Source of the DNA: Fictibacillus macauensis ZFHKF-1 | Lineage (GTDB): Bacteria > Bacillota > Bacilli > Bacillales > Fictibacillaceae | NCBI RefSeq assembly: GCF_000269865.1 | Contig: NZ_AKKV01000021.1 | Location: forward strand, 1-64,000 | DNA: 64,000 nucleotides | Reading direction: 5' to 3' | In this document: positions 1-64,000 of the stretch, piece after piece | Numbering within the stretch: the stretch's first letter is position 1 | How the letters are laid out: every line of letters starts with the position of its first letter | The notes under the pieces: model-generated | Told to the model about the DNA's origin: nothing | Databases searched by the model: none | The model's input: the letters and a program-made list of their open reading frames with translations, nothing else | Made by a program: the position numbers and the translations under genes

Positions 1-134
1 TGATTCCATGGAAATCCAGGTAGTGCGCTTCCTTGTGATTGGCCGCCTTGGTTCCACGGAAATCCGGGTTGTGTGCTTCCTTGCGATTGTCCGCCTTGGT
101 TCCACACTGGAAACGGATAGTGCCTATTAGACAA
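1..134 (-). CDS. Tandem-repeat small protein, 3' end beyond window
   Basis: A minus-strand frame stays open from a TTG at 134 to the left edge, 44 residues seen. AAGGAG lies 9 bases before the TTG. After MSNRHYPFPV it consists of an exact 16-residue, 48-base repeat WNQGGQSQGS-x-x-PGFP, nearly three units. Gly/Gln/Pro/Trp-rich repeats of this kind occur in spore surface proteins of Bacillaceae, but I do not recognise the family. The opposite strand is also open through the repeat but begins in frame with TGA at position 1. The start, strand and function are inferred; the repeat itself is plain. Confidence 0.5.
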   Translation of the reverse strand, partial: MSNRHYPFPVWNQGGQSQGSTQPGFPWNQGGQSQGSALPGFPWN

Positions 135-200
135 GAAACTCAGCTCCTTATACGTTTACTCCTCTCATGATATGCACCCCTGTCCTTTTTGTATAGGCAA

Positions 201-1451
201 TTAAGACGAAGATGAGCTTTTACTTGTTACAGCCTTAGCGCTGTAATCTTGTTTGTATTTTACATGCTGTCCTAGTTGAAAAAAAGGTAATGCAAGTAAA
301 GAGAGAAGAGCTAATGAGCCAAATACATAAAATCCGTGAGAAAAACCAAAGAATTGTAGTAGTACGCCGCCAATCCATGGTCCTACACTAAAGCCGATGG
401 ATCGTAATGACATCGCTCCAAAATATGTTCCTTTCATATGTTTGGGTGCTAAATCATCGAGTAAGACATCACTATTTACATAGACTATAATTTCACCAAC
501 CGTTAACACAACCATGGATAGAATAAGAAAGAAAGCGTTCGTAGAAAGCCCAAATCCTGCTAAAGCAAGACTAAATGCGAGACTCCCTACACAAAGACCA
601 AACATCGGTGAAAATCGTTTCATATAGCTTGTCAGAGGATACTGTAGTATGAGCACTGTCAATGCATTGGCAACAATTAAATATGAAAACAGTGCAACGC
701 CATTTGTAAATAGAGCTGAATTTGCTGTGTATTGAGCAAGCGTTGTATCCATTTGAGCTTGTGCCATCAAAACAACCATATTTCCAAGTAAAAATAAAAA
801 TAAGACACGATCTTTCGCTACGGTGGCAAGCGCTCTTTTTATGCTTATTTTTTCTTCTTTTTCTATATGTAAGCTCCGCTGATACTTTTTCATTAATATG
901 CAAACGAGCAGTGCATATAAAAAGTAAACGCTTGCTGTAATATAAAAAGCCGACATCGAATGTGACGTCCCTAAGTACGTTCCGGCTACAGGACCAATCG
1001 CTGCGCCCACATTAATTGCAAAATAACGCGCATTAAACACACTGAGTCGATTTTCTTTTGTAGTAACATCTGACAACAGCGCTCTGGAAATCGGCTCAAA
1101 CCATGAACGACACAATCCGTTTAAAGCATTTAATAAGAGAAACGTACCGACACTTTCTGCGAGTGCAAAGCCTAAAAAAACACCGCTCCACGCAAAGATA
1201 GCCAGAATCATCACCGGAAATCGGCCGATACGATCCGATAAATAACCGCCAATAAACCCACCAAATGTCCCTGTTAAAGCACTAATACCAATAATGAGAC
1301 CAATCGTTTCTGGTGCGATTCCCCGTTCTTGATACAGGAAAATCGCTAAGAATGGCATTGTCATAAAAAAGGCCGCTCTTGAAAATAATGTTCCTATTAT
1401 AATCGCTGAAACGATTGGGTGATATCGTCGCCTTTTGCTCATTATCCCCAT
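201..1451 (-). CDS. MFS transporter, drug-efflux-like
   Basis: A 416-residue major facilitator with about 12 hydrophobic segments. The loop between segments 2 and 3 carries the family motif GGYLSDRIGRFP near residue 70, and a conserved GP-containing segment follows (AIGPVAGTYLG). This layout fits proton-driven drug or metabolite exporters of the DHA1 type in the plasma membrane; the substrate cannot be read from sequence. The start ATG at 1451 is chosen because a GGGGGG purine run lies a few bases upstream; an ATG three codons later is possible. The C-terminus ends in a serine run. It stands alone. Confidence 0.85.
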   Translation of the reverse strand: MGIMSKRRRYHPIVSAIIIGTLFSRAAFFMTMPFLAIFLYQERGIAPETIGLIIGISALTGTFGGFIGGYLSDRIGRFPVMILAIFAWSGVFLGFALAESVGTFLLLNALNGLCRSWFEPISRALLSDVTTKENRLSVFNARYFAINVGAAIGPVAGTYLGTSHSMSAFYITASVYFLYALLVCILMKKYQRSLHIEKEEKISIKRALATVAKDRVLFLFLLGNMVVLMAQAQMDTTLAQYTANSALFTNGVALFSYLIVANALTVLILQYPLTSYMKRFSPMFGLCVGSLAFSLALAGFGLSTNAFFLILSMVVLTVGEIIVYVNSDVLLDDLAPKHMKGTYFGAMSLRSIGFSVGPWIGGVLLQFFGFSHGFYVFGSLALLSLLALPFFQLGQHVKYKQDYSAKAVTSKSSSSS

Positions 1452-1621
1452 TACAATCCCCCCACAATTTTCGTTTCTATACACTTTACGACTTAAATGT
1501 TATCATTCTTCAAACAATAAAGAACGTATCTTATGGAAAAAAACACACATTTTCTTCTTTCATAAAAAAACTTGCTATAGTTTACATATCCCTACAACCC
1601 CTTTTTCATTATATAGTGTAA

Positions 1622-1658
1622 AGCCCCACAGGTATGGTACCTGTGGGGCTCCTTTTTT
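1622..1658. terminator. Terminator-like hairpin after the DsbA-family gene
   Basis: Perfect 13-bp inverted repeat 1622-1634/1638-1650 with a 3-base loop. The longer T run is on the plus side (1653-1658); on the minus side, where the DsbA-like gene ends just before it, the T run is short. Confidence 0.6.
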
Positions 1659-2274
1659 AATAACACGAATCACCATCACAAAAATCCATTTTTGCATCAC
1701 GAATAGCACAACGAATCATTTTCTCAAGAGCAGATTGTTCAACAAAACCGTCGCACTTACGATCACCTATCGTGAAGTGTGGCACATTCTCCATGGACTT
1801 CATGTTGTATTTTTCTTTTAACGTCTCTAACCTTAATCGATACCTTTCTTCTTGCAAGGCAGCAGGAAAGCTCTCTTTTTCGAGTCCACTTTTTGCCGCT
1901 ATGTCCATTAGAACGGGCAGATCGCTAATATCGTCGCCTGTAATAAAATGCGCTTCGTATACGTTTTGTCTAAATATATCATGTTTATTGTTGTCTTTTG
2001 CAATTAAATACCCAATTTGAGCATTATAAGTTGACGGATTATACTTAGGCATTTTAATGTCTACTTGAAGTTTTTTAGAAATAGGTTTAATAATGTCCGC
2101 CCATTCCTTGTAATTATCTTGTTCTGACTGCCACGATTGTTCTTCATGGTTCAAAAAGAAAGGTAGCCAAGCAACGTGAACATCCTTGCCGTTTATAGCC
2201 TGATTAACAATAAACTGCGTTAAATAGCTGTATGGACATGTAAAGCTAGAGTACACTTTTAACGTCATAGTCAT
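1657..2274 (-). CDS. DsbA/FrnE-family thioredoxin-fold protein
   Basis: A 205-residue protein with the DsbA-type thioredoxin fold: an N-terminal beta strand, then the active-site position SFTCPYSYL, a helical insertion, and the cis-proline region ENVPHFTIGD near residue 170. The active site reads CPYS, so the second cysteine of the usual CxxC is serine; a Cys pair occurs at the very C-terminus (CDGDSC). It is therefore more likely an isomerase or glutathione-transferase-like member than a standard oxidase. No signal peptide is seen. The ATG at 2274 is preceded by a good AAGGTGA site; longer upstream frame lacks one. Confidence 0.75.
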   Translation of the reverse strand: MTMTLKVYSSFTCPYSYLTQFIVNQAINGKDVHVAWLPFFLNHEEQSWQSEQDNYKEWADIIKPISKKLQVDIKMPKYNPSTYNAQIGYLIAKDNNKHDIFRQNVYEAHFITGDDISDLPVLMDIAAKSGLEKESFPAALQEERYRLRLETLKEKYNMKSMENVPHFTIGDRKCDGFVEQSALEKMIRCAIRDAKMDFCDGDSCY

Positions 2275-2465
2275 GAAGCTCACCTTCCTCAATGTTGATT
2301 TAAAAGGACTCATCTCCATCATAGCAAAACCCGTGTAAGAAATGTACTATCCAGCTTTTCATAAAAATGATATATTTAGAAGGCGTCTACGCAAGAACGT
2401 ACTATATATAGATACGTACATACACTTATTAATGGAAATGCAAGACATACAGGAGGCTTTTTTAC

Positions 2466-3104
2466 GTGATTTTAATGGCAGGAATGATAGGGACAGGAAA
2501 AACAACTGTTGCCGAGTTGCTAAGTCAGGCGCTCGACACTGAAACATTTTATGAAAGCGTAGGAGACAATCCTATTCTGCCTGATTATTATGTTGACCCA
2601 AAAAGATGGGCTTTCCCACTTCAAATTTACTTTTTAAATACGCGCTTTAAAACGATTCGACAGGCAATGTCTCACGAAAATAATGTTCTGGATCGCAGCC
2701 TTTACGAAGATCTTATTTTTGCTGAGTTGAATTACGAAGCTGGTAATATGACAAAGCTTGAATTCGAAACGTACAGCGATTTACTCGAAACAATGATGGA
2801 AGAAGTCGGTGCAGGAAATCGTCGACCAGACTTACTTATCTATTTAGATAGCGACCTACAAACCGCGCTACATCGCATTAAGCAACGCGGCCGTGATTAT
2901 GAACAAATTGATCTTCATCCTGAATTGCTTCACTATTACACGACATTGCATGGCAAATATCGCGAGTGGATTGCTCATTATAATAAAACTCCTGTTCTCG
3001 TAATTAACAGTGACCAATTTGATATTTATAATGAACAGGATGCAAATGAGTTAGTTGCCTTAGTAAAGTCCACACTAGAAGAATTGCAATTAGCCACAGT
3101 ATAA
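2466..3104 (+). CDS. Deoxynucleoside kinase (dCK/dGK family)
   Basis: A 212-residue kinase that phosphorylates deoxynucleosides for salvage. It has the P-loop GMIGTGKTT at residues 6-14, the DRS motif at 76-78 inside DRSLYEDLIFAEL, and a lid-like RGRDYEQ near residue 140, all typical of the dCK/dGK/dAK family. The start is GTG at 2466: AGGAGG ends 9 bases before it, whereas the in-frame ATG three codons later is 18 bases away. Bacillaceae usually have a tandem pair of such kinases (dck, dgk); this copy is alone. A long inverted repeat (3154-3185) follows the gene. Confidence 0.88.
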   Translation: MILMAGMIGTGKTTVAELLSQALDTETFYESVGDNPILPDYYVDPKRWAFPLQIYFLNTRFKTIRQAMSHENNVLDRSLYEDLIFAELNYEAGNMTKLEFETYSDLLETMMEEVGAGNRRPDLLIYLDSDLQTALHRIKQRGRDYEQIDLHPELLHYYTTLHGKYREWIAHYNKTPVLVINSDQFDIYNEQDANELVALVKSTLEELQLATV

Positions 3105-3167
3105 TTTCCCTTTTCCCACCTTAAATTACGCTGTTACCTATACAATGACATACGACAACAAGCTGCC

Positions 3168-3491
3168 CTAGGGTAGCTTGTTGTCATTTAATATTCCCAT
3201 CGATGCAATGTGTGATTTTGTTAGAGGTTGTCCATGATCATGAATAAACTGATAGACATGTTTTAGACATTGGTCATATTGATCATTTTCTTGATCATTA
3301 TGATACGAGACGTACGGCACATGCGAACGCCAAAATGTGCCCATCGCTGCCTCGTCGCACGCTTGAAATAATTTTGCAAGCTCGTGCGCCTCATCCTCTG
3401 TTGCACAAATTTCAAATTGAAAGCTCGCAACGGAAGAATCTGTATGTATTTCACCTGATTCAACATTTACATAATACGTTGTCTTCTCCAC
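3168..3491 (-). CDS. Conserved hypothetical protein, 107 aa
   Basis: A soluble 107-residue protein, acidic and rich in His and Asp, beginning MEKTTYYVNVESGEIH. I do not recognise a named family. The start is GTG at 3491 because AAAGGAG lies 9 bases upstream; the longer open frame to 3644 overlaps the yfiY terminator and has no ribosome site. Its stop codon lies inside a long inverted repeat (3154-3185) shared with the end of the convergent kinase gene. Confidence 0.65.
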   Translation of the reverse strand: MEKTTYYVNVESGEIHTDSSVASFQFEICATEDEAHELAKLFQACDEAAMGTFWRSHVPYVSYHNDQENDQYDQCLKHVYQFIHDHGQPLTKSHIASMGILNDNKLP

Positions 3492-3573
3492 TAAAAACCA
3501 CTCCTTTATAGAGTAGCTTGTGATAATGACAGCCACTTCATTCTTTTCTCTTAAGAAACTTTTAAGCGCACGT

Positions 3574-3605
3574 AAAAACGGAGGCCGCCTTAAGACGCCT
3601 CCGTT
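3574..3605 (-). terminator. Terminator of yfiY
   Basis: AACGGAGGC (minus) pairs with GCCTCCGTT around an 11-base loop, followed by a T-rich tail, just after the yfiY stop. Confidence 0.85.
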
Positions 3606-3612
3606 ACGTTTA

Positions 3613-4575
3613 TTATTTTTTAATGATAAATTTCTCGATATCATCTAACAGAAGATGAGCCGCTTTTACACCACCAGCTGTATTCCAAATAGCGTCAGAT
3701 ACTTTGTAAGCATGTCCTTTTTGAACACCTTTTAATTTTTTCCATAGCGGATCATTTGTCCATTCTTTTTCTTGTTGAGCGGCTTTACCGTCTCCCATTT
3801 CAAATGTGAAATAAAAAATACGATCCCCATCCATCATCGGAGTTTGTTCTTTATTTACTTCTGCAGCAAAATCATCTTTTGCTTTAATTTGCGGACGTTT
3901 AAATCCTATTTGTTTTAAGATTTCCCCTGAAAAAGAATTGGTAGAATAAATGCGGGAAACGCCTGGCAAGAAGCGAACAACCGAAATTTTCTCGTCTAAT
4001 TTCTTACCTGCTTCTTTTTTGAGAGCTGCTACACGCTGATCGTATTCCTTAAGAACATTTTCTCCCTCTTTTTCCTTATGTAATGCTTGGGCATAAAGCG
4101 AAAAATTATGTTTCCAGTTGCCACGTAAGTCTTCTGCAAATACCGTTGGTGCAATCTTATTCAATTGCTCATACACTTTTTCTTGTCGTACTTTATTTCC
4201 AATAATGAGATCTGGTTTAAGAGAAGCTACTTTTTCCACACTTACTTGTGATTCATCTCCAACAACCGTTACACCGTCCATGTCTTTCTTAATATGATCG
4301 TACCATGGGTTACCTAACCACGATTTAACAGCGCCAACTGGTTTCACACCTAATGCAAGCACAGCTTCTGTTCCTTCATTCGTGAGAACAACCACACGTT
4401 TTGCACTTTTAATGGTAGCTGTACCCATCGCATGCTTAACACTATATCCCTCTGTCTTTCCTTCTTCTTTTTTCGTAGAAGCGCTATCATCTTTGCCACA
4501 CGCTGCTAGTAATAATAGGGACAAAGCGGCAATAACCACTCCAAATTTCATAATTGCTGAACGTAAACCTTTCAA
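3613..4575 (-). CDS. yfiY: Siderophore-binding lipoprotein YfiY
   Basis: A 320-residue lipoprotein: signal peptide ending in LLLLAAC with the acylated Cys at residue 26, then a class III (BtuF/FepB-type) binding fold. It captures a ferric siderophore outside the membrane and hands it to the YfiZ-YfhA permease. In Bacillus subtilis yfiY is likewise divergent from yfiZ-yfhA and takes up schizokinen-type hydroxamates; the same substrate is inferred here. The start is TTG at 4575, six bases after GGAGGGG; no ATG has such a site. The gene overlaps a Fur-box-like sequence upstream, so iron repression is expected. Confidence 0.88.
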   Translation of the reverse strand: MKGLRSAIMKFGVVIAALSLLLLAACGKDDSASTKKEEGKTEGYSVKHAMGTATIKSAKRVVVLTNEGTEAVLALGVKPVGAVKSWLGNPWYDHIKKDMDGVTVVGDESQVSVEKVASLKPDLIIGNKVRQEKVYEQLNKIAPTVFAEDLRGNWKHNFSLYAQALHKEKEGENVLKEYDQRVAALKKEAGKKLDEKISVVRFLPGVSRIYSTNSFSGEILKQIGFKRPQIKAKDDFAAEVNKEQTPMMDGDRIFYFTFEMGDGKAAQQEKEWTNDPLWKKLKGVQKGHAYKVSDAIWNTAGGVKAAHLLLDDIEKFIIKK

Positions 4576-4591
4576 TGTGTTCCCCTCCAAG

Positions 4592-4606
4592 TGATAATCA
4601 TTTTCA
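4592..4606. promoter_or_regulatory. Fur box, yfiY side
   Basis: TGATAATCATTTTCA matches the 7-1-7 Fur consensus (TGATAAT-N-ATTATCA) with one mismatch, just upstream of the yfiY ribosome site. Confidence 0.75.
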
Positions 4607-4656
4607 ATTACAATATGCATATTACAGGAAACTGAGAAAGAATGTCAACAACTATT

Positions 4657-4671
4657 TGATAATGATTCTCA
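4657..4671. promoter_or_regulatory. Fur box, yfiZ side
   Basis: TGATAATGATTCTCA matches the 7-1-7 Fur consensus with one mismatch; a further AATCATTGA half site follows. It abuts a TTGACA (4679-4684) and TAAACT (4701-4706) promoter reading into yfiZ. Confidence 0.8.
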
Positions 4672-4737
4672 AAATCATTGACATTACTTTCCGTCTTTTT
4701 TAAACTTAAGAAGTAAATATAGATGGCAGGGGTATGT

Positions 4738-5745
4738 ATGAACGGAATCATTCGATCAACGAAAGGAAAAGCGATTCTACTAATTAGTCTCCTTTTCATA
4801 TTATTAGCTTCTATGATTGCAAGTATTGTCTTTGGGTACACAGAAACAAGCTTTCAGACGGCCTGGAATGCCTTGTTTCACTTTAATGGCTCTACCGCAC
4901 ATCTTATTATTCAAAATACGCGCTTACCACGAGCGCTCATAGGTACAGCAGTCGGCATTTCTTTAGCACTTGCAGGGGTTCTTCTGCAAGCGATTACGAG
5001 AAATCCCATTGCATCCACCGATGTATTTGGTCTAAATGCCGGTGCGGGCTTTTTCATTGTTAGCGCCGTCACCTTATTCAACGTTAGTTCCTTACAATCC
5101 TTTATGTGGCTAAGCTTTGCAGGTGCTGCTTTAACAGGTATTGGCGTGTATGCGCTTGGTTCAGCTGGAAGGGGCGGATTAACACCGATTAAAATGACGC
5201 TAGCGGGAGCTGTATTAGCGGCCATGTTTGCTTCTTTAACACAAGGTCTACTCGTCGCCAATGAGAAAGCATTAGACGAAGTTTTATTTTGGTTAGCGGG
5301 CTCCATTCAAGGGCGCAAGTTAGAATGGCTCCTTGATGTATTACCGTATATGGGCGCTGCGTGGCTGCTTTCCTTCCTTCTCTATAGCCAGCTAAACCTT
5401 TTTTCACTAGGCGAAGATGTGGCTAAAAGCGTGGGGCAACGAACCGTTCTTTTTAAATGGCTTGCCGGTCTATGTATCGTAATCTTAGCTGGTAGTTCAG
5501 TAGCCGTTGCCGGTCCCATTAGCTTTATCGGTATTATCGTTCCACATTTTGCACGTTATTTTGTTGGCTACGATCATCGGTACGTTCTTCCTGTTTCTGC
5601 ACTATTTGGGGGAATCCTTTTAAACATCGCCGATTTATCAGCACGCTATATCATCATGCCAGAAGAGGTTCCAGTCGGTGTAATGACCGCAATTATCGGT
5701 ACACCAATTTTTATTTATATTGCCAGAAAAGGAACATTCAAATGA
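4738..5745 (+). CDS. yfiZ: Ferric siderophore ABC permease YfiZ
   Basis: A 335-residue FecCD/BtuC-family permease with about nine to ten membrane helices and the family signatures RLPRALIGTAVG, LLQAITRNPIA and GPISFIGIIVPHFAR, the last being the loop that meets the ATPase. It forms the membrane channel with YfhA. The ATG at 4738 is preferred over one at 4723 because the GCAGGGG site sits 5 bases before it. It overlaps yfhA by ATGA (5742-5745), implying coupled translation. Fur-controlled promoter lies directly upstream. Confidence 0.9.
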   Translation: MNGIIRSTKGKAILLISLLFILLASMIASIVFGYTETSFQTAWNALFHFNGSTAHLIIQNTRLPRALIGTAVGISLALAGVLLQAITRNPIASTDVFGLNAGAGFFIVSAVTLFNVSSLQSFMWLSFAGAALTGIGVYALGSAGRGGLTPIKMTLAGAVLAAMFASLTQGLLVANEKALDEVLFWLAGSIQGRKLEWLLDVLPYMGAAWLLSFLLYSQLNLFSLGEDVAKSVGQRTVLFKWLAGLCIVILAGSSVAVAGPISFIGIIVPHFARYFVGYDHRYVLPVSALFGGILLNIADLSARYIIMPEEVPVGVMTAIIGTPIFIYIARKGTFK

Positions 5746-6785
5746 AGAAGTTTGCATCCATTCAAACAAAAAAAGTTTCGTTTTTACTTCATAAAAAAGG
5801 ACTTATGGTTAGCTTGTTACTTGCGATTGTCGTTATCAGTGCGATCGTTGGAAGCTTAAGCATTGGAGATACACTCTTGTCTCCGCTGGAAGTAATTGCT
5901 TCACTGATTGGTACTGGAGATCCTGGTACCTCCTTAATTGTTAGCGAATTTAGGCTACCACGAATTCTCATTGCGACGATTGCGGGCGCCGCTCTTGCCC
6001 TATCTGGCAGCATCTTGCAAGGGGTCGTTAGAAATCCGCTTGCATCACCCGACATGTTAGGTATTACACATGGGGCAGGGCTTGCTGCTGTTGCCTTTAT
6101 TACGCTGTTTAGCAGCGGTCGGCAGTTAAACGTTAGCATTCATTATTTACCGGTTGCTGCCGTAACTGGTGCCATACTCATGGCAATTCTTATTTATATT
6201 CTTGCTTGGAGTAAAGGGATCTCCCCTGTTCGCTTTATTTTAATTGGCGTTGGGCTGATGAGTGCCGCCCAAGCATTAACATCACTAATGATTTTACTTG
6301 GACCGATCTATGCAGCGTCTCAAGCGACAATTTGGCTAACCGGATCAGTGAACGGATCAAGTTGGAATGACGTAATGAATCTATTACCATGGTTCATAGT
6401 ACTTCTACCACTGTTAGTTATCATCACCCGTCAACTTAATGTGCAAGCACTCGGTGATGACGTTGCTGAAAGTGTTGGTCACGCTGTTCAAAAATGGCGT
6501 ATTGCGCTATTGCTCATTAGCACTGTATTAGCAGGATCCGCTGTCGCTTTCGCAGGGGCAATTGGCTTTGTAGGACTGATTGCGCCACACATTGCTAGAC
6601 GATTAGTCGGCCCTTCTGCCGGCTCACTCTTACCAGTAGCTAGTTTACTTGGAAGCTTGCTTGTCGTATTAGCTGATTTAGCAGGCAGAACACTCTTTGC
6701 ACCAATGGAAGTACCAGCTGGTGTTTTTACTGCCGCCATTGGGGCTCCATACTTTATCTATTTATTGCTTAAAAACCATGGTTAA
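5742..6785 (+). CDS. yfhA: Ferric siderophore ABC permease YfhA
   Basis: A 347-residue second FecCD-family permease, partner of YfiZ in a heterodimeric channel. Signatures RLPRILIATIAGAAL, LQGVVRNPLASPD and GLIAPHIARRLVG are present, the last being the coupling loop for the ATPase. Its start overlaps the yfiZ stop by four bases and it is followed within 12 bases by the ATPase gene, so one operon is clear. Length is normal for the family. Confidence 0.9.
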   Translation: MKKFASIQTKKVSFLLHKKGLMVSLLLAIVVISAIVGSLSIGDTLLSPLEVIASLIGTGDPGTSLIVSEFRLPRILIATIAGAALALSGSILQGVVRNPLASPDMLGITHGAGLAAVAFITLFSSGRQLNVSIHYLPVAAVTGAILMAILIYILAWSKGISPVRFILIGVGLMSAAQALTSLMILLGPIYAASQATIWLTGSVNGSSWNDVMNLLPWFIVLLPLLVIITRQLNVQALGDDVAESVGHAVQKWRIALLLISTVLAGSAVAFAGAIGFVGLIAPHIARRLVGPSAGSLLPVASLLGSLLVVLADLAGRTLFAPMEVPAGVFTAAIGAPYFIYLLLKNHG

Positions 6786-6797
6786 GGGGCGATTAGA

Positions 6798-7616
6798 ATG
6801 ACTTCATTACAAACCGAATCATTAACATTATCCTATGGAAAACAAACCATTATTGAAAACTTACATTTTACGATTCCAAAAGGAAAAATTACGGTTCTAA
6901 TCGGAAGTAACGGATGTGGTAAATCAACGTTATTGCGCTCAATGGCTCGTCTGCTTACGCCATCTCATGGCAGCATTCTCTTAAATGGAAAAGATATCGC
7001 CAAGCGGCCAACGAAAGACATTGCAAAAGAGCTTGCTATATTGCCGCAAGGACCGAGCGCTCCTGAAGGCTTGACCGTTATGGAGCTTGTGAAACAAGGG
7101 CGTTATCCTTATCAATCATGGTATCAACTATGGTCTAAAAAGGATGAAGAAGCTGTTCAACGTGCTCTAACAGCAACGAATATGAGCGAATTAGCAGATC
7201 GTCCTGTTGATGCGCTTTCAGGCGGGCAGCGCCAACGTGCTTGGATTGCAATGACCCTTGCACAACAAACAGAAACCATATTATTAGATGAACCAACGAC
7301 CTACTTGGATATGACTCATCAAATCGAAATTTTAGATCTCTTATTTGATTTAAATGAGCAGGAAGAACGGACCATTGTGATGGTTCTTCATGATTTGAAT
7401 TTAGCCTGTCGCTATGCGCACCACCTCGTCGCTATTCAAGGTAAATCAGTATTTGCTCAAGGTGCTCCAGAAGAGATTATGACAGAACGTCTCGTATCCG
7501 ATGTCTTCTCTCTTTCTTGTCATGTTATGAAAGATCCTATTTTCGGAACACCATTGTGCGTACCTTTCGGAAAAGGACGCAAGCCCAACAAAGCACGGGA
7601 GGTTTATTATGCTTAA
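6798..7616 (+). CDS. Siderophore ABC transporter ATPase (YusV/FecE type)
   Basis: A 272-residue ATP-binding subunit with Walker A GSNGCGKS (36-43), signature LSGGQ (140-144), Walker B ILLDEP (161-166) and the switch His in VLHDLN. It powers YfiZ-YfhA. In B. subtilis this transporter borrows the unlinked ATPase YusV; here a YusV-like ATPase is built into the operon. It overlaps the next gene by 8 bases. Confidence 0.9.
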
Positions 7617-8355
7617 TTCATTAAACTGGAGCAGTTCGGAGCAAGCTTATTTTGAAAAGACGTGTCATTTTCAATTTCAATTTTCAAAAGAACATGTAGC
7701 GATGGAAGCCTCCTCTTTATTCGAAGACAAAAAGCTTGAAGCATTTTTAACAACAATTGGACCAAAAATCGGGTCTGAAAATAAACGTGTTATCGCTTCT
7801 TTGTTCTTTAAACGCTATGCTTTTTGCTGTCTAACGTCTTCACTATACGCAATGACCTTCTTAAATAAACAATTTGATATGCGCGTGCAAAATGTCATGT
7901 TAATTGATGAAGGCGAACACCAAAGCTGGTTGCCTTCTTTCTCACTTAAGAACCTAGAAGGCCTTTCAATGGTTGGAGATCGTCGAAAATGGCGAGAGTC
8001 TGCCTTAACAACTCTATTTTCCGAAAATATTACGCCAACGCTTCAACAGCTTGCCTCTGTAACAAAAGCGTCCAAAGCGATGTTATGGGAAAATGCCTTT
8101 ATTTATATTGTCTGGTTGTATCAAACATGGTTGCACGAAGATCATTCACCTGAACTAAAAGCCACCATTGCAGAAGATTACGCGTACATTGTAAAGGAAG
8201 CACAAGGGACATTATTTAATACATCAAAAAATCCATTTTCGTCCTTCATAGATGCTTGTGAAAAAAATCATTTTACAAAGCGGACCACGTGTTGTTTATA
8301 CAATCAAACAGAGGCCGGTACGTGTTGTAAAACATGCCCTAATAGCTCCTTTTAA
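7609..8355 (+). CDS. FhuF-like [2Fe-2S] ferric-siderophore reductase
   Basis: A 248-residue cytoplasmic protein ending in a CC-x10-CxxC motif (CC at about 227-228, then CKTC), which in E. coli FhuF binds an unusual [2Fe-2S] cluster and reduces hydroxamate-bound Fe(III) to release iron. The rest resembles IucA/IucC-FhuF-type proteins only weakly, as usual for this family. It is translationally coupled to the ATPase gene (overlap 7609-7616; CGGGAGG upstream), so the operon covers import and iron release. Confidence 0.8.
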
Positions 8356-8438
8356 CGCTCTAATTCTTTTCTGAAGTGTTTTATTGTTTGTGTAATAATA
8401 GAAAAGGGAATACACTCTTACTAAAAGGAGGTTTCTTT

Positions 8439-8753
8439 GTGATCCTTATCTATTGTAGCCTTGTACTTATTGTTCTTTCTCTAATATACTTAGGGATAAC
8501 TGCTATAAAAATAGCAAAAGAAAGCCAGAAAACAATGGCGCATGTGAATCAAACTACGCAACTCATGCAAGCCCGCGTTGGAGACATTACAGCGCAAACT
8601 GACCTTTTAAGCGAAAAAGCTCAATATTTAAAGTTTGATATGAACCATAAAAAAGAAAGTGTAAAAAGCATTGGCACGTCTCTTAAAGAGTTAAAAACAA
8701 GTTCCATCACTTTATTTAAGCAACTTAAGCCTTCTTCTAAAAAAACGTCATAA
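8439..8753 (+). CDS. DUF948 family membrane protein
   Basis: A 104-residue protein with one N-terminal membrane helix (residues 2-24) followed by a heptad-rich soluble helix, the layout of DUF948 proteins such as B. subtilis YtxG, a general-stress protein. The function is unknown. The start is GTG at 8439, seven bases after AAGGAGG; the longer frame from 8376 lacks a site. It is followed at once by a terminator. Confidence 0.75.
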   Translation: MILIYCSLVLIVLSLIYLGITAIKIAKESQKTMAHVNQTTQLMQARVGDITAQTDLLSEKAQYLKFDMNHKKESVKSIGTSLKELKTSSITLFKQLKPSSKKTS

Positions 8754-8755
8754 TG

Positions 8756-8788
8756 AAAGAGACTGCAATTTTTTCGCAGTCTCTTTTT
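8756..8788. terminator. Bidirectional terminator
   Basis: AAAGAGACTGC / GCAGTCTCTTT inverted repeat with T tails on both sides; it ends the DUF948 gene and the convergent oxygenase gene. Confidence 0.88.
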
Positions 8789-8791
8789 CTC

Positions 8792-9862
8792 TTATTCAAA
8801 ACGTTGTAAATGCGTTGTTAGCTTATTATAGGCTGTAAAAAGTTCATGCATGAGTTCTCTTACACTTTTTGATTGAACAAGCGTAATTCCTTGACCGGCC
8901 CATAAAGACATGTAATTTCCTTCATGAACTGATTTTGCCCATTGACGAAGAGGCGTAGTGAGCTCATGTTGAATTGGATAAGGAAGTGCTTCAATATTCT
9001 TCATTTCAGTAATAAATTGATTGTTAATACCACGTGCGAGTTTTCCGGAGAATGCTTTTGTTAATACAAGATCACGCTCACTTGCTTGTAGAACAGCCTC
9101 TTTATACACCTGATGTGCCCCGCTTTCCTGAGCTGCTAAAAAGAATGTACCTAACTGTACTGCGCTTGCACCCAACATGAAGGCTGCTGCCATTCCTCGA
9201 GCATCCATAATTCCACCGGCTGCAATGACCGGAAGTGCTACAGCATCACATATTTGTGGAACGAGCGCCATCGTTCCAATTAAGCTATCCTCTTCGCGAT
9301 CAAGAAACGTACCACGATGTCCCCCAGCTTCACTTCCTTGCGCGCAAATGATATCGACGCCAACTTGTTCTAACAACGTCGCTTCTTTTACAGAAGTTGC
9401 CGTCGCAATGACGATCATTTGAGCTTCCTTCAACCGATCTACTAGTGCTTTGGAAGGAAGATGAAAGGTAAAGGAAATGATTTTTACGTCGCTCTCCATC
9501 ACGGCTTGTAGCTGTTGCTCAAAAAAAGCAAAAGGATCCCGTCGAGACGGTACTTGTTGTTCAAGAGACTTCCCCGCTCCTAATGCACTCAAACGGCGTT
9601 GCATTGCTTGGACAGCTTCTTCTTGAACGAAGGTCTCTACTGGCAGAAATAAATTCACCGCAAAAGGTTGCTTTGTTTGTCGTTTAATCTCTGCAATGGC
9701 AGCCGTAATGTCCGCTGCTTCCATATATCCTGCTCCTAACGTCCCTAAACCGCCATGCTCACTCACAGCAGCGACTAAGTCTGGGCCGCCTGGGCCACCC
9801 GCCATTCCTGCTGAAATAATGGGATAACGCACACCACATACTGTTTGTAAACAATGCTTCAA
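8792..9862 (-). CDS. Nitronate monooxygenase family FMN enzyme
   Basis: A 356-residue TIM-barrel flavoprotein of the nitronate monooxygenase/FabK-like family. It shows the N-terminal YPIISAGMAGG glycine-rich FMN region, AVNLFLP, and the hallmark CAQGSEAGGHRGTF (about residues 170-185) with the catalytic His, then AAGGI for phosphate binding. It oxidises alkyl nitronates (for example propionate 3-nitronate) or acts as an enoyl-ACP reductase; without a fatty-acid gene neighbourhood the former is likelier. The start is TTG with GAGGAGG 8-11 bases upstream. Confidence 0.82.
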   Translation of the reverse strand: MKHCLQTVCGVRYPIISAGMAGGPGGPDLVAAVSEHGGLGTLGAGYMEAADITAAIAEIKRQTKQPFAVNLFLPVETFVQEEAVQAMQRRLSALGAGKSLEQQVPSRRDPFAFFEQQLQAVMESDVKIISFTFHLPSKALVDRLKEAQMIVIATATSVKEATLLEQVGVDIICAQGSEAGGHRGTFLDREEDSLIGTMALVPQICDAVALPVIAAGGIMDARGMAAAFMLGASAVQLGTFFLAAQESGAHQVYKEAVLQASERDLVLTKAFSGKLARGINNQFITEMKNIEALPYPIQHELTTPLRQWAKSVHEGNYMSLWAGQGITLVQSKSVRELMHELFTAYNKLTTHLQRFE

Positions 9863-10021
9863 CGTTCGTCTCCTCCTCGTTCTCCATAATTACCTCTAAA
9901 CAAAGCATTCGCTACATTCAATGTCTCATTTCCCTACAAAACATTCAAAAGATACGCTTTTTTCAAGTGACAATGCGCTCTTTGCATACTATCGAAGGGG
10001 CAGAAACAGCATAACAACGAA

Positions 10022-10062
10022 AAGGAGTCCACATCATGGAAGGGCAATGATGTGGACTTCTT
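10022..10062. terminator. Terminator after the DedA gene
   Basis: AGTCCACATCAT pairs with ATGATGTGGACT around a short loop; T tails on both sides. Confidence 0.8.
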
Positions 10063-10659
10063 TTAAGACACACGTTTATTTTTCATCATTTTAAAGAGAA
10101 CGGCAACGAATAGCAGTGCTAAAGCTCCAATTGTAATCCATGTCGTATAAGGTGCAGCAATTGTTTTAATATTTTCCCAATTACTACCAAGTTTACTACC
10201 TAGCATAATAAATAAAATAGACCACGGTACGATGGCTACTGCAGTATATACCGTGAATTTCAAAAAGGACATTTTGGCAATTCCCGCTGGAATAGAAATG
10301 GCATGTCGTACTACCGGTATAAAGCGCGCAAAGAAAATGACGCCTGTGCCATACTTTTTAAACCAGTTTTCTGAAACATCAATATGCTTTTTTGAGATTA
10401 ATAAATACTTTCCAAACTTTTCGAGAAACGGCCTTCCCCCATAATAGCCCATCCAATATAAAAACAGTTGAGCAAGTGTACCACCAATCGTACCCGCAAT
10501 GACGGAGCCAACGAATGTTAAGCGTCCTTGTGAAATCATATATCCAGCATAGGATAGAACAAGTTCACTAGGGATAACCTCTACCATTAGACCAAGCGCA
10601 ATACCGGTGTGCCCAAGGCCAACGATCCATTCCAATAGGGACATAATCGCTTCTTTCAA
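10063..10659 (-). CDS. DedA family membrane protein
   Basis: A 198-residue polytopic protein of the DedA/SNARE-associated (VTT) family. Visible signatures are E near 28 in VEVIPSE, the re-entrant FARFIPVVRHAISIPAG segment and GGxLAQLFLYWMGYYGGR. DedA proteins act in lipid-carrier flipping (undecaprenyl phosphate or phosphatidylethanolamine) and membrane homeostasis; the exact substrate is not readable. TTG at 10659 is taken as start; ATG at 10644, also without a strong site, is the alternative. Confidence 0.88.
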   Translation of the reverse strand: MKEAIMSLLEWIVGLGHTGIALGLMVEVIPSELVLSYAGYMISQGRLTFVGSVIAGTIGGTLAQLFLYWMGYYGGRPFLEKFGKYLLISKKHIDVSENWFKKYGTGVIFFARFIPVVRHAISIPAGIAKMSFLKFTVYTAVAIVPWSILFIMLGSKLGSNWENIKTIAAPYTTWITIGALALLFVAVLFKMMKNKRVS

Positions 10660-10760
10660 GACGTTACCTACTTTCTGTTGTGATAATCCTTTAGATCTTT
10701 GTTTTTCGTTTCTTCTAGTTTATGATAGAAACAATAAATTAGAAGAAAACCATGTAATAG

Positions 10761-10791
10761 AAAGGACTCCTATCTCGCTAGAGTAGGAGTC
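10761..10791 (-). terminator. Probable terminator of nrdB
   Basis: GACTCCTA / TAGGAGTC stem (10765-10772, 10784-10791) about 60 bases past the nrdB stop with a short pyrimidine tail. Confidence 0.6.
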
Positions 10792-10853
10792 TAGATCACG
10801 TCTCTTATTTTACCATTATTACATCCTTTTTTGAAACAGGTTCCCGAGAAACC

Positions 10854-11891
10854 TTATAAGTCATCAAAGCCATTTTCATCTGATACTTTCGTATATTGCC
10901 TTGACTTCTGCTCAAAGAAATCACTTTTTCCATCATCTACATTTTCGTATGCCTTAATCCATTTCATTGGGTTCTCACGATAGCCTTCAAAAGGACGCTC
11001 TATACCAAGTTCATTCACGCGCTTATTCGCCATAAATTTAATATAAGCTTCTAGTTCATCCATATGAAGTCCGGTAAAGCGATTTCCTATAATATAGCGT
11101 CCCCACTGAATTTCTAACGCTGCCGCTTTCTTAAATGTAGTTTGAACAAATTGAACCGTTTCTTCACAATCTAATTCTGGTACTTCTTGAAGCAACGCTT
11201 GAAAGATTTGTGTAAAAAGACGCACATGCAATTGTTCATCACGATTAATGTAATTAATCATCGTACTAGAGGCAACCATCTTTTGATTGCGTGCTAAATT
11301 ATAGAAAAAGGCAAAGCCTGAGTAGAAGTTTAAGCCTTCTAATATTACATCATAGACGATGCTCTCCATAAATGTTTTCGGTGTTGGGTTGGCTACAAAA
11401 GCTTCATAGCCTTGAGCAATAAAATCATTGCGTTCTCGAAGAATCGGATCGTGCTTCCAATACTCAAATATTTCATCTTGCTTTTGTTTATTTACGAGAC
11501 TCGAAAGCACGTAAGAATACGATTGATTATGCACCACTTCCTGAAACGAAAGAACGGTCATAAGTGCTGATAAACTTGAATCTGTTAAATAATCAGCCAC
11601 CCTTGCAGAATAATCCGTTTGAATGCTATCTAAAAAGGCCAGTAGACCAATTACTTTATTAAACGTCTCTTGCTCATCACCGGAAAGCTGTGGATATTGT
11701 TTAACATCACCAGACATATTGATTTCAAACGGTGTCCAAAAATTAGCAAGCATGTTTTTGTAAAGTGGATATGCCCACGCGTATCGAACATCATCCCAAT
11801 TGAGAACATTTGAACTTTTTCCATTAATAATCCCTGTTGAAGCATTAGGTGCATCAACATCGTATAATTTTCGCTGCGTTAAAGATTTCAT
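10854..11891 (-). CDS. nrdB: Ribonucleotide reductase class Ia beta subunit NrdB
   Basis: The 345-residue radical-generating subunit of an aerobic ribonucleotide reductase. All di-metal ligands are visible: D88, E118, H121, E185, E219 and H222, and the radical tyrosine is Y125 (HNQSY, four residues after H121), so a Tyr-radical type is expected. It pairs with NrdA from the gene 19 bases upstream. It lies alone with nrdA, without nrdI or a glutaredoxin-like nrdH, unlike class Ib nrdEF loci. Expression should follow the cobalamin riboswitch and NrdR boxes ahead of nrdA. Confidence 0.93.
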   Translation of the reverse strand: MKSLTQRKLYDVDAPNASTGIINGKSSNVLNWDDVRYAWAYPLYKNMLANFWTPFEINMSGDVKQYPQLSGDEQETFNKVIGLLAFLDSIQTDYSARVADYLTDSSLSALMTVLSFQEVVHNQSYSYVLSSLVNKQKQDEIFEYWKHDPILRERNDFIAQGYEAFVANPTPKTFMESIVYDVILEGLNFYSGFAFFYNLARNQKMVASSTMINYINRDEQLHVRLFTQIFQALLQEVPELDCEETVQFVQTTFKKAAALEIQWGRYIIGNRFTGLHMDELEAYIKFMANKRVNELGIERPFEGYRENPMKWIKAYENVDDGKSDFFEQKSRQYTKVSDENGFDDL

Positions 11892-11910
11892 TTTTTATCC
11901 CCCCGTAGTC

Positions 11911-14169
11911 TTAACTTGAACAGCTTTCACATGCTTCTAGCTCTGACTGCGAAGTAGAGCGAGTATAATACGTCGTTTTTAACCCTGCTTTCCAAGCGGT
12001 CATATGAAGATCAAGTAAATCTTTTGCTTTAATTGTATTTTTCACATAAAAATTAAACGAAATCGCCTGATCTACATGACGTTGTCGTGCAGCGTTTTGT
12101 TTAATACTCCACTTTTGATCAATTTCATAAGCAGATTTATACAACCATGTCGTTTCAGCATTCAAGTCAGGTGCTGTAACTGGGATTTTATAATCCTTTT
12201 TCTCTTCAGAATACTCTTTCTTAAAGATAGGATCTGTTGACGCTGTTGAATTTGCAATTAAACTCGTCGTTGCATTAGGCGCAACTGCCATTAACCATGC
12301 GTTTCTTAGCCCCGAAGAAGCGACTTCTTTTTTTAATTGTAGCCACCGTTCCGACGTATAGCTGCGCTTCTCAAAGTACGTGCCAGTCTCCCATTCTGAG
12401 CCTTGAAAAACAGGGTATGCTCCTTTTTCAATAGCAAGCTGATTACTCGCCTTAATCGTTAAGTAAGCGATTTGTTCATACAAAGCATCATTGTATTGTA
12501 CCGCTTCTTCTGATTCCCAACGAATCCCTTTTTTCGCTAATAAATGATGTAACCCAAATGTCCCTAACCCAATCGCACGGTATTTTTTATTCGTTAGCAC
12601 CGCTTGTTTTACTTCAATGCGATCTCTATTTAAATCAATAACATTATCAAGCATGCGGACTTGAATAGGAATAAGTCTCTCTAGCACATCTTCTTCCACC
12701 GCTTTTGCTAGTGAAATCGAGCTTAGATTACATGTTACATAGTCTCCAGGTCTTTTAGTGATGATGATTTTCCCATCTTCAGTATATTCTTCTGTGACAG
12801 TCGTAGCCGAACTATTTTGCGCAATTTCCGTACATAAGTTGCTACAATAAATCATGCCAGTATGTTTATTAGGGTTGTCACGATTGACCGCATCGCGATA
12901 AAACATATACGGTACACCGGTTTCAAGCTGACTTCTCATAATCCGCTTGAAAATATCAATTGCGGGAATAACGTCATATCCGCCAACCCCTTTTTCACCA
13001 AAACGACCTGCCCGGGCTGCTTGGACGCAGTCATAATATCGCTCACGGAAGCTGCCTGCCCCTACTTTTTCATCATAATAATCATCTAATTCAAAGCCCA
13101 TGACTTCCTTAATCATATGAGGATCAAAAACGTACCAATCTTCTCGTGCTTCTGCTTTTTCCATAAATAGATCAGGCACACTTAAACCGAGAAACAGATC
13201 GTGCAGTCGTTGACGCTCGTCACCGTTGTTAAGCTTTGCATCGAGAAAAGAAAGAATGTCTTTTCCAAAAATATTGTAGTAAACAGCAATGGCTCCTTTT
13301 CGCTGACCGAGTTGGTCCACACTTACTGCTGTTTGATTTAGTAGCTTTGCCCACGGTAAAATACCAGACGAATTGCCAAGGAATCCTCGAATCGATGATC
13401 CTTTACTACGAATTTTTCCTAAGTAGACAGCAATCCCGCCTCCACCTTTTGATAACGTAGCTGCATCGGTTGTTGCATCATAAATACTGCGTAAACTATC
13501 ATCGACCGTATCAATAAAGCAACTAGAAAGCTGACCATAACTTTTACCCGCATTTGCTAAGGTTGGCGTCGCAACCGTCATATACAAATTCGACATAGCC
13601 CAATAGGCTTCTTTCACAAGCGAGAGGCGTCGTTCTCGAGGTTCCTCACTCATAAGCGTCATGGCGATAATCATAAACCTTTCTTGTGGTAGCTCGTACA
13701 CGTCACCTTCATGCGATTTTGCTAAATAACGATCTGCTAAGGTGCGTAAGCCAATGTATGTAAACTGAGTATCTCTTGTCGGGATGATCACTTTTTCTAG
13801 CTCTTCAAGCTCACGACGGTCATAGCACTCTAGTAACATGCGATCATAGATTCCTTTGTCTGTTAAAAGGGTTAATAAGCCATGTAGGTTGCCGTAGCCT
13901 TCTTTTGCACCCGTCTCTCGATTCATTGCCGCCTCTTCATATAAACGGCTTAAATGAATGCGAGCCGCTACGAATGTCCAGTCTGGTTCATTCATCGTTA
14001 CCCGTTCAAGCGCATGTAAAATAGCCGATTGGACGAGAGATTCATCGCTTTCACCTCGTTCAACATAACGCAACATTCTTTCTTTATACGATTCACTCTC
14101 CATGTGTGGAAACGATGCTAAGCTTTCTTCTATCCAAAGAATAACCTTATTCGTAATGGTTGTTGTCAT
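11911..14169 (-). CDS. nrdA: Ribonucleotide reductase class I alpha subunit NrdA
   Basis: The 752-residue catalytic subunit reducing ribonucleoside diphosphates. Active-site residues are in place: C217 (SSCF), N444/C446/E448 (NLCTE), C480 (VTCNLSS), the Tyr pair 734-735 and the C-terminal redox pair C747/C750 (CESC). The N-terminus starts directly with the helical domain, so the ATP-cone allosteric domain of E. coli NrdA seems absent. ATG at 14169 follows AGGAGG; the longer frame to 14298 would run through the leader terminators. It is the first gene after the cobalamin riboswitch. Confidence 0.93.
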   Translation of the reverse strand: MTTTITNKVILWIEESLASFPHMESESYKERMLRYVERGESDESLVQSAILHALERVTMNEPDWTFVAARIHLSRLYEEAAMNRETGAKEGYGNLHGLLTLLTDKGIYDRMLLECYDRRELEELEKVIIPTRDTQFTYIGLRTLADRYLAKSHEGDVYELPQERFMIIAMTLMSEEPRERRLSLVKEAYWAMSNLYMTVATPTLANAGKSYGQLSSCFIDTVDDSLRSIYDATTDAATLSKGGGGIAVYLGKIRSKGSSIRGFLGNSSGILPWAKLLNQTAVSVDQLGQRKGAIAVYYNIFGKDILSFLDAKLNNGDERQRLHDLFLGLSVPDLFMEKAEAREDWYVFDPHMIKEVMGFELDDYYDEKVGAGSFRERYYDCVQAARAGRFGEKGVGGYDVIPAIDIFKRIMRSQLETGVPYMFYRDAVNRDNPNKHTGMIYCSNLCTEIAQNSSATTVTEEYTEDGKIIITKRPGDYVTCNLSSISLAKAVEEDVLERLIPIQVRMLDNVIDLNRDRIEVKQAVLTNKKYRAIGLGTFGLHHLLAKKGIRWESEEAVQYNDALYEQIAYLTIKASNQLAIEKGAYPVFQGSEWETGTYFEKRSYTSERWLQLKKEVASSGLRNAWLMAVAPNATTSLIANSTASTDPIFKKEYSEEKKDYKIPVTAPDLNAETTWLYKSAYEIDQKWSIKQNAARQRHVDQAISFNFYVKNTIKAKDLLDLHMTAWKAGLKTTYYTRSTSQSELEACESCSS

Positions 14170-14205
14170 TCTTTTTCCTCCTACATCCCTTGTTTTCATA
14201 GCAAT

Positions 14206-14274
14206 AAAAAAAGCCCATCCTATTGGATGAGCATAAAAAACGGCACAAATAAATAAAAAAACTGTACCGTTTTT
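14206..14274 (-). terminator. Attenuator hairpins in the nrdA leader
   Basis: Two successive minus-strand hairpins lie between the riboswitch and nrdA: AAAACGGTAC/GTGCCGTTTT (14235-14274), then GCTCATCC/GGATGGGC with a 4-base loop followed by seven T (14206-14232). The second is a textbook intrinsic terminator, the likely OFF state of the riboswitch. Confidence 0.85.
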
Positions 14275-14310
14275 GGTTCTCAATCCCCGAAGAATCAAAA
14301 CACAGAAGAA

Positions 14311-14466
14311 AAGGCAGGTCTACTGGCTTATGCTTCATCCTACTCTGAGCCTTCCCGTACGAATTACGTACAGTGGTTTCTCATTTCGTCCACAAAACAG
14401 TTGCGGGGACAGCTCCGGCTTTTTCCGGATTCCCTATTAAGTCAAATTCGTGACACCTTTTCTTCT
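14311..14466 (-). promoter_or_regulatory. Cobalamin (B12) riboswitch ahead of nrdAB
   Basis: Read on the minus strand it carries the conserved aptamer elements in order: AAAAGGTG near the 5' end, GGGAATCCGG, the B12 box AGCTGTCCCCGCAACTGT, a variable P7 to P10 region, and GCCAGTAGACCTGCC closing P1. Adenosyl- or methylcobalamin binding normally shuts off the downstream gene. Control of B12-independent class I reductase by B12 is known from Streptomyces nrdABS, where a B12-dependent class II enzyme takes over; the same logic is inferred here. Confidence 0.93.
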
Positions 14467-14468
14467 GA

Positions 14469-14515
14469 TTACTATATTTAGTTTCTTATATCAACTTTCA
14501 CACTAAATATAGTGA
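14469..14515. promoter_or_regulatory. Paired NrdR-like boxes
   Basis: Two AT-rich palindromes, TTACTATATTTAGTTT (14469-14484) and ACACTAAATATAGTGA (14500-14515), resemble the NrdR box (ACACTATATATAGTGT type). Their centres are 31 bp apart, the usual three-turn NrdR spacing, and they sit just upstream of the riboswitch, over the expected promoter. Confidence 0.75.
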
Positions 14516-14682
14516 AAGTCAACCCTTGATTTTTTGCAACAGCGGAAAAAACGCGGTGCAATCCGCTTTCTTTTTTTATCGTTTCTTAAAAAATAGAGCT
14601 GTTTTCAATCGCTTATGTTTCGAAAAGATAGTCTATCATGATTGCTCGATCTTTAACAATAAAAACAACCTTTTTTAGAAAA

Positions 14683-14720
14683 AACCCCTCATTAAAGTTT
14701 ATGAACTTTAATGAGGGGTT
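14683..14720 (-). terminator. Terminator of the CBS-domain gene
   Basis: Perfect 17-bp arms (14683-14699, 14704-14720) with a 4-base loop and TTTTCTAAAAAA tail on the minus strand. Confidence 0.9.
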
Positions 14721-14724
14721 CCTA

Positions 14725-15141
14725 CTATAATTCTTTATTGTTCCATATTGTATTTGCGCAATATTTAATAATGTCACGGCGACGAATAATTCCAATAAAA
14801 TGACCTTCATCATCTGTTACAGGAATAAAATTTTGGTCAGTTGATAACGTAATTAAATCTTCCATGTTTGAATTAATAGAAACCGAAATGTTGTTTACAC
14901 GTTGAGGAACATCATTCAGTTTCATTTTCATCACTTCAGTGTAGCCAATATCTAACGCGTCCTTCAACCTCCACAACAAATCGCCTTCTGTCAATGTACC
15001 GACATACTTCCCGTTTTCAGCAACGAGAGGTACCGACGTATACTTATGATATGACAGCTTTTCTAGAGCCTGCCGTATAGTGGACTCAGGATTTAAATAC
15101 TTTACCTGCTCCTTTGGCAGAAGATAAAAAGCGATATTCAT
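14725..15141 (-). CDS. Two-CBS-domain protein
   Basis: A 138-residue protein made of a tandem CBS pair: first repeat around SYHKYTSVPLVAENGKYVGTLTEGDLL, second around DQNFIPVTDDEGHFIGIIRRRDII. Stand-alone CBS pairs bind adenine nucleotides, c-di-AMP or similar ligands and regulate partner proteins. It is not an evident match to DarB/YkuL. ATG at 15141 is chosen for the AAAGGAG eleven bases upstream; the frame upstream to 15201 has no site. It may sense nucleotide state, but the ligand is unknown. Confidence 0.82.
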   Translation of the reverse strand: MNIAFYLLPKEQVKYLNPESTIRQALEKLSYHKYTSVPLVAENGKYVGTLTEGDLLWRLKDALDIGYTEVMKMKLNDVPQRVNNISVSINSNMEDLITLSTDQNFIPVTDDEGHFIGIIRRRDIIKYCANTIWNNKEL

Positions 15142-15232
15142 GCAGTAATTCTCCTTTAGTTCTATAATGCTGTATCTACTTGTCCATTTATTAAGCGCCA
15201 AACAGATTATTTCTTCCCTCTCAAAACGTTAG

Positions 15233-15424
15233 TTAAACGTTCTTTTTTTCTTTAGGAGGAAGTTGTTTTTCATATTCGCTGCGCTTATATTCATCTTCTA
15301 ATTGTGATAGCGGGGTATTAAGTAGTGCTCTTCGCCGCTCATGGCTTAGCAAACTTTCTTTATGAAGTGCTCGAATAAGAAATGCTTTCCTCGCTTCGAC
15401 AGCTTTTCGCAATTGTCCTTCCAT
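15233..15424 (-). CDS. Small charged protein, FbpA-like
   Basis: A 63-residue, very charged protein with LRKAVEARKAFLIRAL followed later by LSQLEDEYKR. This two-part pattern resembles the Fur-regulated basic protein FbpA family of Bacillus, whose members act as iron-sparing helpers, but no Fur box is evident upstream, so the family call is tentative. The second of two adjacent ATGs (15424) is used, 5 bases after AGGAGG. Confidence 0.45.
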   Translation of the reverse strand: MEGQLRKAVEARKAFLIRALHKESLLSHERRRALLNTPLSQLEDEYKRSEYEKQLPPKEKKNV

Positions 15425-15551
15425 CATATCCTCCTGATTAAGCGTTTTCATAATACTATACGATTCCGACTACAAAAAGTTTCATCTTGTCTACTGAATC
15501 ATATGGATGTACTTAAACGTATGAAGAAGATGGCTCTTTATGCACCAAACC

Positions 15552-16055
15552 TTATTTATTTATTTCTGCCACTATGTGACCAATCTCTGGTGCAATTAAT
15601 TTGTCTAATGCTAACTTGGCTGCTCCTCGCGAGCCAGGAACGGAAAAAACAGCGGTCAAGCCAATGACACCCGCAATCGCTCGTGATAAAAGCGCTGCTG
15701 ATCCAATGTCCTCCGTATAACTTAGCATGCGAAACAATTCACCAAATCCAGTAATTTCTTTTTCAAATAATGGAGAAAGCGCTTCAATCGTTACATCTCG
15801 TTGTGAAAGACCTGTTCCCCCATTTAAAAGAATAACATCTAGTTTACGTTCACAGCCCGAGAGAACAGCTTGTTGAATGCTGTGCACATCATCGGTCACA
15901 ATTTCATAAGCAACGATCGTATGGCCATTTATTATCATTTGTTCTTTCAAAAACTGACCCGTTAGATCGCTCTCTTCATTTCTTGTATCACTTATAGTAA
16001 TTACTTTACAACGCAATGCTGCTTTTGCTTGTTGTTTATGTTGTTCTACGCTCAT
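15552..16055 (-). CDS. moaB: Molybdenum cofactor protein MoaB
   Basis: A 167-residue MoaB/MogA-fold protein, which binds molybdopterin and in several bacteria adenylylates it. Seen are VITISDTRNEESDLTGQ near the N-terminus, LLNGGTGLSQRDVT (the molybdopterin-binding GGTG loop) and the closing VPGSRGAAKLALDKLI. Start ATG 16055 follows GAAGGGAG; the upstream frame lacks a site. No other moa/moe gene is near. Confidence 0.9.
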   Translation of the reverse strand: MSVEQHKQQAKAALRCKVITISDTRNEESDLTGQFLKEQMIINGHTIVAYEIVTDDVHSIQQAVLSGCERKLDVILLNGGTGLSQRDVTIEALSPLFEKEITGFGELFRMLSYTEDIGSAALLSRAIAGVIGLTAVFSVPGSRGAAKLALDKLIAPEIGHIVAEINK

Positions 16056-16138
16056 GAGCGTTCTCCCTTCAAAAAACCTTACAAAAATATTATGATTCAT
16101 TTAGTAGTCATTGTCCACTAATAACCCCATTTGGTAAA

Positions 16139-16182
16139 TCGTAATATTTACGCTTTGCATTTCGAATACTTTCCGTTATAAT
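16139..16182 (+). promoter_or_regulatory. Zur box and promoter of the zinc lipoprotein gene
   Basis: TCGTAATATTTACGC (16139-16153) fits the Bacillus Zur box TCGTAAT-N-ATTACGA with two mismatches in one half. It abuts TTGCAT (16155-16160), 16 bases before a perfect TATAAT (16177-16182). Confidence 0.72.
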
Positions 16183-16220
16183 GGTAAGGATTGTTGACCT
16201 TACTGAAAGGAAGTTGCATC

Positions 16221-17171
16221 ATGAAATTTCGCTGCATCGCTATTGTTTCGTTGATATTTCTCTTCGTTGCAAGCGGCTGTGCTCCTCATACAGAACAAAA
16301 AACAAAAGATCCATTAGACGTGACAACTACACTTTACCCTCTACAATTTTTCTCAGAGCAGATTGGTGGCCGCTATGTCCACGTTCGGAATGTTGTTCCG
16401 CCTGGTAGTGATGCTCATTCCTTTGAACCAACTACGCAAGACATGGTGTCTATTGCGGATAGCAACGTTTTCATATATAACGGAACTGGCGTGGAAGGCT
16501 TTGCTAACAAAGTTACTGATATTGTAAAAGATGAAGGTGTAATGACGGTTAAAGCGGCTACTGGCATTCCTTTAGCAAGACTCTCGCACGCACAGGACGA
16601 GGAAGAAGAACACGCTGGACATCAAGAGCATGACGAGCACGACGACGGAGATATTGATCCGCACGTTTGGATTGATCCTCTTTACGCGATTGATTTAGCA
16701 AAAAACATTGAACAGTCATTTAGTAAGCTTCGTCCGCAACACAAAGCGTATTTTCAAAAAAACTTCTTTACATTAAAAAAAGAGTTACTGCGCATTCATC
16801 AATCCTTTCTATCTGTCACAAAACATAAGAAAAACAAAGAAATGATTGTATCACATGCTGCCTATGGTTATTGGGAAAAACGTTATGGCATTCGCCAAGT
16901 TGCTGTAACTGGCATTTCCCCATCACAAGAGCCTTCACAAAAACAGCTACAAGCGCTGATTTCTCATGTAAAGCGAACGCACACTTCTTATATACTTTTA
17001 GAAAAAACAGCAAGTGATAAGATCGCCCGCATTGTGGAACAAGAAGCAGGCGCAAAAACACTTACATTAAGAAACTTAGAAACATTAACGCCCCAAGAAG
17101 AAAAAGCTGGGGAAACCTATCTTTCTTTAATGAAACAAAATGTAAATGTACTGCAAAAAGTACTGAAATAA
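16221..17171 (+). CDS. znuA: Zinc ABC transporter substrate-binding lipoprotein
   Basis: A 316-residue cluster-9 binding protein that captures Zn(II) outside the membrane. Lipoprotein signal ends FVASGC (Cys20); a His/Asp/Glu-rich loop (HAGHQEHDEHDDGD, about residues 137-150) typical of zinc rather than manganese binders follows; metal-binding His occur in DAHSFEP, DPHVWIDP and VSHAAYGYW. AdcA/ZnuA is the B. subtilis equivalent. The permease and ATPase genes are not adjacent. ATG 16221 follows GAAAGGAAG. A Zur-like operator lies on its promoter. Confidence 0.88.
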   Translation: MKFRCIAIVSLIFLFVASGCAPHTEQKTKDPLDVTTTLYPLQFFSEQIGGRYVHVRNVVPPGSDAHSFEPTTQDMVSIADSNVFIYNGTGVEGFANKVTDIVKDEGVMTVKAATGIPLARLSHAQDEEEEHAGHQEHDEHDDGDIDPHVWIDPLYAIDLAKNIEQSFSKLRPQHKAYFQKNFFTLKKELLRIHQSFLSVTKHKKNKEMIVSHAAYGYWEKRYGIRQVAVTGISPSQEPSQKQLQALISHVKRTHTSYILLEKTASDKIARIVEQEAGAKTLTLRNLETLTPQEEKAGETYLSLMKQNVNVLQKVLK

Positions 17172-17175
17172 AAAG

Positions 17176-17214
17176 ACGAAGTAAAGAGGCATTATACTCT
17201 TTACTTCGTTTTTT
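17176..17214 (+). terminator. Terminator of znuA
   Basis: ACGAAGTAAAGAG / CTCTTTACTTCGT, 13 bp, 8-base loop, then TTTTTT. Confidence 0.92.
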
Positions 17215-17237
17215 GCTGTTCATTATCAAATTACGTC

Positions 17238-17756
17238 TTACTTCTTCCGACGAATGATAACAACTCCGATGATTAAGAGAATTAAAACAACACTTATGAT
17301 GGCAATCATCGGCGTACGATCTTTCTGTTCTTCTTTTGATTTAGTTGCTTGATCCGCCTTTGCTGGTTTTTCCTCTTTTGTTACGTTAGGTTCCACTTTT
17401 GACGTAGATGATTTATCTACCGTAAACTCATAACTATTTTCAATCTTATGGCTGTCCGCTCCGATAATTTTATACGTTACAGTATATTTACCATTTTCAA
17501 GCGGCTTAGCAAACGTTCCCGTCATCATGTTTCCTTGTACGGATACAGTTGCATCAACAGCCTGTCCATTTTTCGTAACGGAAAGCGTACTTAAATTCTC
17601 AATCTTCGTTTCAAAGTGAAGCATAACTTGCTTCACATCTTTTTTAATTACTGCATTCGCGCTAGGATTTGCTTGCTTTAAACCAGTATGAGCAAATGCC
17701 TTTGATGAACCTGCAAATACAACGAATAACAACACTAACATTATGTACTTTTTCAT
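17238..17756 (-). CDS. CopC-domain protein with C-terminal anchor
   Basis: A 172-residue exported protein: signal peptide ending near AFA (residues 20-22) so that the mature chain begins with His, the copper-binding N-terminus of CopC domains; a beta-sandwich through residue ~120; a Lys/Glu linker; and a C-terminal membrane helix with RRKK tail. It likely sits on the outer membrane face and binds copper. In B. subtilis the same domain is part of YcnJ; the CopD membrane portion is missing here. AAAGGAG precedes the ATG. Confidence 0.82.
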   Translation of the reverse strand: MKKYIMLVLLFVVFAGSSKAFAHTGLKQANPSANAVIKKDVKQVMLHFETKIENLSTLSVTKNGQAVDATVSVQGNMMTGTFAKPLENGKYTVTYKIIGADSHKIENSYEFTVDKSSTSKVEPNVTKEEKPAKADQATKSKEEQKDRTPMIAIISVVLILLIIGVVIIRRKK

Positions 17757-17808
17757 ACTACATCTCCTTTAATCATTCTTACACATTAACTGTAAGGGAT
17801 GCAGCAAC

Positions 17809-17834
17809 AAAAAACCACCCCTCGTTCGGGTGGT
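17809..17834 (-). terminator. Terminator of the minus-strand YjcZ gene
   Basis: ACCACCC/GGGTGGT stem with a 7-base loop and a TTTTTT tail on the minus strand. Confidence 0.8.
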
Positions 17835-17863
17835 CTTTTGCTCACAGATTGCCTAGTTAAGGC

Positions 17864-17959
17864 TTAACCGAACGCACAAGCACATCCAATGATAATTAAC
17901 AAAATGAACAGAACAACTATAAGGGCAAATCCATTGCCACAACCGAATCCATAAGACAT
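17864..17959 (-). CDS. YjcZ-family sporulation miniprotein
   Basis: A 31-residue hydrophobic miniprotein, MSYGFGCGNGFALIVVLF followed by ILLIIIGCACAFG. The G(N)GFALIVVLFILLIIIG core is the YjcZ family hallmark; such proteins are made in the late mother cell or spore and their role is unknown. GAGGAGG lies 7 bases before the ATG. A sigma-K-like promoter is visible upstream. It is below usual gene-length cut-offs. Its closest relative here is the divergent gene at 18172. Confidence 0.9.
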   Translation of the reverse strand: MSYGFGCGNGFALIVVLFILLIIIGCACAFG

Positions 17960-18000
17960 TTTGTTGCCTCCTCTTTCGAGTGAAATATAATCTACACTCC

Positions 18001-18028
18001 TAACATATGTCGGTGGCAAACATTGGGT
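18001..18028 (-). promoter_or_regulatory. Sigma-K-like promoter of the minus-strand YjcZ gene
   Basis: Minus-strand CATATGTTA (18001-18009) matches the sigma-K -10 CATA-N3-TA, with AC (18027-18028) 17 bases upstream at the -35 position, about 40 bases before the start codon. Confidence 0.55.
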
Positions 18029-18171
18029 ACCGGCACATTCGTCTATTTTTTGGATAGAAATGCGACTTGCCCAATTTCGTAGCTAATCCTACAAAGGCCT
18101 ATACATCTCCTATCGGATTGCCATATAGTGATAAGGAAATGTTGGAATCTCTAATAAAGGAGGAATAACAG

Positions 18172-18261
18172 ATGGGATATGCAATTGGCGGCAACGGTTT
18201 TGCCCTCGTCGTCGTACTCTTTGTCTTATTGATTATCATTGGTTGCGCATGCGCATTCTAA
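18172..18261 (+). CDS. YjcZ-family sporulation miniprotein, second copy
   Basis: A 29-residue miniprotein, MGYAIGGNGFALVVVLFVLL then IIIGCACAF, sharing GNGFAL-x-VVLF-x-LLIIIGCACAF with the divergent copy at 17864-17959. AAAGGAGG precedes the ATG by 7-8 bases. The two genes share an approximately 210-base divergent region and probably arose by duplication. Confidence 0.9.
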   Translation: MGYAIGGNGFALVVVLFVLLIIIGCACAF

Positions 18262-18322
18262 TGAACGCTAGTATCGCTTAGTAAATTCTTTTCCATTCAT
18301 TAGCCCTAACACAACCCATTTA

Positions 18323-18357
18323 AAAAGCACTGAGCGAGATGGCTCAGTGCTTCTTTT
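18323..18357. terminator. Bidirectional terminator
   Basis: AAGCACTGAGC / GCTCAGTGCTT, 6-base loop, T tails on both strands; ends the miniprotein gene and the convergent PBP gene. Confidence 0.9.
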
Positions 18358-20408
18358 TATTCTTTCGGTTTTTTACGTTTTTCTTTTAGTTTCCAATATT
18401 CTTCTAACGCTCGTTTACCGATTTCTTTATTTATATTTTCGCCTTTTGTTGCTCCAAATGGCGCTACAACTGCAAAGGCTACTTCTGGTTTATCGAACGG
18501 TGCATAGCCAACGAGTGTATGGTTGTCTTTATTACTAATTAGATTACCGTTGCTATCATACTTCTTAACCTCTGCTGTTCCTGTTTTTCCTGCAGCATTA
18601 TGATACACAGAGCTATTAAAGTCTTTCGCGGTCCCTTGAGACCCATGCATAACTTGCCAGAACCCTTGTTGAACACGGTTAATGTACTCAGGTCTCATGT
18701 CTATTTTATTTAGGATCTTCGGCTCAAAGCGATCAACAACCCTACCTTCTTTACCCGTTTCCGTCGAAGGCTCTCGTATTTCTTTCACAAGACGTGGTTG
18801 AACGCGATACCCACCGTTTGCAATGGTAGATACATACTGAACCATTTGAACAGGCGTATACGTATCAAACTGACCAATCGCTAAGTCAAGCATGTTACCG
18901 AGCTGTTGATAGCCACCATTGTAGCCCGTCGACTCATTAGGGAAATCAATTCCTGTTCGTATCCCTAAACCGAACTGACTAAAGTAATAGCGCATCACAT
19001 TATAGCCAAGTCGATAGTCATTTCCATAAAATTTTCGTTCATTATAACTATACTTACCAAGACGCATTGCAATATTAAACATGTATACGTTAGAAGAGCG
19101 TTCAAGAGCGGTAAGTTCATTGATACTACCCATGTTCGTATACGATTTTTTGGTGGTATTTCCGATTTTTACTGGGGCATCGTAAATATATTCGCCAGTA
19201 GAAATCGCACTTTTATGAAGACCTGTTAGTACAGTTGCCCCTTTGACGGCAGATCCCATTTCAAAGGCGTTAAATAAAGCGCCATAGGAATCGTTACTAT
19301 ATTTTCCGTCTTCATACTTCTTACCAGCAATGGCATAAATTCCACCTGTTGTCGGATTCATCATCACAATGTAGGCCGAATTCATTAGTTCATTTCCGCC
19401 TCTAGCTTTTGCCTTTTTTAATTCTTGTTCAACGATATTTTCTAAGTTATGTTGTAAATCCATATCAACGCTTAAAACTAAATCTTTACCTCGTTTACCC
19501 GCAATTACTTTTGGATCTCCGATGGTTTTTCCCGTTTTCGGATTGGTCATGTACACACTTTTTTCTTTCGTACCACGAAGAGTATCTTCATACTGTGACT
19601 CAATTCCCGAAACACCAATCTGATCATTATTGTCGTAATTTAAGGCTTGTAGGAAGGCCTGTTTTTCTCGTGGGATTTGTTTCACTTGACCAAAAATGGT
19701 CTTTAATGAATCCCCAAATGGATATTGACGATCCGCATCCGGCATTACATCAATGCCTGGAAGCTTATCTAGGTTTTCCGAAACGACCGAGATTTCTTCG
19801 TCGGTAAGCTCTTTTTTAATCGGTGATGGAGAATAGGCATAGCCTGTACTCATTTCTTTACGAACCGCTAACACGTTTAAGTCTTCTTTCGTGAGTGCTT
19901 GAATCTCATCTTTCGTAATGCGGCTTTGCAATAAATTATCGAGTTCTTTTCCTTTGAATTTCTTCGCCTCAGCGGCGCTGATCCGCGCATCTATGAGCTT
20001 CTTTAGGCCTTGTTCTTGAAGTGACTTTTTGAAAATGAAAAATTCTTGTTTGTCTTTTTCAGTAATTCTCTTTTTCTTGATCGTAACATGTTGTGCAATC
20101 CACTTAGCCGTGTCATATAATTCTTGAGACTTTGTACCCGATGTTTTCGTATATGTAAGCGTGAAATACGGTTTATTATCTACTACAACATTTCCGTAGC
20201 TATCAAAAATCTTTCCACGAGGCGCTTCTTTTTTCGCTTCTTCTTTTTTAATGGCCTCTGATTCTAAACGCTTTTCTTCACCTTGTACGATTTGCAATAC
20301 TCCTAATCGTAATATTAAAATCGAAAACAGCAGGAAGACTGCGACGAATAGTACATTCAGTCGAAAAGGAACATGGTTTTTCTTTTTCTTTTGGACCTTT
20401 TTTCCCAT
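18357..20408 (-). CDS. pbpA: Class B penicillin-binding protein (PBP2A/PbpH type)
   Basis: A 683-residue peptidoglycan transpeptidase. One N-terminal membrane helix (about 16-40) after a lysine-rich cytoplasmic tail, a PBP dimerisation domain starting at APRGKIFDSYGN, and the transpeptidase domain with catalytic S386 in SAVK, SSN at 438-440 and KTGT at 608-611. It builds lateral wall with a SEDS partner. Which of the B. subtilis paralogues PbpA or PbpH it corresponds to cannot be settled, so the symbol is provisional. It stands alone. Confidence 0.88.
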   Translation of the reverse strand: MGKKVQKKKKNHVPFRLNVLFVAVFLLFSILILRLGVLQIVQGEEKRLESEAIKKEEAKKEAPRGKIFDSYGNVVVDNKPYFTLTYTKTSGTKSQELYDTAKWIAQHVTIKKKRITEKDKQEFFIFKKSLQEQGLKKLIDARISAAEAKKFKGKELDNLLQSRITKDEIQALTKEDLNVLAVRKEMSTGYAYSPSPIKKELTDEEISVVSENLDKLPGIDVMPDADRQYPFGDSLKTIFGQVKQIPREKQAFLQALNYDNNDQIGVSGIESQYEDTLRGTKEKSVYMTNPKTGKTIGDPKVIAGKRGKDLVLSVDMDLQHNLENIVEQELKKAKARGGNELMNSAYIVMMNPTTGGIYAIAGKKYEDGKYSNDSYGALFNAFEMGSAVKGATVLTGLHKSAISTGEYIYDAPVKIGNTTKKSYTNMGSINELTALERSSNVYMFNIAMRLGKYSYNERKFYGNDYRLGYNVMRYYFSQFGLGIRTGIDFPNESTGYNGGYQQLGNMLDLAIGQFDTYTPVQMVQYVSTIANGGYRVQPRLVKEIREPSTETGKEGRVVDRFEPKILNKIDMRPEYINRVQQGFWQVMHGSQGTAKDFNSSVYHNAAGKTGTAEVKKYDSNGNLISNKDNHTLVGYAPFDKPEVAFAVVAPFGATKGENINKEIGKRALEEYWKLKEKRKKPKE

Positions 20409-20751
20409 TCCTTTTTTCCTCCTTCGTTATCTTACAATTACATTATAAAAATGAGTCCTCTCTTAGATTACTAAAGTTTCATAGGGATTCCAAGTTTTTC
20501 ATGCAATATTTAAGAAAATAAGCTGAATATTTTTCTTGCGAGCAACTAAGTAGGTTTTCCCTGTTAAAGGTATATTTTTACCACCTTCTAAAAATTTTAC
20601 CTCTAACGTTATTAAAATGCCATTCTTTTCAGAAAAAAATTATGGCGGAACAGTAACGAGTAACGTCGGGAAAGCGATCTACGATGTGGATTTTTCCATA
20701 GCTTTTGCGTGCCATAAGATGACCTATGCATATAGATGAGAACACGAACAA
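20409..20751. other. Intergenic region, no convincing gene
   Basis: About 340 bases between the PBP start and the patatin terminator. It should hold the pbp promoter. A 40-codon plus frame (20617-20739) and a 28-codon minus frame in the same stretch lack ribosome sites; I do not call either. Confidence 0.5.
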
Positions 20752-20794
20752 ACAAAAAAAGCCCAAAAAGCATGTATTGCTAGCTTTTTGGGCT
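20752..20794 (-). terminator. Terminator of the patatin gene
   Basis: AGCCCAAAAAGC/GCTTTTTGGGCT stem, then TTTTTTTG on the minus strand. Confidence 0.92.
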
Positions 20795-20806
20795 CAAATG
20801 AACGGT

Positions 20807-21664
20807 TTACAAGGTGTACAACCAGCTTTCTAACCGATTATGTAGCAGTGCTGCATCTTCAACACCTTGTTCATATAGAGCTGCCAATTTATATGGATTT
20901 CGTTCTGTTCGACTCACCTTTAACTTTTGCAGAGGACGAATAACAAACACTTCTTGTTTGCGCTCCAGTTGCTCAATGTAAGCTAACGTTTCATTATATG
21001 TTTTATACCGTTCTAATAAAACAGGCATAAGCCCTGGTAGCTTTTTATAAAGCTGTTTAGCCAACCAGTTCCACTTTGGCTTTTTTTTTCGGTATCCGAC
21101 GTTTTGGGTGAGAATAATAACATTGCGTCGGTGCCCGTCCCACTGTGCTTTTCGAATTGGAATGGGATCAGATACTCCACCATCAACAAGCATTTGCTCA
21201 TTATACGACACAGGTGGTGACATAAAAGGAATAGACGAGGAAGAACGTAAAATGGTCATAATATGTTCTTCATGCTCCTTACTATTGTAGTAAATGGGTT
21301 GACCTGTTGTAACATCGGTAGTCCCAATCACCAATTGCTCCTGTGCCTGATAAAACGTTTCAAAATCGAACGGTACATGCTTATTGGGAATGTCATCAAA
21401 AATAAGGTCCATTCCAAATAAACTTTTTTTCTTCAATAATAAATTTCGATAGGAAATATAATCCGGGTGTCGAACAAAATCAAGGTTAACGACCCGATTT
21501 CTTCCTTTTTGGCGAGACAAATAGGACATAGCATTGCATGCTCCTGCTGAAACACCGATTACATATGGAAAATATAAATCATGCTCCATAAAATAATCCA
21601 ATACACCTGCTGTGTACAGCCCTCTCATGCCTCCACCTTCAAGTACAAGGCCCGTTCCTTGCAT
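20807..21664 (-). CDS. Patatin-like phospholipase/esterase
   Basis: A 285-residue patatin-fold hydrolase with a Ser-Asp dyad: oxyanion loop LEGGGMRGLYTAG (8-20), nucleophile S39 in GVSAG, and D161 in DGG. It cleaves acyl esters of lipids in the cytoplasm. GAGAGGTAG precedes the ATG at 21664. It follows the HAD phosphatase gene by 21 bases, so they probably form one transcript; no functional link is known. Confidence 0.87.
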   Translation of the reverse strand: MQGTGLVLEGGGMRGLYTAGVLDYFMEHDLYFPYVIGVSAGACNAMSYLSRQKGRNRVVNLDFVRHPDYISYRNLLLKKKSLFGMDLIFDDIPNKHVPFDFETFYQAQEQLVIGTTDVTTGQPIYYNSKEHEEHIMTILRSSSSIPFMSPPVSYNEQMLVDGGVSDPIPIRKAQWDGHRRNVIILTQNVGYRKKKPKWNWLAKQLYKKLPGLMPVLLERYKTYNETLAYIEQLERKQEVFVIRPLQKLKVSRTERNPYKLAALYEQGVEDAALLHNRLESWLYTL

Positions 21665-21685
21665 GTTTATGCTACCTCTCTTCTT

Positions 21686-22462
21686 TTAAATCAAACCTGC
21701 TTTTCGTAACCCATACCAAATGCCATCTTCATGAACTGGTTTCGTAACAAAGTTAGCGGCTGCTTTCGCTTCTTGTAAACCATTGCCCATTGCAATACCT
21801 GTTCCTACATGCTGTAGCATTTCTATATCATTAAGCGCATCGCCAAACGCAAACGTGTTCTCGCGTTGAACAGGCGTTCTTTTTAATAACTCTTCAATCC
21901 CTTTAGCCTTAGAACCGCCTGAAGGCATAACATCTATTGCTAGTTGATGCCAACGGATAAAGTCAAATGTGCCATCATATTGTGTGCGATATCCCTCATC
22001 TTCAGGATGTTCACAAAATAAGAGGGCTTGATAGATCTCATTATGATGATAATAACTTGGATCAAACGTCGGATACGCTGGCAATAAATGCTTCGTACTT
22101 TCATGTACATTATCGGCAAATTCTTTATTTCCTGTAGCACAAGCGTGATCAAGAAACACCATTGGATGGTTAGACCGTTCCGCAATCGTTTCTAATTCCT
22201 TTAAACGTTCTACATCAAGCACTGCTTTATAAATCGGCTCACCTTTAAACACAACATAAGAGCCATTGAAACTAATAAACGAATCTATTTCTAACTCCTG
22301 TAAAATATGCTCAAACATAAAGGGAGCTCGTCCTGTCGCAATGCCGGCATGAATCCCCTTTTTCTTAAGTTCCGAAATCGCTTCTTTTGCAGAATCAGGA
22401 ATTTTTCCTGTTGCTTCATCGATCAATGTACCATCTATATCAAAAAACACCATTTTTTCCAT
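21686..22462 (-). CDS. Cof-type HAD phosphatase
   Basis: A 258-residue cytosolic phosphatase of the haloacid dehalogenase superfamily, Cof subfamily. Motif I DIDGT gives D8 and D10, motif II is GIATGRAP, and motif III/IV is FAFGDALNDIEMLQHVGTGIAMGNG near residues 195-220; the C2B cap lies between. It probably dephosphorylates sugar phosphates or flavin-type metabolites. It resembles B. subtilis YkrA. AAGGAG precedes the ATG. Confidence 0.88.
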   Translation of the reverse strand: MEKMVFFDIDGTLIDEATGKIPDSAKEAISELKKKGIHAGIATGRAPFMFEHILQELEIDSFISFNGSYVVFKGEPIYKAVLDVERLKELETIAERSNHPMVFLDHACATGNKEFADNVHESTKHLLPAYPTFDPSYYHHNEIYQALLFCEHPEDEGYRTQYDGTFDFIRWHQLAIDVMPSGGSKAKGIEELLKRTPVQRENTFAFGDALNDIEMLQHVGTGIAMGNGLQEAKAAANFVTKPVHEDGIWYGLRKAGLI

Positions 22463-22538
22463 TGTAACGTTCCACTCCTTATCTTTTATCTATGATGAAT
22501 TTCGTCTTGAAGTCTGTCAACTTTTCAGACTTCACGTA

Positions 22539-22568
22539 AAAAGCCTTCCCATTACGGAAGGCTTTTCC
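22539..22568. terminator. Terminator of yidC2
   Basis: AAAGCCTTCC / GGAAGGCTTT, 6-base loop, T tails both ways; lies between the yidC2 stop and the HAD gene start region. Confidence 0.88.
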
Positions 22569-22577
22569 ACACTTCAC

Positions 22578-23324
22578 TTACGAAGACATACGATTTAAAA
22601 TCACCGTCTGAACAATCGCAATCACATTTCCAACAATCCAATACATTGGCAGCACCGCAAATAAGTTCCAGGATGATACAACAATAATGAGCGGCATAAT
22701 GTAACCCATCATTTTTAATTGCGGATTCATTTCGTTCATTGATGCATTCATCACTTTTTGCTGCACAAACGTTGTTAGTGCGGCAATGATCGGAAGGAGG
22801 TGAAGAGAATCAGGATGTCCAAGTTGAAACCATAAAAAGCTATGCACGCCAATTTCCGGTGTGCGAATAATGGCATAATAGAAAGCTATGAGTATAGGCA
22901 TTTGTATGAGCAGTGGTAGACAGCCCATCGAAATAGGATTTACCTTGTGCTGCTGATACAGGTGCATCATTTCTTGTTGAAGCTTTCGCTGTGTTTCGCG
23001 ATCCTTACTGCTGTAGGTTTCTCGTAGCTTTACAATTTCAGGTTGCAATTCTTTCATTTTCTGTTGCTTTTTTTTCGAGTAGAGTGCTACTGGAATAAGC
23101 AATAAGCGAATGACAACAGTCAATAAGATAATAGCTAGTCCATACTCTCCTGAAAAATAACGAGCCACATGTCTAATGAGCCAAGAGAGTGGATAAACAA
23201 AATAGTGACTCCAAATGCCTGTACTATGTTCATCAACAGGTGCTCTACTGCACCCCGCAAGTACTACGATTCCTATCAATAAAAGCCATAACCGACCGTT
23301 TCGTGTGAGTCCTAATCGTTTCAA
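22578..23324 (-). CDS. yidC2: Membrane insertase YidC2 (YqjG type)
   Basis: A 248-residue lipoprotein insertase: signal ending VVLAGC (Cys25), five transmembrane segments, and the conserved hydrophilic groove Arg in TVVIRLLLIP; cytoplasmic loop KKKQQKMKELQPEI precedes the second helix. It inserts membrane proteins alone or with SecYEG. The start is TTG at 23324, seven bases after AAGGAGG, and that ribosome site is locked in a hairpin (23332-23376). A MifM-like leader frame runs through it, matching the B. subtilis mifM-yidC2 arrangement where YidC2 is induced when insertase activity falls. Distinguishing it from SpoIIIJ rests on that context. Confidence 0.88.
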   Translation of the reverse strand: MKRLGLTRNGRLWLLLIGIVVLAGCSRAPVDEHSTGIWSHYFVYPLSWLIRHVARYFSGEYGLAIILLTVVIRLLLIPVALYSKKKQQKMKELQPEIVKLRETYSSKDRETQRKLQQEMMHLYQQHKVNPISMGCLPLLIQMPILIAFYYAIIRTPEIGVHSFLWFQLGHPDSLHLLPIIAALTTFVQQKVMNASMNEMNPQLKMMGYIMPLIIVVSSWNLFAVLPMYWIVGNVIAIVQTVILNRMSS

Positions 23325-23610
23325 TATTGTTCCTCCTTGATTGTTTTGTAACATGACAAACAACCAAAGAAGAAGGACCTTCACAATCGTCGGGTGATAT
23401 TTTGTTATATTTACAATACATAATTCCTGTTCGCAAAAAATAAAACGACGTGAACGGTTGTCGCTTATTTTGCTTGTTTACGATCAATTGGGAATTTTCA
23501 AGTTGTAGATTCTGAGCTGAGATCAACGTCGGCATCTCTTTTGCAAAATGCTTACCGACGCTTATTAAAAGAACCGAAAACAACATGGAGACTAACAACA
23601 ATTCAGGCAT
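23245..23610 (-). CDS. MifM-like translational-arrest leader (candidate)
   Basis: An open frame directly upstream of yidC2. From the ATG at 23610 it encodes 121 residues: a membrane segment (LLLVSMLFSVLLISVG, 4-19), a polar middle, an aromatic stretch FTSFYFLR, then YNKISPDDCEGPS (68-80), an acidic cluster. It continues through the yidC2 ribosome site and 80 bases into yidC2. B. subtilis MifM likewise has an N-terminal membrane segment and stalls at a C-terminal acidic cluster just before a hairpin masking yidC2. The start is uncertain: GAGGAGG (23631-23637) is 20 bases before this ATG; an in-frame GTG is inside it. Homology is not shown, only architecture. Confidence 0.6.
   Translation of the reverse strand: MPELLLVSMLFSVLLISVGKHFAKEMPTLISAQNLQLENSQLIVNKQNKRQPFTSFYFLRTGIMYCKYNKISPDDCEGPSSLVVCHVTKQSRRNNIETIRTHTKRSVMAFIDRNRSTCGVQ
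23332..23376 (-). promoter_or_regulatory. Hairpin masking the yidC2 ribosome site
   Basis: On the minus-strand RNA, CCUUCUU (23370-23376) pairs with AAGGAGG (23332-23338) and GGUUGUUU (23358-23365) with AAACAAUC (23339-23346): 15 pairs with two G-U, a 4-base bulge and an 11-base loop. It fully covers the yidC2 ribosome site and begins just after the acidic codons of the leader frame. Confidence 0.75.
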
Positions 23611-23696
23611 GAACCATTCGATAGGACTCACCTCCTCAATGCTTAGTATACTACATTTCTTGATTTGTGAAAAACGCATACGTAAGTTCATAAAAA

Positions 23697-23736
23697 AAAG
23701 ACGGCGCTCCCATCAGGGAAACACCGTCTTTTTTCA
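23697..23736. terminator. Orphan terminator-like hairpin
   Basis: AAAGACGG / CCGTCTTT with A/T tracts on both sides. It lies between divergent genes (leader ORF and SASP), so neither annotated gene needs it. Confidence 0.7.
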
Positions 23737-23806
23737 AAGCTATAGGGGGATAAAATACTATACGGCAAAGGGCGCAGTTTTGACACAATTTTTTTTTAAA
23801 AAGGGA

Positions 23807-23837
23807 TGCATAATTTGAAAACCAATTATACACACTA
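23807..23837 (+). promoter_or_regulatory. Sigma-G-like promoter of the SASP gene
   Basis: GCATA (23808-23812) and CACACTA (23831-23837, one mismatch to CATACTA) with 18-base spacing fit the forespore sigma-G consensus, upstream of the SASP ribosome site. Confidence 0.6.
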
Positions 23838-23859
23838 GTAGTACAAGGAGGTGATACAT

Positions 23860-24066
23860 ATGGCACGTAACAACAGTTCAAATGAATTAGTAGTAAGTGG
23901 AGCTCAACAAGCTCTTGATCAAATGAAATATGAGATCGCTTCTGAATTCGGCGTACAACTTGGTGCAGACACAACTTCCCGTGCAAACGGATCAGTAGGT
24001 GGCGAAATCACAAAACGTCTTGTTCAAATGGCTGAACAACAACTTGGTGGCGGATACCGCAGATAA
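23860..24066 (+). CDS. Alpha/beta-type small acid-soluble spore protein
   Basis: A 68-residue SASP that coats forespore DNA and protects it from UV and heat. It has the invariant [24 protein letters not shown] block with the germination protease site at E25-I26, and [22 protein letters not shown] 23860 is used, 7 bases after AAGGAGG, rather than the GTG three codons earlier. It is a single gene with a sigma-G-like promoter and strong terminator. Confidence 0.96.
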
Positions 24067-24079
24067 CCAATCTCTCCTC

Positions 24080-24112
24080 AAAAAAAGGCAGCGAAAACGC
24101 TTGCCTTTTTTC
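24080..24112 (+). terminator. Terminator of the SASP gene
   Basis: AAAAAAGGCAGCG pairs with CGCTTGCCTTTTTT (one bulged base) around AAAA. Confidence 0.88.
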
Positions 24113-24138
24113 ATTGTTTCTTTGTTTATAAAAGAATA

Positions 24139-24170
24139 TAAAAATAGCCAGGGTTCTCGTATCCCTGGCT
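24139..24170 (-). terminator. Probable terminator of the thioesterase gene
   Basis: AGCCAGGG / CCCTGGCT, 9-base loop, followed on the minus strand by ATTTTTAT. Confidence 0.7.
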
Positions 24171-24263
24171 GGAAAAAGGTATCTTTATTATAACATGTAC
24201 TTCTTGAATTTGAAAAAATTAAAACGCTTTCTTTTCATTTTTTTTAACTTGCCACATCACCCC

Positions 24264-24782
24264 TTACTCCCACGGCTTTTGTGTACCAAACTCTTCAACT
24301 AACTTTTTACTGTTTTCGCGACGTTTTCTTCGACTTTCGGAACGTTCTTCAGCTCCGTTATGCAACCACTTTTCCTCTTCCGTTTCAGGAACGACTCTCG
24401 GAACAGGTGTAGGTTTTCCATCTGCTCCTAAAGCAACAAACGTTAAAAAAGAAACGGCACATATTTTTCGCTCGCCTGTAAAAAGGTTTTCTGATGTAAT
24501 CTTTACGAATACTTCCATTGATGTTTTATGTGTCCACGTTACAAACGATTCTAAACAGACGGATTGTCCCACTGATATGGGGTATAAAAAGTCAACTGAA
24601 TCCGTCGATGCTGTTACGACGTTACAGCGTGCATGCCGAATCGCTGAAATTGCAGCCACATCATCAATGTATGCCATTAGTTTTCCGCCAAACAATGTTC
24701 CATGATTATTCGTGTCTGGCGGCAATACAAAACTTGATTTTACCGTTCTCGATTCTCTTACTAGTTTTTCTTTTACGTCCAT
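24264..24782 (-). CDS. ykhA: Acyl-CoA thioesterase (YkhA type)
   Basis: A 172-residue hot-dog-fold thioesterase that hydrolyses acyl-CoA. The signature block PPDTNNHGTLFGGKLMAYIDDVAAISA (about 21-47) with the NHGTLFGG loop and following Asp is typical of the YciA/YkhA/cytosolic thioesterase family. The C-terminus carries a Lys/Arg/Glu-rich helix. GAGGATGAG precedes the ATG. Single gene. Confidence 0.88.
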   Translation of the reverse strand: MDVKEKLVRESRTVKSSFVLPPDTNNHGTLFGGKLMAYIDDVAAISAIRHARCNVVTASTDSVDFLYPISVGQSVCLESFVTWTHKTSMEVFVKITSENLFTGERKICAVSFLTFVALGADGKPTPVPRVVPETEEEKWLHNGAEERSESRRKRRENSKKLVEEFGTQKPWE

Positions 24783-24854
24783 AACTTCTCATCCTCTCCC
24801 ACTTTATTATATAGAAAAAAACCTCTGCCATACAGCAAAGGCTTAAAGAAATCA

Positions 24855-25751
24855 TTATTTTTTAACGATATCATGTCCACCAAACTCATTACGCAAGGCG
24901 GCAACCACTTTTCCGTGAAACGTATCATCTTCAAGCGAGCGAAATCTCATAAATTGACTCATGGCAATAACAGGAGCCGATGCTTGGTATTCTAACGCAG
25001 CTTCAATCGTCCATATGCCTTCTCCAGAAGAATTCATGACCCCTCGAATTTCCTCTAACTTAGGTTGCTTTGAAAAAGCGTTTTCCATAAGTTCCATTAG
25101 CCAACAACGAATAACGGATCCATTATTCCACACGCGTGAAACGGCCTTATAGTCATAGTCAAATTCGCTTTTATCCAATATTTCAAAGCCTTCTCCAATC
25201 GCTTGCATCATGCCATACTCAATACCGTTATGAACCATTTTCAAGAAGTGACCGCTACCAGCTACACCCGTTTTCATAAACCCATTTTTTATTGAAACTT
25301 TTTCGTACAGCGGAGAGACGTAATCAACCGCTTCTTGATCGCCACCTACCATGACACAAACACCATGGCGAGCACCATCCGTTCCTCCGCTCGTTCCACA
25401 ATCAACAAGATGAATGCCTTGTTCTTTTAACTCACTATACCGGCGTAACGTATCTTTGTATTTAGAATTTCCAGCGTCAATAATAATATCACCTTTTGCT
25501 AGATGAGGAACTAATGAACCGATGACTTGATCTACAATATCCCCAGCCGGAACGAGTAAAATGATAGCCCGGCGGCCGGTAAATTTTTGAACAAGCTCTT
25601 CTAAAGAATGAACACCTTGCGCTCCTTGCTTTGTGATTTCTTCCACCGCTCCTTTATTTTGATCGGTGGCAATCACGTTAAATTGATGATCCAACATATT
25701 GAGCGCAAGATTATAACCCATCTTGCCAAGTCCTACTAATCCTATTTCCAT
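24855..25751 (-). CDS. 6-phosphogluconate dehydrogenase, short NAD-type
   Basis: A 298-residue oxidative decarboxylase of 6-phosphogluconate to ribulose 5-phosphate, of the short YqeC/GndA-2 type. Rossmann motif GLVGLGKMGYNLA opens the chain and strand 2 ends IATDQN, an acidic residue favouring NAD over NADP. Substrate loops CGTSGGTDGARHG and HFLKMVHNGIEYGMMQ carry the catalytic Lys. ATG 25751 is taken over the TTG at 25772 because AAAGGAT is at proper distance. Confidence 0.88.
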   Translation of the reverse strand: MEIGLVGLGKMGYNLALNMLDHQFNVIATDQNKGAVEEITKQGAQGVHSLEELVQKFTGRRAIILLVPAGDIVDQVIGSLVPHLAKGDIIIDAGNSKYKDTLRRYSELKEQGIHLVDCGTSGGTDGARHGVCVMVGGDQEAVDYVSPLYEKVSIKNGFMKTGVAGSGHFLKMVHNGIEYGMMQAIGEGFEILDKSEFDYDYKAVSRVWNNGSVIRCWLMELMENAFSKQPKLEEIRGVMNSSGEGIWTIEAALEYQASAPVIAMSQFMRFRSLEDDTFHGKVVAALRNEFGGHDIVKK

Positions 25752-25936
25752 TCCTAACACATCCTTTTTCAATGGTAAAACATCCTTTTTAGTTATGCCA
25801 CAACCTTGTTTTTTTTAACCAATCTAGGTCGTTATTTATGCCGCTTATGAATCTCTTTTTAACGAAAAAGTCTTTTTACTCATAAAAATGCTGGAAAAGG
25901 AGTATAATATAAGTATTACAAATAAGGGGGATACCC

Positions 25937-26122
25937 ATGGCTTTTTTTTCCAAGAATCCGATCGAACCTGTACCCGATGTTGAAACGAAAGTGTGGGCAT
26001 GTGAAAATGACCAGTGCACATGCTGGATGAGAGCGGATTATTCGCTACAGAAAACGCCTAACTGCCCAATTTGCAATTCTGAAATGACTCAAGAGATTCG
26101 CATGCTTCCCGAGTTAAAATAA
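25937..26122 (+). CDS. ydjO: Cold-inducible YdjO-type zinc-ribbon protein
   Basis: A 61-residue protein with a four-cysteine zinc ribbon: VWACENDQCTCWMR and CPICNSEM, followed by RMLPELK. This is the YdjO family, cold-inducible in B. subtilis, with unknown function. AAGGGGGAT precedes the ATG and a TATAAT lies at 25903-25908. Strong terminator follows. Confidence 0.9.
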   Translation: MAFFSKNPIEPVPDVETKVWACENDQCTCWMRADYSLQKTPNCPICNSEMTQEIRMLPELK

Positions 26123-26139
26123 GAAGATTTACTTTGCAT

Positions 26140-26183
26140 AAGCGCTCCTTCCGAACTTTTTTCGGACAAAGGAGCGCTTTTTG
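26140..26183 (+). terminator. Terminator of ydjO
   Basis: AAGCGCTCCTT / AAGGAGCGCTT with an inner CCGAA/TTCGG stem, then a T run. Confidence 0.92.
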
Positions 26184-26199
26184 CATAAATCGATTTGGC

Positions 26200-26225
26200 G
26201 TTTTAAACATCGTCCTTACGGGTAG
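26200..26225 (+). promoter_or_regulatory. Sigma-B-like promoter of the YtxH-family gene
   Basis: GTTTTA (26200-26205), 14-base spacer, GGGTAG (26220-26225) closely match the sigma-B consensus GTTTAA / GGGTAT and lie 25 bases before the start codon. Confidence 0.65.
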
Positions 26226-26249
26226 TAAGTTAAAAAGGAGGAATTTCAA

Positions 26250-26564
26250 ATGAGTTCAACAACAACAAAAGTAACAACAGGAGTACTTGTCGGAGGAGTA
26301 GTAGGGGCAGCGGCTGCCATGCTACTAACACCAAAATCAGGGAAAGAAATGCGTCAGCGTTTAGCTCACCAAACGGCAAACTTAAAAGATAAAACGATCG
26401 AATTAAAAGATGAAGCGGTATTACAAACGAAGTTAGGTACAATGGCTGGGAAGGAAAAAGCATCTAATTTAGTAGGTAGTGTTAAAGATAAAGCAGCAGG
26501 TGTTTCGAACCAAGCCAAAGAAAAAGTATCAGCTATGATGAGTAGTTCTTCTACGAATGAATGA
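26250..26564 (+). CDS. YtxH-family general-stress protein
   Basis: A 104-residue protein with an N-terminal glycine-rich membrane helix (TGVLVGGVVGAAAAMLLTPKSGKEMR, about 10-35), the YtxH domain hallmark, followed by a repeated-Lys amphipathic tail. YtxH proteins are sigma-B controlled stress proteins of unknown role; the sigma-B-like promoter just upstream agrees. AAGGAGG precedes the ATG. Confidence 0.85.
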   Translation: MSSTTTKVTTGVLVGGVVGAAAAMLLTPKSGKEMRQRLAHQTANLKDKTIELKDEAVLQTKLGTMAGKEKASNLVGSVKDKAAGVSNQAKEKVSAMMSSSSTNE

Positions 26565-26566
26565 AC

Positions 26567-26600
26567 AATCCCCCTTTAACTAATATGTTAAAGGGGGATT
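26567..26600. terminator. Bidirectional terminator
   Basis: AATCCCCCTTTAAC / GTTAAAGGGGGATT, 14-bp arms, 6-base loop; separates the ytxH-like gene from the convergent ThuA operon. Confidence 0.85.
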
Positions 26601-26602
26601 AC

Positions 26603-27571
26603 TTATGTCCACCACATGTCCGTAGGTGTTTCGTGAATGAGTACTTCGTTTAAATTTTTCACAGCTCTGTTAAAGCCTTCATTAATAGACATTAACGGAT
26701 CTTCATGCTCAATGCTTACAACATAATCATAACCATACGCACGCAGCGCTGAAATCATATCAGACCATTCTTTTAGACTATGACCGCAACCGACTGAGCG
26801 GAACGTCCATGCCCGGGTACGAACGTCGCCATACGGCTGCATATCGGTTAAGCCATACATATTAATATTGTCTTGATCAAGATACGTATCTTTCGCATGA
26901 AAATGATGAATAGCCTTCGCTTTGCCTAATATTTTAATGGCAGCCACTGGATTTATACCTTGCCACCATAAATGACTTGGATCTAGATTAGCACCAATAG
27001 CATCGCATGTTTCTTCTCGAAGCTTCAACAGTGTATAAGGTGTATGGACGAGAAAGCCACCATGAAGCTCCAAGCCTATTTTTACATTTCTCTCTTTTGC
27101 ATAGTGCCCCCATTGGCGCCAATAGGGAATTAATTTCTCCTCCCACTGCCACTTTAAAACATCACCATATTCGTTGGGCCAAGGCGATACAGGCCAATTG
27201 GGATATCGCGCTTCTTCATGATCTCCTGGTGTACCCGAAAAACAATTCACAACCGGCACGCCAAGTAAGTGTGCTAAATCAACCGTTTTAACAAATGTTT
27301 CATGACAAGCGTCAGCAAATGCACGGTCTGGTGACAATGGGTTTCCATGGCAACTTAACGCGCTAATTTCAAGATCGCGTACGGTAATCGCCTGTAAAAA
27401 TGCTGTCCGCTTTTCCTCACTTGCTAACAATTCATCTACGTTACAATGGGCATCTCCTGGATAGTTTCCTGTTCCGATTTCAACAGCTTTTACTCCAGAT
27501 GCCTTCACATGATCCAACATCTCTTCAAAAGATAGCTCTGAGAACAGGACGGTAAATACGCCAAGCTTCAT
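26603..27571 (-). CDS. Sugar phosphate isomerase/epimerase (AP-endonuclease-2 fold)
   Basis: A 322-residue TIM barrel of the xylose-isomerase-like/IolE superfamily. Metal-binding residues are suggested by GLELHGGF, NLDPSHLWW, HFHAKD and SIEHEDP. Last gene of a four-gene operon with two oxidoreductases and a ThuA protein; by analogy with the ThuAB 3-keto-sugar route it likely isomerises or epimerises an oxidised sugar. AAGGGGGAT precedes the ATG. The exact substrate is not readable. Confidence 0.85.
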   Translation of the reverse strand: MKLGVFTVLFSELSFEEMLDHVKASGVKAVEIGTGNYPGDAHCNVDELLASEEKRTAFLQAITVRDLEISALSCHGNPLSPDRAFADACHETFVKTVDLAHLLGVPVVNCFSGTPGDHEEARYPNWPVSPWPNEYGDVLKWQWEEKLIPYWRQWGHYAKERNVKIGLELHGGFLVHTPYTLLKLREETCDAIGANLDPSHLWWQGINPVAAIKILGKAKAIHHFHAKDTYLDQDNINMYGLTDMQPYGDVRTRAWTFRSVGCGHSLKEWSDMISALRAYGYDYVVSIEHEDPLMSINEGFNRAVKNLNEVLIHETPTDMWWT

Positions 27572-27585
27572 CGATAAATCCCCCT

Positions 27586-28626
27586 TTATGATAATGTAAT
27601 GCTGCGTTTTAAATCACTACTCTTATAAATAGTTTCAATAAGATAGGAGACTTTACGTGCTTCTTCTGGCTTCACAAGCGGTTCTGCCAATCCTAAACAA
27701 CTATCAATAAAATGAATGGCTTGGCTGATGCCAGGATCTTCTTCACCAGGAATATAAGGAGCGACTGTATCAAGTAACATACCGTGTTTGGCTTGGTTCA
27801 CATGAAACGGAAAGACATCAAGCCCCCCTCGATCTCCGGAAATACTTACATTTTCAATATCAGCTTGAATGTTTGCTGACCAAGAAGTTTCTAATAATAG
27901 AGTGGCTCCATTGTCAAAACGGATATAGGCTGTAACATGATCATCTACATCAAACGTTTCGTAATCAAAGTCTCCCCATTCATTCACTTGTTCTGGCATT
28001 TTACTTAACGTATTGTATTGCGAACCACTCACTTCAACAGGCGTTGCATCTCCCATGAGCCAGAGCGCTAAATCAAGCAAATGACAGCCGTAGTCCATTA
28101 AACTGCCACCACCTTGCAGTTCTTTATTCGTAAACACACCCCAACCTGGTACTTTTCGTCTTCGCATCGCTTGAACACGGATCACAATCGGTGTACCAAT
28201 CTCATTAGCAAACATGACTTTCTTAGCCGCTTGGGCATTTTTCATATAGCGATAATGGTAGCCGATCGCTAACACTTTATCCGCTTTTTGCGCCGCTAGG
28301 AGCATTTCATCACACTCTGCCACCGTTAATGCCATCGGTTTTTCACATAAAACGTGTACATCTGCTTGCAGAGCAGCAATAGCAATCTCACTATGAAACT
28401 TATTCGGTGTGGAAATAACAACCGCATCTACAAGGGACAATAGCTCCTCATATGTATCACTCACATGATCAACCTTAAACGTTCGCGCTACTTCTTTTGC
28501 TCGTTCCTTATTCGTATCATAAACACTTACAATCACTGCTTTATCTTGTACAGAAGAAATCGCCGGCATATGACGAGACTGTGCAATCCCACCAACACCT
28601 ATAAAACCAACGCGTACGAGGCTCAT
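27586..28626 (-). CDS. Gfo/Idh/MocA oxidoreductase, second of operon
   Basis: A 346-residue NAD(P)-dependent sugar dehydrogenase. Rossmann motif GFIGVGGIAQSRH, the family motif CEKPMALT near residue 95, and the C-terminal sheet domain with substrate-side GGGSLMDYGCHLLDLALWL (Asp, His) are present. It overlaps the upstream paralogue by four bases (28623-28626) and precedes the isomerase by 14. The two paralogues are only moderately alike, suggesting different substrates or steps. Confidence 0.88.
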   Translation of the reverse strand: MSLVRVGFIGVGGIAQSRHMPAISSVQDKAVIVSVYDTNKERAKEVARTFKVDHVSDTYEELLSLVDAVVISTPNKFHSEIAIAALQADVHVLCEKPMALTVAECDEMLLAAQKADKVLAIGYHYRYMKNAQAAKKVMFANEIGTPIVIRVQAMRRRKVPGWGVFTNKELQGGGSLMDYGCHLLDLALWLMGDATPVEVSGSQYNTLSKMPEQVNEWGDFDYETFDVDDHVTAYIRFDNGATLLLETSWSANIQADIENVSISGDRGGLDVFPFHVNQAKHGMLLDTVAPYIPGEEDPGISQAIHFIDSCLGLAEPLVKPEEARKVSYLIETIYKSSDLKRSITLS

Positions 28627-29660
28627 GAAAGCACCTCTGTGCGAATAGAAATGGTTCGTTTTTCTTGGTGTGCTTTTAAAGCTGCCATAATGACCGCTAA
28701 CGAACGTTTTCCTTCTTCACCAGAAACCGCTGGTTCACGATCTTCTTTTATACAGGTCACAAAGCGATCAATCACACCCGTATCGTTTTGACCGCCGCTA
28801 TCATTACTTTGAATGTGCCCTAAAGCATAATTAACAACCGTACCATCACCGTATTGGACAATGAGCGCATATTCTGGATGTTCCTCTAACCGCACTATTC
28901 CTTTTTCACCATAAATAATTGTCGAATTATCTTCTTTTCCAACATAAGACCAACTAGCTGCTAATGTGCCAATCACACCGCTTTCCGTTTTTAAAATACA
29001 AACAGCTGTATCATCTACCGTCGCTTGTTTTTTTGCGGATGTTTCTACAAACGCTGCCACCTCTTCTATTTCTTCATTTAAGAGAAAACGAAGCAAGTCT
29101 GTTTTATGGACACCTAAGTCGCCCATCGCTCCGATTTGAGCTTTTTCTTTTTGAAAAAACCAACTATTTTCTCCATCTACACTCCATGATTCTGGCCCTG
29201 GATGACCAAAGGCTGTTCGGAAGCTATATATTTTCCCAATTTCCCCAGTTGCAATAAGCTCACGAGCTTTTTCATGAGAAGGTACAAAACGTTGATTATG
29301 AGCAATCATTAGTTTTTTACCATGTTCCTTACTCGCTTGAATCATCCGTTCAGCTTCTTCAACAGACACTGCCATCGGCTTTTCACATAAAACATGTTTT
29401 CCCTTTTGAAGAGCCGCTATTGTCATGTCTGCATGTAAATAATTCGGTGTACATACACTTACCGCATCCATTTGTTCATTTTCTAGTAGTGCTTCATAAG
29501 AATAATAAGCTTTTGCTCCATATAATCGCGCCATTTCATCAGCTCGTTGATGATTTGTATCACATACCGCTACAATAGAAGTCATTACATGATTCTCATA
29601 CTCTGGCAAATGTCGAAAACGAGCAATACTGCCACACCCGATTACGCCTACTTTAATCAT
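28623..29660 (-). CDS. Gfo/Idh/MocA oxidoreductase, first of operon
   Basis: A 345-residue NAD(P)-dependent oxidoreductase with [21 protein letters not shown] near residue 96, HNQRF and [16 protein letters not shown], the usual Lys/Asp/His catalytic set. It is translationally coupled at both ends (4-base overlaps with the ThuA gene and with the next oxidoreductase). It probably oxidises a hexose or disaccharide at C3, as ThuB does; this is inference from context. Confidence 0.88.
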
Positions 29661-30403
29661 CGTTTGTTGTCTCCTTTTGAATTTGTTTTTGCTCCGATTG
29701 GCTCAAGCGGCTCCGCATGACCATAAGTTGGCATTGCACTTCCCAATCCAGCAGCCCATTTCACACTATTGGAAATTGTGCGCTGAATGTCTGGATGATG
29801 ATACGTTGGGTATGTTTCATGGCCTGGACGGAAATAAAAAATTTTCCCTTTACCACGTTTATAGGTACAGCCACTGCGGAAAACTTCCCCACCTTCAAAC
29901 CAACTCACAAAGATTAATTCATCCGGAGCTGGGATATCAAAATGTTCGCCATACATCTCTTCTTGCTCTAACGTTATGTATGAACCAAGACCCTTCGTAA
30001 TTGGATGCGCTGGATCAACGACCCACAAGCGTTCTTTTTCATTCGCTTCTCGCCACTTTAAATCACAAGACGTACCCATTAACTTTTTGAAAATTTTCGA
30101 AAAATGACCTGAATGCAGCACAATTAAACCCATACCCTCTAGCACCCGTTCATAGACACGCTGAACGACTTCGTCCCGTACTTCATCATGAGCTAAATGG
30201 CCCCACCAAATTAATACATCTGTTTCATTTAATACAGCCTCTGATAAGCCATGCTCCTCTTCATCTAAAGTTGCTGTATTGACTGTAAAGCCATCTCTTT
30301 GTAAAAAATACTGAATCGTTCCATGAAGGCCTTCTGGATAGATTTTTCTTACATTTTCATTACGTTGTTCATGCCGATTTTCATTCCATATAGTTACCTT
30401 CAT
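29657..30403 (-). CDS. ThuA family protein
   Basis: A 248-residue ThuA-like protein, a class I glutamine-amidotransferase-like fold. Seen are [11 protein letters not shown] at the start, [33 protein letters not shown], and [18 protein letters not shown], a conserved His-rich block. In rhizobia ThuA works with ThuB in trehalose/sucrose use, converting a 3-keto sugar. It is the first gene of the operon, just behind a LacI-type operator. No transporter or regulator gene is adjacent. Confidence 0.88.
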
Positions 30404-30432
30404 CGTTTATATCCTCCTAAAATGAGAGCGTA

Positions 30433-30461
30433 GTATAGTACAACGTAAACGTTTACGCAAA
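30433..30461 (-). promoter_or_regulatory. Promoter with LacI-type operator, ThuA operon
   Basis: Perfect palindrome CGTAAACGTTTACG (30444-30457) sits between TTGCGT and TATACT (30433-30438) of the minus-strand promoter. It fits a LacI/GalR-family operator and also approximates a CcpA cre site. Confidence 0.7.
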
Positions 30462-30487
30462 ACTACAAAAAAACTTCTTTTCTTAAA

Positions 30488-30501
30488 AGAAAGCGTTTTA
30501 T
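30488..30501. promoter_or_regulatory. cre-like site
   Basis: GAAAGCGTTTTAT resembles the CcpA consensus TGAAAGCGTTTTCA; about 50 bases upstream of the ThuA-operon promoter. Confidence 0.45.
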
Positions 30502-30561
30502 CTACATTGTAAGCAACTCTCGTTATTTGTCAATCCAACTACTCCAAAAAATGGTTGAGTT

Positions 30562-30612
30562 CCATAAAAAAAGCGAATTCGATTCGTAATGATGTACGAT
30601 TCCAATTCGCTT
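30562..30612 (-). terminator. Terminator of the small membrane protein gene
   Basis: AAGCGAATT-x-GA-x-TCGTA pairs with its complement around a short loop, then TTTTTTT on the minus strand. Confidence 0.88.
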
Positions 30613-30630
30613 ACCCTTCTTTCTGTCCTT

Positions 30631-30867
30631 TTACCATTCTTGAAAAGCAAGCCATATAAATAGGACTGTTACACTCCCACTAAACCAACATTCAGCAGTC
30701 GTACCATATATCTTTCGTTCAATCGTACGAAACAGAAAAACAGTTGCCACAAGCAAAAATAAGGTAGCCGCACTATTGACATATAAGCCATTCCATATCG
30801 CTAAAAGAAAGGCTGCCACGCCGATGCCATATTCAAAACCAATCCAGCATTTACTCTTATTTTTCAT
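30631..30867 (-). CDS. Small membrane protein, unknown
   Basis: A 78-residue protein with about three hydrophobic segments (IGVAAFLLAIWNGLYV, AATLFLLVATVFLF, SGSVTVLFIWLAF). I do not recognise the family. ATG 30867 is preferred because GAGGGG is 8 bases upstream; the ATG two codons earlier is too close. Single gene between the ThuA operon and thiE. Confidence 0.65.
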   Translation of the reverse strand: MKNKSKCWIGFEYGIGVAAFLLAIWNGLYVNSAATLFLLVATVFLFRTIERKIYGTTAECWFSGSVTVLFIWLAFQEW

Positions 30868-30942
30868 GAACATCGCCCCTCTCGTTCGTTCCTTTGTATA
30901 GTACGAAGAAGAGGCGATATTCGTGCGTTAACCGTTTATTAC

Positions 30943-31593
30943 TTATTTTGAATGGCTAACGGCTTCTACTAGATTACGAGTGGCTTGCTGTGGGTGATCG
31001 GCATGACTTATCGCTGTTATGACTGACACCCCATCCGCTCCTGCACGAATGGCTATATGAGCATTTTCAGCTGTAATGCCTCCAATTGCGACAAGAGGGA
31101 TTGTTAGGTCGTTAGCACGTAATTGTTCTAACACATTTCCTCCCATTACTTCTCGGGCATCACGCTTCGTTTCTGTCGGAAAAATTGGGCCAACTCCAAG
31201 ATAATCTGCACCAAGCGCTACCGCTTTTTTCGCTTCTTCTAACGTATGAGCAGAAATTCCGAGCAATTTTCCTTTCGTTTTCTCACGAATATGCTCTAAA
31301 TCGCCATCTTCTTGTCCGACATGTAAGCCGTCAGCATTGATTTTTAGCATTAACGCTACGTCATCATTGACAATAAAGGGAACATCGTATTGATGACAAA
31401 GCGCTAATAAACGACGAGCAAGCACTTCCTTATCTTCTCCCTGAAGAGCGCCGGGCCCTTTTTCTCGGAATTGAAAAAGTGTTGCTCCGCCTTTTAATGC
31501 CTCTTCTAAAACTTCTTGTATCTCATGATTCAGACAGTTGTTACTACCTGCTATAAAATAAACGCGCAGTTTTTCTGCAATGTTGCATTCCAT
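30943..31593 (-). CDS. thiE: Thiamine phosphate synthase ThiE
   Basis: A 216-residue TIM-barrel enzyme that joins HMP-diphosphate and HET-phosphate into thiamine phosphate. Motifs: ATLFQFREKG, VPFIVNDDVALML, DGLHVGQED, LLGISAHT, YLGVGPIFPTETKRDA, VAIGGITAENA and AGADGVSVITAI. Last gene of thiD-thiM-thiE; starts three bases after the thiM stop. Confidence 0.95.
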   Translation of the reverse strand: MECNIAEKLRVYFIAGSNNCLNHEIQEVLEEALKGGATLFQFREKGPGALQGEDKEVLARRLLALCHQYDVPFIVNDDVALMLKINADGLHVGQEDGDLEHIREKTKGKLLGISAHTLEEAKKAVALGADYLGVGPIFPTETKRDAREVMGGNVLEQLRANDLTIPLVAIGGITAENAHIAIRAGADGVSVITAISHADHPQQATRNLVEAVSHSK

Positions 31594-31596
31594 AAG

Positions 31597-32400
31597 TTAC
31601 ATCTCACTCCATCTTGAAGCTGTTGTAAGCTCTTCTGATTTTAGGTTAAATAAAGCATCAAGTAAATGAACTTGGAATGTTCCCGGCCCATTTGCTGTTT
31701 CAATCGCCCGTTCTGCGGCCAAACCTAGCATCGTAAGGGCAGCTGCAGCTCGCTCCACAATGGAGCACTCTGTCTCGAGTCCTTTAGCTAAGAAGAGGGC
31801 GATCATAGAGGAAGAAAAGCATCCTGTACCCGTTACATAGGCTAACATTTCATGACCACCTGTAATGGCAATGGTTTGCGAGCCGTCACTAACATAGTCT
31901 TGTTCACCAGTGATCGCCACTGCCGTATTAAACTTACGTGCCGCTAACTGAGCTAACTGAGCTGATGTACCATCCAATTCTCCATCGACACCTTTTCCAC
32001 TCCAGTTGCCTTCATATAAATAAGACAACTCTGCAGCATTTCCACAAATAAGATCGGGACGTACCTCTTCAATCAGTTGTCGCACGGTCTCACTTCTAAG
32101 GCGACTTAATCCTACTCCTACTGGATCAAGCACAACAGGAATGTTTTGTTCTTTTGCTTTTTTTCCGGCTGCAATCATTCCTCGTAACCAAGATGGATCA
32201 ATTGTCCCAATATTTAAGACGAGAGCAGCTGAAGCAGCGACAGCCTCTTCTGCTTCTTCTTCACTATGTGCCATCATTGGGCTTCCCCCCGCTGCTAACA
32301 CACCATTTGCTAAAAAATTCATCGTTACAAAATTCGTAATATGATGAATAAGTGGTTTCTCTTCACGAATCGTTTGCAATAAAGTACGAATATCCTTCAC
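31597..32400 (-). CDS. thiM: Hydroxyethylthiazole kinase ThiM
   Basis: A 267-residue ribokinase-fold kinase phosphorylating the thiazole moiety HET for thiamine salvage. Motifs: PLIHHITNFVTMNFLANG, LNIGTIDP, PVVLDPVGVG, LICGNAAEL and the catalytic anion hole TGTGCFSSSM with Cys. The start is GTG at 32400 after TAGGAGG; its G overlaps the thiD stop by one base. Confidence 0.95.
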   Translation of the reverse strand: MKDIRTLLQTIREEKPLIHHITNFVTMNFLANGVLAAGGSPMMAHSEEEAEEAVAASAALVLNIGTIDPSWLRGMIAAGKKAKEQNIPVVLDPVGVGLSRLRSETVRQLIEEVRPDLICGNAAELSYLYEGNWSGKGVDGELDGTSAQLAQLAARKFNTAVAITGEQDYVSDGSQTIAITGGHEMLAYVTGTGCFSSSMIALFLAKGLETECSIVERAAAALTMLGLAAERAIETANGPGTFQVHLLDALFNLKSEELTTASRWSEM

Positions 32401-33200
32401 TATACATTCCTCCTATACGCCCAATGATTTGTTGGGCCATGACCATTTCCAATATTTAATGGGTGACTAATCGCAGCTTGTATAAAAGCTTTAGCCGTCT
32501 CTACCGCTTCAAACGGCGATCGACCGAGCGCCAATTGTGCCGTAATTGCCGCTGCAAATGTACAACCTGTTCCATGCGTTTGCTTCGTTTCTATGCGCTT
32601 ACCTTTGAATTCATGCATACTGCTACCATCGTAATATAAATCAACTGGTTCTTCGATTCCTTCTAAATGACCACCTTTAATCACAACACCTTTAGCACCA
32701 AGACTATGCAAATATTTTGCTGCTTCTTCGCGATCCGTTCGACTTACAATCTCTTTACCAGTAAGTTCTTGTGCTTCGGGAATGTTAGGTGTAATAATTG
32801 TTGCTAGTGGCAGTAAATGTTTCTTTAATGCTTGCACCGCCTCTTTTTTTAACAAGTCTGCTCCGCCCTTAGCAATCATCACTGGATCCACAACTACCTT
32901 TTCCCAGCCATAGCGCGCAATATGATTTGCCACAACTTCAATGATTTCAACACTAAACAGCATGCCTGTTTTAATCGCTTCCGGACGAAGATCTTCCTCA
33001 ATCGCCTCTAATTGACTACTAACATGCTCGACAGGTATAGGATGAATATCCTTCACTCCTAATGTATTTTGGGATGTTATTGCCGTAATGACTGACATTC
33101 CATATGCACCAAGCTCTTGAAATGTTTTTAAGTCTGCTTGAATACCGGCTCCTCCACCGCTATCGGATCCCGCAATCGTTAACGCCTTACCCGTTATCAT
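32400..33200 (-). CDS. thiD: HMP/HMP-phosphate kinase ThiD
   Basis: A 266-residue ribokinase-family enzyme that phosphorylates hydroxymethylpyrimidine twice. Motifs: ALTIAGSDSGGGAGIQADLKTFQELGAYG opening, KTGMLFSVEII, VVVDPVMIAKGG, ITPNIPEAQELTG, VVIKGGH and the anion hole THGTGCTFAAAI. First gene after the TPP riboswitch; with thiM and thiE it joins salvaged pyrimidine and thiazole. Confidence 0.95.
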   Translation of the reverse strand: MITGKALTIAGSDSGGGAGIQADLKTFQELGAYGMSVITAITSQNTLGVKDIHPIPVEHVSSQLEAIEEDLRPEAIKTGMLFSVEIIEVVANHIARYGWEKVVVDPVMIAKGGADLLKKEAVQALKKHLLPLATIITPNIPEAQELTGKEIVSRTDREEAAKYLHSLGAKGVVIKGGHLEGIEEPVDLYYDGSSMHEFKGKRIETKQTHGTGCTFAAAITAQLALGRSPFEAVETAKAFIQAAISHPLNIGNGHGPTNHWAYRRNV

Positions 33201-33239
33201 CTTTTTACAACTCCTTCTTTTACGTTACCTGTAAACAAC

Positions 33240-33272
33240 AAAAAAACGCCCCGTAAGGATACAGTGGGCGTT
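33240..33272 (-). terminator. TPP-riboswitch expression-platform terminator
   Basis: AACGCCC / GGGCGTT hairpin followed by TTTTTTTG on the minus strand, between aptamer and thiD. Confidence 0.88.
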
Positions 33273-33274
33273 CT

Positions 33275-33372
33275 ACACACCACTTCCCTACGCCGGAATA
33301 AACCGGATCAGGTTCAAAGGGTCAAAGGTCAAAGCCTTTTCTCAGCTATAGAAGCTCCCCTAGTGGACACAG
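33275..33372 (-). promoter_or_regulatory. TPP riboswitch (THI element)
   Basis: Minus strand carries ACTAGGGGAGC, GCTGAGA with its loop, the long variable P3, GAACCTGATCCGGTTTATTCCGGCGTAGGGAAGT: the conserved TPP aptamer. TPP binding should end transcription before thiD. Confidence 0.96.
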
Positions 33373-33394
33373 GTCAAAAAATTGATTTGCTTCT

Positions 33395-33423
33395 ATCGTA
33401 ACGGACACAGCGGAAACCGTCAA
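33395..33423 (-). promoter_or_regulatory. Promoter of the thi operon
   Basis: TTGACG (33418-33423), 17-base spacer, TACGAT (33395-33400) on the minus strand, starting RNA about 15 bases before the aptamer. Confidence 0.6.
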
Positions 33424-33689
33424 ATATTCGAAAGCGATTGTCGAAACAAGCAGAAAATTGCGTTTAAGCGGATCATAAATCGGGGATAATGAAAGAACAT
33501 AACAGTATAACAAAGTAATTTTCCTATCAGCATGTTAGCAAATAATAAAAAAAAATGACTCTATAACATTCCTATGAAAGAAGGTGAATTCAGAAATAAC
33601 TAAATTTTCAGATAAAATACTTGCTATTCATGCAATCCGCTATTATACTGAGTGAAACTTAACCATTTTTATTCAAGGAGGAGTAGAGC
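33424..33689. other. Divergent intergenic region
   Basis: About 265 AT-rich bases between the thi promoter and the IDEAL-domain gene; it should hold the latter's promoter. I see no gene or structured RNA in it. Confidence 0.5.
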
Positions 33690-33920
33690 ATGAAAGACAA
33701 CACGTCCTATAACCAAAATATGAACGAACATAAACATGGCAAAGCTCAGAAAAAAAATGATCCGTTCGCTTTTGAAATCGTTGCTCAGTTGATCCTTGAT
33801 GAATCGCTGCATCACTTTCAAATCAAACGGTATAAACAACAAATAGACGAAGCACTCATGAATAAAGATGAGGAAGCTTTTCATAAACTTACAACAGAAT
33901 ATTTAAAGTTGCTAGATTAA
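33690..33920 (+). CDS. IDEAL domain protein
   Basis: A 76-residue protein whose C-terminal half is an IDEAL domain (AQLILDESLHHFQIKRYKQQIDEALMNKDEEAFHKLTTEY). In Bacillus this short helical domain occurs alone or in YpiB-type proteins and mediates protein contacts. The N-terminal 25 residues are polar and probably disordered. AAGGAGG precedes the ATG. Function unknown. Confidence 0.85.
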   Translation: MKDNTSYNQNMNEHKHGKAQKKNDPFAFEIVAQLILDESLHHFQIKRYKQQIDEALMNKDEEAFHKLTTEYLKLLD

Positions 33921-33943
33921 CCATCTACCAACTCGTGTGTAAA

Positions 33944-33974
33944 AACAATCCAATCTACACTGGATTGTTTTTTT
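33944..33974 (+). terminator. Terminator of the IDEAL gene
   Basis: AACAATCCA / TGGATTGTT, 8-base loop, then T7. Confidence 0.9.
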
Positions 33975-34105
33975 GTGCTGTTTCTTTACGTCTTCACCTG
34001 ACAAATTCGAGACAATTAGTTGCAATATCATACCAATATGCTAGTATTTACAAAGGAAATTATTTTTTTATTAGCATACGCAATTGTGCAACAACGGAGG
34101 AAATT

Positions 34106-35041
34106 ATGGGTAAAATAGGTAGAAACGAACCATGCCCTTGCGGCAGCGGAAAAAAATATAAGAATTGTTGTGATACAGCATTTACGACGCGCACGTTAAA
34201 GAAGTTTGTAAAAATTAGTACACACCAAGCAGATCTTATTAAATTCGCCTTCGATCGTCATCAAGATGCAATCGGAGAAAAAACTCGCAACGCATTGCAA
34301 TCAATTACTGTCACTCAAGAGCAAATGCAATCTGTCGCTAATGTGTTAGTTTGCAATGAAGTTTTGAATGGGACAACGGATGAAGGAATAACACCGATTG
34401 AACAATATGTAAAAACGGTGGATACTTCTGAAGATGCTGAAATAGTTAAAGTAGTAGCAAGTTGGAAGAATACAGCGCCGACAATTTTAAAGGTAAAAGG
34501 CTATGTAAATGGTTATACAGCTCAATGTGAAAATGTTCATACAAATGAGATGATGACACTATCGCTTGGTAATCGCACAAAGCCTGCTGTTGATTCTTTC
34601 GTTCTAGGTTTTCCTATTTTTGCAGGAGAGCATTACGAATTCTATATAGATTTCTTAACGATTGATCGTCAACTCACAGAAATCGAAAGCGTCTTACCAC
34701 TACATGCTAGCAACTTCACTCAAGCACTAGGTACGCTACTCGGACAAAGTCCATCATCACAAACGGATGTTGCTGACGTCAATGAACAAGAAGATGACGT
34801 TCTTTCTCTCGTTGGACAGCACTTAACACAACAAGGGTTCGAAAAAGCGGCTGCTTTCTGGAGTGTATGGTCCAAAGAACATCAGCCTACCATTCGAAAA
34901 GCAGAACCATATGCAGCAGCGCTTCATTATAAAATTGCGAAAGATGAACTAGGCGAACACGTAACACAAAGTGCATGTGCCACATTATATGGCATCTCAG
35001 CATCTAGTCTTTCTACTAAATACCGTGCTTTTAAAGCATAA
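34106..35041 (+). CDS. SEC-C zinc-motif protein
   Basis: A 311-residue protein with an N-terminal SEC-C zinc motif, NEPCPCGSGKKYKNCC (about 6-21), as in SecA tails and YecA-like proteins, where it binds zinc and other proteins or ribosomes. The middle is not recognised. The C-terminal 40 residues include ATLYGISASSLSTKYRAF, which looks like a helix-turn-helix. ATG 34106 follows GGAGG; the long frame upstream overlaps a terminator. Confidence 0.75.
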   Translation: MGKIGRNEPCPCGSGKKYKNCCDTAFTTRTLKKFVKISTHQADLIKFAFDRHQDAIGEKTRNALQSITVTQEQMQSVANVLVCNEVLNGTTDEGITPIEQYVKTVDTSEDAEIVKVVASWKNTAPTILKVKGYVNGYTAQCENVHTNEMMTLSLGNRTKPAVDSFVLGFPIFAGEHYEFYIDFLTIDRQLTEIESVLPLHASNFTQALGTLLGQSPSSQTDVADVNEQEDDVLSLVGQHLTQQGFEKAAAFWSVWSKEHQPTIRKAEPYAAALHYKIAKDELGEHVTQSACATLYGISASSLSTKYRAFKA

Positions 35042-35051
35042 AATACGACGA

Positions 35052-35090
35052 AAAAAAGAAACTGTTTATATAAAAGCAGTTTCTTTTTTA
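35052..35090. terminator. Bidirectional terminator
   Basis: AAAGAAACTG / CAGTTTCTTT with flanking A and T runs; ends the SEC-C gene and the convergent ger operon. Confidence 0.88.
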
Positions 35091-36182
35091 TTCCGTGCTA
35101 GTTGTATGTTTCTTTAAAAAGATGCCTACAGTCATAATGACCGTTAACAATGCATACATGGAAAACCACCACAATGTCCAGTTTCGTGCGACAAACTCTG
35201 TAAATTGCATCATATTCCCATGAATATGGTTACTTAATGACCATACTAAAATACCAGCAGGTAGTATAAACGGGTGAAAGTTCTCATGTTGTGCCACGTG
35301 TTGTAAGCCAAAAAATGCAGTAAATAAACAAATGGTTACTTTTACAAAAATACCTACAATCCATACTACAGCAATTAAGATTTCAATACGTTCTAATATT
35401 TTAAAGAGATTAATTGTTCGCATAAGCTCATAGGTTGGATACGACATACGACTGACCATAAAGGCACCATCACAGCCTATCACGATAATGATTGTCATCG
35501 TAAGCACTAAACCCGAGATGACTATAGCCAGTAAATACCGTTTCATTATCTTTCCTTTGTGTGTAACAAAAGTAAACAAACTAGAAAAAATAATGATTTC
35601 AATAAACGGAAAACCTGTTGTCGTATATGCGCCTTGCATCATTTTTCGGACTGGCATTTCAAAAGCTGGTTTAAAGTAATGCCACTGAAAACGGTTTAGC
35701 GTGAGCAGAAGAGAACCGAAAAATAATAGAGCCATAATTGGGTTTAAAAACTCATTTACTCTCGATAAATTGTTTAATCCCGAAAATGTAGAGTATAGCG
35801 CTACACAAAGTAACATAATTTGAAAAATCCACACGTTTGTATTAGGCAATACATTAGAATTCATAAAGTTACTTAAGTTTCGCACCACATAGGCACAGAG
35901 GTGAAGTGCATAAAAGACCAAGATTAAGGAAATAGCGCGTCCCACCCACTTCCCAGCTACCTTCTCTACTATTATAAAAATGGACTGGTAATGATATTTA
36001 GACAATAAATAAATCCAAATCACATTTAGCACTAAACCAATTCCAATTGCAATTAACATAGATACCCAACCATCTTGCTTAGCATAAAAAGCTGTTAAAT
36101 CCGGAGCCATTAATAAAGAACTGCCGGTCATAAAGCTTACTAGCAACCAAAACAGTTGAGAAGAACTTAAAATGTGCTTCAT
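35088..36182 (-). CDS. Germinant receptor B subunit (GerAB family), operon 1
   Basis: A 364-residue APC-superfamily membrane protein with about ten helices, the presumed germinant-binding subunit of a GerA-type receptor in the spore inner membrane. The segment ISSSQLF, GWVSMLIA and LERIEILIAVVW fit the family. Start is ATG 36182 (TGGAG upstream), whose ATGA overlaps the stop of the small D-like gene. It is last in the order A-C-D-B. The amino acid, sugar or nucleoside sensed is unknown. Confidence 0.88.
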   Translation of the reverse strand: MKHILSSSQLFWLLVSFMTGSSLLMAPDLTAFYAKQDGWVSMLIAIGIGLVLNVIWIYLLSKYHYQSIFIIVEKVAGKWVGRAISLILVFYALHLCAYVVRNLSNFMNSNVLPNTNVWIFQIMLLCVALYSTFSGLNNLSRVNEFLNPIMALLFFGSLLLTLNRFQWHYFKPAFEMPVRKMMQGAYTTTGFPFIEIIIFSSLFTFVTHKGKIMKRYLLAIVISGLVLTMTIIIVIGCDGAFMVSRMSYPTYELMRTINLFKILERIEILIAVVWIVGIFVKVTICLFTAFFGLQHVAQHENFHPFILPAGILVWSLSNHIHGNMMQFTEFVARNWTLWWFSMYALLTVIMTVGIFLKKHTTSTE

Positions 36183-36358
36183 AGCTTTTCTCCAAACCAT
36201 TTACTATAAATAGGTTCAAATAGATTACCAATCCAGCGATTGAGATGGAGAAAATCATGCTCGGTTAAATAACTATACGTATATAAAATGGTGAATAACC
36301 AAAACCCGATAGTTACCAATACTAATGCTTTATTTTTTTTGATCGTTAACACTTTCAA
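36179..36358 (-). CDS. Small D-like membrane protein of germinant receptor operon 1
   Basis: A 59-residue protein, MKVLTIKKNKALVLVTIG then FWLFTILYTYSYL, one membrane helix followed by a polar amphipathic tail. Start TTG 36358 sits 6 bases after AGGAG inside the end of the C-subunit gene, and the stop overlaps the B-subunit ATG (ATGA). D genes encoding small, usually two-helix, membrane proteins modulate several Bacillus GerA-type receptors; this is shorter, so the D assignment is by position. Confidence 0.72.
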   Translation of the reverse strand: MKVLTIKKNKALVLVTIGFWLFTILYTYSYLTEHDFLHLNRWIGNLFEPIYSKWFGEKL

Positions 36359-37547
36359 TTCTCGCTCCTGTCGTTTCTAACTTCATATCAACATGAACTT
36401 TTATGTTAAACTGCGACAACGACTTGTCTTGTTGCCTTTTTTGGCGCCAAAGTACTGGATTTGTTTCATATAACATTTGACCTAAACCGAGGATATCAAC
36501 TTTGTCTTTTTTCGCACGGTGAATCATCGTATTAATATTTTTTTTCATTTCGTCGGAAACAAGCTTTTCAATTTTTGTAAGTGTTTTAGGATTGCCTGTA
36601 ACCATGTTACACGTCACTTCTTGTAAGTACCCTTTTCCACTAATAGAAATAGTAAAAGTCACATCCTTGCCGTGAATGTTTGGTTTAAGCTTAGAGTGTA
36701 TAGATTTAGCCACATACGCTAAATGTCCCTTTTTTCTATTGGGACAAGAATTTGTCATTAATGTAACTGCTCGTGCTCGCCCTTTAGCAAGCGTCCATGC
36801 TTCAGATTCTTTATACGTCATCCAGCGCTTAAAATGATCTTTATTAAATACAGCAAGACCCGTCATAATAAAATTTTTATTATTTGCTCGTATATCACTT
36901 AAGTTGGACATATTGCCATCATCCTTACTCGGTTTATAAATACGCACTCCAGGAATAACGGGATCCGTATGCTCACCATATAACTGACGGACAATGTCTT
37001 TTTCCATCACCACATTTGAGAACCCTGTTGTCATCGCAGAAGATATTAAACGGTTTTGTAACGATTCACTAGGAATTTTAAAAATGGCCGTATACATCGA
37101 TAAAACTTCCTTTGCTGTTGTTCGGGTGGCAATAAATACTGGAACGGTTTCACGAAACTCATAATTGCGTTCCATAAAGTCAAACATTGGCTTAAGTCCT
37201 ACTTTTTTGGCATATTCTTCTCCTACAATAACGCTATTTATGTGCGAGTACACTAAGTAACGTGGAGCAATGCGACCAGCAATTTGTAAAGCATCATAAA
37301 CAGTTCTTCCGGACACAGTGTACGTATAAACAGAGCCTCCTACGCCTCCAGAAGGTGCCCCACCTTGATTTCCAGCTGTTCCTCCTGCATGAACGACTTG
37401 AATATGAACATCCGTTTTCCCATTTTTCCCAGCATCCACTCCTACAGATGAAACGAGTAGCACATCATTTAATTCTCGTCGACCTGAACACCCAACTAAG
37501 AGCGTGCACAAAAGTAAACACGTAATTGCCTTCGAAAGTCTTTTCAT
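36330..37547 (-). CDS. Germinant receptor C subunit (GerAC lipoprotein), operon 1
   Basis: A 405-residue lipoprotein: signal ending LLVGC (Cys20), then the GerAC fold opening with GRRELNDVLLVSSVGVDAG and later EKDIVRQLYG, FIMTGLAVF and the C-terminal DILGLGQ region. It lies on the outer face of the spore inner membrane. ATG 37547 follows AAAGAGG and overlaps the A-subunit stop region. Confidence 0.9.
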   Translation of the reverse strand: MKRLSKAITCLLLCTLLVGCSGRRELNDVLLVSSVGVDAGKNGKTDVHIQVVHAGGTAGNQGGAPSGGVGGSVYTYTVSGRTVYDALQIAGRIAPRYLVYSHINSVIVGEEYAKKVGLKPMFDFMERNYEFRETVPVFIATRTTAKEVLSMYTAIFKIPSESLQNRLISSAMTTGFSNVVMEKDIVRQLYGEHTDPVIPGVRIYKPSKDDGNMSNLSDIRANNKNFIMTGLAVFNKDHFKRWMTYKESEAWTLAKGRARAVTLMTNSCPNRKKGHLAYVAKSIHSKLKPNIHGKDVTFTISISGKGYLQEVTCNMVTGNPKTLTKIEKLVSDEMKKNINTMIHRAKKDKVDILGLGQMLYETNPVLWRQKRQQDKSLSQFNIKVHVDMKLETTGARIESVNDQKK

Positions 37548-37549
37548 GA

Positions 37550-39040
37550 TTACCTCTTTATTTTCTTGTACAGTTTTGTGTTTTTCCACCAAAATGGTAA
37601 ACGCAGCATTGTATCATTCGCATCACCTGTTAAAGGTTTAGGTGAAGTAAAGTATGGTTTACCCATAGATTTTAGAGAACATAGGTGCGTCAGTAACAAA
37701 ATATAAAACATAATCATGCCAAAGATTCCTGTCGTCGTTGCAATGACCATGAGTACAAACCGTAAAATCCTTGCTGCACCGCTAAATGCATAAAAAGGTG
37801 ATACAAAGCTAGATATAGCCGTTAGAGAAACGACAATTACGATGGCTGGAGATACGAGACCAGCTGCCACCGCTGATTCACCAATAACAATAGCTCCTAC
37901 AATGGAAACTGCTGAACCGATTGGTCGAGGCATGCGAATACCAGCTTCACGGAGAATTTCAAAAATCACCTCCATGATGAGTGTTTCAATAAAAGCAGGA
38001 AACGGGACTCCTTCTCGCTGAGCGGCAAGACTGACTAAAAGTTGTGTAGGAACAAGTTCTTGATGGAATGTCGTAACAGCTATGTAGAGTGCTGGTAGAG
38101 AAAAGGAAATTAGAAACGCTAACACACGTACTATTCGAATCGCACTTGATAAGTCATATTGATTGTAGATATCCTCTGCTGCCTGAAAAAAAGAAACAAA
38201 TGTAATAGGTGTTAATAATACGAATGGACTTCCCTCAACTAAAATCGCAATTTTTCCTTCTGTTAATGAAGAAGCTACAACGTCTGGTCGTTCCGATGAA
38301 TGAAACGTAGGGAATGGAGAATATCTGTTTTCATTCAGCATTTCCTCAATCATTCCACCTTCAAATACGGAATCAGTCGTCATCGTTGAAAGTCGATTCA
38401 TAAGATCATTCAACACCTCTTGATCCGCTAGGTTATGCATATACGCAATTAAGACCGATGTATTTGTTAAGCTACCTATCTGCACCATATGGAAGCGTAG
38501 TGCCGGATTAGAAATCCGGCGACGCAGTAAAGTTGTATTAATTTGTAACGATTCTACAAAGCCCTCTCTTGGGCCACGCACTGTTGTCTGTGATTCCGGT
38601 TCATCAATGGCACGCAGTGGAAAGTGCTCTAACGGCACAGCGTAGCCTATTGTAAGGCTATTAACAAAAATAGCAACTTGTCCTTTTAAAATTCCATTAA
38701 TAAGTGGTCCGAACGTTTTGAACTCATGAACGAGCGAGCTGACTTCAATTTGTTCCATAAATTCTGGTGCCTCAATTTCTGGAGACGTTTGTTGCCAGCG
38801 GTGAACTGGTTCAAGAATAGATAAATCAATTTGTGATTTATTAACAAGACCTTCAATAAAACAGACGATAAATGGTACGGGACGATCGCGAAAATAAAGA
38901 ATCTTAACGTCCATACTGTCACCTAAAATTTCTTTTAAGTAAAAAAAGTTTTCATTACTATCCGGAGAAACTTCTATATTTTGATAAGATGCCTTTTCTG
39001 TTCCAACACGCGCTTTTGATGGCCCTCGATTTTTTTTCAT
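37550..39040 (-). CDS. Germinant receptor A subunit (GerAA), operon 1
   Basis: A 496-residue GerA-family protein: large soluble N-domain (to about 290) then four to five membrane helices. Family blocks: ILYFRDRPVPFIVCF, RGPREGFVESLQINTTLLRRRI, LTEGKIAILVEGSPFVLLTP, REGVPFPAFIETLIMEVIFEILREAGIRMP and GSAVSIVGAIVIGESAV. ATG 39040 follows GAGGTGA. First gene of operon A-C-D-B. Confidence 0.93.
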   Translation of the reverse strand: MKKNRGPSKARVGTEKASYQNIEVSPDSNENFFYLKEILGDSMDVKILYFRDRPVPFIVCFIEGLVNKSQIDLSILEPVHRWQQTSPEIEAPEFMEQIEVSSLVHEFKTFGPLINGILKGQVAIFVNSLTIGYAVPLEHFPLRAIDEPESQTTVRGPREGFVESLQINTTLLRRRISNPALRFHMVQIGSLTNTSVLIAYMHNLADQEVLNDLMNRLSTMTTDSVFEGGMIEEMLNENRYSPFPTFHSSERPDVVASSLTEGKIAILVEGSPFVLLTPITFVSFFQAAEDIYNQYDLSSAIRIVRVLAFLISFSLPALYIAVTTFHQELVPTQLLVSLAAQREGVPFPAFIETLIMEVIFEILREAGIRMPRPIGSAVSIVGAIVIGESAVAAGLVSPAIVIVVSLTAISSFVSPFYAFSGAARILRFVLMVIATTTGIFGMIMFYILLLTHLCSLKSMGKPYFTSPKPLTGDANDTMLRLPFWWKNTKLYKKIKR

Positions 39041-39096
39041 CTGCTTCACCTCATTTCTTCTGCTCATTTTCTGCAATTTAGCTAATTTTATGCACA

Positions 39097-39127
39097 AGAA
39101 AAAGCTCGCTTAAAGAGCGAGCTTTTC
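39097..39127 (-). terminator. Terminator of the YkvI-type gene
   Basis: AAAAGCTCGCT / AGCGAGCTTTT, 4-base loop, TTTTTC tail on the minus strand; also just ahead of ger operon 1. Confidence 0.82.
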
Positions 39128-39184
39128 TATCAAGTCATTAATCATCTAAAACAATACCTCTTTCAATTCATTAATTTACCAATT

Positions 39185-40219
39185 TCATGACGTAACCGTT
39201 TTTCTTCGGGCTAAAATGACCATAAATAAAAGGCCAATCGATCCAAACAGAGGATAGATATAATGAAGCAACGACGAATATCCAACTAAACTTATTAAGT
39301 AAGCACCTAGTAGAATGATGAGCATCACGATTAGCGAGGGTAATGCCAAGACCTTCTTAATCGTAGCAGTTAAACCGAAAAGATTACCAATTAATGTAGA
39401 GAAAATCTCTCCGTAAACGACAGCTAAAAAAAGCAAATGTAGCGGCGTACCTAGTTTCTCGACGATAAAAGCAACGGGTATATTAAAAGTTTGTGCTTGT
39501 GGATGAACGTACAGTGCATACTGACTATTAAACAAAATAAAGGCAAGGCCCATTCCACCGATTATACCGCCCCACGTAATACTTCGACGATCACTAGCTT
39601 CCCATCCGAGTGGAACAAGAACTGCTTGAGCAAGCGTTAAGTTAAATGCCACATACGTAAAAGGACTCCATAACCATGAAATGTTACGTATAAAATCTTC
39701 TTTTACAAAAAGTGATGGTTGTACAACAGAAAAAAAGGAAGTACATGCGATCACCATTGAGAATAAAATCATAATTGGAACAATAAATACATTCGCTGTT
39801 ACAAGCCCGCTCATTCCTTTTCGCATCACGAGTAAGCAGCACACAATGGTCGCTATAACACCCACATGAAACGGAAGATGAAGTTGCTCTTCAAAGAGAG
39901 CACCTGCTCCTGACAACATTACCGAGGTTACACCAAATAGCATGATAAATAACACCATATTAATAGCTATGGAAAGCTTTTCTCCAAATAATACAGTAGT
40001 TAATTCCTCGTATGTTTTTGCCTCCGTATGTCTCGCTAGATGCATGATCTTTGTTCCTAAAGCAATAAACAACCAACCAGCAATGCCAATGCCGACAAAC
40101 CCCGCTGTTCCGTATTTTGTAAAAAACTCTATGATCTCACGACCTGTAGCAAAGCCTGCTCCTACAATCGTACCAATATAGACTGCAGCAATTTGAAAGG
40201 CTTGTTTCCACATTTGCAC
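39185..40219 (-). CDS. YkvI-family membrane transporter
   Basis: A 344-residue APC-superfamily protein with about ten helices. The first helix has the glycine-rich IGTIVGAGFATGREIIEFFTKYG, characteristic of YkvI-like proteins. Substrate unknown. GTG 40219 is used as start, 8 bases after GAGGAGG; ATG two codons later is 14 bases away. A terminator parts it from ger operon 1 downstream. Confidence 0.8.
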   Translation of the reverse strand: MQMWKQAFQIAAVYIGTIVGAGFATGREIIEFFTKYGTAGFVGIGIAGWLFIALGTKIMHLARHTEAKTYEELTTVLFGEKLSIAINMVLFIMLFGVTSVMLSGAGALFEEQLHLPFHVGVIATIVCCLLVMRKGMSGLVTANVFIVPIMILFSMVIACTSFFSVVQPSLFVKEDFIRNISWLWSPFTYVAFNLTLAQAVLVPLGWEASDRRSITWGGIIGGMGLAFILFNSQYALYVHPQAQTFNIPVAFIVEKLGTPLHLLFLAVVYGEIFSTLIGNLFGLTATIKKVLALPSLIVMLIILLGAYLISLVGYSSLLHYIYPLFGSIGLLFMVILARRKTVTS

Positions 40220-40319
40220 CGTATCTGCCTCCTCTTCTACTAAAATGTATGCTTGTACCTACACTTTAGAAGGAAAAGCAGGCTGCGTTTTGCTTCAATC
40301 TTACTAAGTTAGCATGCAA

Positions 40320-40362
40320 AAAAAAGGTAGTATGGAGAGGTTCTCTCCACACCACCTTTTTA
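40320..40362. terminator. Terminator of the 91-aa protein gene
   Basis: AAAAAGGT-x-GT-x-TGGAGAGG pairs with CTCCACACCACCTTTTT; T tails both ways. Confidence 0.85.
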
Positions 40363-40638
40363 TTACGCTTTCTTTTTCCGTTTTGGTAATTTATCCAACA
40401 ACCAACCTTTGCCAATTTCACAAAACCGAATCGGCATTTCTAAAGAGAGTAAAATACAATCTTTTCCTACTATATTTAAAATCCCAGTTTCCTCGTTGAG
40501 AGCATTTACCTCGGCTCCCTCCGTCCCGGCCACCGGAACGACCATTTTTTCGTTATTGATTCCTTTAATTTTAAAAACCTTGCCATCATAAGACACCTTG
40601 TGACAATGTGGAGGAAGACCAAGTGTAATTTTGTTCAT
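40363..40638 (-). CDS. Conserved hypothetical protein, 91 aa
   Basis: A 91-residue soluble protein, mostly short beta-like segments, with two Cys (PPHCHKVSY, KDCILL) and a basic tail KRKKKA. I do not recognise it. AAGGAGG stands 9 bases before the ATG and it has its own terminator, so it is a real single gene. Confidence 0.72.
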   Translation of the reverse strand: MNKITLGLPPHCHKVSYDGKVFKIKGINNEKMVVPVAGTEGAEVNALNEETGILNIVGKDCILLSLEMPIRFCEIGKGWLLDKLPKRKKKA

Positions 40639-40868
40639 ATTATAAGACCTCCTTTAAGATTTTCTCTATTGTAACAGAAATCCACACTAATTGTTCTGAA
40701 TTTTGTATTTTTTCAAAAATATTTTTTATTGTACAAAAATTTCTCATCATTCATACCCAATCAATCATCTATTTTTAACATGATGGTTGATTGTACAAGC
40801 ACAGACGAAGAGCATGCATAACTTATAGTAGAGCTCTTTTTTTGTGAAGAGTTCGTAGGGGGTTTTTT

Positions 40869-41273
40869 ATGAATCGATTTGAACTTTTATTGAAAGGCGG
40901 AATTGCAGGAATCGGCGCATACATGGGCAACGTATTTGGACCTATGTCACCAATGCTTACCGCCCTTGTCTTCTTAGCTGTGATTGACTATGTTTCGGGC
41001 GTCTGTGCTGCAATCTATCAAGGGAAGCTATCTAGCTCAGCAGGTTTTAAAGGGATTATTAAAAAAGTGATTATTTTTTGTATTGTTGCTGCCGCTCACT
41101 CACTTGATTTATTATTTGGTGGTGAAGCTATTCGCAGTGCCGCCATCTTCTTCTATATTTCTAATGAGCTTATTTCCATTATTGAAAATGCTGGAAAAAT
41201 GAACATTCCACTTCCACGTGCTTTTACAAAAGCGATTGCGGTCTTAAAAGATCGTGAAAAAAATGAAAACTAA
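40869..41273 (+). CDS. Phage-type holin family protein (orphan)
   Basis: A 134-residue membrane protein of the TcdE/phi-holin (holin 4) family: MLTALVFLAVIDYVSGVCAAI, KGIIKKVIIFCIVAAAHSLDLL and AAIFFYISNELISIIENA form three helices. No endolysin or other phage gene is nearby, so it is a domesticated or stand-alone holin, perhaps exporting a wall hydrolase. GTAGGGGG precedes the ATG. Confidence 0.85.
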   Translation: MNRFELLLKGGIAGIGAYMGNVFGPMSPMLTALVFLAVIDYVSGVCAAIYQGKLSSSAGFKGIIKKVIIFCIVAAAHSLDLLFGGEAIRSAAIFFYISNELISIIENAGKMNIPLPRAFTKAIAVLKDREKNEN

Positions 41274-41274
41274 A

Positions 41275-41309
41275 AAAAGCTCATCACTGCTTCTTAGTGA
41301 TGAGCTTTC
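41275..41309. terminator. Bidirectional terminator
   Basis: AAAGCTCATCACT / AGTGATGAGCTTT with a 6-7-base loop, between holin and FlgM-like genes. Confidence 0.9.
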
Positions 41310-41315
41310 TACGTA

Positions 41316-41567
41316 TTACATATTATAATGACGTGCAATTTTCTTTGCTACATCATTAGGATTAGGCTTATATTCCTGAGCTTCAATGAGCTTTTTTAAT
41401 GCTTCGATCTTTGCTTCTCTCTCTTTTGTACCTTGGCTGTATAATTGTTGTGCTGCAGTTGAAATTTCTATGGAATCTTGGCGCACGGTCGAAGCTTGTT
41501 GCGATCCATCATTGCGCTGTTTTCCTTCTCTCACTTCGAATCCTTTTTGAATGTGATTGATTTTCAT
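41316..41567 (-). CDS. FlgM-like anti-sigma factor
   Basis: An 83-residue protein beginning MKINHI and containing DSIEISTAAQQLYSQ and a C-terminal helix pair IEALKKLIEAQEYKPNPNDVAKKIARHY, the FlgM pattern that binds the flagellar sigma factor SigD. In B. subtilis flgM is in the comF-flgM-flgN locus; here no flagellar gene is near, so it is either a relocated flgM or a second paralogue. AAGGGG precedes the ATG. It follows a 79-residue gene by 15 bases. Confidence 0.62.
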   Translation of the reverse strand: MKINHIQKGFEVREGKQRNDGSQQASTVRQDSIEISTAAQQLYSQGTKEREAKIEALKKLIEAQEYKPNPNDVAKKIARHYNM

Positions 41568-41582
41568 ACTAAGCCCCTTAAT

Positions 41583-41822
41583 TTACAGTGTGACATCTCC
41601 AACGCACACCCAGTCATCTTCAATTTCAGACGGTTCTAGGTAACGCATAAAAAGTCGCTGACAGCTTTTATCATATTTACCTTCGAATTCTTTTTCATTT
41701 CGTTTCGATTCACAAAAAAAGTGAATGGAATCTTCCGTGAAAAGATAAGGTGTGAAATTCTTAAAATCCTCCAAATTTCTTTCTACCCATTCTAGAATAT
41801 CTTCTTGTTTCACTGTTTTCAT
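41583..41822 (-). CDS. Conserved hypothetical protein, 79 aa
   Basis: A 79-residue acidic soluble protein (EDILEWVERNLEDFKNF, FTEDSIHFF, EIEDDWVCVGDV). I do not recognise it. ATG 41822 follows AAGGGAAGAG; the longer frame to 41906 has no site. Probably co-transcribed with the FlgM-like gene, so the pair may work together. Confidence 0.65.
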   Translation of the reverse strand: MKTVKQEDILEWVERNLEDFKNFTPYLFTEDSIHFFCESKRNEKEFEGKYDKSCQRLFMRYLEPSEIEDDWVCVGDVTL

Positions 41823-42094
41823 AATCTCTTCCCTTGCCCCATTTATTATGATGGTTGTTTGAATGTATGTATGAATACCCAATGAAATTCCTTCATAAAC
41901 ACACAAAGATATTTCTAACAGGTTTCGAACCTACATTACATTAAATGGGGGTAAAATTCAATTCCTTTGTCGATTTTATTTTTTCATTACGATTATTGGC
42001 GCTTTTACTTTTTGGGAAAAAGCCTTTCTCTCTCGTTAGAATGGGTCTATAATAGTACTCATGTCTAAAGATTATAGTCAGAAGGTGTTATACA

Positions 42095-43402
42095 ATGAAG
42101 GTTGTCTTTTCTTCTTTTCAATGGCTCGTTTTTATTCTAGCAGGCAGTATTGTCGCCCCGATTTCAATTGGAGCCGCTTTTCATTTATCACCATTAGCTA
42201 CAGCTGAGTTATTGCAGCGTACTTTTTTTATTATTGGCATTTCTGGCCTTTTACAAGTAATGTTCGGTCATCGTCTCCCCATTACAGAAGGACCTGCAGG
42301 ATTATGGTGGGGCGTTTTCATTGTTTATTCTGGATTAATAACCGCTGGGTCTCTTAGTGGTTTTGACGTACTACATCAATTAGAAATGGGCATGCTTCTT
42401 TGCGGTCTTCTTTTTATTTTTCTCGGATTAATGCGCTGGATTGGGCATATTAAAAAATTATTTACGCCACTTGTTACAGGAACATACTTAATGCTACTTG
42501 TCGCCCAATTAAGCGGCTCATTCATTAAAGGGATGCTTGGCATTGGCTACTTCTCATCTCATGTTAACGGGAAAATCGCTCTTATTTCTATTGGGATTTT
42601 ATTGCTTTCCGTTACGTTAAGTTTTTCGAATAACCGCCATTTAAAAAGCTATTCTATTCTTATTAGCCTTGGTGTGGGTTGGCTTGTTTTTTCACTGTTT
42701 CATTTAACAAAACCATTAACGGCAAGCACGCAATGGATGACTTTACCTACGTTTTTTTCCTGGGGAATGCCCCATTTCAGTGGTGGCGTTGTCATAACTT
42801 CTATTATGATCGGGTTCTTATTATTAGCAAATATGGTCGCTAGCGTTAATGTAGTTGACACACTTTATAAAAAAGCCAATCAACCGCACAAAAACGTGAA
42901 CTACAATGTAACAACAACCGTGATGGGCATTACTACTGTTTTCGCTGGCATCTTCTCCGCCATTGCGTGTGTTCCCATCTCCGGAACAGCTGGATTTATA
43001 CTCACAACAAAAATGTACCAGCGCTTGCCTTATATTTTAGGCTGTGCTCTACTCGTATTCATTAGTTTTTTTCCACCATTAACTTTTTTCTTTGCAAGTA
43101 TTCCCGCTCCAGTAGGCTACGCAACGATTTTCATTCCGTTCTCTGGCATGATCGGGTTAGCACTAAAAGAATATCGGTCGGTACCCTTTAATGACAACAC
43201 ACTGTTTATAATCGCTACATCGCTCATGATCGGCCTTGGTTGTTCCTTTATTCCTACAAACGCATTAGTAGCCTTACCAAGTATTTTTAAAACTGTCTTA
43301 AATAACGGCCTCATCGTTGGCATGTTAATGTGTATTCTATTAGAACAAGGTATGAAATTAAAACAGACCAAAACGAAAACAAGCGACTCTCCTTCTCCGT
43401 AA
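42095..43402 (+). CDS. NCS2-family purine/pyrimidine permease (YwdJ type)
   Basis: A 435-residue transporter of the nucleobase-cation symporter-2 family with about 12-14 helices. Visible marks are GPAGLWWG near residue 68, VVDTLYKKANQ, and GTAGFILTTKMYQRLPYILG in the region that carries the NCS2 signature. It resembles B. subtilis YwdJ. Substrate, probably xanthine or uracil, is not fixed. AAGGTG precedes the ATG; TATAAT at 42048-42053. Confidence 0.82.
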   Translation: MKVVFSSFQWLVFILAGSIVAPISIGAAFHLSPLATAELLQRTFFIIGISGLLQVMFGHRLPITEGPAGLWWGVFIVYSGLITAGSLSGFDVLHQLEMGMLLCGLLFIFLGLMRWIGHIKKLFTPLVTGTYLMLLVAQLSGSFIKGMLGIGYFSSHVNGKIALISIGILLLSVTLSFSNNRHLKSYSILISLGVGWLVFSLFHLTKPLTASTQWMTLPTFFSWGMPHFSGGVVITSIMIGFLLLANMVASVNVVDTLYKKANQPHKNVNYNVTTTVMGITTVFAGIFSAIACVPISGTAGFILTTKMYQRLPYILGCALLVFISFFPPLTFFFASIPAPVGYATIFIPFSGMIGLALKEYRSVPFNDNTLFIIATSLMIGLGCSFIPTNALVALPSIFKTVLNNGLIVGMLMCILLEQGMKLKQTKTKTSDSPSP

Positions 43403-43423
43403 AAGGGGGTCGCTTCTTTTTTA
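43379..43423 (+). terminator. Terminator of the permease gene
   Basis: AGCGAC and GTCGCT arms enclose the stop codon and are followed by T6. Confidence 0.72.
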
Positions 43424-43684
43424 CACTTTTTCGCATTTGTTTTTACAAATAAAGTGAAGCACGTCATCTTCTTCATCAAACAAGCGTGAACCTACAAGTA
43501 CACCTTCTTCATCATAAAACGTTGTTTGGAAAAAACCACGCCCTCCTTGAGGTACATAGCGTATTCTCCCAATTTCTCGCTGAACATCAGGTAACCCTGA
43601 TTGAAATGTAAATTCAAATTCGCGCTCAGGATTTTTTACTAATCCTTCGATGGCAACTTTTAATTGCATGGTCTCTACGTCCAT
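43421..43684 (-). CDS. Conserved hypothetical protein, 87 aa
   Basis: An 87-residue acidic soluble protein (REIGRIRYVPQGGRGFFQTTFYDEEG) with two Cys near the end. I do not recognise it. ATG 43684 is 8 bases after GGAGG. The convergent permease terminator overlaps its end. Confidence 0.65.
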   Translation of the reverse strand: MDVETMQLKVAIEGLVKNPEREFEFTFQSGLPDVQREIGRIRYVPQGGRGFFQTTFYDEEGVLVGSRLFDEEDDVLHFICKNKCEKV

Positions 43685-43765
43685 CTTCCTAACCTCCAGT
43701 TGTTTCTTATAGAATTCCCATTTTATCTGAAGCTAAACCTTCCCTTCTTTCATAAAAAATTCAAG

Positions 43766-43791
43766 GTTTAGAATCTCTTCTTTTAGAGAAT
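43766..43791 (+). promoter_or_regulatory. Sigma-B-like promoter of ohr
   Basis: GTTTAG, 14-base spacer, GAGAAT, close to the sigma-B consensus; 45 bases before the ohr start. No OhrR operator is evident. Confidence 0.5.
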
Positions 43792-43836
43792 GTTTATGGA
43801 GAAACAACTAATTACACTTGAAGGAGCGAATGACTC

Positions 43837-44262
43837 ATGAGTAAAGGATTATATACAGCAAATGCTACAGCACAAGGTGGACGTGAAGGAAAAGTCACAA
43901 CTAATGATGGCAAACTAAACTTACGCTTAAATATGCCTAAGGAATTACAAGGTTCAGGAGGTCCTGGAACAAATCCAGAACAATTATTTGCTTGTGGTTA
44001 TGCAGCTTGTTACCATAGCGCATTACAACTTGTGGCAGGTAAACAAAAAATGGATATATCAGACAGCAGTGTAACAGCAGATGTGACAATTCATAAAGAT
44101 ACAGACAATGGCGGCTTTAAGCTTTCTGTCGTTCTAGCGGTTGCGATTCCAGGACAAGATCAAGCTACCGTTCAAAAACTCGCTGATGAAGCCCATCAAG
44201 TGTGCCCTTATTCAAAAGCAACACGCGGTAACATTGATGTTGAAATTTCTGTACAACAATAA
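43837..44262 (+). CDS. ohrB: Organic hydroperoxide resistance protein Ohr
   Basis: A 141-residue OsmC/Ohr peroxidase reducing organic hydroperoxides with lipoyl thiols. Peroxidatic Cys58 (GYAACYHSAL) and resolving Cys123 (QVCPYSKATRGN) are present; C53 is an extra cysteine where most members have Ala. The absence of an ohrR gene and a sigma-B-like promoter point to the stress-controlled ohrB rather than ohrA. GAAGGAG precedes the ATG. Confidence 0.9.
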   Translation: MSKGLYTANATAQGGREGKVTTNDGKLNLRLNMPKELQGSGGPGTNPEQLFACGYAACYHSALQLVAGKQKMDISDSSVTADVTIHKDTDNGGFKLSVVLAVAIPGQDQATVQKLADEAHQVCPYSKATRGNIDVEISVQQ

Positions 44263-44277
44263 ATCATGCATACCAAG

Positions 44278-44308
44278 CAAAACCGGGAATCTTCTCCCGG
44301 TTTTTTGT
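44278..44308 (+). terminator. Terminator of ohr
   Basis: AAAACCGGGA / TCCCGGTTTT, 5-6-base loop, T6. Confidence 0.92.
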
Positions 44309-44514
44309 TTTTTTATGTCTTTCCCCCCTCTTTTGTTCCTGCTCCTTGTCTAGACACCATCTCACCATGAAGAAATTCCAGTAAACGAGTTATTAATTTC
44401 AATACATATTTTTTGACAATTTTAGAGGTTTTTAGGGTTTTACGTCGAATGATAGAATACAGAAATTTCAATAAATAGCTCGTTCATGACGACATCTGGA
44501 AAAGGAGGATTGGA

Positions 44515-45243
44515 TTGATTACATTTCAAAACGTAAATAAATATTTTGGTGATTTTCACGTCTTAAAGAACATTAACTTAGAAGTAAGCGAAGGTGAAGT
44601 CGTTGTCATAGTTGGTCCCTCTGGATCAGGAAAAAGCACGCTTCTACGCTGTATTAATCGCTTAGAAAACATTACAGAAGGATCTCTACAAGTGAACGGC
44701 CAGTCTGTCAATGCACGTGAAACAAACATTAACACGTTACGAAAAAATATTGGCATGGTTTTTCAACACTTTAATCTTTATCCTCATATGACTGTCCTAC
44801 AAAACATTACACTCGCACCGAAAAAAGCATTAGGAATTACAGATGAAGAAGCTAAAAAAACAGCGATGCTTTATCTTGAAAAAGTAGGTATTCCCGACAA
44901 AGCAAATAGCTATCCTTCTCAGCTATCAGGCGGCCAACAACAACGTGTGGCCATCGCGCGTGGCCTTGCCCTTCATCCATCTATTATGCTCTTTGATGAA
45001 CCAACCTCAGCGCTTGATCCTGAAATGATTGGCGAGGTTCTTGATGTGATGAAAGCACTCGCTAAAGATGGCATGACAATGGTTGTTGTTACACATGAAA
45101 TGGGCTTTGCCCGCGAGGTGGCCAACCGCGTCGTCTTTATGGATCACGGTGCCATTTTAGAAGATAGCGCACCTACCGATTTCTTTGCCTCACCGCAAGA
45201 AGAGCGCGCTAAGCTCTTTTTAAGTCGCGTACTTAATCATTGA
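44515..45243 (+). CDS. glnQ: Glutamine ABC transporter ATPase GlnQ
   Basis: A 242-residue polar amino acid ATPase: Walker A GPSGSGKS (34-41), [16 protein letters not shown] signature, Walker [15 protein letters not shown] and the switch [12 protein letters not shown]. It drives uptake of glutamine/glutamate with GlnH, GlnM and GlnP. The start is TTG 44515, 6 bases after AAGGAGG. First gene of glnQHMP, order as in B. subtilis. Confidence 0.93.
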
Positions 45244-45259
45244 AAAAGGGGAGAAAACA

Positions 45260-46060
45260 ATGAAACAAAAAAAACCATGGATTTTTATACTTCTTGCTGT
45301 TCTTGTGTTGAGTATGCTTGCGGCATGTGGCAATGACAAAACATCAGGTTCAGGAGAAGACACGCTTGCTGCCATAAAAAAACGCGGTAAGCTCGTTGTT
45401 GGCGTCAAATATGATACACGATTGTTCGGTTACAAAGATCCAGGTAGTGGCAAGGTAGAAGGATTTGATATCGATATTGCGAAAGCACTCGCTAAGAAAA
45501 TTTTTAAAGATGAAAACAAAATCGAACTAAAAGAAGTTACGTCTAAAACGCGTGTTCCTATGTTGAAAAACGGGGATATTGATGCCATCGTAGCGACAAT
45601 GACCATTACAAAAGAACGAAAAAAAGAAGTTAATTTTTCCGATGTATATTTTGAAGCCGGTCAATCGCTACTCGTAAAAAAAGGCAGCTCAATTAAAAAT
45701 GTAAATAGCTTAGCAGGCAAAAAAGTATTAGCGGTAAAAGGTTCAACGTCTGTTAAGAACATTAAAAAGGCAGCGCCTAAAGCACAGGTCCTAGAATTTG
45801 AAAACTACACAGAAGCGTTTACAGCGCTAAAAGCAGGGAAAGGTGATGCGCTTACTACTGACAACTCCATTCTTTATGGAATGATGGAAGAAAATCCGAA
45901 ATATGAAATGGCTGGCGATAAGTTTACAGATGAGCCATATGGCATTGCCATGATTAAAGACGATACAAAGTTTACGGACTATGTTAATTCATTCTTAAAA
46001 GAATTAAAAGACAGTGGCGAATATGAAAAAATAAAGAAAAAGTGGATTAAACAACAATAA
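45260..46060 (+). CDS. glnH: Glutamine-binding lipoprotein GlnH
   Basis: A 266-residue family-3 solute-binding lipoprotein. Signal ends SMLAAC (Cys23); mature part opens with KKRGKLVVGVKYDTRLFG and has GFDIDIAKALAKK and ATMTITKERKKEVNFS typical of polar amino acid binders. Sixteen bases after glnQ and followed by a hairpin before glnM that may raise its relative abundance. Confidence 0.92.
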   Translation: MKQKKPWIFILLAVLVLSMLAACGNDKTSGSGEDTLAAIKKRGKLVVGVKYDTRLFGYKDPGSGKVEGFDIDIAKALAKKIFKDENKIELKEVTSKTRVPMLKNGDIDAIVATMTITKERKKEVNFSDVYFEAGQSLLVKKGSSIKNVNSLAGKKVLAVKGSTSVKNIKKAAPKAQVLEFENYTEAFTALKAGKGDALTTDNSILYGMMEENPKYEMAGDKFTDEPYGIAMIKDDTKFTDYVNSFLKELKDSGEYEKIKKKWIKQQ

Positions 46061-46069
46061 TAGAGCCGA

Positions 46070-46093
46070 GGGCAGATGGGTCACCATCTGCCC
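46070..46093 (+). terminator. Intercistronic hairpin glnH-glnM
   Basis: GGGCAGATGG / CCATCTGCCC, 4-base loop, only three T after. Probably an RNA stabiliser or partial attenuator, not a full stop. Confidence 0.7.
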
Positions 46094-46116
46094 TTTCGTA
46101 AGAGGAGGAGCGCTTC

Positions 46117-46770
46117 ATGCCTGACTTTAGCATTTTGACCGATCATTGGGATACGTATATCGAAGGATTTTTAACAACGATTAAAGCGAGCTTATTAGCT
46201 CTTGTACTTAGCTTTATTCTTGGTACAATTATTGCCGTCATGCGGATTGCCCCTATCGCACCGTTAAGATGGCTTGGCACACTATTTGTTGAATTTTTCC
46301 GCAACATTCCACTCGTTTTAATATTGTTTTTTTGCTACTTCGCCTTACCGGAAGTAGGCTTACCGTTAGATGGATTTCAAGCGGGCACTATTGCACTGAC
46401 AATTTATACGGCCTCCTTTATAGCGGAAGCCATTCGTGCCGGTATTATGGCTGTCAATACAGGACAAATGGAAGCTGGGCGCTCGTCTGGATTAACGTAC
46501 ATCCAAACGATGCGTTATATTATTTTGCCGCAAGCGATAAAAATTGTTATTCCACCGCTTGGTAACCAATTTATTAATCTTGTTAAAAACACGTCTGTGC
46601 TTGGTATCGTTGCCGGACTGGATCTTATGTATTTTGGTGACTCGATTTCATCGGAAACGTACGATGTTTTTAATGTTTATATTTTCGTTGCTGCATTTTA
46701 TCTCGTTCTAACCGTGCCCTTAAGTTTATTCGTCGGGTTCCTAGAGCGGAGATTAGCAGTCACTAGTTAG
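46117..46770 (+). CDS. glnM: Glutamine ABC permease GlnM
   Basis: A 217-residue HisM-type permease with five helices and the EAA coupling loop EAGRSSGLTYIQTMRYIILPQA (near residue 127). FRNIPLVLILFFCYF is the family's conserved second-helix region. Forms the channel with GlnP. GAGGAGG precedes the ATG. Confidence 0.92.
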   Translation: MPDFSILTDHWDTYIEGFLTTIKASLLALVLSFILGTIIAVMRIAPIAPLRWLGTLFVEFFRNIPLVLILFFCYFALPEVGLPLDGFQAGTIALTIYTASFIAEAIRAGIMAVNTGQMEAGRSSGLTYIQTMRYIILPQAIKIVIPPLGNQFINLVKNTSVLGIVAGLDLMYFGDSISSETYDVFNVYIFVAAFYLVLTVPLSLFVGFLERRLAVTS

Positions 46771-46781
46771 GAGGAGGATTA

Positions 46782-47495
46782 TTGGATTTTTTTGGTGCTT
46801 ACTCATCAGATAATGTGTTATTCTTACTAGAAGGCTTAGGCAATACGTTATTTGTCGCGGCCATTGCCATTGTTTTCAGTTTTCTCCTAGGAAGCATCAT
46901 TGGGATTTTACGCTACGCTAAAATACCGGTTGTCTCTCATCTACTCGCTATTGGTGTAGAAATCATTCGTAATTTACCACTGTTATTGATTATTTTATTT
47001 ACGAAATTAGGTTTACCTGAAGTGGGCATTCAGCTCTCCGTGTTCTCAGCCGCGATTATTGGCTTGATCGTATTCGAATCTGCAATGTTATCAGAAATTG
47101 TCCGCAGTGGCTTAACGAGTATTGAAAAAGGTCAAATTGAAGCTGGGAGATCGTCTGGTTTAACGTACATACAAACAGTGCGCTATATTATTTTGCCACA
47201 AGCATTGCGACGAATGGTTCCTCCAATCGTTAGCCAATTTATTTCCTTGCTTAAGGATACATCGCTTGCTGTCGTTATATCGTTACCAGAACTTCTTCAT
47301 AATGCACAAATAGTGTATGGAAAAAATAGCAATTATGTAATGCCGATTTTTATTCTTGTAGCTGCCATGTATTTTATTATTAACTTCAGCCTATCCATTG
47401 CTGCACGAAAGTTAGAACAGAAAGAACGCAAAGGAACAAAAGCTGCAAAAGCAACCATTTCAAACGAACCATATACAGGTAGCACAGCACTCTAA
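46782..47495 (+). CDS. glnP: Glutamine ABC permease GlnP
   Basis: A 237-residue second HisM-type permease; EAA loop EAGRSSGLTYIQTVRYIILPQA is nearly identical to that of GlnM. The start is TTG 46782 after AGGAGGAGG, 11 bases past glnM. The C-terminal 25 residues form a charged tail. Confidence 0.92.
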   Translation: MDFFGAYSSDNVLFLLEGLGNTLFVAAIAIVFSFLLGSIIGILRYAKIPVVSHLLAIGVEIIRNLPLLLIILFTKLGLPEVGIQLSVFSAAIIGLIVFESAMLSEIVRSGLTSIEKGQIEAGRSSGLTYIQTVRYIILPQALRRMVPPIVSQFISLLKDTSLAVVISLPELLHNAQIVYGKNSNYVMPIFILVAAMYFIINFSLSIAARKLEQKERKGTKAAKATISNEPYTGSTAL

Positions 47496-47525
47496 TGGTA
47501 CGTAGTAAGGATGTGTGTAGTTAGC

Positions 47526-48278
47526 ATGAAGAACGTCATACGGCTGCTTCTCTTTATCGGAGGCAGTCTTACATTCATTTATAGTTTATATTGCCTTTTT
47601 AGAAGAATAGACGCTGGCGGGATCGTACTTTTCCTTCTTGCTTGTTTTTTTCTTTTCAGTAGCTTTTTTTACAAACGAATTCTTCACTTTTTTTCTTTAC
47701 ATAAAGGATGGCGTTGGATTTGTATCGTTAGTGGAACCTGCATGATATTAGCAAGCATTGCTTTAGAGGCTTTCATTCTTTCTTCTATTAATAATGATCA
47801 GCCTTCTTCAGTAGATTATGTTCTCATATTAGGTGCTGGTTTAAAAAACGACAAGCCCACACCGGTTCTAAAAGAAAGGTTAAATACCGCCATTGCTTAT
47901 TATAAGAAACATCCTCACACAACGCTTGTAACGAGTGGAGGGCTCACAAAAGGGGATCATACATCTGAAGGCGAAGCAATGGCTCAGTACTTAGTTATGC
48001 ACGGTGTCCCGAAGAAAGATATTGTTCAAGAAACAAAGTCAAAAAGCACAAGTGAAAATATCGCTTTTGCCTCTAAGCTTATGAAAAAAAGAATCGGTAA
48101 CCATAAACATCACGTTCTTCTCGTCAGCAATGACTTTCATCTTAAGCGTGCTAAAATGCTCGCTTCAAAAGAAGGAGTCATTCCTTATGGTCTTGGTGCT
48201 TCCACACCACTACCAGTCATCCCTCAAGTTCATGTGCGCGAAATACTCGCTCTAGCAAAATACTTTCTTTTTGAATAA
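47526..48278 (+). CDS. DUF218/YdcF-like membrane protein
   Basis: A 250-residue protein with three to four N-terminal helices and a C-terminal DUF218 domain: VLILGAGLKNDKPTPVLKERL, TSGGLTKGDHTSEGEAMAQYL, TKSKSTSENIAFA and LVSNDFHLKRAKMLA. Relatives include SanA/ElyC, implicated in envelope integrity. The start is unsure: ATG 47526 taken, ATG 47511 possible; neither has a good site. Possibly read through from glnP. Confidence 0.8.
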   Translation: MKNVIRLLLFIGGSLTFIYSLYCLFRRIDAGGIVLFLLACFFLFSSFFYKRILHFFSLHKGWRWICIVSGTCMILASIALEAFILSSINNDQPSSVDYVLILGAGLKNDKPTPVLKERLNTAIAYYKKHPHTTLVTSGGLTKGDHTSEGEAMAQYLVMHGVPKKDIVQETKSKSTSENIAFASKLMKKRIGNHKHHVLLVSNDFHLKRAKMLASKEGVIPYGLGASTPLPVIPQVHVREILALAKYFLFE

Positions 48279-48287
48279 GCATTGCTT

Positions 48288-48317
48288 AAAGCATCCTTAA
48301 TATGGATGCTTTTTCTT
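48288..48317 (+). terminator. Terminator of the DUF218 gene
   Basis: AAAGCATCC / GGATGCTTT, 7-base loop, T5 tail. Confidence 0.88.
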
Positions 48318-48392
48318 TATGAAGAACGTACATATCCTAGCCGCATTCTCGGAAACCTAAAAACACAGATTTTTTGACAGGGAGGTTTCGGC

Positions 48393-49916
48393 ATGTTCGG
48401 TTTTTCAAAAAATAAGGCAAAGAAAAAAAAGCAGCAAGATTCTTCCGCTGGAGCTTCTGGCGGTGGAGACATCACGTTTGCCGAGCTTATAAAAAAATGT
48501 GAGCAGTCTCACGATTTTGTCACCTTTAAAAAAGGCGTAGATCATCCATTTACGCTGTATTATTACAAAGCGATGGTTAACCCATTAGTCATCCATCAAA
48601 TTTTGCTGCCACAATTAATCCAACATACCGATGTTTCACTAAAAAAATTAGAAAAACTGCTTTCACTAGAAAGTACCGTTTATACGAATGATGTTCAGAA
48701 AATCCAAAATAGCATTCTCACTGGTTCTATTTTTATTTGTTCCGAGCACGAAAAAGGCTATGGCATTCTTGTTCCTGCAGCAACAGCTGAAAAGCGAACA
48801 ATCTCCATTCCTGAAACAGAATTTAGTGTAATAGGACCAAAAGAGGCTTTCGTAGAAACGATTGAAGTAAATATGAATATGATTCGCAAACGATTACCTA
48901 TTCCTGAGTTGCAAATTAAAGAAATGCGGATTGGGAAGCTTTCAAAAACACGGGTTGCGATTTTATTTATAGACGGTATTGCCAACAAAGAAAATATTGA
49001 AACCGTAACGCAACGGATCGAGAAAATTGAATATGATCACATCATTGATAGCAACTATGTGTTACAAATGATTACCGACAAACAAACATCGATCTTCCCG
49101 CAATTAATTAATACTGAACGACCAGACCGTGTCGCCTCTGTTCTAGCAGAAGGAAAAATTGCAGTGTTAGTAGACGGTTCACCGAGTGCTTTAACAGGAC
49201 CAACAACGATTACGGAGTTCTTCTCTTCCTTTGAAGATTATTTTCTTTCATGGCACGTTGCTTCCTTTTTCCGCTTAATTCGTTTGTTTGGTGTTTTATT
49301 TTCTGTGTTATCAACACCCTTGTACGTTGCTGTCTTAACATTTCACTATGAAATTATTCCAAGCGATCTTCTAGGAACCTTAATCGCCTCACGGTCAGGG
49401 ATTCCTTTCCCTCCCATAGTTGAAGCAATTATTTTAGAGCTAGCGATTGAGTTGTTACGAGAAGCCGGTGCCCGGCTGCCATCGAAAGTAGGGCAAACCA
49501 TTGGGATTGTCGGCGGAATTGTTATTGGTACAGCAGCCGTTCAAGCAGGCTTAACAAGCAACGTTTTACTGATTATCGTCGCATTAGCTGCTCTTGCATC
49601 GTTTACAACGCCTGTTTATCAAATGAGCAATACCATTCGTCTTCTTCGTTTTCCGCTTATCATTTTTGCTCAATTTTGGGGAATGCTAGGCGTAGCGATT
49701 TGTTCTGCCTTATTACTTGGTCATTTATTGCGGCTTACATCCCTTGGACGCCCTTACTTAGAACCCATTTTCCCATTAAGACTAGCAGACTTTCGCGATG
49801 CGCTTTTTCGGTTACCGTTTAATAAACAAACGAGACGACCTGAACATTTATTAACGCAAGACCCCAATCGTCTTAATAAACAAAGAGTAAACAAAAAAGA
49901 TGATATTGATGAATAA
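48393..49916 (+). CDS. Germinant receptor A subunit (GerAA), operon 2
   Basis: A 507-residue GerA-family protein. The N-terminus is Lys-rich (KNKAKKKKQQ) and the soluble domain lacks the RPVPFIVCF block of the operon 1 copy but keeps GPKEAFVETIEVNMNMIRKRL, LAEGKIAVLVDGSPSALTGP and SGIPFPPIVEAIILELAIELLREAGARLP before its membrane helices. GGGAGG precedes the ATG. It is clearly a distinct paralogue, so the two receptors likely sense different germinants. Confidence 0.93.
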   Translation: MFGFSKNKAKKKKQQDSSAGASGGGDITFAELIKKCEQSHDFVTFKKGVDHPFTLYYYKAMVNPLVIHQILLPQLIQHTDVSLKKLEKLLSLESTVYTNDVQKIQNSILTGSIFICSEHEKGYGILVPAATAEKRTISIPETEFSVIGPKEAFVETIEVNMNMIRKRLPIPELQIKEMRIGKLSKTRVAILFIDGIANKENIETVTQRIEKIEYDHIIDSNYVLQMITDKQTSIFPQLINTERPDRVASVLAEGKIAVLVDGSPSALTGPTTITEFFSSFEDYFLSWHVASFFRLIRLFGVLFSVLSTPLYVAVLTFHYEIIPSDLLGTLIASRSGIPFPPIVEAIILELAIELLREAGARLPSKVGQTIGIVGGIVIGTAAVQAGLTSNVLLIIVALAALASFTTPVYQMSNTIRLLRFPLIIFAQFWGMLGVAICSALLLGHLLRLTSLGRPYLEPIFPLRLADFRDALFRLPFNKQTRRPEHLLTQDPNRLNKQRVNKKDDIDE

Positions 49917-49937
49917 CTTCTAAAGGAATGTGACGTT

Positions 49938-51044
49938 ATGACACTTATACAACCACATGAAAAAAGCCTTGTATCACCTTATTTCGCCTTTTATTTGATT
50001 GTTTCTATGCAAATAGGTGTGGGAATTCTTGGCTTTCAACGCTATATTGCGAAATCGTCAGGTCACGATGCATGGATGACCGTAATGATCGCTGGCGTTG
50101 CGATCCATGCGCTTGTTTGGATGTGCTATTCTTTATTGAATAATAGCGGTGGTGACCTCGTTTCGATTCATGAACAGTTATTTGGTAAATGGGTTGGTGC
50201 TGTATTTAGCACGCTGTTCTTTCTTTATGCTGTTTTTTTGGCACTAACCGCTCTACGTACGTACATTGAAGTCATTCAAGTATGGATGTTTCCGCATATT
50301 AACGCTTGGGGAATTGGCTTTTTATTGATTTTTGTTGCCTACTATTTTGTAAGTGGAGGCTTTCGCATCGTAACAGCTCTTTCCTTTTTTTGTGTTTTAA
50401 TTGGTACCCCAATTATTTTCTTAAAATATTTTGCGCTGAAAAATTCTCATTTCTATAATTTACTGCCTTTGTTTGATCATTCTTTAATGGATTACTATGC
50501 AGGTACGAAAGCGATGACGCTTAACTTTCTCGGCTTTGAAATGTTGCTTATGTATTACCCTTTTATAAAAAATCCAGCAAGCAGCCATAAATGGTCGCAA
50601 TGGGGTGCGTTCTTTACACTATGTATTTATACCCTTACCGCCCTTGAATCCTTTGCTTACTATAGTCAGGGACAGTTAAAACATACCATTTGGGCTACAG
50701 TTACTATCTGGAAAATTGTCGAATTTCCATTCATTGAGCGCTTTGAATATATTGGTATTTCAATGTGGCTATTTGTCATTTTACCGAATATCGTCATTTC
50801 CATTTGGGTTGCTACCCGTATTTTTAAACGGGTGTATACTATTAAACAAAAATATTCTATCTTTCCCATCATGCTTTTATTGTGGATTGGCTGTTTTATT
50901 TTTAAAGATCGACAATTCATTGATGCCTTAAATACGTACGTATCTCGAATTGGCTATTACCTCATCTTTTTTTACATTCCACTTTTATTCATTATTCAGC
51001 GCATCGTCTTAAAAGTGAAAGGAACAAAACATGCGAAAATATAA
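49938..51044 (+). CDS. Germinant receptor B subunit (GerAB), operon 2
   Basis: A 368-residue APC-superfamily membrane protein with about ten helices, starting YFAFYLIVSMQIGVGILGFQRYIAK, the typical YfkT/GerB opening. IWKIVEFPFIERFEYIGISMWL near residue 260 is the conserved GerAB block. It overlaps the C-subunit gene by 14 bases. Confidence 0.92.
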   Translation: MTLIQPHEKSLVSPYFAFYLIVSMQIGVGILGFQRYIAKSSGHDAWMTVMIAGVAIHALVWMCYSLLNNSGGDLVSIHEQLFGKWVGAVFSTLFFLYAVFLALTALRTYIEVIQVWMFPHINAWGIGFLLIFVAYYFVSGGFRIVTALSFFCVLIGTPIIFLKYFALKNSHFYNLLPLFDHSLMDYYAGTKAMTLNFLGFEMLLMYYPFIKNPASSHKWSQWGAFFTLCIYTLTALESFAYYSQGQLKHTIWATVTIWKIVEFPFIERFEYIGISMWLFVILPNIVISIWVATRIFKRVYTIKQKYSIFPIMLLLWIGCFIFKDRQFIDALNTYVSRIGYYLIFFYIPLLFIIQRIVLKVKGTKHAKI

Positions 51045-52110
51045 AGTATGGTTCATAACTTTACTGCTATTAACAGCGTGTACTCCCCAAAAACAAGTGT
51101 TGGAAGATATTGAGCTTGTCGGAACTGTCGGCTATGATTATGCTTCAAAAGATTTAGTAGAAGCTTCTGCCGCCTGTCCGATCGTGACCGGAGGATCTCA
51201 GCAAGCCACATTAGAAAATGTTGTCTTTTCCGCAAAAGCACATACGAGTAAAAGTATTCGTCAAGAACTCCAAGCGCAATCCCCTCGCCCATTTGGGTCT
51301 GGCAGAATTGGGGTCATCTTATTTGAAGATAAATTAGCGCAAAAGGGAATTACTAAAATCATTGATTCACTACAGCGTGATCCTTCTGTCGGTCGTAATA
51401 TTTTCTTAGCTGTTACAGAAGGAAAAACCAAAGACATGTTAACAAAAAAGTACGTGGTGAATGATATTGTTCCCGTTTATTTGAAGAAGCTAATTGAACA
51501 AAACATTAACTTAACCATCCCAAGAACGAACTTTCACCATTTTAACTATTCTTATTATGGCAATGGCAGTGACCCATTCATGCCGCTCTTAGCAGTCAGT
51601 GGAAAGTATATAAAAATAACGGGACTCGCCCTTTTTGATCATTCCAAATATGTCGACCATATTAGCTTTGATGATTCAATTATCTTTAAATTCATGTATC
51701 AAGACTTCCGCCAAGGTTCACATGAGTTTAAAATGAAAAACAACCGTTATTTGACACTTGAAAACTTAAATTCCAAAGTAAAATATGAATATAAAGACAT
51801 TCTTGGTTCACCAAGGTTAACCATGCATATTAAAATAACCGGCAAAGTAAATGATGCCGCCGGACTTAGCCTCTATAAGCCACAAGACATTACGAAAATT
51901 GAAAAAACAATAAAAAAAGAACTAGATCAGGATGCAGAAAGGCTTGTGAAACAATTTCAAGAAAAGCAAATTGATCCACTTGGCATTGGGGATCGCGCAC
52001 GCAGTAAAGTACGTAATTTTACCTTTAAGGAATGGGATCAAAAATACCCAACGATGCCGGTTACTGTTTCTTCAGAAATTAATATTACGCAATCAGGTAT
52101 CGTTGAATAA
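51031..52110 (+). CDS. Germinant receptor C subunit (GerAC lipoprotein), operon 2
   Basis: A 359-residue lipoprotein (LLLTAC, Cys17) with GerAC marks: LEDIELVGTVGYDY, PRPFGSGRIGVILFED, ITGLALFDHSKYVDHI and DPLGIGDRARSK. Shorter than the operon 1 paralogue. ATG 51031 lies inside the B-subunit end after AAAGGAAC. Order here is A-B-C, and no D-like frame is evident downstream. Confidence 0.92.
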   Translation: MRKYKVWFITLLLLTACTPQKQVLEDIELVGTVGYDYASKDLVEASAACPIVTGGSQQATLENVVFSAKAHTSKSIRQELQAQSPRPFGSGRIGVILFEDKLAQKGITKIIDSLQRDPSVGRNIFLAVTEGKTKDMLTKKYVVNDIVPVYLKKLIEQNINLTIPRTNFHHFNYSYYGNGSDPFMPLLAVSGKYIKITGLALFDHSKYVDHISFDDSIIFKFMYQDFRQGSHEFKMKNNRYLTLENLNSKVKYEYKDILGSPRLTMHIKITGKVNDAAGLSLYKPQDITKIEKTIKKELDQDAERLVKQFQEKQIDPLGIGDRARSKVRNFTFKEWDQKYPTMPVTVSSEINITQSGIVE

Positions 52111-52215
52111 ATAAAGTTCACTCTTAGAAACTTTTTTACGAAAATATAAAAAATAACAAGGAAACAATCTCCCTCATACCGAACGTTTACAGCAAACGAA
52201 AAATGAGGTGATTGG

Positions 52216-53217
52216 ATGAAATTTCGACAGTTTGCTGGTATGTTAGCGGCTGCTAGCCTTACGTTGTCTTTCTTTTCAACAGATGTATTGGCCTTTGATT
52301 CTACTCATCATACCGCTTATGTTGATGTGGCGGCCGCTACCCTATGGGGGACGCCTTCAGATGCACGACCGCTAGATCAACCTTCTTTAACTAATCCTGT
52401 TGATTTAAGAAAATGGACAACAAGTATGACGTATGATGAAAAGCTTTGGTTAGTCGGTCCGTTAGAAACACAAGCATTGTATGGAAATAAAGTAACAATT
52501 ACTGAAGAACAAGGGGATTGGGTAAAGGTCGCTGTTGATGGCCAACCAACGCCTCGCCTAGCTACCGGATATCCTGGGTGGATGCCAAAACGACAGCTCA
52601 CCTACTCGAAATCATTTCGCCGCATGCAAGATAAGCCGTTTGTTCTAGTGAAACACCCAACAACATGGCTATTTAAAGACAGCAAGCGTAAACAGGCTGA
52701 CAAAGAGATTAGTTACAATACACGCTTGCCGATTACTGATGTACAAGGCCCAACGATTGGCGTCATGATTCCAAATGGCGAAACACGCTACATCGAGCGT
52801 GCACATATTAAGATCTACTTTATGAAAGAAGCCATTCAACCCCCTTCTCCGGATGAACTCGTTAATGAGGGTAAAAAGTTTATTGGTCTTCCTTATTTAT
52901 GGGCTGGTACCTCTGGATTTGGATTTGATTGTTCTGGATTTACCCATACCCTATATAAAGCCGCAGGCATCACCATTCCACGAGATTCTGGACCTCAATC
53001 GCAAGGCGGCCAGCCTGTTGCAAAAGAAAACTTACGAAAAGGCGATCTTCTCTTTTTTGCTTACGATCAAGGCAAAGGAAAAGTTCATCACGTGGGGATG
53101 TATGCTGGAGACGGAAAAATGATTCATTCACCAAATACGAGTACAACCGTCCGCATCGATCCAATCGAAGGAATTTATAAAGAAGAGTTTGCTGGCGCAA
53201 GGCGCTATTTACCATAG
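52216..53217 (+). CDS. NlpC/P60 gamma-D-Glu-diamino acid endopeptidase (YkfC type)
   Basis: A 333-residue exported cell-wall peptidase. Signal peptide (1-26), two SH3-like regions (about 34-130 and 140-200), then an NlpC/P60 domain with catalytic C239 (FDCSGF), H292 and H304. The YkfC type cleaves the D-Glu to diaminopimelate bond of muropeptides, recycling them. It starts 105 bases after ger operon 2; whether it acts in germination is open. GAGGTGA precedes the ATG. Confidence 0.9.
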   Translation: MKFRQFAGMLAAASLTLSFFSTDVLAFDSTHHTAYVDVAAATLWGTPSDARPLDQPSLTNPVDLRKWTTSMTYDEKLWLVGPLETQALYGNKVTITEEQGDWVKVAVDGQPTPRLATGYPGWMPKRQLTYSKSFRRMQDKPFVLVKHPTTWLFKDSKRKQADKEISYNTRLPITDVQGPTIGVMIPNGETRYIERAHIKIYFMKEAIQPPSPDELVNEGKKFIGLPYLWAGTSGFGFDCSGFTHTLYKAAGITIPRDSGPQSQGGQPVAKENLRKGDLLFFAYDQGKGKVHHVGMYAGDGKMIHSPNTSTTVRIDPIEGIYKEEFAGARRYLP

Positions 53218-53224
53218 CAACACG

Positions 53225-53260
53225 CCCCGAACAGCGAGACCGTTCGGGGTTTTTCTTTTG
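53225..53260 (+). terminator. Terminator of the NlpC/P60 gene
   Basis: CCCCGAAC / GTTCGGGG, 9-base loop, T5CT4. Confidence 0.9.
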
Positions 53261-53350
53261 ACTAAAAACAAGACTTCACTCTAACATTTACTTGTGCTTG
53301 CATAAAACCACGTTTCATTGAAGAAAATAATGGAAAAGGAGGCCTATGCC

Positions 53351-53704
53351 ATGCAGAGCTTATTACTAAAAATTGTTTGCATTCCTCTCATTCTTCTTCT
53401 TTGTACGTTTTGGTTTGAGAGCGTTACATTTAATCAACCGCTTCCCTTTCTAATCATTACGATCATTTTGGCGCCTATTAGCGTTGTGATGGAGTATATT
53501 CTCATACCTCGCATTGCCCGATGGGTGATTACCGTTCTTGATTGGATTCTTGCCTTTTTGCTTGTTTATATCGTTAGCTCACTAATGACAGGCGCTTTTG
53601 TCACGCTGTTTGGCGCTTTTCTTATTGCTCTTTTTTACACTATTGTCGAATGGCTTATTCATAAGCAGCTCGCTTCACAGCAGTTGAATCATTCCTATAG
53701 TTAA
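53351..53704 (+). CDS. DUF2512 membrane protein (YndM-like)
   Basis: A 117-residue protein with four hydrophobic helices (about 4-24, 31-52, 58-78, 85-105), the DUF2512/YndM layout. Function unknown. ATG 53351, 8 bases after AGGAGG, is chosen over an earlier in-frame ATG. Confidence 0.8.
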   Translation: MQSLLLKIVCIPLILLLCTFWFESVTFNQPLPFLIITIILAPISVVMEYILIPRIARWVITVLDWILAFLLVYIVSSLMTGAFVTLFGAFLIALFYTIVEWLIHKQLASQQLNHSYS

Positions 53705-53841
53705 GTGATCTGTCACGAGGAAGCTCATAACTTCATCCTTTACGTAAAAAGTCCTTGATTTTAGATTGCCAACCATGTTAGCTTTTGTTACATTTGTAGT
53801 AATTGTTTTTTTTCAACAAGAATACACAAAAGGAGAAAACT

Positions 53842-55272
53842 ATGAGCTTTTTTACAACATTGTTCAACTTTTCAAATGATTATTTATGGGGAATCCTCCT
53901 CATCATCATGTTGATTGGAATTGGACTGTATTTCAGCGTTCGCACGAAATTTGTGCAATTTCGTATGATTTTTGAAATGTTTCGTCTCTTAGGAGAAGGA
54001 GCAGTCCAATCAGGGGAGAAAAAGGGCGTATCTTCTTTCCAAGCATTTTGTATTAGTACGGCTTCACGAGTTGGTACAGGAAACCTTGCCGGGGTAGCAT
54101 TAGCAATTACAACTGGGGGGCCTGGAGCGGTCTTTTGGATGTGGCTAATTGCTTTAATTGGTTCAGCCTCCGCTTTCGTGGAAGCAACGCTTGCCCAAAT
54201 TTATAAAGTAACTGATGAAGCAACCGGAACGTTCCGTGGTGGCCCTGCTTATTACATGGAAAAAGCACTCAATGCTCGTTGGATGGGTATTTTATTTTCG
54301 ATTCTCATTTCTATTACGTTTGGCTTAGCTTTTAACTCTGTACAAGCAAATACGATTGCAAGTGCCTTTAACAACGCTTTTCATGTAGATCCACGTTGGA
54401 CAGGTCTAATTATTACGGTTATTACAGCACTTATTATCTTTGGTGGAATCACTCGCATCGCGAAAGTGGCCGAGCTAATGGTTCCATTTATGGCTGGTTT
54501 GTATATCTTACTTGCAATCTATGTGATTGCAACCAATATCCCAGCACTACCAGCGATGTTTGAACTTATTTTCAGCGATGCCTTTAACGGCTTTAAAGGC
54601 TTGTTAGGTGGTGCAGTTGGTGCTGCCATTATGCAAGGAATTAAACGTGGTCTATTTTCCAATGAAGCAGGGATGGGGAGTGCACCAAATGCGGCGGCAA
54701 CTGCCAATGTAACACACCCAGTTAAGCAAGGGCTTATTCAAGCACTAGGTGTATTTGTGGATACACTTGTTATTTGTAGCTCGACTGCTTTCATTATTTT
54801 ACTTTCTGGCATGTATAAATCCTCTAATTCTGATGGAATTGCGCTTACACAAGCTGCATTAGGACATGAAATTGGTTCATGGGCAACAACGTTAATTGCT
54901 ATTATTGTTTTGCTTTTTGCGTTTAGTTCAATTGTAGGTAACTACTACTATGGTGAATCAAATATCGAATTTATAAACAGCAATCGTATTTGGCTATTTA
55001 TTTACCGACTTGCTGTCATCGGCATGGTTATTTACGGTTCTGTTGCCAAGCTTGAATTCGTTTGGAATTTAGCGGATTTATTTATGGCATTAATGGCGAT
55101 TGTTAACTTAATTGCCATTGCACTTCTCGGAAACATTGCTTTTAAAGCACTCCGAAACTATAAAGAACAAAAACGTGCAGGGAAAGATCCTGTTTTCTAT
55201 AGCGACACGATTCCTGGTTTAAAAAATATTGAAGCATGGGAATCTTCTAAGAAAATAAATAAAACAAAGTAA
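53842..55272 (+). CDS. Sodium/alanine (or glutamine) symporter, AGCS family
   Basis: A 476-residue AGCS transporter with about eleven helices. Blocks GVSSFQAFCISTASRVGTGNLAGVALAI, GGPGAVFWMWL, ATLAQIYK, GGPAYYMEKAL and KRGLFSNEAGMGSAPNAAATA are characteristic. It brings in alanine, glycine or glutamine with Na+. Paralogues in B. subtilis are AlsT, YrbD, GlnT and YflA; which is closest I cannot tell. AAAGGAG precedes ATG 53842. Confidence 0.9.
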   Translation: MSFFTTLFNFSNDYLWGILLIIMLIGIGLYFSVRTKFVQFRMIFEMFRLLGEGAVQSGEKKGVSSFQAFCISTASRVGTGNLAGVALAITTGGPGAVFWMWLIALIGSASAFVEATLAQIYKVTDEATGTFRGGPAYYMEKALNARWMGILFSILISITFGLAFNSVQANTIASAFNNAFHVDPRWTGLIITVITALIIFGGITRIAKVAELMVPFMAGLYILLAIYVIATNIPALPAMFELIFSDAFNGFKGLLGGAVGAAIMQGIKRGLFSNEAGMGSAPNAAATANVTHPVKQGLIQALGVFVDTLVICSSTAFIILLSGMYKSSNSDGIALTQAALGHEIGSWATTLIAIIVLLFAFSSIVGNYYYGESNIEFINSNRIWLFIYRLAVIGMVIYGSVAKLEFVWNLADLFMALMAIVNLIAIALLGNIAFKALRNYKEQKRAGKDPVFYSDTIPGLKNIEAWESSKKINKTK

Positions 55273-55287
55273 AACAAGATAACACAC

Positions 55288-55316
55288 TTGATTAATACGA
55301 TGAATCATGATACATT
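55288..55316 (+). promoter_or_regulatory. Promoter of cspB
   Basis: TTGATT (55288-55293), 17-base spacer, TACATT (55311-55316); implies an approximately 118-base untranslated leader, as usual for cold-shock genes. Confidence 0.55.
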
Positions 55317-55401
55317 AAGAATAGTTATTTTTGTTCGGTACATGACTTCTTCGCAAAGTGTTGCGTCTTGAATGATATTTGAGCAGGAATAGTAATAAAA
55401 C

Positions 55402-55421
55402 GTGGATGTATTCATATCCAC
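55402..55421 (+). repeat. Leader hairpin next to the cspB ribosome site
   Basis: GTGGAT / ATCCAC stem closing just 2 bases before CAGGAGG; could respond to temperature. Confidence 0.55.
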
Positions 55422-55438
55422 ACAGGAGGACATTTATT

Positions 55439-55639
55439 ATGTTACAAGGTAAAGTAAAATGGTTTAACGCTGAAAAAGGCTTCGGTTTCATCGAAGTAGA
55501 CGGACAAGACGATGTATTCGTACATTTCTCTGCTATTCAAGGCGACGGTTTCAAAACACTTGAAGAAGGTCAAGATGTTTCTTTCGAAATCACTGAAGGC
55601 GCTCGTGGACCACAAGCTGCTAACGTAACTAAAGCGTAA
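55439..55639 (+). CDS. cspB: Cold shock protein CspB
   Basis: A 66-residue cold-shock-domain protein that binds single-stranded RNA and DNA and melts RNA structure. RNP1 is KGFGFIEV (13-20) and RNP2 is VFVHFSAI (26-33); the chain closely parallels B. subtilis CspB. CAGGAGG precedes the ATG, behind a long structured leader. Confidence 0.95.
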
Positions 55640-55652
55640 GCTTTTGTTATCT

Positions 55653-55685
55653 ATAAAAAAGCTCCCATCTGGGGGCTTTTTTTTA
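55653..55685 (+). terminator. Terminator of cspB
   Basis: AAAAAGCTCCC / GGGGGCTTTTT (one G-U), 4-base loop, T8. Confidence 0.9.
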
Positions 55686-55689
55686 TGCG

Positions 55690-55729
55690 TAAAAAAAGAA
55701 GCCCTTGCAAGACAAGAGCTTTCTTTTTT
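55690..55729 (-). terminator. Terminator of coaA
   Basis: AAGAAGC-x-CTTG / CAAG-x-GCTTTCTT hairpin with A and T runs; reads as the coaA terminator on the minus strand. Confidence 0.7.
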
Positions 55730-56691
55730 TACATTTTACGCATTTTCACACCAGATACAGTATGATCTTTCCCTTTTTCTAGTATAAGATGAGCGCGGTA
55801 CTTCGTTGGTAAAATGTTTTCATGTAAGTTCACACCATTAATCGTATTCCATATCGATAAAGCAAACTCATCTGCTTCACCATCTTTAATCGATGCATAG
55901 CGATGAAAATACGATACAGGGCTTTGAAAGGCTGTATTTCTTAGAATTTTAAAGCGTTCCACATACCATTCTTTAATATGTGCCTCGTCCGCATCAACGT
56001 ATAATGAAAAATCAAAATAATCGGATACAAAATTTTGAGGCATCTGCTTATTGCGACGTTGTTTTGGCACCTGTAACACATTAATTCCCTCGACAATGAC
56101 AATATCAGGCTCCGTTACTGTTTGAACACGATCAGCCAAGATATCATATTCTAAGTGAGAATAAATCGGTGCTTCCACATGCTTCTTGCCAGATTTAACA
56201 TCCGATAAAAAGCGAATTAAATTTTTCAGATCATAGCTCTCTGGGAAGCCTTTACGCCCCATTAATCCTTTTCTTTCTAGCTCACTATTTGGATATAAAA
56301 AGCCATCGGTCGTGACGAGTGCAACTTTTGGTGTATTGGACCACCGTGAAAGCAACGCTTGAATCATCCGAGAGGTCGTGCTTTTACCAACCGCTACAGA
56401 ACCAGCTATTCCGATAATAAATGGCGGCTTCTTCGTTTGCCTTTGTAAAAAAGCATTTCGTTGCTGATGAAGCTGTTGTGATGAAGTCACGTATAAGTTT
56501 AATAATCGGCATAATGGCAAATAAATGGATGATACTTCATCTAAAGATACATTTTCATTTATTCCTTGCAGTTCGGCAATTTCCCATTCTGTTAGTGGTT
56601 GAATATCCGCTGAATACAAGCTAGCCCACTCTTCCCGTGAAAAGGACAAGTAGGGAGACAACGATTCGCTGTCTAACATGGTCTGGCTCAT
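55729..56691 (-). CDS. coaA: Pantothenate kinase type I CoaA
   Basis: A 320-residue type I kinase for the first step of coenzyme A synthesis. P-loop GSVAVGKST (97-105), catalytic-region [28 protein letters not shown] and VEGINVLQ are all present. ATG 56691 is 9 bases after AAGGAG; the ATG at 56700 abuts the site. Bacillus may also hold a type III CoaX elsewhere. Confidence 0.94.
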
Positions 56692-56700
56692 TTCTGGCAT

Positions 56701-56878
56701 CTCCTTTTTGAGTCACTCATTCTTAAGCTGTTTTAGTTTATTAGTTAAATGGTTTTTTCTGCTGTTTTACAATCGTACCATACATTGTAGTCACGTGTTA
56801 ACATGATTGTAAACTGAAAAGCATTCAATTAGAAAGCGTTTTCTTTTTTTCTTTGTTACAAACGATTTTCGAACGAGT
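56701..56878. other. Intergenic region upstream of coaA
   Basis: AT-rich stretch that should hold the coaA promoter. I see no gene in it. Confidence 0.4.
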
Positions 56879-56910
56879 AAAAAAGGGCTCTTCTTTACAA
56901 GAAGATACCC
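56879..56910 (-). terminator. Terminator of corA
   Basis: GGG-x-x-TCTTCTT / AAGAAGA-x-x-CCC minus-strand hairpin then T6. Confidence 0.8.
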
Positions 56911-56932
56911 TGATTTATATCTCATTATCCGA

Positions 56933-57874
56933 CTATTTTCGAAAGAATCGCTTTTTCCAAAAAATAAAGGCAGCAAAGGCAGCAACAGAAAAGACGATAC
57001 AAATAACAATTAAAAATGCATGTGATGATTCCTGAAATGGAAGTGGGATGTTCATTCCATAAAAGCTTGCAACCATCGTTGGCAGAGCTAAAATAATCGT
57101 AATCGCTGTTAAGAACCGCATTTCAATATTTAAGTTATTTGAGATTACAGATGAAAAAGCATCCATTAAGCTTTTTAAGATGTTGCTATAAATTAAGCTC
57201 ATTTCAATAGCCTGCTTATTTTCTATAATAACGTCTTCTAATAAGTCCTTATCTTCTTCATACATCTTTAAGTAACTAACTTTTAATAACTTTTCTAACA
57301 CGGCATCATTTGATTTCAAGGAAGTGGCAAAATAAACGAGGGATTTTTCCAAACTTAACAATTCAAACAGATCATTATTTTTTAAAGATAGTCGTAGCTC
57401 CGTTTCAATTTGCTCTGTTTTTCGATTAATTTGACGCAGATAGCGCAAATAGTACGTAGCAATCATTTGTAGTAGTTGAAAAACGAATCTCGTCTTCTTA
57501 TACGTGTAGAAATTTTTCACTTTATGTTTTGCAAATAACTCCAAAATAGGATTATCACGAAGACATACCGTTATAAAGTAAGAATCGGTCGTAATCATCG
57601 CTAGTGGCAGCGTGTCATATTGGATCCCATTTTCATCAGAAGCAATGACAGGAAGGTCAACGATAACACTAACCGTACTTCCGTCTTTCTCTGCTCTTGA
57701 GCGCTCTTCTTCATCGAGGGCATCACGAATAAAATCGGGGTCGATCCCAATTTTTTCGACAACATGCTCAATTTCTTCATTCGTCGGAGCAATGAGATTA
57801 ATCCAGCATCCTTTTTGAATTTCATCTTTTTCAACCAATTGATTTGAACTTTCTGTGTAGTAAACTTTTAGCAT
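56933..57874 (-). CDS. CorA-family Mg2+/Co2+ transporter
   Basis: A 313-residue CorA channel: cytoplasmic alpha/beta domain, long stalk helix, and two C-terminal membrane helices joined by the selectivity loop GMN (273-275, YGMNIPLP). The tail KKRFFRK is basic as usual. Pentameric in known members. GAGGTATAG precedes the ATG. Single gene. Confidence 0.92.
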   Translation of the reverse strand: MLKVYYTESSNQLVEKDEIQKGCWINLIAPTNEEIEHVVEKIGIDPDFIRDALDEEERSRAEKDGSTVSVIVDLPVIASDENGIQYDTLPLAMITTDSYFITVCLRDNPILELFAKHKVKNFYTYKKTRFVFQLLQMIATYYLRYLRQINRKTEQIETELRLSLKNNDLFELLSLEKSLVYFATSLKSNDAVLEKLLKVSYLKMYEEDKDLLEDVIIENKQAIEMSLIYSNILKSLMDAFSSVISNNLNIEMRFLTAITIILALPTMVASFYGMNIPLPFQESSHAFLIVICIVFSVAAFAAFIFWKKRFFRK

Positions 57875-57987
57875 ATGCTATACCTCATACTTTTCGAGTC
57901 TATCCCTATAATAAAACAAATCCATTGAAAAATGTAAACCGTAACGATATTTTTTCAAAAAATATCATGAAAAACGCTTATTTCATA

Positions 57988-58029
57988 AAAAATAAGGCAT
58001 CGTAGCTTACATTAGGATGCCTTATTTCT
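57988..58029 (-). terminator. Terminator of the two-component operon
   Basis: AAATAAGGCATC / GATGCCTTATTT around a 14-base loop, A/T tails. Confidence 0.78.
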
Positions 58030-58042
58030 CTATTTTTCTATT

Positions 58043-60241
58043 CTATGCAAGATCGATTTTAATGATTGCTTTAAATAAATCACCTTCATTGTCAATATCC
58101 ATCGTACCACCATGTAAATCGATAATTGATTTTGAAATGGCAAGCCCAAGTCCAGAACCTTCTGTATGACGAGAAGCATCGCCGCGCTTAAAACGTTCGA
58201 ATAATTCATCGACATTACTTCCAAGTTCGAACTTCGAGACATTTTTAAAAGAAATAACCGCTTGATTGTTTTCTATATGCAATGAAATGTAGACGCGTGT
58301 ATGTTCTAAAGAATAATTTAAAATATTACCCAGTAAATTATCAAATACGCGCCAAATCTTTGGCCCATCTACAACCGCATGCATGGGGCGCTCACTAATC
58401 GACGTACGAAATTGCAAGGTAGAGCTTTGAATCCGTTCATCTTGTTCAGCCATCGCTTGTTGGAACAATTGCACAAGATCGACTTTAGAGCGATGAAGCT
58501 CAATGTTGCCACTAGCCATTTTAGACGCTTCAAATAAGTCATCGATTAAGATTTTTAACCGTTTTGACTTTCGATCAACTATCTCAATATACGCATTGCG
58601 AGTCTCTTCGTCTAAATGTGGCGTTTTTAAGAGCTCACTATACGTAATGATCGAGGTTAATGGTGTTCTTAAATCGTGGCTAACATTTGAGATGAGTTCC
58701 GTTTTCAACCGCTCACTTTTTGCTTCTGACGTTTGCAGTGTTTTCACACCTTGCTTGAGCGTATTGATATTGCGCGCTAAATTCGCAAGAGGAGACTTCC
58801 CTTTAAACGGCAAATCTTCAACCGTTTTCCCTTCAGCTAGCTCTTTCGTTGTTTTTATGATGTTGTTAAACTTTGCTAAGCGATAGCTAAAATAAAAATA
58901 GGATGGAATGACAACAACAACAAAAAGAAAAAGATAAATAATTGCCGTTCCACTTGTTTGTACAGCAATTGGAACCCCAAATCCTGCCAAGAAAATAACG
59001 ATAAATAATAAATGAAAGCGCGTAAACAGTCCAAAATGCTTGAAATTTTGTGGCATAGCTTTCCAAAAGCGATACGTTAAAGAGCGTTGCCAGTCTTCTT
59101 TGAGCGTTTCTTTTAAACCAGCACGGTGGAATAACCAAATGATTTGAATGATATAACAGGTCAAATAAACTATGTCTGGGATTAAGCGAATAAAATCCCA
59201 ATTTCTCCAAAATTGCGCGAGATCATTAAAAACAACAAGTCCAAATATTGATGTAATACCTAAAAGAATAATACGTAAATCAAGGGGAAAGACCTGATAT
59301 ACTTTACGTGCTCGCCACTTTCCTATTTCATTAAATAACTCTTTCTTTTTACCAATCCAAATCGTTAACACACTTGCGATGATTCCTGCCACAAGAAGAA
59401 GAATACATAGTAATCGTTGATAATTGTAATATTTATAAGCATTATATATATCTTCACTATTCTTAAAGGTTGATAAAATTCCGATTTTCCCTTCAAATTG
59501 ACGTGAGTTTACATTAGTATTTACAGTATTACTATATTCACTTAACTCTAACTTAAGGTCATAGTCGCTCGTCTGGTCACCAAAATCCAGATCATTATCA
59601 ACGAATGACTTTAGAAAAACGGTGTTCTCTTCTTTCAAGTCTTTACCAGCATTCTCAGATGAGGCACCAGGAATATTCGTATATTCTTTACCGTTCTCTT
59701 TATTTTTTACATAATAGAGAAATGATTGTTGCCTTTTAGCAAACTCCCTTTTCAGTTCTTGTATTTTTTGGATTAAAAGGTCTATTTTACGTTCTTCTTT
59801 TTCTTTAATACGCTTTTTTACATAGTTGTCGTCACGGAAAAATTTTTTTAGTTTTTCAATTTTTTGATCGCGTTCTTTTTTGTAACTTGTAACAAGACTT
59901 GTTTCTTTAATATCTTTAGCCTCTTCTATTTTTTCTGCATATGTCTCTTTAAGATCCCTAATTTGTTCTGTTAATGAACCCTTAGCTGTGCGGTAATTGT
60001 TAATATCACTTCCGCTAATGGTAATTTGTTTTTTTAACGTTTCCGCTTTTGGTAAATCAATGAGAGCTATATTTAATTTATTTACAAAATCATTATATTC
60101 ATATCGAAACTCCTCTGTATCCCAATAACTTTGTGTATATTTAATTGGTGTGAAAAACGCTGACAAAACACCACCAATTCCTATTATAAATAGAAGTAAC
60201 CATATGATTATGCCGATTTTACTTTTCCATTTTATAGCCAA
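58043..60241 (-). CDS. Sensor histidine kinase with large external coiled domain
   Basis: A 732-residue kinase. N-terminal helix (9-30), a 240-residue external region with a Lys/Glu coiled-coil-like stretch (about 95-175), then a helix at 276-296 and several more (about 325-450), so at least six membrane segments; HisKA with phosphorylated H522 (NVSHDLRTPLTS), N box NLLGNILNYS (635-644) and G box GSGLGLAI. The stimulus is unknown. TTG start 60241 overlaps the regulator gene by 23 bases; its ribosome site is weak, so coupling is expected. Confidence 0.9.
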   Translation of the reverse strand: MAIKWKSKIGIIIWLLLFIIGIGGVLSAFFTPIKYTQSYWDTEEFRYEYNDFVNKLNIALIDLPKAETLKKQITISGSDINNYRTAKGSLTEQIRDLKETYAEKIEEAKDIKETSLVTSYKKERDQKIEKLKKFFRDDNYVKKRIKEKEERKIDLLIQKIQELKREFAKRQQSFLYYVKNKENGKEYTNIPGASSENAGKDLKEENTVFLKSFVDNDLDFGDQTSDYDLKLELSEYSNTVNTNVNSRQFEGKIGILSTFKNSEDIYNAYKYYNYQRLLCILLLVAGIIASVLTIWIGKKKELFNEIGKWRARKVYQVFPLDLRIILLGITSIFGLVVFNDLAQFWRNWDFIRLIPDIVYLTCYIIQIIWLFHRAGLKETLKEDWQRSLTYRFWKAMPQNFKHFGLFTRFHLLFIVIFLAGFGVPIAVQTSGTAIIYLFLFVVVVIPSYFYFSYRLAKFNNIIKTTKELAEGKTVEDLPFKGKSPLANLARNINTLKQGVKTLQTSEAKSERLKTELISNVSHDLRTPLTSIITYSELLKTPHLDEETRNAYIEIVDRKSKRLKILIDDLFEASKMASGNIELHRSKVDLVQLFQQAMAEQDERIQSSTLQFRTSISERPMHAVVDGPKIWRVFDNLLGNILNYSLEHTRVYISLHIENNQAVISFKNVSKFELGSNVDELFERFKRGDASRHTEGSGLGLAISKSIIDLHGGTMDIDNEGDLFKAIIKIDLA

Positions 60242-60920
60242 CGCCCCACACCACCTTTAAATACATCGGATTTTTCGGATCAATTTCAATCTTTTCACGG
60301 ATTTTTCGAATGTGAACGGCGACTGTATTTTCGGCATTGTAACAAGGCTCTTGCCAAACGCGTTCGTAAATGTCATGAATGGAGAACACACGCCCCGCAT
60401 TTGTCATTAGCAATTCTACAATGCGATATTCAATCGGTGTGAGCTTAATAAGTTCACCGTCAATCGTAAGCTCTTTTGCTTCTAAATCAAGCGATAGCCC
60501 CTTTACTCGAATGACTGTGCTTTCCTTTTGGCTTCCCTCATATGTTCCAAGTGTGACATAACGACGAAGCTGTGATTTGACGCGTGCAACCAATTCCACC
60601 GGATTAAAAGGCTTGGAAACATAATCATCCGCCCCAATTTGTAATCCTAATATTTTATCGGTATCTTCACTTTTAGCACTTAGCATAATAATAGGAATGT
60701 TTTTTTGCTCGCGTATTTTAAAAGCCGCACTAATTCCGTCAAGCCTTGGCATCATCACATCTAATATTATTAGATGGACCTCACGTTCATTTAAGCGTTC
60801 CAGCGCTTCGATTCCATCCTTTGCTTGGATCACAGTTAATCCTTCATTACGCAAGTAAATCTCAATCGCATCGCGAATTTCTTTTTCATCATCAACAACT
60901 AATACTGTAAATTCATTCAT
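60219..60920 (-). CDS. OmpR/PhoB-family response regulator
   Basis: A 233-residue regulator. Receiver with acidic pocket D10/D11, phospho-acceptor D54 (IILDVMMPRLDG), and K103 (VSKPFNP); winged helix domain with LTPIEYRIVELLMTNAGRVFS and VAVHIRKIREKIE. GGGGGGTT precedes the ATG. Direct TTAAGA-type repeats upstream suggest it controls its own promoter. Confidence 0.93.
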   Translation of the reverse strand: MNEFTVLVVDDEKEIRDAIEIYLRNEGLTVIQAKDGIEALERLNEREVHLIILDVMMPRLDGISAAFKIREQKNIPIIMLSAKSEDTDKILGLQIGADDYVSKPFNPVELVARVKSQLRRYVTLGTYEGSQKESTVIRVKGLSLDLEAKELTIDGELIKLTPIEYRIVELLMTNAGRVFSIHDIYERVWQEPCYNAENTVAVHIRKIREKIEIDPKNPMYLKVVWGVGYKMEK

Positions 60921-61002
60921 GGTCTCTAAACCCCCCTGAAAAAGTATAACATGGTTTTTTTCTCTAATTTGTACTATACCTTGAAAATCTTAACATTCAT
61001 GT

Positions 61003-61028
61003 AGTATAAATCTTAAGACTTTCTTAAG
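61003..61028 (-). promoter_or_regulatory. Direct repeats at the regulator promoter
   Basis: Minus strand CTTAAG repeats at 61023-61028 and 61012-61017, exactly 11 bp apart, run into TATACT (61003-61008). A third partial copy (TTAAGAT) lies at about 60987. Spacing of one helical turn is typical of OmpR-family binding. Confidence 0.55.
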
Positions 61029-61127
61029 AAGGAGGTACTTTAGGGTATGTTTTTCAAATCCGAAGCGAAGACATGCTTTTATTTATGGTAAAATAACTTC
61101 TATGACAATCCAACTGGAGGAAGACAT

Positions 61128-61259
61128 ATGAAGTCATTACTGATCAAAGCCGGATTGGTAGGCGTGATTGCTCTATTGCTTTATCCTGCAAATAGCGCCC
61201 ATGGTCAAACGCAGGATAACAACACAATGGATCATTTGCGCACACTGCGAACAAAATAG
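61128..61259 (+). CDS. Small secreted peptide, 43 aa
   Basis: MKSLLIKAGLVGVIALLLYP then ANSAHGQTQD and 13 more residues: a complete signal peptide with an A-x-A-like site (NSAHG, about 24) leaving some 19 residues, QTQDNNTMDHLRTLRTK. TGGAGG lies 7 bases before the ATG and TAAAAT at 61089-61094. No family recognised. It starts divergently from the two-component operon, so it may be a target or signal of that system; this is inference. Confidence 0.68.
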   Translation: MKSLLIKAGLVGVIALLLYPANSAHGQTQDNNTMDHLRTLRTK

Positions 61260-61284
61260 CGCTATTTTTTCCCAACTCCTATAT

Positions 61285-61330
61285 ACATAAAAAAAAAGGG
61301 TTTAATCATCCCTCGATGATTAAACCCTTT
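61285..61330 (-). terminator. Terminator of the holin-like toxin gene
   Basis: AAAGGGTTTAATCAT / ATGATTAAACCCTTT, 15-bp arms, 6-base loop, followed by ten T on the minus strand. Confidence 0.92.
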
Positions 61331-61339
61331 CTCTCTATT

Positions 61340-61486
61340 TCACGCGCCTTTTGCTCGTTTTTTGGGACTCGTGGACTTCTTTTTTGCAGGGGGTGTTTTT
61401 TTGCTTTTGCGGTTCAGCTCTTCAACCATTTTCAAGACAAGCATGGCAAAGCTAATCATGAGCATAATGACTTGATATACCGCCAT
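61340..61486 (-). CDS. Holin-like type I toxin-like peptide
   Basis: A 48-residue peptide: MAVYQVIMLMISFAMLVLK, one membrane helix, then a very basic tail with KKTPPAKKK and PKKRAKGA. The N-terminal M-x-VYQ-x-x-MLMISF pattern is that of the putative holin-like toxins of Bacilli (TxpA/BsrG-type), membrane peptides of type I toxin-antitoxin loci. The tail is longer than usual. GGGAGG lies 9 bases before the ATG, and a strong terminator follows. An antisense antitoxin RNA is expected but not identified. Confidence 0.75.
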   Translation of the reverse strand: MAVYQVIMLMISFAMLVLKMVEELNRKSKKTPPAKKKSTSPKKRAKGA

Positions 61487-61516
61487 TCGCAACAACCTCC
61501 CTTTAAAATTAACAAC

Positions 61517-62485
61517 TCACTGCATGGAGGTAACAGACTGTGTTTGACGTTGACAGGCTTTTCGTGATTCACTGTCTAAATAGACGAGACCATTGCCTTC
61601 TCCACGTTTTGATAAACAAATGGTCGTCGTATTCTTACATAACTGCGCATAGACTTCTGGTTCCGTCAATCCTCGCTCAAATTCTTTCTCTTCTTTTTGG
61701 ATGAGTAAGGCAATTGCTCCAGACACATGAGGCGTAGCCATCGATGTTCCGGATAGTTTTGCATATTTTCCACCAGGAAACGTAGAGATAATGTTCACAC
61801 CTGGTGCTACAACATCAATTTCATCGTTCGTATTGGAAAAGGAAGCTAATTTTTTCTGCTCATCAATGGCACCAACTTGAACCACTTCCTTATAATAACC
61901 AGGATAGCTTTGCTCATCGCTTTTTTCGTTCGAATCTCCCTCGTTCCCAGCAGCACAGACAACAACAATTCCCTCTTCAACGGCCGTTTTGATTGCCTCA
62001 TGCATGTTAGGATCATCTTCTGGTCCGCCAAGAGACATAGAGATGACGCGTACGCGCTCTCCCTTATCACCTCGCCACGAGATAGCATAGCGAATTGCTT
62101 CATTAATCCCTTCATAACTGCCACTTCCTTGTTCATCTAGAACACGCAAGATTAACAGCTTCGCTTCGGGTGCTACCCCCGTTACTCCTTTAGCAGAAAA
62201 CGAGGCAGCAATCGTCCCTGCCACATGTGTACCATGATAGTGTGCATCTGAATAATCAGAAGGATCACCACCAATAAAACTCCGGCCACCAATAATACGA
62301 TCCTTTAGATTAGGATGCGTACCATCACACCCTGTATCTAAGACGGCCACCACAATGTCGGTGCCTTTCGCGTCTTCTTGCCACATAGCTGGCGCATTCA
62401 TCATCTGTACACCATATGGAATCATTTCATCTAATTCAGGCATCACTTCTTCAAGGGCAAATGGGATTAACCTCACATTACGCAT
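61517..62485 (-). CDS. ispA: Intracellular serine protease (subtilisin family) IspA
   Basis: A 322-residue cytoplasmic subtilase. Catalytic triad D50 (AVLDTGCD), H84 (HGTHVAGT) and S248 (GTSMATPHVSG), with N181 in the oxyanion hole. There is no signal peptide; the short N-terminal extension RLIPFALEE contains the LIPY/F-type motif that inhibits the precursor until removed. It degrades proteins in stationary phase and sporulation. GGAGGAAG precedes the ATG. Confidence 0.95.
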   Translation of the reverse strand: MRNVRLIPFALEEVMPELDEMIPYGVQMMNAPAMWQEDAKGTDIVVAVLDTGCDGTHPNLKDRIIGGRSFIGGDPSDYSDAHYHGTHVAGTIAASFSAKGVTGVAPEAKLLILRVLDEQGSGSYEGINEAIRYAISWRGDKGERVRVISMSLGGPEDDPNMHEAIKTAVEEGIVVVCAAGNEGDSNEKSDEQSYPGYYKEVVQVGAIDEQKKLASFSNTNDEIDVVAPGVNIISTFPGGKYAKLSGTSMATPHVSGAIALLIQKEEKEFERGLTEPEVYAQLCKNTTTICLSKRGEGNGLVYLDSESRKACQRQTQSVTSMQ

Positions 62486-62666
62486 TTAGCTCTTCCTCCT
62501 TTGTATTACGATCTTTTTTCGAGAACGAAGCAACTAAAAAAAAAGCTATGCCACAAAGAATACAGACAAACCGAACAGGCGCCTCCTTTCTTCTTGCTAT
62601 AACTTTCCCTCGAAGTAATGAGAATGTTTGTTTGTATAGTTTATCATTGTAATATACTGTTTTCAA
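62478..62666 (-). CDS. Doubtful small frame upstream of ispA
   Basis: A 62-codon open frame from TTG 62666 whose stop overlaps the ispA start. It has one hydrophobic segment (FVCILCGIAFFLVASF) and a charged tail. However, its first codons coincide with the likely ispA promoter (TTGAAA/TAAACT) and the internal AAAGGAGG has no proper start codon after it. A shorter form cannot be excluded. Confidence 0.25.
   Translation of the reverse strand: MKTVYYNDKLYKQTFSLLRGKVIARRKEAPVRFVCILCGIAFFLVASFSKKDRNTKEEELNA
62638..62666 (-). promoter_or_regulatory. Probable promoter of ispA
   Basis: TTGAAA (62661-62666), 17-base spacer, TAAACT (62638-62643) on the minus strand, giving an approximately 145-base leader. 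Confidence 0.55.
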
Positions 62667-62856
62667 CCAAATATTGAAAAATAAGGAATACTAATTATTC
62701 TTTTTTGAAAATGCACAAACAAAGGACTTTAGTCCTATTTTTAGCTAGTGTTTCATGAAGAGAAATACTGACAAGCCATTTCTCACCTTTTAAGGTTGAA
62801 AGAAAACGCTGGTGCCTATACTATTGAAGGTGGACTTAGAAAGGAGGCGGCTTTGC

Positions 62857-64000
62857 ATGAAGCTTTTTTCACACAATGATTTGGACGGAAAATCATGCGG
62901 AATTGTTGCCATGTTAGCACTCGGTGAAGAACAAGTAGAAACATTTTACTGTTCACATGAAAATATTAATCGCCGAGTAGCGGACTTTATTAGCGATGAA
63001 ACCCATAAGAAGCGAACTGTATACATAACAGATATCGCCGTAAACGATGAGGTAGCAAGTGAGCTACAATCACAATTCGAGGAAGGTCGCGATGTTCAAC
63101 TAATTGATCATCACGTAACCGCCAAACATTTTAATGATTATCAATGGGGCTGGGTTACCTCTGAACAACCGGACGGAAAACTGACATCAGCAACCTCTAT
63201 GCTCTACCAGCATTTTGTAGAAAAAGGGTTATTAAAGGATGAAGGCGCTCTTAAAGAGTATGTAGAACTTGTTCGTCAATACGATACGTGGGAATGGTTC
63301 GCTAATGAAAATGAACAAGCGAAACGGTTAAATGATTTATTTTATTTACTGCCTCCTGGTGAATTTGAAAAGAACATGATGGAGCGTCTGAAAACAGAAG
63401 CTCATTTTTCGTTTACCGATACCGAAGAGACGATTTTAGCATTAGAAGAAGAAAGTAAGAAAGCGTATATTTCCAAAAAACAACGCCAAATGGTTGAAGT
63501 ATGGGATCACGAGTATGAAACAGGAAAAGAACGATACCGCATTGGGATTGTTCATGCAGAAAGTCATCATTCAGAGCTTGGTAACGAATTAAATCGTGAG
63601 AATCCTCATCTTGATTTGATTGTCATTTTAAATATCGGCGGCAAACGAGCCGGCTTTCGAACGATTTATGACGAAGTAGATGTGTCAAAATACGCTGCTC
63701 AATTTGGCGGTGGAGGTCATCCGAAAGCGTCTGGTTGTACAATGTCACCAGCAGCATTTCAGCGCTTCGTCGTTCCTGCGTTTGAAAATCAACCTCGAAA
63801 ACGTGATGCTCGCGACAATGAATACAATCTTAAGGAAAATGAAGCTGGCACTTATTATAGCAATCATGTACGTGAAAAAATCTTTATTTATAGAGCAGAT
63901 GATGCTTCTTGGTCTATTCATTATCAAGGAAAGACACTTCATGAAACGTTTGCTACTTATCACTTAGCTGAAAACTATTGTAAACGTCATTACAATTGTT
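62857..64000 (+). CDS. nrnB: Oligoribonuclease NrnB, C-terminus beyond window
   Basis: The first 381 residues of a DHH/DHHA1 phosphoesterase, close to the full length of B. subtilis NrnB (YngD). It opens with LFSHNDLDGKSCG (metal site), has ITDIAVNDEVA and QLIDHHVTAKHF (DHH motif) and the DHHA1 block AAQFGGGGHPKASGC near 285-300. It removes nucleotides from short RNA and pAp-type substrates. AAGGAGG precedes ATG 62857; the frame is open to the window end. Confidence 0.92.
   Translation, partial: MKLFSHNDLDGKSCGIVAMLALGEEQVETFYCSHENINRRVADFISDETHKKRTVYITDIAVNDEVASELQSQFEEGRDVQLIDHHVTAKHFNDYQWGWVTSEQPDGKLTSATSMLYQHFVEKGLLKDEGALKEYVELVRQYDTWEWFANENEQAKRLNDLFYLLPPGEFEKNMMERLKTEAHFSFTDTEETILALEEESKKAYISKKQRQMVEVWDHEYETGKERYRIGIVHAESHHSELGNELNRENPHLDLIVILNIGGKRAGFRTIYDEVDVSKYAAQFGGGGHPKASGCTMSPAAFQRFVVPAFENQPRKRDARDNEYNLKENEAGTYYSNHVREKIFIYRADDASWSIHYQGKTLHETFATYHLAENYCKRHYNC

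Follow-up and report, generated by a model that had tools for sequence, protein, structure and literature searches.

A diverged MifM-type leader predicted to control yidC2 in Fictibacillus

The region directly upstream of yidC2 in the window, a 64,000-nucleotide stretch of the Fictibacillus macauensis ZFHKF-1 genome, is very probably a diverged mifM ortholog, predicted from its sequence to control yidC2 through stalling. MifM of Bacillus subtilis also bears the name YqzJ, and the window leader is a fast-evolving relative of it. By sequence, the leader encodes a conserved protein with a membrane helix, a spacer of about 57 residues and an acidic PDD patch. Homology, spacing, conservation of codons up to the acidic motif and a genus-wide hairpin that hides the yidC2 Shine-Dalgarno sequence (SD) together support a MifM-type arrest leader that monitors YidC. 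The class of YidC sensors is already known; the new features of this diverged ortholog are a probable AUC start and a layout with no stop codon ahead of yidC2.

The leader frame is open from well above position 23640 and its stop codon ends at 23245 on the minus strand; its product begins with a hydrophobic segment, followed by FLRTGIMYCKYNKISPDDCEG. The initial annotation had described this frame correctly, from the hydrophobic N-terminus through YNKISPDDCEG to the stop ending at 23245; it numbered DDCE as codons 74-77, which become 78-81 when counted from the ATC at 23622. The predicted helix has a hydropathy of 2.20, a value reached by 0.95% of 2000 peptide shuffles. A promoter consensus scan returned two sites in the region against 1.8 expected, so the leader promoter candidate is a weak one. 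Above the leader promoter region, a GC-rich inverted repeat between A and T runs (23693-23735) is terminator-like on the minus strand.

Table 1. Features of the leader and yidC2 in the window.
Feature	Position	Strand	Basis or remark
Possible leader promoter (TTTTCA, 17 nt, TATACT)	23645..23673	-	consensus scan only
Leader SD (GAGGAGGTGA)	23628..23637	-	same register in 7/7 genus genomes
Rival GUG start, in frame, within the leader SD	23629..23631	-	
Probable AUC start of the leader, 8 nt past GGAGG	23620..23622	-	ATC in 7/7 genus genomes
Predicted membrane helix, leader codons 4-22	23557..23613	-	hydropathy
Arrest-region candidate, codons 62-82 (FLRTGIMYCKYNKISPDDCEG)	23377..23439	-	relatives' alignment, order-leader profile match, codon constraint in six relatives
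PDD of the arrest-region candidate	23394-23386	-	
Hairpin sequestering the yidC2 SD	23330..23374	-	folding, shuffles, pair changes
yidC2 SD, AAGGAGG	23332..23338	-	
Leader/yidC2 overlap, 80 nt; leader stop 23247-23245	23245..23324	-	
yidC2, target gene, TTG start 23324	22578..23324	-	spare YidC insertase, lipoprotein-type signal

The yidC2 product matches Pfam 60KD_IMP with an E-value of 1.8e-50, and its identification draws on NCBIfam as well. The genome holds only one other yidC, 52% identical to the window copy and preceded, on reading, by an rnpA-like frame; the window copy is thus the spare one, YidC2. The leader adjoins this secondary yidC directly upstream and on the same strand, as members of the MifM family do. 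Its predicted helix precedes a cytosolic stretch longer than 30 residues, with 57 residues between helix and acidic patch as placed by hydropathy only. For the patch itself, a published screen asks for a position between residues 70 and 100 and a local charge below -0.3 in five residues (PMC10987492); by hand count, D78, D79 and E81 give PDDCE a charge of -3/5.

Conservation of the leader and its codons

The leader frame lies intact upstream of yidC2 in all seven Fictibacillus genomes (the window and six others), in keeping with the initial annotation, and the leader is likewise present in 10 genomes of a sister genus. A profile of the leader matches 17 of the 34 genomes of the family at E <1e-29, exactly the 17 that hold this yidC2; as 15 of them contributed to the profile, the informative part of this result is the absence of the leader from the other 17. 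Two sister-genus genomes carry a short second YidC that is 37% identical to that of the window (G028, C1:427907-428524; G030, C2:521760-522380), and neither has a convincing MifM-like leader match. A scan of named genomes gave at least 13 loci, at least five of them in Fictibacillus.

The leader profile by itself yielded poorly when run against the order. Among 19 loci inspected outside the family (L089-L107), three had a yidC: L100 and L106 are leaders, and L091 has no leader frame on reading. Sampling was therefore done through yidC2 positions, taking, in genomes hand-chosen among those listed for the order, the region that precedes whichever yidC copy scored lower. An automatic rule found an acidic leader in 77 of the 90 regions of this sample. 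Eight regions gave no candidate frame (L117, L133, L138, L163, L177, L182, L185, L191) and five more were discarded, being either rnpA or weakly acidic (L140, L156, L157, L170, L172). By eye, L117, L156, L157, L170 and L191 are leader-like though dropped; L156 overlaps yidC2 by 55 nt. At L138, L163 and L177, all of family f41, the second yidC has a normal SD and no acidic leader frame by the rules used; some other control, or none, may act there. Six yidC2 copies (L150, L173, L181, L182, L183 and L212) have an N-terminus, as called, without the lipoprotein signal of the others.

Compared by HHalign, the 17 Fictibacillaceae leaders match the 77 order leaders with a probability of 97.1% over 26 columns of the arrest region, a relationship that runs through the order leaders, B. 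subtilis MifM itself lying outside this comparison. The spacing agrees as well: in the order leaders the yidC2 start lies a median of 67 nt (IQR 65-71) beyond the beginning of the acidic cluster, and the first Asp codon of PDD in the window (23391) lies 67 nt ahead of the yidC2 TTG. Together with the codon constraint and the hairpin described below, these matches uphold the proposal that the frame is a diverged MifM-like leader. The B. subtilis arrest motif RIxxWIxxxxxMNxxxxDEED is found in 0 of 94 leaders, window included, and so is a mark of B. subtilis-type MifM, not of the family at large. Having neither this motif nor a stop ahead of yidC2, the window leader stands outside the strict B. 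subtilis-type form of MifM. It also lacks a Trp present in 37 of the 94 leaders and a basic patch present in 76 of them. No curated family for the leader exists in Pfam or NCBIfam, its profile has no sequence match among solved structures, and Rfam gives only three sub-threshold matches, far under their gathering scores and pointing to no known RNA element.

The codon pattern was read from the six genus relatives, with the window excluded; the column counts share the history of these six genomes and so are not independent. At codon positions 1, 2 and 3, variable columns number 8, 0 and 21 of 34 each in codons 1-34, 9, 11 and 21 of 26 each in codons 35-60, and 4, 4 and 17 of 27 each in codons 61-87. 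The excess at position 3 is marked in all three blocks (one-sided Fisher P = 3e-7, 4e-4 and 2e-5, respectively). From codon 88 to the SD the counts are 5, 5 and 5 of 14, 14 and 13 (P = 0.57). In the overlap the variation fits the yidC2 frame only (6, 5 and 15 of 30 each), with P = 0.98 when read in the leader frame. The frame is thus no chance opening: the leader protein is under selection as far as the acidic motif but no further, as expected of an arrest peptide, and the constraint takes in both helix and arrest region. Codon-level conservation ending at the acidic motif had been anticipated, and in the six relatives, the window's branch lying outside the set, constraint indeed stops just past PDD.

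Occlusion of the yidC2 SD and its predicted release

The stretch just past the acidic codons pairs with the yidC2 SD. The hairpin at 23374-23330 has a folding energy of -19.3 kcal/mol (z = -2.34), which five of 200 dinucleotide shuffles match, and leaves AAGGAGG with a P(unpaired) of 0.00, so the hiding of this site proposed at the outset holds. The same value of 0.00 is found in all six Fictibacillus genomes of the folding set, which comprises the window and every relative but L004. When the upstream part is base-shuffled 500 times, 0.2% of shuffles hide the SD as well in the window, and at most 0.2% in any of the six. Three sister-genus genomes have P(unpaired) values of 0.04-0.11, reached by 1.2-5.4% of shuffles. 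Across the order the SD is hidden (P <0.2) in 63 of the 77 leaders, and 52 hide it no worse than 95% of 100 shuffles do.

The 13 hairpin pairs, compared over seven genomes, comprise six that are invariant, three with one-sided changes, two with two-sided changes and two that depart only by unpaired cells; each pair-change measure is reached by seven of 500 shuffles, for a structure that is itself derived from these sequences. As to the covariation looked for, the register is kept and two pairs are double-changed between the window and its relatives; as the double changes separate the window from the relatives, they reflect few events.

By analogy with MifM, we propose that when YidC activity is low the helix would fail to insert and the ribosome would stall while the acidic residues occupy the peptidyl-transferase centre. 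The footprint of the stalled ribosome, whose 3' edge is set 16 nt beyond the P-site codon, would then cover the anti-SD arm of the hairpin, freeing the SD for translation of yidC2. With sufficient YidC, insertion of the helix would release the stall, and the hairpin would refold and turn yidC2 off. Removing the part under the stalled ribosome from the fold raises the accessibility of the SD to 0.50-0.82 in the window and to 0.22-0.76 in five relatives (lowest in L007), so the predicted release is partial. This partial release, and the 14 of 77 order leaders in which the SD is not hidden in the fold, count against the stalling model.

Plain translational coupling, in which the ribosome that translates a small membrane protein opens the hairpin and so allows yidC2 to be read with no regulated stalling, has in its favour that the hairpin lies in the reading path of the leader, where any translating ribosome would open it. 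Such coupling is nevertheless quite improbable: the amino acids of the arrest region are under strong constraint in the relatives, with none after it, the distance from acidic cluster to yidC2 is fixed across the order, and the leader co-occurs with a second yidC. A different objection concerns the window species only, where the leader might be a decaying remnant of one that still works in the relatives. The window leader is only 19-27% identical to its relatives, whereas the window yidC2 is 62-64% identical to the copies of three genus relatives, and the missing basic patch is present in all six genus relatives. Given this low identity and the absence of the Trp, the basic patch and the B. 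subtilis motif, the window leader might arrest weakly or be decaying. Against decay, the frame, PDD, helix, SD, hairpin and 56-nt distance from PDD to SD are all intact, and we consider a mere remnant hardly probable.

Start codon of the leader and its overlap with yidC2

The leader probably starts at an AUC codon. In all seven genus genomes an ATC stands 8 nt past GGAGG or GGGGG as the only well-spaced start, and the sole ATG, GTG or TTG near the leader SD is a GTG inside it, a point absent from the initial annotation. This ATC aligns with the ATG start of a sister-genus leader (L009), and the two lie equally far from PDD (codon 83 in each). Counted from the ATC, codons 1-10 of the six relatives show 40 synonymous and 14 other pair differences, with 2, 0 and 5 variable columns at codon positions 1, 2 and 3; varying mostly synonymously, they indicate that translation begins at or above the ATC. 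Initiation at a non-AUG codon is expected to be weak and IF3-sensitive, and this would probably apply to the AUC here, even behind its strong SD.

Two other codons were considered and rejected. Above the ATG at -286 (codon 5 in the window, 11 in the relatives) the codons vary mostly synonymously, and the sole SD-like match before it is a GTGA at 4 nt. The TTG at -340 (L006-L008) is preceded by AAGGAG but lies partly within the presumed -10 box and lacks conservation, L003-L005 having an in-frame stop there. By a loose rule, which asks for an SD match of at least 4 bases lying 3-14 nt before an ATG, GTG or TTG, 92 of 94 leaders have a usual start, the exceptions being the window and L116, and this counts against the AUC; a still looser version gives 89 of 94. 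The six genus relatives pass the loose rule only via the ATG at -286 and, in three of them, the TTG at -340.

It is possible, if rather unlikely, that the same sensor starts instead at the in-frame GUG inside the SD (23631), three codons above the AUC, which would then be an ordinary Ile codon, and the start not unusual. The GTG is in frame in all seven genus genomes, and the sole change in codons -3 to -1 of the six relatives is a synonymous Pro change. Genus g18 of family f15 bears on both readings. There an ATC stands 5 nt past GGTGA in L212 and L213, with an ATG in its place in L214 and an ACG in L181; L181 keeps the buried GTG, and its ACG either speaks for that codon or means that the species has no working start. 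Arguing the other way, the GTG has no SD of its own, since the sole strong SD overlaps it (aligned spacing 0, versus 8 nt for the ATC); the ATC aligns with the ATG start of L009; and where GGTGA serves as the SD with a 5-nt spacer, a GTG falls in frame automatically.

No stop codon precedes yidC2 in any of the seven genus genomes, and the leader overlaps it by 80, 89 or 104 nt, always in the same frame. The window overlap, in a frame other than that of yidC2, is exactly 80 nt, as the initial annotation gave it. Ribosomes released from the stall would meet no stop and would continue, out of the yidC2 frame, across the SD, start codon and first 80-104 nt of that gene. One may ask whether the overlap is a selected lock, these ribosomes tightening the off state as they cross the yidC2 start. 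For such a lock speak the missing stops and constant frame in 7/7 genomes, the 56-nt distance from PDD to SD found in all of them, and the overlaps of 11 to 131 nt in 13 of 77 order leaders, from 11 families outside Fictibacillaceae. However, given the frame, 45-70% of synonymous shuffles of yidC2 yield an overlap of the observed length or more, codon-pair differences in the overlap read in the leader frame are 15 synonymous and 132 not, and in 64 of the 77 order leaders the stop lies ahead of the yidC2 start codon. Selection on the overlap is thus unsupported by synonymous simulation and codon patterns, and we regard a lock as unlikely. With no sign of selection on its length or amino acids, and with its recurrence in 13/77, the overlap is probably tolerated rather than functional. 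As to the suggestion that readthrough could clash with YidC2 translation, the overlap is real as anatomy, but its length is that expected by chance in this frame. Overlapping leaders of other families in the sample, among them L115, L121, L122, L129, L132, L165, L192, L196 and others, reach 37 to 95 nt into yidC2.

An AUC start, with weak and IF3-dependent initiation that gene callers are likely to overlook, joined genus-wide to a leader that lacks a stop and whose released ribosomes tighten the off state, would give the sensor two additional set points; this combination is doubtful. Within it, the AUC start would have arisen at least twice, in Fictibacillus and in the genus of family f15, which is equally doubtful.

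Comparison with known arrest leaders

B. subtilis MifM, the leader of yidC2 (yqjG), combines a membrane helix at its N-terminus with an acidic arrest patch in its C-terminal part and a stem-loop that hides the SD (PMC6037786, PMC4423224), and the window leader, likewise a yidC2 leader, has the same three elements. The distance from helix to acidic patch is 57 residues in the window against a published MifM median of 54 (PMC10987492). MifM stalls with D89 to S92 in the P-site, in dependence on DEED (PMC4423224), and the stall is described as released by YidC-dependent insertion, and opening of the hairpin is described too (PMC6037786, PMC13183943). In contrast to MifM, the window leader is without the motif RIxxWIxxxxxMNxxxxDEED (PMC7897499). 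The 95-codon frame of MifM ends a few codons past the stall and its stem-loop is described as intergenic (PMC6037786), whereas the window leader has no stop before yidC2. In the portions seen of the open-access full-text literature, we found neither an AUC start nor a stop-less overlap described for mifM.

With these leaders, the range of the best-studied YidC sensor widens to sequences that lack the arrest residues of B. subtilis, and natural variants become available for finding out how much of the nascent chain is truly required. Should the AUC start prove real, it would add a rare conserved start other than AUG, GUG or UUG, and possibly link initiation fidelity to membrane-insertion capacity. 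Screens that rely on annotated upstream genes, as that of PMC10987492 does, could then miss such leaders.

CliM, found in Clostridia upstream of a yidC, shares the logic of a YidC-monitoring arrest peptide, and its stem-loop spans the yidC2 start together with the 3' end of its leader (PMC13183943). It is reported to have no sequence similarity to known arrest peptides (PMC13183943), and its likeness to the window leader is one of description only. Other arrest motifs are used by ApcA, the actinobacterial yidC2 leader, SecM and VemP, and the latter two act on other targets; compared likewise by description only, all three follow the same logic of monitored arrest upstream of a localisation gene, yidC2 for ApcA, secA for SecM and secDF2 for VemP (PMC7897499, PMC10987492).
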